Assembly (NCBI GenBank): GCA_020352515.1
Contig: CP070678.1
Location: 3,679,982-3,713,009 of the forward strand
DNA: 33,028 nt
Source of the DNA: Phycisphaerales bacterium
GTDB taxonomy: Bacteria; Planctomycetota; Phycisphaerae; Sedimentisphaerales; Anaerobacaceae
Direction of reading: 5' to 3'
In this document: positions 1 through 33,028 of the stretch, in pieces
How positions within the stretch are numbered: position 1 is the stretch's first letter
How the letters are laid out: each line of letters starts with the position of its first letter
The notes under the pieces: generated by a model
Databases searched by the model: none
Seen by the model: the letters and a program-made list of their open reading frames with translations, nothing else
Told to the model about the DNA's origin: nothing
Position numbers and translations under genes: made by a program

Positions 1-409
1 CTCCTTATCTGGGGTGCTACCTGTCCCCACAAGGATAATATATGTGGGTCTCAAAACATCTTTTTCCATAGCGAACGACGAAAGGTACTTAGTTGAACCA
101 TAGGCACAGCCCTTTCTTTGCGATTTGTGGTTTTTTGCCAGATGGGTGATGCCAGCGACCTCTGGGCGGGTTGAGCGGGTGATGGGAGTTTTTGGGGATG
201 TGGGGTCGTATCGACGATTGGGGTGGGGACGAGCATGTTTGTTTTTGCGATTGCATGGTTTCTCCGCGGGGGTTGGCCCGCCGGGTACGGCTGACGACTC
301 TCCTAAATTTACTCGCGACTTTGCCCCCGTGTAGAACCCCCATAGGTTGCACACGTCTTGAGGGCAACTGGTATAAATAGAGAGCAGAAGCTGGTGAAAG
401 TCAACAATT

Positions 410-445
410 AAAAAAAAAACGCAACACTTCCACATTACTGTGTGC
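410..445 (-). terminator. Possible intrinsic terminator (minus strand)
   Basis: On the minus strand GCACAC and GTGTTGC can form a six-pair stem with one bulged T and a 12-nt loop, followed by one G and ten T. It could end minus-strand transcripts coming from the gene that stops at 1062, about 600 bases upstream. The stem is short and bulged, so this is tentative. Confidence 0.3.
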
Positions 446-553
446 ACCCTGGTTCTAAGTATATAGTAGATAGGCACTTATGCGCTTCGAAGATTTTTTG
501 GAATTTGGCATACAGGTTGTGAAAATGCGGCAGTTCGGGGGTATCGGTGGGGT

Positions 554-591
554 TTCCGGGGGGAATTGATGGGCTGTGATAGCGAAGGGCC
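554..591 (+). repeat. Dispersed intergenic repeat, copy A
   Basis: This 38-base stretch begins TTCCGGGGG and ends GAAGGGCC. It matches 4367-4403 at 32 of 38 aligned positions with a single one-base gap, in the same orientation. Both copies lie in non-coding DNA downstream of minus-strand genes. The TTCCGGGGGGAA start is itself near-palindromic. No transposase is present. It may belong to a genome-wide intergenic repeat family. Confidence 0.55.
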
Positions 592-1061
592 GGTCGGGCG
601 GGGCCTGGTGAGGGCGCAGGGAGAAGGGGCAAGGAAAAGGTGGGGCGGCCGGAGGGGCAGGCGGCAACGGCCGGAGGGCAGGCGCTATTACTGCCGGGGT
701 GAAATGGTGGGGCGGATGATAGGGAATGGTTTTTGTGATTGGCGAGCAACGAATCTACTCGGCTTTGGGTTAGCAGACGCCGAGCGAGTTTGCGGCTGCG
801 CATAATACCCTCGCTGGCGCTTAGGAGTGTCCCGCTTTCAGGGGAGCAGTGGGCGTCCTGGTGCTGGTTGGCGGCGGCGTCGTAACAGGGGAAGGCGTAT
901 TTTTAAGAGCCGGAGGAATCGACCTTGTCCGTCGCCACTACCACGGCGGCGCCGTGGCTGAAGGGGTGGCGGCGGAAGGGAAGATGCCCGAAACGTGCGG
1001 TCCGCATCGGGTGGGCATGGCCGGCAGGATAGGCGGCTCGTTGGGCGGGCGTACAGAGATA

Positions 1062-2594
1062 CTATTGTTGCGGCTGTGAGTGTATGATGACGGGTATTAC
1101 CACAGTTTCATCGGCGAAACTGCAGAGGATGTCACCGGCGGCGGTGTTGTTTGGCGGGCTCGAGGGTGAGCAGGTTACAGTTAGCTCAATCGTCTTGCCG
1201 GAGGTGTTTTGTTTGGCTACTTTTAAGGGCAGCTCGTTGGAAACCGAGACGGCGTTCAGATCAAGGGTGGGGCCTGTGCGGCTTTCAAGGGTGACGGTCT
1301 TTGAGACAGGTTTGTCCGTGTCATACGAAAAGAACAAGGCGGCAGGCTTTACGGATATACTGCTGACGACCACGCCTCTTATGGGTATGCGGACGTGCTC
1401 ACTGCCGGGTACTTTGGTGACAATTTCGATGGTTGCGTCGAAGTCGCCGATTGGGGCCGAGTCAGAGACAGCGACCTGGACCTCAACGACCAGGTCATTT
1501 TCTTTGCCCTGAAATTGAGGATGCTTGTTAGGGTCGTAAGAGGCGATTAGAGATTTCATGTGTATGGGGAGCTTCTCGTCACTGAGCGATTCGGGCAGGA
1601 TAGATGCGGTGGTGAGGGAGTCTTTGAGGGAACCGTCGCCGGGGTCCTTGAGGAGCATTGATTTGGATGCGTGGCCGGCTCTCGGAATGGCGTTGAAAAG
1701 TAGTTCTCTGCGAGTGGTAATGAGCGTGTTGTATGTTCTGCCGCTGATGACAACTTCGGTCAGTGGCGTCAGCTTGTCGTTCGTCTGGACGGCAACCGTA
1801 TGATTGAAGGGGCCGCGGACATCGTCGAGATTTACCGCTACGTCGATCGTAGCTTTTGCGCCGGTCTCGAGCGTCTTGGGCGGCGCGGCAATTTTGGTGC
1901 AGCCGCAGCTTGTTTTGATGTTGCCGATTGTCAGGGTTTCGTTACCCGCATTTTCGAAGTGCAGTTGGAGGTTGAGCTTTTGGTTGAGGGGCACGCGGAC
2001 GTCGCCGAGATCGTGAATAAGGGAATCGAACATGATGCGAGGTCCTCGGGCGTGTTTGGTTTTTGGGGGCGCCTCGATAACGAGAGCGGCTCGGGACCAT
2101 GACTTCTCGAGCTTCTCTTGAGACCACCACTCGGGGGCCTTGGCGGAATCGAATACCCTTATGTCGTCGGGATGTTTTTCCGAGGCATATTGTGACGGGC
2201 AGACGGTGACGAAATGGCTGGGATTGATATGGAGCACGGCCGGTGAGTCCAGCTCGGTCAGGTCTTGCCATGTCATTTTGTAGCCTTTTGCGTTGAGTCC
2301 GAACTTGTGGGCGGCGTCGGCAAGCTTCGCCATGGATACACCTTGAGCAGAAGGAGGGCATACTTTGAGCAGTTGTGCACGGTCTATCTGTATTCCAAGC
2401 ATGCGAGCGGCCGTGTGCAGGCTGATAGGCCCGCACAGTTGGGCCTCCGAGAATTCAGTGGGCGGAAGGTCTTGGGTGTCAGCCTTTTTTGCCGCACGTT
2501 TGGAGTGGTTCAGGAGGAATATCGTCGCGATAAGGCATCCGACGGCCAGGACGAGCAGAAGTGAAATCAGCAGTTTACTTCTTGGATTTGGCAT
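1062..2594 (-). CDS. Membrane-anchored C39-like peptidase / DUF1573 protein
   Basis: This 510-residue protein has an N-terminal membrane segment (about residues 8-28), then a papain-like C39-type domain: Cys54 in LCGPISLH, His127 in NPSHFVTV and Asp149 in VFDSA fit the Cys-His-Asp order of family C39. The upstream oxyanion Gln usual in C39 is not in its normal place, so activity is uncertain. A DUF1573 (Ig-like) domain follows at about 188-285, with the typical SCGCT motif. The rest, to residue 510, looks like further beta-rich repeats. The product should sit on the outer face of the cytoplasmic membrane. Its start overlaps the end of the upstream gene by 20 bases and has little ribosome binding site of its own, so translational coupling is likely. 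C39 domains usually cut double-glycine leaders or act as inactive folds, and no substrate is visible here. Confidence 0.8.
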   Translation of the reverse strand: MPNPRSKLLISLLLVLAVGCLIATIFLLNHSKRAAKKADTQDLPPTEFSEAQLCGPISLHTAARMLGIQIDRAQLLKVCPPSAQGVSMAKLADAAHKFGLNAKGYKMTWQDLTELDSPAVLHINPSHFVTVCPSQYASEKHPDDIRVFDSAKAPEWWSQEKLEKSWSRAALVIEAPPKTKHARGPRIMFDSLIHDLGDVRVPLNQKLNLQLHFENAGNETLTIGNIKTSCGCTKIAAPPKTLETGAKATIDVAVNLDDVRGPFNHTVAVQTNDKLTPLTEVVISGRTYNTLITTRRELLFNAIPRAGHASKSMLLKDPGDGSLKDSLTTASILPESLSDEKLPIHMKSLIASYDPNKHPQFQGKENDLVVEVQVAVSDSAPIGDFDATIEIVTKVPGSEHVRIPIRGVVVSSISVKPAALFFSYDTDKPVSKTVTLESRTGPTLDLNAVSVSNELPLKVAKQNTSGKTIELTVTCSPSSPPNNTAAGDILCSFADETVVIPVIIHSQPQQ

Positions 2595-3852
2595 AACGGA
2601 TTGCTGCTATTGCCACTATTGCACAGGCTATGAGAGCCACCAGGGTCCAGAAGAATGGCGAACGCGCGTTGGCACCGGCTGCGGGGGAACGTGTGTTTTG
2701 ATCGGAAGAGTCGTTCCGGTCAACGGGAGGTTGTGAAGGCTTTTTTATCTCGTTAGAGTCGTGGGGAGGAGCGGCACCGCTGTTGGGCTTGTCGGATACC
2801 TGATTGGACTCGGCGGGGAGATTTGCCTCGGCTACCGTATCGAGCAGGTCGTCGTCCGACAAGGGATGCACGCCGGCGATGTATGCGACCACATTTTGGG
2901 GGTTGATGACCCAGTCATAGACCCTGGCGCCCTTGGGAAGCGGGCCGCGCAGTATCTTTCTGGTTTTCTCGAAAAGGGCCATATCGGCCTGGGGCTTGTA
3001 GTCTTCGATTGTGGCGGTTCTAACGGTTTGGTCCACGAGGTCGAGACCGCGACTGACGTTTGCGCGCTCGGCAAGTGCGCAGGAGTCAAACCACTTAGTT
3101 CCGGAGGTCGTACAGACGAAACTGGGTGCGGCGGCCCGGGCGGCGGCAAATGAGGCGGAGCGAACGAGGTAGCCGGCTTTGGGGTCGACGACCATCCGCC
3201 ATGTGCCTTGTACCCGGGGGTGGAGTACGCCGCTTGCGGTAAAGGTGATAAGGCCGTCTTCGGATTGGCTGACTTCATTGATGCTGCTTAGAGAGCGGGT
3301 AAATCCGCGGCCGGTGGACCAAATGGGAATCCACATGAACAGGTGTCTTTTTGCGTCGGATGGTCGGTAGAGGTCAAATGAGGGGTTGCCGGCTTGAAAT
3401 TCGGTCGTTTGTCCGTCGGGGCTGACGAGGACACATGTCAACTCGTCCGAATGACCTTGAAAGTCGGGTTCCAACAGACTGCGCTCGCGGGTGTGGCGCC
3501 AGACAATGAGACGCCCATCAGGGCGGTAGTCTATCTCGGTTGCGGGGGTTTTTTCGCGGTAGGCCGGGGTGTCCGTGTAGGATATTTCACGTTCGACCGC
3601 CATTGCGCCGTCGTGTGATGTGGTGGTGATTTTGGTGATTTTCCGGCCGCGCTCGTATTCGTTGTCCCTCTTTGCGGGAGTTTGAATCCGCAGGACAATT
3701 GTATGAGACTGCAGAAAGGCCTCATCAAACGACCGCATTTTGCTGAGGATGTCCGGGCCATCGGCGTCCTGGGAAAATGATCGAGTTGAAAAGAGCACCG
3801 CTAAAAGCGTCGAGAGGATCACGGTGTTTGCAGCACAAACGGTCTTGTTCAT
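2575..3852 (-). CDS. Exported LolA-like protein with C-terminal membrane anchor
   Basis: I do not recognise a named family with certainty. The 425-residue product starts at the Met of MNKTVCAAN, preceded by GGAAAGG at suitable spacing. A longer in-frame start at 3957 would put 35 extra residues before an obvious signal peptide (about residues 1-26, cleavage near SFSQD), so I reject it. Residues 30-260 resemble the beta-rich LolA/outer-membrane-lipoprotein-sorting fold: alternating strands and a statement-like region around a WRMVVDPKAGYLVRS strand. A proline/serine/asparagine-rich low-complexity linker (about 345-395) leads to a C-terminal hydrophobic helix (FFWTLVALIACAIVAIAAI) and a basic tail (RYAKSKK). 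That layout suggests a protein exported to the periplasm and held by its C-terminus. It is the first gene of a two-gene unit with the C39/DUF1573 gene. The LolA link is inference from pattern only. Confidence 0.7.
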   Translation of the reverse strand: MNKTVCAANTVILSTLLAVLFSTRSFSQDADGPDILSKMRSFDEAFLQSHTIVLRIQTPAKRDNEYERGRKITKITTTSHDGAMAVEREISYTDTPAYREKTPATEIDYRPDGRLIVWRHTRERSLLEPDFQGHSDELTCVLVSPDGQTTEFQAGNPSFDLYRPSDAKRHLFMWIPIWSTGRGFTRSLSSINEVSQSEDGLITFTASGVLHPRVQGTWRMVVDPKAGYLVRSASFAAARAAAPSFVCTTSGTKWFDSCALAERANVSRGLDLVDQTVRTATIEDYKPQADMALFEKTRKILRGPLPKGARVYDWVINPQNVVAYIAGVHPLSDDDLLDTVAEANLPAESNQVSDKPNSGAAPPHDSNEIKKPSQPPVDRNDSSDQNTRSPAAGANARSPFFWTLVALIACAIVAIAAIRYAKSKK

Positions 3853-4441
3853 AACACAGCCTTTCCATAAGATGGAGGCGCCGGCGGCCTCAGCGACTTG
3901 GTACGTTGCGAGCTTAGCACCACTTGCGCGCTTTTCCGCGAGGTTGCATCCGCGCACGCTCGCGGCCCAAGAATTAGAATGCGACCTGGCATCGGAGCGG
4001 CCGCAAGTGGTGGTCTATGCTTACGATTTTGCATGGTGGCTCTGGAGCAGAATACGGACCGAGCACAATGTCGGTTGCTCGGAAGGTTTGCATTCGCCTG
4101 TTAGGGCGACCCGGCCTGTAATTACATTATCCGCCTTCGGCAGTTTTTCGGCTCTTGCGGTGAATCGGCATAGGTGTAAATCTCAAACGAGCCAATTTGC
4201 TTATGTTGACGCAAGAGCAGGGGGAAGTCAAGAAAAAGGGAGAGTCTAAAAGATTTTCACAAGCGTAGCGTAAATATCGGCCTGTAAAGGGGTTACCATG
4301 GGAAAGATTTGCGGGGATATCGAGGGCGGGGTGAAGGAATCCGGCACTGTAGCGTATCACGGGAGATTCCGGGGGAATGGATGAGCTGCGATATTGAAGG
4401 GCCACGGGGGCGGGTGTTGCGTGGCGGGGGGGTGTGTGGGG
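3853..4441. other. Intergenic region between two minus-strand genes
   Basis: Open frames here are shadows without ribosome binding sites. I see a perfect ten-base palindrome, TGTAATTACA, at 4117-4126, which could be an operator but is short enough to occur by chance, and copy B of a dispersed repeat at 4367-4403. No clear sigma-70 promoter for the downstream minus-strand gene (start 3852) could be found. Confidence 0.5.
4367..4403 (+). repeat. Dispersed intergenic repeat, copy B
   Basis: This 37-base stretch runs from TTCCGGGGG to GAAGGGCC and is the partner of 554-591 (32 of 38 aligned positions identical). It lies about 40 bases past the stop codon of pyrF. Conservation is in blocks (TTCCGGGGG, AAT, GATG, GCTG, GATA, GAAGGGCC), with differences between blocks, as in diverged copies of one element. 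Confidence 0.55.
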
Positions 4442-5392
4442 TTAGAGCTTGCTTTGCATAGCGGTAGCGAGGTCGACTTTTGCGTCTATTACGGCCTGCT
4501 CGACGCATCTTTTCCAGTCCTCTCCGAACTGCTGTTTGTATTTTGGCTTTTCGTATGCGTAGATGATGGAGCGAGAGGCGTTGATCAGCGCGCCGGTTCC
4601 GTCGGGCTTGCAGAACCTGACGCAGTCGACGGCGGAGGCTCCCTGTGAGCCGTATCCGGGGACGAGGAACCAGAGCTTGTCATAGTCTCGTCGGAGAGCG
4701 GCGGTGGTTTCGGGGGCGGTGCCTCCGACGACCATGCCGACGTTGCTGTAGCCTTTTTTTCCGATCTGTGCGGGCTCATCGGCGATTCTGCCGACGAGCT
4801 TTGCGAGCCTCTCATACATGGGGCGTCCGTCGGCGTCGGGGGAGTCCTGAATCTCAGCGGCCGACGGGTTGCTTGTTCGGACGAGGACGAAAACGCCTTT
4901 GCCCTGGGCGGTCGCCATATTGGCAAAGGGGCGGATGGCGTCCTCTCCGGCGTAGCCGTTGATGGTAATCGCATCGGGGGCGAGGGTATCTTCGAGGCCG
5001 GAAAGCTCCGGATTCTGGAGATGGGCCGAGGCGTAGATTTCTGCGGTGTGGCCGATGTCGCCGCGTTTGACGTCGCCGATGACCTCGAGGCCGAGGTCGT
5101 CGGCCTCGCTGATCAGGGCGTAGTATGTCTCGACGCCCTCCCAGAGGTACTTTTCGAAGAATGCGATGTTAATTTTGACGGCTGGGACCATCGGGGCGAT
5201 GATGCGCATGGTCTGTGTGCAGAAGTCGAAGATGGCGTCGACCGCGGCATCGACGTCGAACTCGTCGTTCATGTCGCGGTGCGTCTTTATGGCAGCGGGC
5301 AGGCGGCTGTACACGGGGTCGAGCCCGACGATCAAAGAGGTCTTTTTCGCCTTGACGGCGTCGCAGAGGCGGTCGGCAAAATGACTTGACAT
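4442..5392 (-). CDS. pyrF: Orotidine-5'-phosphate decarboxylase
   Basis: This enzyme converts orotidine 5'-monophosphate to UMP and CO2, the last step of de novo pyrimidine synthesis, in the cytosol. The 316-residue length and sequence fit the longer (type 2, mycobacterial/planctomycete-like) PyrF subfamily. LIVGLDP near residue 20 and AVKINIAFFE near 71-80 match the first barrel strands. GDVKRGDIG carries the signature Asp107-x-Lys109-x-x-Asp112 catalytic array. The later VPGYGSQGA is the phosphate-binding loop region. AAGGAAGG stands upstream of the ATG at 5392. The gene is alone, with no other pyr gene nearby. Its leader contains a strong inverted repeat (5414-5475). Function is assigned with high confidence from motif and full length. 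Confidence 0.95.
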   Translation of the reverse strand: MSSHFADRLCDAVKAKKTSLIVGLDPVYSRLPAAIKTHRDMNDEFDVDAAVDAIFDFCTQTMRIIAPMVPAVKINIAFFEKYLWEGVETYYALISEADDLGLEVIGDVKRGDIGHTAEIYASAHLQNPELSGLEDTLAPDAITINGYAGEDAIRPFANMATAQGKGVFVLVRTSNPSAAEIQDSPDADGRPMYERLAKLVGRIADEPAQIGKKGYSNVGMVVGGTAPETTAALRRDYDKLWFLVPGYGSQGASAVDCVRFCKPDGTGALINASRSIIYAYEKPKYKQQFGEDWKRCVEQAVIDAKVDLATAMQSKL

Positions 5393-5413
5393 ATTCTGAA
5401 AAACCTTCCTTTC

Positions 5414-5475
5414 TTACGCAGGGGGCTCGGTAAGCGCTTCTGGTTTTCGTCCGGCCGCCGAACAGCCCTGCGTAA
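5414..5475 (-). promoter_or_regulatory. Long inverted repeat in the pyrF leader
   Basis: Perfect ten-base arms TTACGCAGGG (5414-5423) and CCCTGCGTAA (5466-5475) flank 42 bases that can add further pairs (CT/AG and CGG/CCG across small bulges). In the minus-strand transcript this would form a stable hairpin ending about ten bases before the AAGGAAGG ribosome binding site of pyrF. A -10-like TATTTT lies just upstream on the minus strand, so the hairpin could start close to the 5' end of the mRNA. It could be a 5' stabiliser, a protein-binding operator or a translational control element. No U-tract follows it, so it is not a terminator. Confidence 0.5.
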
Positions 5476-5527
5476 ATAAAATATGTACCGAAACCATGCC
5501 CCGGCCGCGCGGGGCGGGAAAAAGCTC

Positions 5528-5555
5528 TTTAACCAGGGCCGAGCGCCAATATAAT
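5528..5555 (+). promoter_or_regulatory. Sigma-70 promoter giving a leaderless mRNA
   Basis: A perfect -10 box TATAAT at 5550-5555 stands 16 bases after TTTAAC (5528-5533). Counting seven bases on from the -10 box puts the transcription start at about 5562-5563, which is the A of the ATG. The -35 is only a partial match. Confidence 0.5.
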
Positions 5556-5562
5556 CGTATTT

Positions 5563-6282
5563 ATGAATTCGGGCAAGACGGAAATCCAAGATGCCGGCGC
5601 AGATTTGGAAAATCTCAGGAAAAGGCGTCGGCGGAGGCTGGTGATATGGCTGCTTATAGATTTGGCGGTTGCGAGCATCGTTCTTGGTCTGCTTTTTTAC
5701 CGGCCGGCGAGCTACAGGCCGCTGAACACGGTGGGCTTTAAGGAGGGGCAGGTCAGCCCTTACCTGACGCACGAGCTGTCGCCGCGTTTTTACAACGAAG
5801 CTCAGAAGCGCAAGGCTTTCGAGCTTGTGGTAACGGAGGATGCGATAAACGACATAATCGCGCGGGGGGACTGGCCGAAGGAGTCTGAGGGGGTGATGCT
5901 TTATTCTCCGGCGGCTCTTTTCGTGCCTGGCAGGGCGGTTCTGATGGGGACGGCGGACTTTAGGGGGGTGAAGTTCGTAATTACGATAGAGATCGAGCCG
6001 AGACTGGACGAGGATGGGCTGCTGGATCTGGATGTGACGTGCTTCAAGGTTGGGGCGATGAACGTGACGCCATTGGCTAAGATGATAGCGAAGAGGATGT
6101 ACGCGGAGAGGCTTGCGGAGATAGAGATAGACGCCGAGGCGCTTCAGAGCAAGATTGCGGCGGCTCTTTTGAACGATGAGGGGTTTTTGCCGGTGTTCAG
6201 TGCGGGCGACAGCAGGGTGCGGGTGGAGCGTGTGGAGGTGGAGAAGGGGCGTCTGGTGCTTTCCTTCGTTCCGGCGTCGTAG
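5563..6282 (+). CDS. Unknown single-pass membrane protein
   Basis: I do not recognise the family. The 239-residue product has a short charged N-terminus with an Arg run (KRRRRR), one hydrophobic segment at about 27-47 and a soluble remainder of about 190 residues. That orientation puts the bulk outside the cytoplasmic membrane. The soluble part alternates beta-like stretches (VKFVITIEIEP, VRVERVEVEKGRLVLSF) with an amphipathic helix (about 160-200) rich in Ala/Glu/Arg. No catalytic motif or Cys cluster is seen. The ATG at 5563 has no ribosome binding site but sits where a perfect TATAAT would start transcription. An alternative GTG at 5641 with a GGAGG upstream would begin right at the hydrophobic segment. 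It is divergent from pyrF and upstream of the nusA leader. Confidence 0.75.
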   Translation: MNSGKTEIQDAGADLENLRKRRRRRLVIWLLIDLAVASIVLGLLFYRPASYRPLNTVGFKEGQVSPYLTHELSPRFYNEAQKRKAFELVVTEDAINDIIARGDWPKESEGVMLYSPAALFVPGRAVLMGTADFRGVKFVITIEIEPRLDEDGLLDLDVTCFKVGAMNVTPLAKMIAKRMYAERLAEIEIDAEALQSKIAAALLNDEGFLPVFSAGDSRVRVERVEVEKGRLVLSFVPAS

Positions 6283-6460
6283 GAGGACAGGAGTGTCGGA
6301 TGAGTTCGTGAGCGAGAGGAGGCTGGGCGAAAGTGGCACGAGAGGGCTGAAAGCGGGTTTTTTAGCGGACCCTGGCGGTTTTCCGGCTTGGCGGGATGGT
6401 AATTGAGGTACTGGGGGGCTCGGGGCGGGCGAAAAATATTGGAATTTGGCAAAAAAATTA

Positions 6461-6489
6461 TTGTCATGGGCGGCTTTGACGATTAGTAT
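6461..6489 (+). promoter_or_regulatory. Sigma-70 promoter for the nusA operon leader
   Basis: TTGTCA (6461-6466) and TAGTAT (6484-6489) are separated by exactly 17 bases, preceded by an A-rich upstream stretch (AAAAAAATTA). The predicted start is near 6496, about 365 bases before the nusA start codon. Confidence 0.6.
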
Positions 6490-6495
6490 TTTATG

Positions 6496-6784
6496 TTTGG
6501 CTACCTGGATTGACGGCCGCCACGGACAATGTCCAAGCTGATAAGGTACGCAGGATGCTTTTGACAGGATCGGCAAACAGTGCACGTTAGACGGATAACA
6601 ACTGACCTGTACGAATGTGCTTTGCGCGAGTGGTGGCTGGTAAATTCAGTGTTTCTGCTTCAGTCTCGTGAAACGAACGAGGTTATTTACTACCGGAGGC
6701 AGATGATGTAGTAGGAAGCAAGGCCATATACCTCTGTTCGTTTTGGGCGTGGTTTGGCCCCTTTTTTTGTCGGGGCGAGCTGTT
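6496..6784 (+). promoter_or_regulatory. Structured leader RNA upstream of nusA
   Basis: Between promoter and terminator the RNA can form CTCGT/ACGAG (6665-6681) and TACTAC/GTAGTA (6688-6713). The loop of the second hairpin holds a full GGAGG (6695-6699) followed by ATGATG and an immediate TAG, i.e. a two-codon (or start-stop) reading frame. Further on, GCCCC (6757-6761) can pair either back with GGGC (6745-6748), before a run of seven T, or forward with GGGGC (6772-6776). These alternatives are mutually exclusive, as in attenuators. It matches no riboswitch class that I know. It may instead be a small RNA ended by the terminator at 6785-6818. Confidence 0.4.
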
Positions 6785-6818
6785 GAAGTGGAAACTCGGA
6801 TGGTTTCCACTTTTTTTT
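6785..6818 (+). terminator. Strong intrinsic terminator 44 bases before nusA
   Basis: AAGTGGAAAC (6786-6795) and GTTTCCACTT (6803-6812) form a perfect ten-pair stem with a seven-base loop (TCGGATG). Eight T in a row start at 6811, the first two of them inside the stem. It points towards nusA, with only a weak promoter-like sequence after it (6817-6845), so most nusA transcription probably depends on read-through. Confidence 0.8.
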
Positions 6819-6861
6819 GCAGTTGGTTCGGTTTGGCCGGATAGAGTTAGAGAAAAGGAAT

Positions 6862-8166
6862 ATGAATCAGGAACTGCTAAGGATTGTGGAAAACATTGCC
6901 CGGGACAAGAATATCGACAAGGAGTCGATATACACGGATCTCGAGGAGGCGATGGTCTCAGCGGCAAGGAAGCATTTTGGCGACCCTGATAGCAATATAG
7001 TGGTGTATATTGACCGGGACACGGGCCAGATCACTGCTTTCAAGGACGATGTTCAGATCGACATACGTCAGCTGGGGAGGATTCCGGCCCAGACGGCCAA
7101 GCAGGTGATGATCCAGAAGATTCGTGCGGACGAGCGAGACAGCATCTATTCGGAGTTTGTGCAGCGGAAGGGGGAGATCATCAGCGGGACGGTGGTTCGG
7201 TACGAGGGTGGCACTCTGATCGTGAACATAGACCACTGGACGGAGGGTTTTATGCCGAAGGGCGAGCAGATAATGGGTCAGACTCATCGGCCGGGGGAGC
7301 GGGTTCGGTGTCTGATTCTGGACGTGAAGGAGACTTCGAGCCAGGTAAAAATAATCCTGTCGCGGACGCATCCGGACTTTATCCGGCGGCTATTCGAGCT
7401 GGAGGTGCCGGAGATTACGGAGAAGATCATCGAAATCCGGGCGCTGGCGAGGGAAGCGGGGTATCGGACGAAGGTTGCGGTTGCGTCTTTCGACGACAAG
7501 GTTGATCCTGTGGGTGCTTGTGTCGGCGTTCGCGGCAGCAGGATAAAGAACATAGTTGACGAACTGGGTGGAGAGAAGATTGATATCGTGCGTTGGAACG
7601 AGTCGTCGCAGGTTCTTGTGGCCAACGCGTTGATGCCGGCGAAAGTCAGCGAGATTGTTCTTTGTTTCGAGCTTGGGCGGGCGACGGTGATAGTGGATGA
7701 GGATCAGCTCAGCCTTGCGATAGGCAAGCACGGTCAGAACGTTCGGCTGGCGGCGAGGCTGACGGGTTGGGACATAGATATACTGACGCCCGAGGAGTAC
7801 AACCAGGGGATTGAGCGGCTGACAAGCTGCGTCAAGAGCGTTGAACAGGCGGACGACACGATAGTGGACAAGCTGATAGCTCTGGGTGTGATCTCGATTC
7901 TGGATTTGGATGATGTTGGGGCCGAGCCCCTGACGAACGAGCTTAAGATCGAGGCAAAGGTGGCGGAAGAGCTGGTTTTGGCGGCGGCCGATGAGGTCAA
8001 GGCCATGGCTGCCGAGAGCGGCGAAGAGAAGCCTCAAGAGGGGGTGCAACAAGAGGTTTCGCAGCAAGAGGTTCTGGAAGAGGAGGTTTCGGAAGAAGAA
8101 GTGGTGGAAGAGGAGGCCGCGGAAACAGAGGTTGCGGAAGAAGAAGGATCGAGAGATAAGGAGTAA
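6862..8166 (+). CDS. nusA: Transcription termination/antitermination factor NusA
   Basis: NusA binds RNA polymerase and nascent RNA, promotes pausing and intrinsic termination, and takes part in antitermination complexes. The ATG of MNQELLRIVENIARD is preceded by AAAAGGA; an earlier in-frame start at 6817 falls in the terminator U-tract and is rejected. In 434 residues I see the N-terminal polymerase-binding domain (1-100), an S1 domain (about 103-170, GTVVRYEGGTLIVNI), KH1 (GVRGSRIKNI near 222) and KH2 (AIGKHGQNVRLA near 287). A helix-hairpin-helix-like segment follows at about 315-375. The last 50 residues are a Glu/Val/Gln tail of repeated xEEV units. It opens the nusA-infB-rbfA operon, the usual bacterial arrangement. 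Confidence 0.96.
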   Translation: MNQELLRIVENIARDKNIDKESIYTDLEEAMVSAARKHFGDPDSNIVVYIDRDTGQITAFKDDVQIDIRQLGRIPAQTAKQVMIQKIRADERDSIYSEFVQRKGEIISGTVVRYEGGTLIVNIDHWTEGFMPKGEQIMGQTHRPGERVRCLILDVKETSSQVKIILSRTHPDFIRRLFELEVPEITEKIIEIRALAREAGYRTKVAVASFDDKVDPVGACVGVRGSRIKNIVDELGGEKIDIVRWNESSQVLVANALMPAKVSEIVLCFELGRATVIVDEDQLSLAIGKHGQNVRLAARLTGWDIDILTPEEYNQGIERLTSCVKSVEQADDTIVDKLIALGVISILDLDDVGAEPLTNELKIEAKVAEELVLAAADEVKAMAAESGEEKPQEGVQQEVSQQEVLEEEVSEEEVVEEEAAETEVAEEEGSRDKE

Positions 8167-8243
8167 GCCGGCTTGACCATATACAGTTATAGATGTGGTT
8201 TGAGATAGCGTATTAGCAACACGGATTATACCGGAGATTTTTT

Positions 8244-10937
8244 TTGGCTTCGACGAGAGTTTACATTTTGGCCAAGGAGCTTGGGGTCAAGAGTTCGGCG
8301 ATAGTGCAGAAGTGCCAGGACGAAGGGCTTGAAATCAAGAACCACATGTCTGTGATATCTGCCGGGCTGGCGGCGACGATACGCGAGTGGTTCAGCGAGG
8401 ACGAGAATGTCACCACGATCGAGACGGCCCAGAAAGTAGACCTTAAGAAGGCTCGGGTCAGGAAGCCAAAGCCGAAAAAGGCAGTTGCGAAAGCGGAGCC
8501 GGAGCCGGCGGCGCCCGAGCCAGCGCCCGAGCCGGCGGCGCCCGAGGCCCCGGCACCGAGTATCCAGGTGGAAGAGCCGGTTATCGAGGCGCCGGCGGAG
8601 CCGGTAGTGGCGGAGGTCGAGCCTGAACCGGCAGTCGCCGTGGCCGAGGAGGCTCCCGAGGCGCAGCCGGAGGCGGGCATCGTCGAAGAGACAAAGGAGC
8701 CGGTTGAAAAGGCGCCGGCCGTGGTAAAGGTGGTGGAGCCGCCTGAGCCCGAGCCCGTAGTGCCCGCGGGGCCTATTCTGGAGAAGCCAAAGCCGGCAAA
8801 GCTCAGCGGCCCGCAGGTGGTGCGAATCGAGGCGCCCGAGCCGGTCGTCAGGCGGCCGAGGCCCCGAGCCAGATATGATGAGCCGATCACCGAGCCGCTG
8901 ATGTACAGCAGTCAGGAAAGCGACGGCGCCGTTGCGGCTATCGGTACGGGAAAGAGGCGCCCGCCAAAGCGCCTGAAGGAGCGGACGCACGGTCGCAGGC
9001 GGGATATCCAGGAGGGGGAGGTTCTACGTAAGCCCAGAGTCGGCGGGCGATGGCGTCAAAGGGATATCGAGGAAAGACAGGCGCGACTGAACGCGGCCGG
9101 CGGTGAGGGGCTTCGTTTGAGGCCGATGCGGAAGATTGTCAGCAAGGCCGAGAGAGAGAGCACGCCTTTGTTGCGGCCGGCGAAGGTCGTGGTCAGCGAG
9201 CCGATTACCGTTAAGAGCCTGTCGGCGGCGCTGGCGGTAAAGTCGTCAGACATCATCTCAAAACTGGTTCAGCAGGGCCTTACCGTCACGATTAATCAGA
9301 CGGTGAGCACAGAGGCAGCGGAGCTGATTGCACTGGAGCTTGGCATTGAGCTGGTCGTCGAGAGGACAAAGACGGTCGAGGAGCAGATACTTGCCGAATT
9401 CGAGGGGCGCCGGCGGGCGCATCTAACGAAGCGTCCGGTGGTCGCGGCGATGCTTGGCCACGTCGATCACGGCAAGACGAGCCTTCTTGACAAGATTCGC
9501 TCCACACAGGTGGCGGCCGGAGAGGCGGGTGGAATTACTCAGCACATCGGGGCGTCGCAGGTTACGTGGGACAGCAAGACCGTGACATTTCTGGACACGC
9601 CGGGGCACGAGGCTTTCACGGCGATGCGCTCGCGGGGCGCAAACATGACGGACGTTGTTGTTCTGGTGGTGGCGGCGGACGACGGAGTAATGCCGCAGAC
9701 GGTGGAGGCGATAGCGCACAGCAAGGCTGCCGAGGTCCCAATCATAGTGGCGCTGAACAAGATAGATCTGCCGGGCTGTGACGTGAATCGAATCTACTCA
9801 CAGCTCGCCGAGCAGGGCCTGACGCCTTCGGAGTGGGGCGGGGAGACGGAGGTTGTCAAGACCAGCGCGACGACGGGCAAGGGGATTGACGACCTTCTGG
9901 AATCACTGGATTACGTTGCCGAGCTTCTGGAGCTTGAGGCGGACGACACGATTGCGGCGACCGGTTGGGTCATCGAGGCAAAGATGTCGGCGAAGCGTGG
10001 TCCGGTGGCGACTCTTTTGATCAGGGAGGGTTGTCTTCGAAAGGGGGATGTGGTTCTGGCCGGCTGCGCGTACGGGCGAGTCAAGCAGTTGAAGAACAGC
10101 CTCGGCAAGAGCATCAGGAGCGCGACAAGCGCGATGCCGGTGGAGATAACGGGTCTAAGCGACGTTCCGCAGGCGGGAGACAGGTTCTACCGCCTGGACG
10201 ACATAAACAAGGCGAAGTCGGCGGCGGAAGAGAACCAGGTTCGCTCGCGTGAGGACTCGCTTGCCGAGCGTAGCCGGGTGACTCTGGACAATCTGTTCAG
10301 CCAGATTGAGGCGGGAAAGACCGAGGCGCTCAACCTGATTATCAGGGCGGACGTACAGGGTTCGGTCGATGTTTTGAAGAAATACCTTGGAGAGCTGAGC
10401 ACTGCGGAGGTTAAGATAAATATTCTTCACGCGGCTCCGGGCGGCATTACGGAGGGGGACGTTGTGCTTGCGGAGGCTTCGAATGCGATCATAATCGGGT
10501 TCAACGTTGTTCCGGAGGAGCACGCAGCGAAGATCGCCGAATCGAAGGGGGTGGAGGTAAGATTGTACAACGTTATCTACCGCATAACGGAGGATTTGGA
10601 GAAATCGATGGTTGGTCTTCTGGAGCCGGAGGAGCAGGAGAAGACCGTGGGCAGGGCGGTTGTGCGCACGACTTTCAAGATTTCGCGTATCGGCACAGTG
10701 GCCGGTTGTTACGTCAGCAGCGGAAACGTGGTCAAGAGCGCCAAGGTCCGGCTCATTCGTGACAACATTGTTCTCAAAGACAAGCTCAGCATCGACTCGC
10801 TGAAGCACTTCAAAGAAGACGTTCGGGAGGTCAAGGCGGGCCTCGAGTGCGGGATCAAGATATCCGGTTTCGATGACATCAAAGTGGATGATGTGTTTGA
10901 GCTTTATGAAATTGTCAAGACGGCAAGAAGCCTTTAG
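8244..10937 (+). CDS. infB: Translation initiation factor IF-2
   Basis: IF-2 is the GTPase that places initiator tRNA on the small ribosomal subunit and drives subunit joining. The start is a TTG at 8244 with GGAG seven bases upstream; no better start keeps the conserved first IF2_N domain ([13 protein letters not shown]). In 897 residues: IF2_N copy one (1-50), a Pro/Glu/Ala-rich linker (about 75-180), a basic Arg-rich stretch, a second IF2_N (about 317-372), then the G domain with GHVDHGKT (405-412), DTPGHE (from 451) and NKID (from 505). Domains II, III and C2 reach the end. The TTG lies at the end of a run of eight T, which may limit initiation. It sits 77 bases after nusA and before rbfA. 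Confidence 0.97.
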
Positions 10938-10981
10938 TGAGACCGGGCGGGGCAAGAGAGAGGGAGCAAACCGGTACTGAG

Positions 10982-11371
10982 ATGGCGACACGAAGACAGG
11001 AAAAAGTGGCCCGGGTGGTGAAGGAAGAAGTCAGCGAGGTGATCACGAACCACCTGAACGACCCCCGGATTGATGGGTTTGTCAGTATCACGCATGTTGA
11101 CATGTCGGCCGATTTGCGGATGGCCAATGTCTTCGTGAGCGTCTTCGGGGGCAATGAGGCGGCTCAGAATAGAACGTTCGAGGCGATAAAACACGCGCAA
11201 AGACGGATACAGACGCTCCTGGCGGCCAGAATCAAGAGCAAGTTCTGTCCTGTTCTTCACTTCCGGCAGGATGACAAATTCAAGAAGACTCTTGAAACCA
11301 TGAGACTCATTGACGAGGCGGCGCGAGAGCTGGAGCAGAAGGAGGCGAATGATCAGACTCAGCCGGAGTGA
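10982..11371 (+). CDS. rbfA: 30S ribosome-binding factor RbfA
   Basis: RbfA binds the immature 30S subunit and helps 16S rRNA 5'-end maturation and cold adaptation. The 129-residue product from the ATG at 10982 begins MATRRQEKVARVVKEEVSEVI, a typical RbfA start, and has the KH-like core with NDPRIDGFVSITHVDMS and a C-terminal Arg/Glu helix containing LHFRQDD. The frame can be extended to a GTG at 10937 that overlaps the infB stop, but the 15 extra residues do not look like RbfA. AGGGAG lies 15 bases before the ATG, rather far, so coupling to infB is possible. It belongs to the nusA-infB-rbfA operon. Confidence 0.93.
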   Translation: MATRRQEKVARVVKEEVSEVITNHLNDPRIDGFVSITHVDMSADLRMANVFVSVFGGNEAAQNRTFEAIKHAQRRIQTLLAARIKSKFCPVLHFRQDDKFKKTLETMRLIDEAARELEQKEANDQTQPE

Positions 11372-11400
11372 GCCGTCGGGTGGTTGCAGCAGGTGCCTGG

Positions 11401-12120
11401 ATGAAAAACAGCAAAGAATATTCCAAAAAAGTTCAAAAACTGTATCGGTCGTTGAGAAGCAAGCACGGAAAGGTTGAGAGAATCTCTTACGAGGAGCCGG
11501 CCGAGGCGCTCGTGCACGGCATTATCAGCGAGCACATCAAACAAAGGTCTGCAAACTCGGCAATGAAGAGGTTCGGAGATTACTTCGTCGATCTCAACGA
11601 TTTGCGGGTGTCGCGGATAGAAGAGATTCTGGAGATGCTGGGAGAGGACACGTGCGCCACCAGACAGACCGCTTCGGCCCTGACGAAGGTGCTGAGGAAC
11701 ATATTCAATGAATATCACAGGGTAAGCCTTGAAGACCTGAAGAAGATGGGAAAACGTCCTGCGCGTCATGTTCTGGAGAAGATGGAGGGTGCGAGCGTAT
11801 TTGCCGTTGATTACGTTATGCTCACGGCCCTGCAGGGTCATGCGATACCTCTGACGGCCACGATGACGGCGTATCTCAAGAAGAACGAGCTGGTTTATCC
11901 GGAGGCGGACGACAAGCAGATAGAAGGATTCCTTGCCAAGCAGATATCGGCAAGGAACGCGTACGAGTTCTACGTGCTGCTTAGGGAGGCCAGCGAGCTT
12001 GCGGCGGCGCGGGCCGGCAGGCGAGGGAAAACGGTGGGGAAGAAGAGTCCCAAGAGAAAGATCAAAGCGAAGAAGGCCGTTCGAAAGCGCAAGAAGGCGG
12101 CCGCGAAGCAAAAGAAGTGA
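11401..12120 (+). CDS. Degenerate HhH-GPD (endonuclease III-like) protein with basic tail
   Basis: The 239-residue product has the all-helical HhH-GPD architecture of endonuclease III at about residues 28-195: EALVHGIISEHIKQ resembles the first conserved helix, and MGKRPARHVLEK stands where the helix-hairpin-helix should be. The catalytic features are missing. The Lys-bearing GVGxKTA hairpin is replaced by GKRPARH, the VDTH stretch with the catalytic Asp by IPLTATM, and there is no C-terminal four-Cys iron-sulfur loop. From about residue 200 the tail is almost only Lys/Arg/Ala, like histone H1. I chose the ATG at 11401 (AGGTG upstream); a GTG at 11368 overlapping the rbfA stop is the alternative. 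Lying between rbfA and hisG, it may bind nucleic acid without glycosylase activity. Family placement is moderately sure, function unknown. Confidence 0.8.
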   Translation: MKNSKEYSKKVQKLYRSLRSKHGKVERISYEEPAEALVHGIISEHIKQRSANSAMKRFGDYFVDLNDLRVSRIEEILEMLGEDTCATRQTASALTKVLRNIFNEYHRVSLEDLKKMGKRPARHVLEKMEGASVFAVDYVMLTALQGHAIPLTATMTAYLKKNELVYPEADDKQIEGFLAKQISARNAYEFYVLLREASELAAARAGRRGKTVGKKSPKRKIKAKKAVRKRKKAAAKQKK

Positions 12121-12145
12121 GCGCGACGTATCATCAGGATTTGCA

Positions 12146-13021
12146 ATGTCGGAACAGATATTGAAATTGGGAATACCGGCGGGGAGCCTTCAGAAGGCTA
12201 CAATCGCACTTTTCGACAAGGCGGGATTCAACATACCCGAATCCGAGAGGAGCTATGAGCCTCATATAGACGACGATCAGATTCGGCTGGTGCTGCTTCG
12301 CGCCCAGGAGATGGGGCGTTACGTTGCCGACGGGGTTCTGGACGCGGGAATCACGGGCCACGACTGGATCGTTGAAAACGGGTGCGACGTGGTCGATATT
12401 TGCGAGCTTCCATACAGCAAGAACACGAGCAGCCCGGCACGCTGGGTCCTGGCGGTGCCGAACGAATCGAAGGTAAACAAACCCGAGGACCTTGCCGGGG
12501 GGATAGTCGCCACGGAGCTGGTCGGTGTTACGAAGGCATACTTCGCCAAAAAGAAGATCGACGTGACGGTCGAGTTTAGCTGGGGCGCGACAGAGGTGAA
12601 GGCGCGCCTCGTGGACGGCATAGTCGAGCTGACGGAGACGGGAAGCTCGCTGCGCGCGAACAACCTGAGAATCATAGACACCATCATAACGTCGACGACG
12701 AGGTTCATCGCAAACAAGAGGGCCTGGGGTGACAAGTTCAAGCGCGAGAAGATGGAGAACATCGCGATACTTCTGAATGCGGCCATCGAGTCTCGGAGCA
12801 AGGTCGGGCTGAAGATGAACATTCGAAAGAAGGAGCTGGCGTCGATACTGGAGATACTGCCAGCGGAGAAGAGCCCGACTGTGTCGAATCTCGCGGACAG
12901 CGACTACGTTGCGATTGAAGTAATCATCGACGACAAGGTCGAACGGTCGCTTGTTCCGGCGTTGAAGCGTGCGGGGGCGTCGGGTATAATCACTTACCCT
13001 CTGAACAAGGTCATTCACTGA
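12146..13021 (+). CDS. hisG: ATP phosphoribosyltransferase, long form
   Basis: HisG joins ATP and PRPP to give phosphoribosyl-ATP, the first and feedback-controlled step of histidine synthesis. The ATG at 12146 (CAGGA upstream) starts a 291-residue protein; the longer frame back to 11933 lies inside the preceding gene. DAGITGHDW near residue 66 and ELTETGSSLRANNL at about 161-175 (the PRPP-binding loop) are characteristic. Residues from about 210 to the end form the ACT-like regulatory domain of the long, hexameric, histidine-inhibited form, so no HisZ is needed. It is 25 bases after the HhH-GPD gene, at the end of the nusA operon. No other his gene is in the window. Confidence 0.95.
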   Translation: MSEQILKLGIPAGSLQKATIALFDKAGFNIPESERSYEPHIDDDQIRLVLLRAQEMGRYVADGVLDAGITGHDWIVENGCDVVDICELPYSKNTSSPARWVLAVPNESKVNKPEDLAGGIVATELVGVTKAYFAKKKIDVTVEFSWGATEVKARLVDGIVELTETGSSLRANNLRIIDTIITSTTRFIANKRAWGDKFKREKMENIAILLNAAIESRSKVGLKMNIRKKELASILEILPAEKSPTVSNLADSDYVAIEVIIDDKVERSLVPALKRAGASGIITYPLNKVIH

Positions 13022-13057
13022 TTCTGTGCGGCGGTCGTCGGCTTGTGCGGTCGCTTT

Positions 13058-14914
13058 CTAATCGGGATTGAGATACTTGAGCTCGAAGAACAATCCGTCC
13101 GGGCGGCTGATTCCGTAGAAGGCGGAGAGACCGAAGTACTTTCGGACCTTTTCGTAATCAGGCAGGAGGCTGAAGTCGACGAAGTCAATTCCGGCCTGTG
13201 AGAGCATGAGGCCCGGGTTCGGGCTGAGTGAGAGCCCCAGCGAGAGACTGGAGTCGGCGTCTTTCTTGGCCGCACTGTCTTTCATCATCTTCCAGAGGAA
13301 CTCGCCTGAGACGGCGTTGTCCTGCAAACCGGCCAGCCCAACAACGGAGGGGATGCTCGATTTTGCCTTGCTGAACCATCCGGCGGCGCCTCCGGCATTG
13401 GCGCCTGATGTTCGGACGGCGCGCTCAACGGCGGTTTCGGAGCCAAGGATCAAGTGTGTGTCGGTGAAGGTAAACGCTATCTTGGGTATGTTCAGCGGCT
13501 GGGCGCCTGGGGCGGCCTGCATCGGGGTTTTTGCGCCGGGCACGAGAGCCGGCATGAGGCTCGAGAGGTCCACCAGATAGATTGTTCTTCCGAGAAGCTC
13601 ACGCCTGGCCTTCTGGTTGTTCTGTGTCATCCTGGCGTGCACGGCCCCCAGAGATTTTTCGAGCGCGCTGCGGTTGGTCACGGCCAAGGCAAACAGCGAT
13701 TCGGGCGGCGAGGCTGCGTCCGCCTCGGAGACCTTTTTGTTAAGACTCTGGGCGATAATAATCTGCGAGCCCATATGGTCGATTATGTCGGCCTTGAGCT
13801 GAATCGCGGGCTCTCCCTGGGGGCTCTGAGGCACTAGCGGCATGAACAGCAGGGCCGCCATCTGCGGACTGAACTTGTAGAGGATGCTTGAAAGCTCATC
13901 GAAGGCCTTCTTGATGTTCACGTTTATGAAAGTCATGGAATATGCGGAAGCCGGAACGAAGGCCGGGGGCGCAAACCGGGTGGGCTCGAAATCGAGGATT
14001 TTGCAGATTCCTTTCTTGGCCCCATTTATCTTGAGAAGGGCCTTGGCGGAGGAGCAATTGCCGGGGTCCCTGGCCAAAGCGACGGAACAGTTGAAAGCGG
14101 CCACGTTGTCGAGTCCGAGGTTCTGGAGTGTGGTCTTGGCCTCGCCGGTCTCGTCTTCGGCCGCGGCAATCTTTATTATCTGCTTGATGTTGACGTACAG
14201 ATCGATGTCATGGTGGGGTCCGGTAGCGCGTTGGGCCTCCACATAATCGGAATCGGAGGCCAGGGCGGGGCTGCCGGCGCCTTTGACGTGGGCTATGGCA
14301 AAGCGGAGCACGTCCGGTTCGGGAGATACGATCAGGCAATCCTCAATGAAGCAGCCGCTCACAGGCGATGAAGACTCGTCTATTACCGTTGTGATACTGA
14401 CACCTCGATAGTCCTCGGTTTTCTGCCGGGCGCCATCCTCGACGGATTTCTTCATCATCCTGTCCCAAATGTCCTTGAATTTGGGAAACTCAGAGCCCCA
14501 TTGTGCTATGAGCAGAAACGGCGGGTCGTTGGCGTCCTTGGTCTTCTCGTTAAGTACGATGGCAAGTGCGAGTCTGCCCTTTGGGAGCGTTTCGCCGTCG
14601 AGCAGCATTGCGAGGAATTCGTTATCCGACTCGCGTATTTTCTCACGTGCCTTTTCGTTGAAGTCGTCCAGGAACGGCTGCAGTGCGGGGTCCTTGTAGA
14701 GCCCGAAGAGGCTGGTTTTCTCGAACTGGCCGCGAAGTCGGGTGAAGTCGCCGATATCGACAAGAAGGACTGTTTCAGGCGGCAGTAGTTTGGCCGTATC
14801 GGGCAGGGTGAGAGCCTGTGCCGCGGCGGGGGCAATTGCCGAGATGATGACGCAGAACAGGAGGGACAGAAGAGTGGTTGAGAATCTGCGGTTTTTTCGC
14901 TCGTCCGGTTTCAT
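13058..14914 (-). CDS. Exported DUF3352-like protein
   Basis: No firm function. The 618-residue product starts with a signal peptide (basic MKPDERKNRR, then LLSLLFCVIISAIAPAAAQA, cleavage near residue 35). The mature part begins with LPPETVLLVDIGDFTRL, the pattern of DUF3352-type proteins that open with a statement of a beta-alpha repeat, and similar blocks recur (CFIEDCLIVSPEPDVLRFA, FTDTHLILGSETAVERAVR). These Cys-poor repeats suggest two or three copies of one alpha/beta module. GGAAAGG stands upstream of the ATG. It converges on hisG with 36 bases between the stops. It lies 99 bases downstream of the protease gene on the same strand and may be co-transcribed with it. I place it in the periplasm from the signal peptide only. 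Confidence 0.75.
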   Translation of the reverse strand: MKPDERKNRRFSTTLLSLLFCVIISAIAPAAAQALTLPDTAKLLPPETVLLVDIGDFTRLRGQFEKTSLFGLYKDPALQPFLDDFNEKAREKIRESDNEFLAMLLDGETLPKGRLALAIVLNEKTKDANDPPFLLIAQWGSEFPKFKDIWDRMMKKSVEDGARQKTEDYRGVSITTVIDESSSPVSGCFIEDCLIVSPEPDVLRFAIAHVKGAGSPALASDSDYVEAQRATGPHHDIDLYVNIKQIIKIAAAEDETGEAKTTLQNLGLDNVAAFNCSVALARDPGNCSSAKALLKINGAKKGICKILDFEPTRFAPPAFVPASAYSMTFINVNIKKAFDELSSILYKFSPQMAALLFMPLVPQSPQGEPAIQLKADIIDHMGSQIIIAQSLNKKVSEADAASPPESLFALAVTNRSALEKSLGAVHARMTQNNQKARRELLGRTIYLVDLSSLMPALVPGAKTPMQAAPGAQPLNIPKIAFTFTDTHLILGSETAVERAVRTSGANAGGAAGWFSKAKSSIPSVVGLAGLQDNAVSGEFLWKMMKDSAAKKDADSSLSLGLSLSPNPGLMLSQAGIDFVDFSLLPDYEKVRKYFGLSAFYGISRPDGLFFELKYLNPD

Positions 14915-15013
14915 TTTCGAGCCTTTCCTAATCTAATTATCCGTTCCGGGTCGGCGGCGCCTGTCGCCTTTAGGGGCCCGCGGCGCTAGTGGGTTTTTGG
15001 CGACGGGCATATC

Positions 15014-16066
15014 CTACTGACTTGAGCCTTTAAGAAACTTCGGCTCTTTGGCGTTTCGTCTTTTGTCCGGCTGGATGTATCTATAGCCGGTATTCGGGTT
15101 GTTCTTGTCATAAACAAAGGCCTGGCGGTTTTCGAGAAAGTGCCTGACGTAATTTACGGGTATGGCGAATCCCAGGCCGCCGTAAAAGATATATCCCATG
15201 TTGGTGACCCCGATAACCTCTCCGGCGAGATTGAAGAGCGGGCCGCCGGAATTTCCGGGATTTATGTCGGCGTTTGTCTGGACGTAGACGAGGCCCTCGA
15301 AGGCCCGGCTGGTGGTGCTGACGACTCCATTTGTAACGGTCCGCTCGAGTCCGAGGGGATTTCCGATGGCAAAAACCGTCTCGCCGGCCTTAAGACGGTC
15401 GCTATCGCCGAGATAGACGGGTTTGACGAGGGTCTCGCCGAGGTCCTCGATTTTCAGCAGGGCCAGATCGACGAAGGCGTTGATTGCCTCGATCTTGACC
15501 TTTTTGAAGGTCTTCTTCTCGAATCCGTTTCTGGCCTTTTGAAACACGGTGACCTCGATCCGTGTTTCCTTCTCGATGACGTGGTAGTTTGTTATGAGGT
15601 ATCCTTGGTTGTTTATGAAGAATCCCGAGCCGCTTCCGGCAGGGCTGGCGACCTTTACAACGGCCTCTGAGACGGCGTCCACGCATTTTTCTATGGTTGT
15701 TTTGGGCAAATCGGCGGTCATGTAGAGGTTTTCGGACCGTTGAGCAGGCGGCGAGGTCGTGTCGTTGGCATCGTTCGGGTCGGAATCGTCGGGGGCCTGG
15801 GCGCGCGTATACTCGTACTGGAGTATCTTTTCCTTGGGTATGCTCAGGACGGTTATTCCGATATCGACGTACAACCGGCTCTCTTTCTCCAGGAGTATAT
15901 CGCCGGTGAGGGTGTGGCCGTCCTTGAGCACGATTGTGTCGGCGAGGGAATCTGCCCCCAGGCCGAAGAAACAGAGGGCCGCAAAGCATATCATCGCAAG
16001 GCGCGTGCCGGGGCGTGCGTGCCCGTCGCGTTCGTTGCGGTTCCGAGACTGTGGACTGTCGCTCAT
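15014..16066 (-). CDS. Secreted trypsin-like serine protease, HtrA-type without PDZ
   Basis: This S1C-type peptidase should act outside the cytoplasmic membrane on unfolded or damaged proteins. Of 350 residues, the first 42 form a long signal peptide (AMICFAALCFFGLGADSLA; a second Met at 25 could be the start). Residues 43-82 are a small SH3-like module (IVLKDGHTLTGDI) found in front of several planctomycete envelope proteins, and 90-110 a linker. The chymotrypsin-fold domain has the triad His162 (TNYHVI), Asp200 (AFVDLALLKI) and Ser273 (GNSGGP). The chain ends about 75 residues later, so there is no PDZ domain, unlike DegP. AGGAG precedes the ATG at 16066, and a good promoter lies at 16142-16170. 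It is divergent from the HzsA-related gene. Confidence 0.9.
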   Translation of the reverse strand: MSDSPQSRNRNERDGHARPGTRLAMICFAALCFFGLGADSLADTIVLKDGHTLTGDILLEKESRLYVDIGITVLSIPKEKILQYEYTRAQAPDDSDPNDANDTTSPPAQRSENLYMTADLPKTTIEKCVDAVSEAVVKVASPAGSGSGFFINNQGYLITNYHVIEKETRIEVTVFQKARNGFEKKTFKKVKIEAINAFVDLALLKIEDLGETLVKPVYLGDSDRLKAGETVFAIGNPLGLERTVTNGVVSTTSRAFEGLVYVQTNADINPGNSGGPLFNLAGEVIGVTNMGYIFYGGLGFAIPVNYVRHFLENRQAFVYDKNNPNTGYRYIQPDKRRNAKEPKFLKGSSQ

Positions 16067-16141
16067 TTTTCACTCCTGAAAAGCCCTTGCCGGTCGATGG
16101 GCGGTGTTTTGCCGGGAACGGCGTCGGCCGCTTCTCGTGTA

Positions 16142-16170
16142 ATTGTAAGGCTTGTGCGCAGAGGATGCAA
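16142..16170 (-). promoter_or_regulatory. Sigma-70 promoter of the protease gene
   Basis: On the minus strand TTGCAT (16165-16170) and TACAAT (16142-16147) are 17 bases apart. The predicted start is about 70 bases before the ATG at 16066, with an AGGAG ribosome binding site in between. Confidence 0.55.
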
Positions 16171-16394
16171 CGGCAAAGTGGACGGGGGCGACTTTGCACT
16201 GGCGCGTGTGGTCAACATCGGGCCGACGGGCCGGTTGGGTGGGGGATGATTGTGAAGAGGGGGCGGGATAGTCCCCTACGATTACCTGCTTTTCAATGGT
16301 TGCACGGCTGTTTTGGCAGTCTGCGCTGATGTAGTCGAGCGAACTGCCGGAGGGCATCCGGCGCCAAAACGGGTGATCGCGTGGGTCTTCAATA

Positions 16395-16423
16395 TTGACA
16401 TCAACAAGGCGGACAAATAGAAT
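16395..16423 (+). promoter_or_regulatory. Near-consensus promoter giving a leaderless mRNA
   Basis: A perfect TTGACA (16395-16400), a 17-base spacer and TAGAAT (16418-16423) make the strongest promoter match in the window. Seven bases after the -10 box is the A of the ATG at 16431, so the mRNA would have no leader. The extended frame starting at the TTG of this very -35 box is therefore unlikely to be translated. Confidence 0.7.
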
Positions 16424-16430
16424 CAATACA

Positions 16431-18995
16431 ATGTCAACGAACGCTCAAGCCCTCCTCATTCTGGCCGCGCACGCCTGTGCGACGTCGGCCATCGTTGCAA
16501 AACCGGCCGCAAATCCGCTGCCGGCGCCGGCTGAATTCGAAATAGCAGCCCTTCGGTCGGCTATAGAAGATATTTCCGCAGCCTGCGGCGAGCGGTACTC
16601 AAACGCCGCCGACTATCTGGGGCGACTGGACAGGATCGAGCGCGGCCTTGACGCGTCAGGGCGGGACGACGTCTCGGGATTGGGGGGCGAATTGGCCGCC
16701 CTGCGCAGAGAAGCGTTGACAGCCAATCCGCTCGTGAGCGGCCGGCCCATCCTGTTCGTCGTACGAAACCAGTACAAGCCCGACCACCACAATACCGCCA
16801 CGATGTTCAAGACCGGCGAGATTAACACAAATAGTTTTCAGGGCGGCGGCGCCCTCAAGACGATCGACCTGGCCAAAGACGGGCAAGTCACGGTCCTCCT
16901 TGAGCTCAAAGACGGCGTGATCCGCGACCCCGATGTACACTTCAGCGGCCGCAGCGTCGTCTTCTCAATGCGCAGAGACATAGACGACGACTACCATATA
17001 TGCCGGATCAACGCCGATGGTACGGGTCTGACGCAGTTGACATACGCCAGAGGAGTTGCCGATTTCGACCCACTGTACCTGCCCGACGAGAGCATCGTTT
17101 TCTCCTCCACCAGAGAGCCGAAGTACTGCATGTGTAACCGCCACATTATGGGCAATCTCTTCAAGATGGACGCCGACGGGGCCAACATCCATCAGATTGG
17201 AAAGAGCACCCTGCACGAGGGACACGGGGCGCTGATGCCCGACGGACGCATCCTTTACGACCGGTGGGAATACGTGGACCGCAACTTCGGGGATGCCCAG
17301 GGGCTCTGGACGGTAAACCCGGACGGGACCTGCCACGCGGTTTACTGGGGCAACAACACGAACTCTCCGGGGGCCGTGCTCGATGCCCGGGTGATTCCCG
17401 GCACGCAGCAGGTTCTGTGCAACTTCAGCTCATGCCACGACCGTCCGTGGGGCGTTCTGGCGATCATCGACCGGCGGCTGGGCCTGGACGGGCGCGGCCC
17501 TGTTGTCAGGACCTGGCCGGCCAATGCAGTCGAGCGGGTCGGCAAGGGCAACTTCGACGCTTTCACCGGTGTAAGACCCAAGTACGAGGACCCATATCCT
17601 CTGAGCGAAAGATACTTTCTCTGTTCGCGGATGACCGGCAGGGGCGAGCAGATGGGGATATATCTTATCGACTTGTTTGGCAACGAGATATTGCTGCACG
17701 TCGAGGGCCCCGGCTGTTTTGACCCGATGCCGCTCGGCCCGCGGCCGCGCCCGCCCGTTGTCCCGTCGCGCCGCGACTTCCGCAACAGCTCCGGGCGGTT
17801 CTATGTCGTCAATGTTTACGAGGGGACCCACATGGAGGGTGTCAGGCATGGGGCCGTCAAGTACCTGCGCGTGGTTGAGTCGCCGGAGAAGCGCTCATGG
17901 ACCCATCCGGCGTGGAGCGGCCAAGGGGTGCACTGTCCCGCGATGAACTGGCACGCCTTCGAGAACAAGAGAATACTCGGCACGGTGCCGGTCGAGGAGG
18001 ACGGCTCGGCATACTTCGAGGTCCCGGCCGACCGATTTGTGTACTTTCAGCTTCTCGATGCGAACAAAATGATGGTCCAGTCGATGCGGAGCGGGACGAT
18101 CGTCCAGTCGGGCGAGCTTACCGGGTGCACGGGCTGCCACGACAATCGTCGCGCGGCGCCGCCGCAGTTGAGAACAAAGATGCCGATGGCCATGATGCGG
18201 GCGCCCTCCCAGATGAGCGGGGGGGGTGAGGCGCGATTGTTCAGCTACATCGACGAGGTCCAGCCGGTCTTCGACAGGCACTGTGTGAGCTGTCACGATT
18301 ACGGGAAGGAGGCCGGAGAGACGCTCCTGCTCGCGCGCGACCGCACGAACACTTTTAACACGTCCTACAACGAGCTGTGGAGAAAAAAGTACATCAAGCC
18401 CATCGGCGCCGGACCGCACGAGATACAACAGGCCTATTCCTGGGGCTCGCACGAAAGCCGACTCATCGGGATTCTGCTCGACGGGCACGAGGAGGTCAAA
18501 CTATCCAAAGAAGAATTGCAGACCATCGCAGCGTGGATAGACATCAACGGGCCTTACTACCCGTTCTATGAGAGCGCCTACCCTGACAACCTGGCGGGCA
18601 GAAGCCCGCTTGACGATAACCAGCTTCGTCGCCTCACGGAACTAACAGGCGTTCAATTTGCCCGCCTGGCCGGTCACTCGGCAAATGCCGGGCCTCAGAT
18701 CAGTTTCGACCGCCCCGAATTGAGTCCGTGCATCCAAAAACTAAAAGACAGCAACGACGTCCGTTACGTGGAGGCGCTGGCCATCATTCAAGCAGGCGGC
18801 CGGATGCTCCACGAGCGTCCCCGCGCCGACATGGCGGGCTTTGTCCCCTGCCCCCTTGACCGCCGGCGGCTGGAAATGTATGCCGCGCGACAGCAGGCCG
18901 AATCCCGCAATCGCCGGGCGATTCGCCGCGGCGGCAAGCTCTACGAAACACCGGCCCGCCCGACAGACCGGGCTGATGTTAGCTTTCCGGATTGA
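16431..18995 (+). CDS. HzsA-related c-type cytochrome / beta-propeller protein
   Basis: The 854-residue exported protein resembles the alpha subunit of hydrazine synthase in layout. A signal peptide (about 1-24) and a helical segment (about 35-95) precede a TolB/WD-like propeller: blades such as VHFSGRSVVFSMRR, DGTGLTQLT and DADGANIHQIG fall between about 100 and 440. A middle domain carries CTGCH (Cys566-His570), and a C-terminal cytochrome domain carries CVSCH (Cys618-His622). Two haems c are therefore expected. In hydrazine synthase a Tyr four residues after the first CxxCH His is, as I recall, the axial ligand; here that place is Arg574. No HzsB/C genes are near, so hydrazine synthesis is unlikely. 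Such relatives are common in non-anammox planctomycetes and their substrate is unknown. The 3' end overlaps the convergent TolC-like gene by 17 bases. Confidence 0.88.
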   Translation: MSTNAQALLILAAHACATSAIVAKPAANPLPAPAEFEIAALRSAIEDISAACGERYSNAADYLGRLDRIERGLDASGRDDVSGLGGELAALRREALTANPLVSGRPILFVVRNQYKPDHHNTATMFKTGEINTNSFQGGGALKTIDLAKDGQVTVLLELKDGVIRDPDVHFSGRSVVFSMRRDIDDDYHICRINADGTGLTQLTYARGVADFDPLYLPDESIVFSSTREPKYCMCNRHIMGNLFKMDADGANIHQIGKSTLHEGHGALMPDGRILYDRWEYVDRNFGDAQGLWTVNPDGTCHAVYWGNNTNSPGAVLDARVIPGTQQVLCNFSSCHDRPWGVLAIIDRRLGLDGRGPVVRTWPANAVERVGKGNFDAFTGVRPKYEDPYPLSERYFLCSRMTGRGEQMGIYLIDLFGNEILLHVEGPGCFDPMPLGPRPRPPVVPSRRDFRNSSGRFYVVNVYEGTHMEGVRHGAVKYLRVVESPEKRSWTHPAWSGQGVHCPAMNWHAFENKRILGTVPVEEDGSAYFEVPADRFVYFQLLDANKMMVQSMRSGTIVQSGELTGCTGCHDNRRAAPPQLRTKMPMAMMRAPSQMSGGGEARLFSYIDEVQPVFDRHCVSCHDYGKEAGETLLLARDRTNTFNTSYNELWRKKYIKPIGAGPHEIQQAYSWGSHESRLIGILLDGHEEVKLSKEELQTIAAWIDINGPYYPFYESAYPDNLAGRSPLDDNQLRRLTELTGVQFARLAGHSANAGPQISFDRPELSPCIQKLKDSNDVRYVEALAIIQAGGRMLHERPRADMAGFVPCPLDRRRLEMYAARQQAESRNRRAIRRGGKLYETPARPTDRADVSFPD

Positions 18996-20610
18996 ACACA
19001 ACCGGCTCGGCCCCCGGCGCCGAGATGCCGCGACGATTCAGCAGCGACCCCTCCAGGCGGTAGAGGGATACGAGGGCCTTGAGATAATTGGCAACGGCCT
19101 CTATCTCGGCAATCTGCCCGCCCACAAAGTCCCGCTGGGCCTGGCCGACAAGAAGTGACGTAGATTTGCCGACGCGGAATTTCTCTGTCTCTGCGCGCAG
19201 CTTCTCCTCCTGGAAGTTGCGCGTGGCTGCTGTAGCCGTAATCTGCTCGCGGGCTCGCGTCAGCTCGATGTAGGCCGAGCGGACATCCACCTGCACGAGC
19301 TGGGAGAGGTTTTCGAGCGACTCCTGCATTTGGCGTCTTCCGACCACCGCGCGCGTATATCTCGCGCGGGCACTCCTGTTGATGGGGGCCTGCTCGAACG
19401 CCAGACCCCATATCACGTCGTAGCTGTCGCCCCATAAGTTGTCGAGGGCTCCGCCAAAGGTGTCCGAATAGCCGGTCTTGCCCAGCGCGATAAACATATC
19501 CATTTTGGGCAGGAGCCCATTTGTGGTGCGCACGACCTCAAGATCGCCGCGCCGTATTTGGAGCCGGGCCTGGTTGAGGTCCGGCCGCATCCGCATCGCC
19601 ACCAGCACGTGCTGCTCGACATCGTCAAGCTGGACATCGGGCAGCGAAGTGTCGTATTGGAGAATAACGTCCCTGTCCCAGTCGACGTCCCTCGAGGGGT
19701 TGAGCAACCGCAACAGGTCCAGGCGCTCCTTGGCCAGGTTGCTGCGGGCGTTTATAAGGTTCTCCCGCCTGAGCGCGACCTCGGCCTGTGCCGCGGCAAG
19801 CTCGGTCTCGGCCAAGTCGCCTATCTTGATCCGCTCCTCGGCCTCGGTCATCTGCTTTTGGGCAAGCGTCAGCGAGTCGGTGTAGATTTCGATCTGCCTC
19901 TTGGCCAGCGCGTAATCCCAGAACTTCGACTCCACCTGCTCGACAAGGATTTCGGCAAAGCCCCTCAGCTCGTACTGCGATATCAGCGTATCAATTCTCG
20001 CCTGGTCCAGGCGCGCGAGGTTTGCGCGGATGTCCAGGCCTCGCATAAGTGCCTGGGTAACCGTGAGTCCGAGGCGGCCGGAGGTGAAAACGTCACTATA
20101 TAGCGAGGAGTCGGTATAGCCGGCGCCGGCCGTGACATCGACGGCCGTGCCGCTCGGAAACAATTTCGCCAGGGATATGGAGCCGGTTATGGTGTCCACG
20201 GTCGAGGTTTCGGTTCCCGATCCGGCGCGCGAGAGCCTGTCGGCAACGGACCTTCTGTTGGACGCCTCGGCGCCGAGAACCGGCTCGAACACGGCAAGCT
20301 CCTCCTGCTCGAACGTGCGGCTTAGCTGAGGATTCATCCTCTCGACGACAAGCCCCTGGTTGTTCTCGACGGCCAGGAGAATCGCCTCTTGAATTCCTAT
20401 CTTCAAGGGCCCCCCGTCCGAGGCGCTGCTATTCGGGTCGGCCGCGTCGGCGACGGCAGGCTTTCGCCCGCCCTGCGGCAAATCGCCTCTAATCTCGGGT
20501 CCGACATACTCGCGGTAAGGTTCCTCGTCCACCGTCACGCATGAGCACAGCATAAGCGCCGCCGTCAACATAATGCCGCCAAATATGATGAATGTTTTCC
20601 TGCCCGCCAT
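18979..20610 (-). CDS. TolC-family outer-membrane efflux protein
   Basis: This is the outer-membrane channel of the tripartite RND system whose other parts lie directly upstream. The 543-residue product has an N-terminal signal ending LMLCSC, which fits a lipoprotein signal (lipidated Cys24, with an unusual Cys at -2). It then has two TolC-type repeats, each with a long alpha-helical hairpin: about 215-310 (QVESKFWDYALAKRQIEIY, AEERIKIGDLAETELAAAQ) and about 420-510 (VDVRSAYIELTRAREQI, EKFRVGKSTSLLVGQAQ). The paired 'G(K/D)xxxxxLLxAQ' pattern is diagnostic of the family. It starts 17 bases after the pump stop, with GAGAGG before the ATG. Its stop overlaps the convergent HzsA-related gene. Confidence 0.92.
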   Translation of the reverse strand: MAGRKTFIIFGGIMLTAALMLCSCVTVDEEPYREYVGPEIRGDLPQGGRKPAVADAADPNSSASDGGPLKIGIQEAILLAVENNQGLVVERMNPQLSRTFEQEELAVFEPVLGAEASNRRSVADRLSRAGSGTETSTVDTITGSISLAKLFPSGTAVDVTAGAGYTDSSLYSDVFTSGRLGLTVTQALMRGLDIRANLARLDQARIDTLISQYELRGFAEILVEQVESKFWDYALAKRQIEIYTDSLTLAQKQMTEAEERIKIGDLAETELAAAQAEVALRRENLINARSNLAKERLDLLRLLNPSRDVDWDRDVILQYDTSLPDVQLDDVEQHVLVAMRMRPDLNQARLQIRRGDLEVVRTTNGLLPKMDMFIALGKTGYSDTFGGALDNLWGDSYDVIWGLAFEQAPINRSARARYTRAVVGRRQMQESLENLSQLVQVDVRSAYIELTRAREQITATAATRNFQEEKLRAETEKFRVGKSTSLLVGQAQRDFVGGQIAEIEAVANYLKALVSLYRLEGSLLNRRGISAPGAEPVVFNPES

Positions 20611-20627
20611 AGTGAACCTCTCTTCCC

Positions 20628-23600
20628 TTACTGCTCCCGGCCGCTCTGCTGAACGCCTATTTCGCTGCCTGAGGTCGCCCCGGGCTTGAGGCGCTCGAAA
20701 ATCGAATACACCACCGGAACAAAAACCAGCGTAATCAACGTCGAGCTCAGCAGCCCGCCGATCACCGCTCTGGCCATCGGCGCCTGGGCTTCGCCGCCCT
20801 CTCCAAGCCCCAGAGCCAGAGGAATCAGACCGATCACGGTGGTCGTTGCCGTCATCAGTATGGGCCGGAGGCGCCTTCGCCCGGCCTCCTCAATCGCCTG
20901 GCGCAGCGGCAGGCCGTCACGCCGACGAAGAAGGTTGGTGTGGTCCACAAGCAGTATCGCGTTGTTGACGACAATGCCCTCGAGCATGATGCATCCTATG
21001 AACGACTGAATGTTGAACGTCGTGCCCGTCAGATAGAGCATCACTATCACGCCTATGGCGGCCAGAGGAACCGAGAACATGACCACGAACGGGTCGCGGA
21101 GCGACTCGTACTGACACGCCATCACCATGTAAACAAGCACAAGCGCCAGAACGCAGCTCAACAGCAGCTCGCGAAACGACTTCTGCTGCTCTTCGTAATC
21201 GCCGCCGAAGGTGATGCTGAAATCCGCCGGCCTCGGGACGTTGCGAATCAAATCGCGCAGCTCGGCAAGAACCGAGCCCATGTCCCTTCCGCTTATGTCG
21301 GCGGTGACGCTGATCACGCGCTCCTGGTCCTTTCTCTCGATAATCACCGGCCCGCTTCGCGGCCCGACGTTGACGACGTTTCTGAGAACAACTGGCTGCC
21401 CGGCCGAGTTGGCGATGGTCAAATCAAGTATGTCGCGCAGGTCCATCTTCTCGGCATCCCGGAGCTTGACCAGAATCGTAAATTCGTCGCCGCTCTGGCG
21501 ATAGTAGCCCGCCCTGGTGCCGGAGATAATCGTCTGAAGCGCATTTGCTATCTGGGAAACTGTCAGCTTCATGTCCGCGGCCTTCTGGCGGTCTATCAGA
21601 ACAAGCTCCTCCGGGCTTCCCGACTCTCGGCTGATTCGTGCGTCGGTGATGCCATCGACCGATTCGACAACGTCCTTGACCTTCGCGGCCAGGACGTCCG
21701 CCGTCTCGAGGTCATGCCCGCGAACCTCAACCTCGACCCTGTCGCCTCCGCTGGTTCCCAGTCGAAAAATGAACAGCCCCTGGCCCGCCCGCGTTCGAAC
21801 GACCATTCCGGGTATCCCGCTCATCCTGCCGCGGAGTTCCGCCGCAATCTGCTCGCTCGATCGCGCCCTTTCCCGCTGGGGCTTCAGCGAGATCCGAACG
21901 CTTCCGGTATGGCCGGCCTGACCCCGCCATCGCGAGCCCCCGACGCTTGTCACCACGTTCTTGATCTCCGTAACCGACTCGTTCACAATCCCCTCAATCA
22001 CCCCGATCTTCTCGTCCAGAAGATCGAGCCGTGTGCCCACCTGCATTTCCGCCTCGACCCGGACCTCGCCCTCATCGGCGCTCGGCATCAGCTCCACTCC
22101 TATATGCCGCGTCAGCAGCAGGCTCGTCACAAGCAAAAGAACGGCGATGGTCACAACAAAGACACGATTCTCCAGGGCAAAATGCAGCAGCCTCTTGTAG
22201 CCCGTCTCGAGGTGCTGGAAAAACAACCCGCTCGTCTCGAAGACCCTGCCGCGAAATGTCCGCTTCAGATTCGCATCGGGGGTGCGCGAGGGGAGAATCC
22301 GGGCCGAGAGCATGGGAACCAGCGTCAGCGCCACGGCCAGTGAGCACAGAAGTGAGAAGCTGACGACGATCGAAAGCTGCTTGAACATGACGCCGGACAT
22401 GCCCCTTACAAAAATCAGAGGCAGAAAAACAACCATCGTCGTCAGCGTGCTCGCGATGACCGCCGCGGTTACCTCTTCCGTGCCCCTCACCGCCGCACGG
22501 TCCAGGACGTCACCGGATTCCCGCATCCGAAAAATGTTCTCCAGAACGACAATAGAGTTGTCCACGAGCATCCCGATGCCCAGCGCGAGCCCGCCGAGCG
22601 TCATAATGTTCAGCGTGAACTTACCGAAGTACAGCAGCGCGAAAGTCGCTATGATCGAAACCGGAATCGCGGTGGCGATGACAACCGTGCTTCGCATGTT
22701 GCGAAGAAACAAGAGCAGCACCATCACCGCAAGAAGCCCTCCGTAAACGGCGGAAGAGCCCACGTTTCGTATCGAGCGCCGGATGTAATCCGACGTGTCG
22801 ATAATCGGTATTATTTTTATCTGGGGTATGTCGCGGTTGATACGCTCAAGCTCGGCAAGCGCGCCGTCGGCAACCTCAACAGTGTTTTTGCCCGACTGCT
22901 TGTTCACCGAAAGCCACGTGCCCGGCACACCGTTAACCCGTATTATGCGTGTAATTTTCTGCCAGGAATCGTTGACATCGGCGATTTCCTTCAATTGAAT
23001 GGGGACTCCCTGGCGAATCGCAATTACGGTATCCTCCAACTGCCTCAAATCCGTGTATTCGCCGGGTGTCCTGATAGTGACTTCGAAGTTGCCCTTCTCG
23101 ATGGTGCCTGCGGGAATGTTTACGTTGCCCTCACGAATACGCGAGATAATAGAATCGAGGGGCAGCGCCAGCGCGTTAATCTTGGCGGGGTCGAGATTCA
23201 CGTGTATCTCGCGCTCGAGACCTCCGCGGATGTTGACGGCCGCAACCCCGGGGACTCGCTCCAGGCGGTATCTTACCTGGTCCTCAATAATCTGCCGCGT
23301 CTGCACGGGGTCCAGGTTGCTCGAGGCGCCGAGAATCAAGATTGGAAAACTGGCCAGGTCGAACTTCCTTAGCGTGGGGCGCTCGGCGTCGTCCGGCAGA
23401 TGGTCTATGATCCGGTCGAGGCGGTCCCGAATATCGTTGGCGGCGGCATCCAGGTCGGTCCCCCACGAGAACGTCACGCGAACGGTGCCCTGGCCCTCCA
23501 CCGAGACGGACGTCAGCTCCTCAACGCCCGGCACGGCGCTGACGGCCTGCTCGATCGGCCGGCTGATTAGCTCCTCAATCTCCTCCGGACCGGCGTTTTC

Positions 23601-23753
23601 GTATGAGCACGAGATGCTTAGCGTCGGGTACGAAATATCGGGCATAAGATCGATCGGAAGCCGCAACAGCGAGATCGTCCCCAGAAGAAGGACCATCAGC
23701 ACCACCATTATGGTGAAAATCGGTCGATGCACAGCAAAACGCGAGATCCTCAT
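20628..23753 (-). CDS. RND efflux pump, HAE1/AcrB-like inner-membrane permease
   Basis: This proton-driven transporter takes substrates from periplasm or inner membrane and passes them to the outer-membrane channel. Its 1041 residues have the standard RND plan: TM1 at the start ([18 protein letters not shown], followed by [12 protein letters not shown]), two large periplasmic loops, TM2-6 and TM8-12 in two homologous halves. The TM4 proton-relay site reads [13 protein letters not shown]: the first Asp of the AcrB Asp407-Asp408 pair is kept and the second is Asn. The sequence is closer to the HAE1/SwrC-type multidrug branch than to the CzcA metal branch, but the substrate is not predictable. 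The ATG overlaps the adaptor stop by four bases (ATGA), and the TolC-like gene follows, so the three genes form one operon. Confidence 0.95.
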
Positions 23754-24976
23754 CGCAAATCTCCCGGGGCCCCCTGCGAGCCTGCGCCCTTATCCTCCGG
23801 TTGCTTGTCCTTCTGCAGCTCCTTGTCCGGCAGCGTTATTGCCGAGCCGTCTTCCAGAAGATGGTTGCCCAGGGTGATAACCAGGCCGGATACCTCCGGC
23901 TCCAGAATCTCCACGACCTCGCCGCTTATGATGCCGGTCCTGACCGGCACAAAACGGGCCTTTGATTTGTCCGTATCGGCAATGAAGATTCCCTCTTTGC
24001 CCTCTCGCCTGACCAGAGCCGGCAGCGGAATCAGTGTGGCCTGCTCACGCGAGGCGAACTCCACGCGCGCCCGAACAAACATCCCGGGCTTCAGCAGAAA
24101 GTCCGGATTGGGCACGTCCACTTCCACCCTTGCCTGCCGGCTGCTCTCCTTCAGCAGCGGCGCGATGCGTGCAATCCTGCCGGCAAAGGTCCTGCCGGGA
24201 TACGCGTCACTGGTGACAACCGCCTCCTGGCCGACGCTCACCTTTGGATAGTCCCTCTCGATAACATGAACAACCGCGGTGAGAGGATCGTTCTCGAGAA
24301 TCGAGACGACCGGCTCATTGACCTGTAGAAGCGCCCCCTCGTCGACAAACCTCTCACCGACGACCCTCGTCGGATCGCCCTCCTCCCAGAAGCTCTGAAC
24401 CTTGGTGTACGAAAGCCGCACCTGCGCGGTCTTGAGCGCCGCATCCTTCTGGGCCACCTGGGCGAGCGAAACCTTGTGTCTGGTCTGCGAGGCATTGAAC
24501 GCCGCCTCCGACAGGTCCAGCTCCGAAACAGAGGCGATCTTCTTCTCGCGCAGGACCTTGGCCCTCTCATACTCGCGCCTGGCGATTTCCAGGTCGCTAG
24601 CGCAGTTGGCGGCGTTGGCCTTGGCGACCTCGAGCTCGGCCCTGGCCTGCTCAACCTGCTGTGCAAATTCTTCATCGTCCAGCAGCGCAATAACCTGATT
24701 GCGCTGCACGGTGTCGCCGACGTCGACCAGGAGCTTCTTGAGCCATCCGGCAACCTTGGGTGCGACTACGAACTGGGACTTGGGCTCCAGCGAACCGGTG
24801 AAGACACCGATGTCACGTATCACGTCCTTGTAAATCGGCCTGGTCTCAACGGCTACGGAGAGGCCCGCACGGCGGCCTGCCTTACCGGATTCGGACTGCG
24901 TTAACCACTCGTATAGCTGCCAGCCCGCGACGGTGGCAATTGCGAGGACCAGCAGCAGGAGGAAGAACTTTTTCAT
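23750..24976 (-). CDS. RND periplasmic adaptor (membrane fusion protein)
   Basis: The adaptor bridges pump and outer-membrane channel. I take the ATG at 24976 (MKKFFLLLLVLAIATVAG, with GGAAAGA upstream), giving 408 residues. The frame extends to 25063, but that extension covers the promoter. An N-terminal membrane segment or uncleaved signal (4-20) is followed by the lipoyl-like half motif (VVAPKVAGWLKKLLVDVGDTVQRNQVIALL), an alpha-helical hairpin (about 115-175) of Ala/Glu/Lys heptads, the second lipoyl half (VDEGALLQVNEPVVSI), a beta-barrel and the membrane-proximal domain. The last 25 residues are a charged Lys/Asp/Gln tail. It is the first gene of the efflux operon and is driven by the promoter at 25029-25057. 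Confidence 0.93.
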   Translation of the reverse strand: MKKFFLLLLVLAIATVAGWQLYEWLTQSESGKAGRRAGLSVAVETRPIYKDVIRDIGVFTGSLEPKSQFVVAPKVAGWLKKLLVDVGDTVQRNQVIALLDDEEFAQQVEQARAELEVAKANAANCASDLEIARREYERAKVLREKKIASVSELDLSEAAFNASQTRHKVSLAQVAQKDAALKTAQVRLSYTKVQSFWEEGDPTRVVGERFVDEGALLQVNEPVVSILENDPLTAVVHVIERDYPKVSVGQEAVVTSDAYPGRTFAGRIARIAPLLKESSRQARVEVDVPNPDFLLKPGMFVRARVEFASREQATLIPLPALVRREGKEGIFIADTDKSKARFVPVRTGIISGEVVEILEPEVSGLVITLGNHLLEDGSAITLPDKELQKDKQPEDKGAGSQGAPGDLR

Positions 24977-25028
24977 ATATCTTTCCCGAGATAATCTGTT
25001 GCCCGGGTTCGGCCGGATGCACGCCAAC

Positions 25029-25057
25029 ATCATAACAGAATAATTCGGCCCGTTCAA
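25029..25057 (-). promoter_or_regulatory. Sigma-70 promoter of the RND efflux operon
   Basis: On the minus strand TTGAAC (25052-25057) and TATGAT (25029-25034) are 17 bases apart, both near consensus. The predicted start is about 46 bases before the ATG at 24976. This supports the shorter start of the adaptor gene. Confidence 0.65.
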
Positions 25058-25200
25058 ATGCATCCTCCGGACGCCTGAAATTCAAACGCCCCAGCGAAAG
25101 AGCCCCGAATACTTTTCCGTTCCGCCGCACAAAGCCGGCTTCTGTCCCGTTGACACCGGCCCGAACACGCCGGCGAACCTATATAAGCACAAAGCAACGT

Positions 25201-25230
25201 TTGCAAGCCTGCCCCGCGCCGCCTTATAAT
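25201..25230 (+). promoter_or_regulatory. Sigma-70 promoter of the symporter gene
   Basis: TTGCAA (25201-25206) and a perfect TATAAT (25225-25230) lie 18 bases apart. The mRNA leader would be about 150 bases and contains the inverted repeat at 25293-25336. Confidence 0.55.
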
Positions 25231-25292
25231 CATCCCAACATTCGCACGGCAATGGACTTTCCGGCGCTCGCATGCGGGCCCGGGCAAGAAAC

Positions 25293-25336
25293 AGCCCGGT
25301 GTATTAAGCAAACCGGCAAACGTATCTTTCCGGGCT
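25293..25336 (+). repeat. Inverted repeat in the symporter leader
   Basis: AGCCCGG (25293-25299) and CCGGGCT (25330-25336) are perfect seven-base arms around a 30-base loop. Upstream, GGGCCCGGG near 25277-25285 could compete for the same bases. It may be a leader hairpin affecting expression of the symporter, or chance in a GC-rich leader. Confidence 0.3.
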
Positions 25337-25386
25337 CATGAAACTCCGCCCCGTGCGCCGCCTGCAAAGAAAGGGACTGGGGTCAA

Positions 25387-26769
25387 ATGAAACGACTTCT
25401 ACGCTGGTATCTCGAGAGGCCGCTGGTTCTGCGGATTATAGTCTGTTTTGCAGTCGGCTCGCTAATCGGGGGGCTCCTGTGGCACATCTCACAACAAGCG
25501 TCTGCTGCCGAGCCCACGCATCCAACTGCAGTCGAGGCAAAGATCATTCCCTGTATCCGTCCCTTCGGCCAGGTGTTCGTGCACATGCTCAAGATGATTG
25601 TCGTGCCGATTATCTTCTTCTCGCTTGTCGTGGGCGCTTCGAGCCTGCCCATCAGGCGTTTCGGGCGGATCGGTGTGAAGGTCATCGGGTGGTACCTCTT
25701 CTGCAGCATGCTCGCCGCCGTGCTCGGCACGTTCATTGCGCTGGCAATCAGTCCCGGCTCGGCGACAGACCTGGCCGGCTGGCAGAGCCTCGCAGGCGCC
25801 AATCAAGAACAGGCCGACGAGCTAACCCGGCAGGCCGAGACCGAAGGAACACTGGCTCAACTGCTGTTGAACCTCTTTCGCAACCCCTTCGAGGCCCTGG
25901 CCACGGGAAATTTCCTGCCTATCATCGTTTTCTCAATTCTCTTCGGACTCGCCATGCGGGTCCTGGCGGAAGCAGGCGAGCAGCAGCAAATCTCCCAGAT
26001 GAAAACGCTCGGCCGGCTCCTCGAGGCCTGCCGCGACACAATGTTCAAGCTGGTCGACTGGATTCTCGAGTATTCGCCCATCGGCGTGCTGGCCCTTACC
26101 ATCGTAAACTTCGGGCTTTACGGCCCTTCCATCGTCGGGCCATATATCAGTGTCACCGCAGGCGTCGTCCTCGGAATAGTCGTGATGGTCTTCGCCGTTT
26201 ATCCCACACTGCTGTGGGTCGTGACCCGACAAAACCCCCTGCGCGTTCTCAGGCGAATCAGAGAGCCGATGATCATGGCCTTCGTCACCCGCAGCAGCGC
26301 CGCAACACTGCCGGTGTCCATAAAGACGGCCGAGGAGGATTTGAAAATTCACGACGAGCTGGTCAGCTTCTCGCTGCCGCTTGGCGCAACAATCAACATG
26401 GACGGGGTGTGCGTGCACCTGCCCATGTTTGCCGTGCTCGCCGCAAATATCTTCGGCATCCAGCTTACGCGTGCCTCTCTGGTGGTTCTCGTAATCACCA
26501 CCGTGCTTTCCTCCATCGGTGCCGGAGGCGTTCCGGGCGGCAGCCTGATGCTGCTGTTCATCATCCTCGAGACCATGGGGCTCGGCCCCGAACAGGTCAC
26601 CGTCATCGTCGCGCTGGCCCTCGGAATCAACCCCATCCTCGACATGTTCGAAACCATGAACAACATCACCGGCGACCTTGTATGCTCCTACGCCGTTGCA
26701 GCCAACGAGGGCCTCGTGGATGTCCCGGCCGACAAGTCGGAGCCGTCACCACCCCCACCTGCCCCGTAG
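25387..26769 (+). CDS. Dicarboxylate/amino acid:cation symporter (DAACS family)
   Basis: This family imports glutamate, aspartate or C4-dicarboxylates with Na+ or H+. The 460-residue protein has the expected eight membrane helices plus two re-entrant hairpins: TM1 LRIIVCFAVGSLIGGLL, TM2 with MLKMIVVPIIFFSLVVG, hairpin 1 with SSAATLP near residue 302, TM7 with NMDG near 337, hairpin 2 IGAGGVPGGSL, and TM8 with NPILDMFETMNN near 414. In this family Asp and Asn of the TM8 motif bind cation and substrate. The TM8 Arg that binds the side-chain carboxylate in glutamate carriers is not in its usual place after NITGD, so substrate is left open. AAAGGGACTGG before the ATG serves as ribosome binding site. 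Its stop is ten bases from the convergent reductase gene. Confidence 0.92.
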   Translation: MKRLLRWYLERPLVLRIIVCFAVGSLIGGLLWHISQQASAAEPTHPTAVEAKIIPCIRPFGQVFVHMLKMIVVPIIFFSLVVGASSLPIRRFGRIGVKVIGWYLFCSMLAAVLGTFIALAISPGSATDLAGWQSLAGANQEQADELTRQAETEGTLAQLLLNLFRNPFEALATGNFLPIIVFSILFGLAMRVLAEAGEQQQISQMKTLGRLLEACRDTMFKLVDWILEYSPIGVLALTIVNFGLYGPSIVGPYISVTAGVVLGIVVMVFAVYPTLLWVVTRQNPLRVLRRIREPMIMAFVTRSSAATLPVSIKTAEEDLKIHDELVSFSLPLGATINMDGVCVHLPMFAVLAANIFGIQLTRASLVVLVITTVLSSIGAGGVPGGSLMLLFIILETMGLGPEQVTVIVALALGINPILDMFETMNNITGDLVCSYAVAANEGLVDVPADKSEPSPPPPAP

Positions 26770-26779
26770 GCCGCGCTGC

Positions 26780-27250
26780 CTACGCAAGACGCCCGATCAT
26801 GCCGCAAAGCTCCTCGAGGTTGGCCCGGTCAATCTCGTCGAAGGCAGCCGGCTGATCCGAGTCGATATCGAGCACCGCAATCAGCTTGCCACGCGAATCG
26901 GCAACGGGCACCACTATTTCCGAGCGCGTTGATGCCGAGCACGCAATGTGGCCCGGGAATTCTCGCACGTCCGGCACAAGCTGGGTCCTGCCGGAGCTCG
27001 CCGCCGCCCCGCAGACACCCCTGTCGAACGGAATCTGCAGGCAGCCGTGGCCCCCCTGATACGGCCCCACCTTGAGCAGCCCGGGCCCGGCAACACGGTA
27101 AAAACCCGTCCAGTCAAAATAACTGAACGCGTGGTGAAGCTCGCACGCAACCGTCGCCATCACCGCAATCATGTCCGTCTCGCGCGCAATCAGCCGTCCG
27201 ATCCTGCCGACCGCTTGCTCATACAGTAGTCGTTTGGCAGTCTCCTTCAT
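26780..27250 (-). CDS. Free methionine-R-sulfoxide reductase (GAF domain)
   Basis: fRMsr reduces free L-methionine-R-sulfoxide with thioredoxin and protects against oxidative damage in the cytosol. The 156-residue protein is a single GAF domain of the usual length. All three functional cysteines are present with exactly the E. coli MsrC spacing: Cys70 (HGCLQIP), Cys80 (RGVCGAAA) and Cys104 (GHIACSAS), i.e. intervals of 10 and 24. FDWTGFY, VGPYQGG and RSEIVVPV are further family signatures. It is a single gene, convergent with the symporter and divergent from the pseudopilin gene. No clear promoter was found upstream. Confidence 0.93.
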   Translation of the reverse strand: MKETAKRLLYEQAVGRIGRLIARETDMIAVMATVACELHHAFSYFDWTGFYRVAGPGLLKVGPYQGGHGCLQIPFDRGVCGAAASSGRTQLVPDVREFPGHIACSASTRSEIVVPVADSRGKLIAVLDIDSDQPAAFDEIDRANLEELCGMIGRLA

Positions 27251-27402
27251 CGTCGCTTTCAGACTCCAAGCATCGTTTTAGAACCACCGTAACACGACTT
27301 TAGACTACCATTCCGGAGCGCACCCGGTCAATAACTGCTCGTATCCGGCGGCAAATAGCCACAGTCACGACCAAAAAAAAGTGATTACAGACAAGCTCGG
27401 TA

Positions 27403-27431
27403 TTGCTCTATTTCACGCGTTATGGTAGAAT
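27403..27431 (+). promoter_or_regulatory. Sigma-70 promoter of the pseudopilin gene
   Basis: TTGCTC (27403-27408), a 17-base spacer and TAGAAT (27426-27431). The predicted start near 27438 leaves a leader of about 15 bases that contains AGAGAAG, just before the ATG at 27453. Confidence 0.6.
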
Positions 27432-27452
27432 TAGCTTAGAAGAGAAGTAAAA

Positions 27453-28310
27453 ATGAGCGAACAGAAAGGCGCCTTTATGCATCGTAGCGCTGGAAGATTT
27501 AACAAGGGCATCAATATGAGGGCCGATATCATGTCCGACAGAAAGGCATTCACTTTGATAGAGCTTCTGGTCGTTATAGCAATCATCGCCATATTGATGG
27601 CGATACTCCTGCCGGCGCTCCAGCGGGTCAAAGAGCAGGCGCAGGAGATAACCTGCAGGGCCAATCTCCGGCAGTACGGCCTGGCCCAGGCCATGTATCT
27701 GGACGATTTCGACACGAGATACCCCCGCGCGTGGACGTCCCTCGTCAAGACCGAGTCTCCCGTGGCGGGCTACCAGCGGTTCTGCCGATGGCACGACCCA
27801 AGATATCCGGCCGACGGACCATTCTGGCCGTACCTGAAGGCAGAAAGGGTCCATCTGTGCCCCTCTTTCAAAGTCCTTGCCAAGTTCGAGGGCCAGGACC
27901 ATCCCAGCCATGTGGCCTCAATACCCGTAGTCCCTTATTACAGCTACAGTATGAACGCCTATCTCGGCTCGAAGTCGGGCGCCGCCGGCGGTGGCGTTCT
28001 AAAGGCTTCCGAGATAACGAGAAGCAAGAGCGAGGTTTTCTTCTTCGCCGAGGAGAACATGTGGACCAGGCCAGGCTGCAACTGGGTGCTCAACGACAAC
28101 GCCCTCTGCCCGGACGGCCGCGACTGGTTCGGCACCTTCCACGGCGCGCCACGCGGCAACTTGAACGTGGGCACTTGCAACGCCGTGTTCGTCGATGCAC
28201 ACGTCGAAAAAGTCCGCTCGGCGCTAAAAGAGGACGCCTCCGACAACAGCGAGAAAGAGTTCGGCAGATTCGAGAAATTTGGCTGGCCCCACAGAAAAGC
28301 GTTTCAGTAG
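27453..28310 (+). CDS. Type II pseudopilin-like protein (prepilin N-terminal methylation)
   Basis: The product carries a class III (type IV pilin-like) signal: [27 protein letters not shown], in which prepilin peptidase would cut before Phe33 and Glu37 is the conserved +5 Glu. The residue before the cut is Ala instead of Gly. After the hydrophobic helix comes [15 protein letters not shown], typical of planctomycete and verrucomicrobial major-pseudopilin-like families. Near the end, HGAPRGNLN...FVDAHVE is a variant of the H-x9-DG motif (Ala for Gly). I keep the first ATG at 27453 (285 residues, leader of 32) because of the promoter and AGAGAAG just upstream; Met at 27516 or 27531 would give a shorter leader. 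Such proteins are common and numerous in these genomes. Role in secretion or attachment is unproven. Confidence 0.88.
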
Positions 28311-28398
28311 CACTGCTTACCCCGGTAGGGGCTAATCCCCACCGCAATTCCGATAACTTCGCGTCCGCCCGACGCCGCCCATGCTACCCGCCTTTCAC

Positions 28399-30939
28399 TC
28401 ACGGCCGGCTGCGCGGCTCCACGCCAAGCAGGTGACGCACGAAAAAATCCATACGCCTGCGCCTCGCATACGGCGTCTCACCGACACCGTGACCTCGCCC
28501 CGGGACTATCAGCAGATCGAAATCCTTGTCCGCCTTGATAAGAGCATCCACGACCTGCATCGTCGAGGCCGGGTCCACGTTCCTGTCAAGCTCTCCGACC
28601 GTCAGCAGAAGCTTGCCCTGGAGCCTGTGGGCCTGCGTGACGTTGGATTGCTGCTCGTAGTGAGGGCCGATAGGCCAGCCCATCCACAGCTCGTTCCACC
28701 AAATCTTGTCCATCCGGTTGTCGTGGCAGCCGCAGTCTGCTACCCCGACCTTGTAGAACTCCCCGTGGGCCAGCAGCCCGCGCAGCGCGCTCTGTCCGCC
28801 GGCGGATCCGCCGTATATGCCCACCCGGCTCAGGTCCATGCACGGATACCTGTCCGCCGCCGCCTTCATCCACAGAATCCGGTCGGGAAAACCGCTGTCG
28901 CCCAGATTCTTCCAGCAAACGTCGTGAAACGCCTTCGAGCGGTAAGATGTCCCCATGCCGTCAATCTGTACAACAATGAAACCAAGTTCGGCGATAGAGT
29001 GCTGGCGACCCTGAAGCCCGAACGATTTCGGCACAAACGCCCCCTGGGGGCCGGCGTAAATCTGTTCTATCACCGGGTACCTGCGATTGGGGTCGAAATT
29101 GCTCGGGCGGATAATTATCCCGTAGATGTCCGTCTTGCCGTCGCGGCCCTTTGCCACAAACCGCTCGGGGGTTTGCCAGCCCGTCTTCAACAGTTCGCCC
29201 CAGTCGGCCCGCTCCAGCTCGCAGATTAGTTGCCCGTCGTTGGCGTCTCGCAATTCGGTCACGCCCGGCTGGTCCACCCGCGACCAACCGTCAATCAAGA
29301 ATCGGCGATCCGGCGAAAACTCGACTCTGTGGGTGCCGTCCCCTTCGGTGAGCACGGTAAGACCCGAACCGTCGAGATTCACGCGGCAGAAATGGATATA
29401 ATAGGGGTCCTGCTCCGGCCGGATACCCCCGGCCTGAAACCAGATTTGCCTCTTGTCCTCGTCGACACGCTCCACGCGGCGCACCACCCACGGGCCTTTG
29501 GTGATCTGGTTCTTGACGCGCCCGGTTCCCGCATCGTACAGGTACAGGTGATTCCATCCGTCCCGCTCGGACATCCATATTATCTCGTTGGTCGCGTCGA
29601 TGTGGCGGCTGAATCGCTTGCCTGCGTAGTCTATGAACGTTTTGCTCTTCTCCTCGATAACCGCCGAGGCCTCTCCACTCTTGGCGTCCACACCCACCAC
29701 CCGCAGGATCTGGTGGCCGCGCTGGTTGTACAGAAACGTGAACCGGCTCGAGTCGGGCCGCCAGCGAATATCCGATATGCTCCACGGATTGCGAAAAAGC
29801 TCGTCGGAAATCGGAATCCGGCGCCTGTTCGCGACGTCGAACAAGTGCGGCTTCGATATGTCTATCTGGTCGCCCGGCTTGGCGTAAGAGAGGTTGTGCA
29901 GTTTCGGCTGCAACTGGTCATCCGGCGACGACTCGATCAGGTACACCTTCCTGTCGTCTCCCCTGGCTACGCGCACGGCCACCAGCCTGCTCGAATCAGG
30001 CGACCAGTAGAGACGCTGTGAATACGCATCTGCCTCGGTGCCGTCGGAAGTCAACGCGATCTCCTCGTCGCCTGGGGTCTGGCGCACATAGAGGTTGTAG
30101 TCCCTGATAAAGGCAAGCCACTTGCCGTCGGGCGATGCGCCACGGCGCTCATCCCTTGGCCGCCCCCTTCCCCGCCCCCGGCCCTGCTCGCGAAGCGTCT
30201 CTTCCTCTATCAGCGCCTGGCCTTCTTCTTCGGTAGCCTCGAAAACTGCAACCCGCCCCCCGTCCTCATCCGTCACCAGCCAGACGTGGCCGGCATAGGT
30301 ATGCTGCCGATGCCGCCCCCCGGCCTGAAGCGTCACGTAGCGCCGACGCTGCCTTTGAGAGTCGACCCAGTAAACCTCCAGGCTTCCCTTCGTGCGGTTT
30401 ATAAACGTAATCCAGGTCTCCGCGCCCGTGCGGACGCTCGGACGGATCCGAACGCCGGCCTCGAGCGAGCCGGCCGCCTGCTCATCTGCCGAAAGCTCCT
30501 CCAGAGCGTAGTCGGCCGTATTGCATCTCCAGCGTTTGCCCCCAAAACTGAACAGAAGCTCCGAGCCCGACTCGTCAAAATCAAGCCTGTCTATCGCCAG
30601 TCGCTTTGCATCCATCTCTTTGCCTGTGGCTTCGGCCAGGGCCGCGGCAAGACGCCCGTGGTCGAACGCCGCGCGACGCACGCCGGAGCCGGCATTGACG
30701 AAAATGTACTCGCGCACCCCGTCCGCCAGGTCGTTGCGATACCAGAAACGCACGTTGTCGCTCAGCCAGCGGGCGCGAACCCGCTGCTTGAAGACCTTGT
30801 TGGCCGTAACCCTGGGCAGATTCTTCGCCCGCTCATAATCGGAACGCGTGCCCTGGGCCGGAACATCCCGCGCGGAAAGAAGAGACATTGCGACTATCAC
30901 GGCTTGTGCGGCCGCTCTCAACTGAATGTTGACTTTCAT
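28399..30939 (-). CDS. Exported S9 (DPP-IV-like) peptidase with VHL beta-domain
   Basis: This prolyl-oligopeptidase-family enzyme should remove dipeptides after proline-like residues outside the cytoplasm. Of 846 residues, 1-29 are a signal peptide (AVIVAMSLLSARDVPAQG). The DPPIV N-terminal propeller spans about 35-600 and the alpha/beta-hydrolase domain about 610-846, with Ser712 (YGGSAGG), Asp785 (GELDRNVD) and His817 (PGRGHGVG). Unusually, residues about 164-245 match the beta-domain of the von Hippel-Lindau protein: Trp191, Tyr201, Thr214, Tyr215, His218 and Trp220 align without gaps to pVHL Trp88, Tyr98, Ser111, Tyr112, His115 and Trp117. Next comes an Arg/Gly-rich stretch (about 250-265). 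CAGGA precedes the ATG. The gene is divergent from the Tat-exported isomerase-like gene. Confidence 0.92.
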   Translation of the reverse strand: MKVNIQLRAAAQAVIVAMSLLSARDVPAQGTRSDYERAKNLPRVTANKVFKQRVRARWLSDNVRFWYRNDLADGVREYIFVNAGSGVRRAAFDHGRLAAALAEATGKEMDAKRLAIDRLDFDESGSELLFSFGGKRWRCNTADYALEELSADEQAAGSLEAGVRIRPSVRTGAETWITFINRTKGSLEVYWVDSQRQRRRYVTLQAGGRHRQHTYAGHVWLVTDEDGGRVAVFEATEEEGQALIEEETLREQGRGRGRGRPRDERRGASPDGKWLAFIRDYNLYVRQTPGDEEIALTSDGTEADAYSQRLYWSPDSSRLVAVRVARGDDRKVYLIESSPDDQLQPKLHNLSYAKPGDQIDISKPHLFDVANRRRIPISDELFRNPWSISDIRWRPDSSRFTFLYNQRGHQILRVVGVDAKSGEASAVIEEKSKTFIDYAGKRFSRHIDATNEIIWMSERDGWNHLYLYDAGTGRVKNQITKGPWVVRRVERVDEDKRQIWFQAGGIRPEQDPYYIHFCRVNLDGSGLTVLTEGDGTHRVEFSPDRRFLIDGWSRVDQPGVTELRDANDGQLICELERADWGELLKTGWQTPERFVAKGRDGKTDIYGIIIRPSNFDPNRRYPVIEQIYAGPQGAFVPKSFGLQGRQHSIAELGFIVVQIDGMGTSYRSKAFHDVCWKNLGDSGFPDRILWMKAAADRYPCMDLSRVGIYGGSAGGQSALRGLLAHGEFYKVGVADCGCHDNRMDKIWWNELWMGWPIGPHYEQQSNVTQAHRLQGKLLLTVGELDRNVDPASTMQVVDALIKADKDFDLLIVPGRGHGVGETPYARRRRMDFFVRHLLGVEPRSRP

Positions 30940-31253
30940 GGGTCCTGCTTGCCTCCTGCTGCTGGTATTGTTGGACAGTAACTTCCTGCTCGGCCGATTT
31001 CATAATTGCCGCCACAGGGTAACATTGCGTCCACCGCCCGTCAACCGCACGTCCCGCCCATGTCCCCGCTTTGCCCGCTCCTCTGGCGACCACGGCAACC
31101 ACTACCTTGTTGCATTGGACAGGCCGCCAAGTATAATGAAGCTCGAAAAACCGCTTACAAAGACAATCGGCAGGAGTGGTCACGTCAAATTGACCGGCCG
31201 GGCCATCCTGTGGAATTAGCCGAAAACGCGCCAAACAAGGGAAAGGACCAACA
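30940..31253. other. Divergent intergenic region
   Basis: No gene is seen in these 314 bases. One good plus-strand promoter lies at 31110-31137. On the minus strand TTGACG (31039-31044) is followed after 17 bases only by a poor -10 (TACCCT), so the peptidase promoter remains unclear. Confidence 0.5.
31110..31137 (+). promoter_or_regulatory. Sigma-70 promoter of the isomerase-like gene
   Basis: TTGCAT (31110-31115) and a perfect TATAAT (31132-31137) are 16 bases apart. The leader to the ATG at 31254 would be about 110 bases. Confidence 0.55.
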
Positions 31254-32702
31254 ATGAGACAACCCGATCTTCAAAAGCCGTCAAGCATGTCGCGCAGAGG
31301 TTTTCTGCAGGCCGTCGGCGGAACGGCCGCGGCCGTCTCGCTCAGCTCGGCTCGCCTGAGCGCCGGCGCCCCACAAAACAAGGGAGCCCCCGGCAAGCCG
31401 GCGACCGTCCGCTGCGCGTTTCTCTATCCCCCGACCGAATCACTCACAAGAGTCGGCTACTATAGCTGGCCCGGCTCGAGCTTCGACGCCGAGGGCCGCC
31501 AGAAACAATATGAAGCCGGGCTGAGAACGATTGAGCAGCGCCTGGGAATGAAGATACTAACCGACGGCCCCGTACTCGATCAGGCCGCTGACGTGGCCGC
31601 CTTCATCGAACAGGTGAAAGAATCCCCGCCCGACGGGCTGCTCCTGGTGCTCTTCAAAAAGGGCCATTGGCCACACGTGCTCCGTATCATCGAACAAACC
31701 GAGCTGCCGACGGTTATACTCGCCACGCTCGGAATACTGCTCGTCGACCACATAAACCAGGTCCGCGAACGCCCCGGCGTTTACCTTATCAACTCGCTCG
31801 ACAACCTCGACGCCGTCGAGGACGGCATGAACATGATAAGGACCGTACGCTGGATGAAGGACAGCCGAATCCTCAACATCGCCGGCTCACAAGAAAGAGA
31901 ATCCACCGTCCCGCACCTTGGCACGCGCATCCGGACCGTGCCCGGAGCAAGCTTCATCGAGCAGTTCAACAGCACCGAAACCGACGACGCCGTCAGGAAG
32001 CTCGCCGATAGCTACATGAAAGACGCACAACAGGTCGTCGAGCCAACAAAAGCCGACATCCTCGACGCCGCAAAAACTTACTTCGTGCTCAAGAAAATGA
32101 TCAGGGCCGAGAACGCCCAGGCGGTAATGATGGACTGCCTGCCCGGGCTCAAAAGGCCCCACAAGCATCCCCCGCCATGCATGGGCTTTATGAGCCTGCG
32201 AGATGAGGGCATCCCGGCAGGCTGCCAGGCGGACCTGAGAGCCACGCTCACCCTTATGCTCGTTCAACAGCTCTTCGACCGGCCCGGGTTCCAGCAGAAC
32301 GCCTCCATGGAGACCGAGGCGAATCACTACTTCGGCGCACACTGCACGTGCCCGTCCAAATTGAGGGGCACGAACGCTGCGCCTGAGCCGTACATATTGA
32401 TGAGTCACGCAGAGGCCGGCTGGGGTTGTGTGCCGCGTGTCCTCTGGCCGGTGGGCGAGCAAGTGACACTGGCGCAGTATGTCACCGCCGAGACGCCGCA
32501 GATGTATGTCTATAGCGGAAAAGTCGTCGGCTGCCCGCCCATTCCGGCGACCGGTGGCTGCCGCACGAATATCCAGATGACGATCAATGAGGTGGAGGAC
32601 GTCTGCCGCGTCAAGGGGATGCACCAGGTCATATTCTTAGGCAACCACGCCCGGCAGCTCAAGGCTTTCTGCCGGCTCCATCGCATCGCCGTTGTTACCT
32701 GA
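31254..32702 (+). CDS. Tat-exported L-fucose isomerase-like protein
   Basis: The 482-residue product begins with a twin-arginine signal (SRRGFLQAVGGTAAAVSL at 13-30), so it should be folded in the cytosol and exported. The mature part resembles the FucI/AraA-related group of sugar isomerases: an N-terminal alpha/beta domain up to about 300, then GCQADLRATLTLMLVQQLFDRPG and an AHCTCP motif that are typical of its C-terminal domain. Sugar isomerases are normally cytosolic, so the role of an exported member is open; it could be a lyase, isomerase or binding protein for fucose-like sugars. AAGGA stands before the ATG. It is followed 121 bases later by a Tat-exported sulfatase, which suggests joint action on sulfated polysaccharide. 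Family assignment is moderately sure, reaction unknown. Confidence 0.8.
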   Translation: MRQPDLQKPSSMSRRGFLQAVGGTAAAVSLSSARLSAGAPQNKGAPGKPATVRCAFLYPPTESLTRVGYYSWPGSSFDAEGRQKQYEAGLRTIEQRLGMKILTDGPVLDQAADVAAFIEQVKESPPDGLLLVLFKKGHWPHVLRIIEQTELPTVILATLGILLVDHINQVRERPGVYLINSLDNLDAVEDGMNMIRTVRWMKDSRILNIAGSQERESTVPHLGTRIRTVPGASFIEQFNSTETDDAVRKLADSYMKDAQQVVEPTKADILDAAKTYFVLKKMIRAENAQAVMMDCLPGLKRPHKHPPPCMGFMSLRDEGIPAGCQADLRATLTLMLVQQLFDRPGFQQNASMETEANHYFGAHCTCPSKLRGTNAAPEPYILMSHAEAGWGCVPRVLWPVGEQVTLAQYVTAETPQMYVYSGKVVGCPPIPATGGCRTNIQMTINEVEDVCRVKGMHQVIFLGNHARQLKAFCRLHRIAVVT

Positions 32703-32721
32703 TGAAAATGTAAATCGATAG

Positions 32722-33028
<307 letters not shown>

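Follow-up and report, generated by a model that had tools for sequence, protein, structure and literature searches.

Results

An S9 peptidase gene with an inserted domain

The window, i.e., the whole stretch of 33,028 nucleotides that was analysed, carries on its minus strand a gene for an S9 (DPP-IV-like) peptidase, the features of which are collected in Table 1. Judged by eye, the sequence likely begins with a signal peptide and the enzyme is probably secreted. The AF2 model of the full-length protein, computed from 58 aligned homologues, reached a mean pLDDT of 89.8, and the best structural matches in VIA were DPP4/8/9 and prolyl tripeptidyl aminopeptidase (Z 30-32.5); a propeller joined to a hydrolase domain with a Ser-Asp-His triad places the protein in the S9 clan. 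The adjoining gene (31254-32699, plus strand) encodes a protein of 482 residues that bears a Tat-like signal and matches no Pfam family; in relatives it was not seen adjoining the S9 gene. Elsewhere in the window (16395-18992, plus strand), a protein of 866 residues contains the middle domain of a hydrazine synthase alpha-subunit (PF18582).

Table 1. Features of the S9 peptidase gene; positions are those of the window, and pocket counts refer to 64 S9-VHL domains.
Feature	Position	Strand	Basis
S9 (DPP-IV-like) peptidase gene, 846 aa	28399..30939	-	ORF; Pfam DPPIV_N 170 bits, Peptidase_S9 152 bits
Propeller, first part, residues 36-160, precedes the inserted domain	30460..30834	-	Model strands
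VHL beta domain, residues 164-245	30205..30450	-	PF01847, phmmer, domain model
Trp191 (pVHL Trp88)	30367..30369	-	Trp in 64/64
Tyr201 (pVHL Tyr98)	30337..30339	-	Tyr in 63/64
Thr214-Tyr215 (pVHL Ser111-Tyr112)	30295..30300	-	Thr 60 and Ser 4; Phe 47 and Tyr 17 of 64
His218 (pVHL His115)	30286..30288	-	His in 62/64; remaining two Asp
Trp220 (pVHL Trp117)	30280..30282	-	Trp in 63/64
Propeller, remainder, residues about 267-610	29110..30141	-	Pfam DPPIV_N 268-558
Alpha/beta hydrolase domain; triad Ser712, Asp785, His817; rebuilt S1 pocket A713, C738, N741, D744, W748	28402..29109	-	Pfam Peptidase_S9

The inserted segment is a VHL beta domain

The von Hippel-Lindau protein (pVHL) recognises HIF for the CRL2 E3 ligase. 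A first-pass annotation of this DNA had recognised its beta domain in residues 164-245 of the peptidase, and these residues correspond exactly to 30205-30450 of the window in the minus-strand ORF 28399-30939. The Pfam profile PF01847 matched the full protein with 26.0 bits and the segment with 30.1 bits (cut-off 21), and a phmmer search against solved structures (PDB) returned the gapless alignment with human pVHL that had been claimed, running from Trp88 to past Trp117 (E 1.1e-5). The VHL hit is thus significant, and the residues do not belong to a propeller blade; in the full-length model they are predicted to form a separate domain outside the propeller, with a seven-strand unit at residues 174-244. 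As fold searches with the full model listed DPP-like chains only, the domain was folded separately, giving a model of pLDDT 87.9 whose seven strands are those of the pVHL beta sandwich. With this model pVHL was present in all matches listed by Foldseek (TM 0.73-0.80), and the best matches in VIA were all pVHL (Z 13.0, with 82 residues aligned at 1.4 A and 26% identity), the entry with bound hydroxyproline, 4awj, being nearly equal to the best (Z 12.8). Residues 164-245 are thus a VHL beta domain. No second VHL-type Pfam match that could correspond to the alpha domain with its Elongin C binding box was found in the protein; in the model, the end of the VHL domain leads into a low-confidence linker and then into the next propeller blade.

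The VHL domain is a cassette at a blade junction

Fifteen close relatives of the S9-VHL peptidase have, in place of the VHL domain, a short linker that is often rich in Arg and Gly. On the tree of the remaining protein the presence or absence of the domain requires 10 changes, at least 5 of which are forced by well-supported branches. The VHL domain is therefore a clean cassette at a junction of propeller blades that has been repeatedly lost in relatives. The insertion point lies four strands ahead of the segment that carries the double-Glu helix in DPP enzymes, one blade earlier, and because of this four-strand spacing the domain is inserted in the same type of connector and on the same face of the propeller as that helix. 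The likely entrance has been described as a side opening that lies between propeller and catalytic domain, and blades 1-3 as barely touching the latter (PMC5807507). It seems reasonable to infer that the VHL domain stands at the mouth of this side opening. We also considered peptidase residues that differ between members with and without VHL, and set them aside since the columns concerned are only weakly conserved and none lies in the active site.

The residues of the hydroxyproline pocket are kept

Of the residues that surround hydroxyproline in pVHL, Ser111 and His115 bind its hydroxyl group and Tyr98 binds its carbonyl, while Trp88 and Trp117 are part of the cage (PMC9528729). All six correspondences proposed in the first-pass annotation (W191, Y201, T214, Y215, H218, and W220 with pVHL W88, Y98, S111, Y112, H115, and W117) hold, as do the Trp-Tyr spacing of 10 and the Tyr-His spacing of 17. 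Among 64 S9-VHL domains, the others of which are 24-57% identical to that of the window, the six pocket columns rank 1, 2, 3, 5, 6, and 7 of 91 in a conservation score that gives extra weight to rare residues, Trp and His among them; rank 4 is taken by Asn78. This exceptional conservation is also apparent in the entropies, five of the six pocket columns having, Asn78 aside, the lowest values in the domain. All six residues are kept in 60 of the 64 domains, and the column of Tyr112 alternates between Phe and Tyr. Such near-invariance over 64 homologues excludes a chance origin of the pocket; as judged from the alignment, no part of the VHL domain is better conserved in the S9 peptidase clade than the presumed hydroxyproline pocket. 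The Thr found at the Ser111 position is shared with Drosophila VHL, a functional HIF binder (PMC4195687).

Could these residues simply be kept for the fold, the VHL domain being a mere spacer or stabiliser in the propeller? VHL domains on other bacterial proteins allow this to be weighed. They are found on sulfatases, carbohydrate esterases, GH127-type proteins, ATLF/M90-like metallopeptidases, and proteins with LRR and kinase domains. Both pocket Trp are retained there, Asn78 is present in every bacterial VHL domain counted, and the aromatic core of pVHL includes Trp117 (PMC3688787), so that the near-universal retention of Trp88, Trp117, and Asn78, whether on peptidases or on other proteins, is what a structural role would predict. 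The remaining residues behave differently: among 35 non-peptidase VHL domains, which are not independent as they include paralogues from single genomes, His115 is kept in 18 against 41 of 42 domains on S9 peptidases, Tyr98 in 28 against 42 of 42, and Tyr112 in 23 against 39 of 42. His115 is thus dispensable for the fold, since 17 of the 35 domains on other proteins have lost it while still matching the profile. As the peptidase also exists without the domain in the fifteen relatives described above, we regard the spacer explanation as quite unlikely.

Many proteins of the window's phylum carry VHL as a C-terminal add-on, including sulfatases, SASA esterases, GH127-type proteins, LRR proteins, and a protein kinase with MORN repeats (loci L106, L110, L113-L121, L126, L129, and L130); several of these add-ons lack His115 and may read another ligand. 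At four loci (L090, L098, L107, and L112) VHL occurs together with metallopeptidase-like domains that are distant kin of the M90/ATLF Pfam models, i.e., on a second type of peptidase.

The catalytic domain is not that of DPP IV

In dipeptidyl peptidase IV, an S9B exopeptidase, the double-Glu motif anchors the N terminus of the substrate and an aromatic S1 pocket holds the P1 proline. The segment that holds this motif, as described for DPP enzymes (PMC5807507), is missing here: an 11-residue gap relative to P. gingivalis PTP stands near residues 300-305. The catalytic triad and the S1 columns are invariant across 80-81 homologues, and in 81 sequences the S1 Trp and Tyr (W659 and Y662 of DPP4) are replaced by invariant Asn741 and Asp744. 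With neither the double-Glu segment nor an aromatic S1 pocket for a P1 proline, the DPP IV identity was rejected, and the earlier description of the enzyme as a proline-directed peptidase is not supported. The rebuilt S1 pocket is common to members of the clade with and without VHL. C738, N741, D744, K745, W747, and W748 form a clade-wide, invariant, and partly polar stand-in for the S1 pocket of DPP, which could itself suit hydroxyproline.

Hydroxyproline genes beside the S9 clade

Clustering of the flanks of 80 homologues revealed three loci, spread over two phyla, in which a gene of the proline racemase family adjoins the S9 gene. By profile search, a PF05544 gene (proline racemase family) lies within 5 kb of the S9-clade gene in 5 of the 80 genomes (G309, G572, G600, G295, and G599), where 0.135 would be expected (Poisson P about 3e-7). 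The three PF05544 proteins tested matched best the NCBIfam 4-hydroxyproline epimerase, below its strict equivalog cut-offs, with proline racemase far weaker; each of the four complete proteins retains both catalytic Cys, the fifth gene being broken at a contig end. Breakdown of t4Hyp, as set out in PMC4113996, involves the enzyme families 4HypE (4-hydroxyproline 2-epimerase), DAAO, DHDPS, and ALDH. Genes near those of PF05544 include FAD oxidases of the DAO family (cis-4-Hyp oxidase-type), DHDPS-family (DapA-type) genes, and, in G295, an aldehyde dehydrogenase gene; the four families are seen over the loci taken together, no single locus having been found to combine all of them. A sixth linked case, G547, turned up among 241 genomes sampled independently from the phylum of G299: five genes on one strand (L266:4559-12197) encode aminopeptidase P, 4-hydroxyproline epimerase, the S9-VHL peptidase, a peptide transporter of the POT family, and a DAO oxidase. 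The control family PF13640 (prolyl-4-hydroxylase type) has 21 genes in 36 of the genomes, and none of them is as close as 5 kb to the S9 gene.

At the level of whole genomes, PF05544 is found in 13 of 42 genomes of the window's phylum with any VHL against 36 of 252 (P 0.013), and in 4 of 18 VHL genomes against 15 of 223 in the second sample (P 0.042), both comparisons ignoring genome size and kinship. Most of the 80 genomes have no hydroxyproline gene linked to the S9 gene. We considered and rejected VHL as the cause of the linkage: the epimerase is about equally common in genomes with and without it (41/65 and 8/15), and the domain is missing from two of the six S9 genes that show the linkage (G295 and G599). 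The linkage is accordingly ascribed to the S9 clade as a whole, VHL being the likely substrate grip. It is worthy to note that many of these loci stem from metagenome bins and that some species labels are implausible; L018, L038, L046, and L079, labelled Klebsiella pneumoniae or Akkermansia muciniphila, group with uncultured Verrucomicrobiota and are probably mislabelled bins.

Profile searches of the window's own genome gave no match to PF05544 and none to PF13640, so that its use of hydroxyproline, if any, follows another route or stops at peptides; the t4Hyp cluster next to the S9 gene is seen, in part, in relatives. GH127 (arabinofuranosidase) includes enzymes for Hyp-linked arabinose, and some 6 kb separate the S9-VHL gene from a gene fusing GH127 and SASA domains that lies just outside the window (G000:C1:3717119-3720124, i.e., L265:7120-10125). 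This proximity was discarded as evidence: GH127-type neighbours occur at 4 of 80 loci, yet the genome has 10 GH127 matches, and it may be due to chance.

The searches for prolyl hydroxylases bear on a bacterial counterpart of PHD-VHL signalling, in which the domain would act on endogenous hydroxylated proteins. Some relatives do possess 2OG-Fe(II) oxygenases of the prolyl-4-hydroxylase type. Against this, the window's genome lacks PF13640, the family is not significantly enriched with VHL (9/42 against 34/252, P 0.24; 5/26 against 5/10), and the protein looks secreted; endogenous hydroxylation was accordingly rejected, and we consider signalling of this kind very improbable.

Discussion

Prolyl hydroxylation has its textbook reader in VHL, known from animals, and we know of no credible function for its bacterial counterparts so far. 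That bacterial VHL domains exist is already established (Pfam; PMC9002001). In the open-access literature we found no paper placing VHL in a peptidase or tying it to the scavenging of hydroxyproline, and the retention of the pocket in a peptidase, together with the hydroxyproline gene context, looks new.

We propose, with a probability of roughly two in three, that this secreted S9 peptidase uses its inserted VHL beta domain as a substrate grip that binds trans-4-hydroxyproline peptides and serves hydroxyproline catabolism. The VHL domain would bind trans-4-hydroxyproline within a peptide in the same pocket with which pVHL binds HIF and would hand the chain to the catalytic cleft; the freed hydroxyproline peptides would then be trimmed, imported, and, in those relatives whose clusters encode the pathway, burned via the 4-hydroxyproline pathway. 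The recognition of hydroxyproline suggested in the first-pass annotation is thus favoured by the VHL domain, its conserved pocket, and the gene context of the clade, with the proline-directed peptidase no longer part of it and the ligand deduced from the pocket. By the same reasoning the pocket should bind hydroxyproline and the catalytic domain should cleave hydroxyproline-containing chains, the domain probably gripping such proteins as food.

A functional pocket could nevertheless serve another target, such as unmodified proline, another small residue, or a segment of the protein itself or of its dimer partner. Ser111 is replaced by Thr and Arg69 by Gly, the surroundings of the pocket are unlike those of pVHL, and the absence of an epimerase from the window's own genome would also fit; since every residue that touches the ring and hydroxyl of hydroxyproline is retained, including both hydrogen-bonding residues, and relatives are located in hydroxyproline catabolic clusters, another target appears rather unlikely. 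If the VHL domain is indeed a hydroxyproline grip, bacterial VHL domains gain a function, and a bacterial route of attack is suggested on collagen and on the Hyp-rich glycoproteins of plants and algae, a sizeable and hard-to-digest pool. It is tempting to speculate, although we hold it doubtful, that hydroxyproline reading by the VHL pocket is an old device of bacterial nutrient scavenging, independent of and maybe older than the oxygen sensing of animals, and was reused by animal pVHL; the origin of this reading, at least, becomes testable.

Comparison with known systems helps to situate the enzyme. With the beta domain of pVHL it shares the fold, 26% sequence identity, the gapless pocket stretch, and all residues of the hydroxyproline cage, and with Drosophila VHL the Thr at the Ser111 position. 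In contrast to pVHL, which has an alpha domain with an Elongin C box, neither was detected here and the domain forms part of a probably secreted peptidase; in the S9-VHL family Gly takes the place of Arg69 and other HIF contacts also differ. The Litorilituus protein EMK97_00595, to which tumour-suppressor activity was assigned by similarity (PMC9002001), is likewise secreted and has the same Pfam domain PF01847, but its report mentions neither a peptidase nor a hydroxyproline pathway context. In the sections of PMC4113996 and PMC6608401 drawn on here, t4Hyp catabolic clusters comprise the same enzyme families as those beside the S9 clade, and in Streptomyces a secreted collagenase is co-regulated with the cluster, whereas an S9-VHL peptidase is not among the components described there. 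Finally, bacterial DPP IV and prolyl tripeptidyl peptidase (S9B; PDB 2ecf, 5yp1, and 2d5l) have the same propeller-hydrolase architecture and Ser-Asp-His triad; their S1 residues Val, Trp, Tyr, and Tyr are replaced throughout the S9 clade by invariant Cys738, Asn741, Asp744, and Trp748, and where those enzymes have the double-Glu segment, the S9-VHL peptidase lacks it and carries a VHL cassette between its blades.
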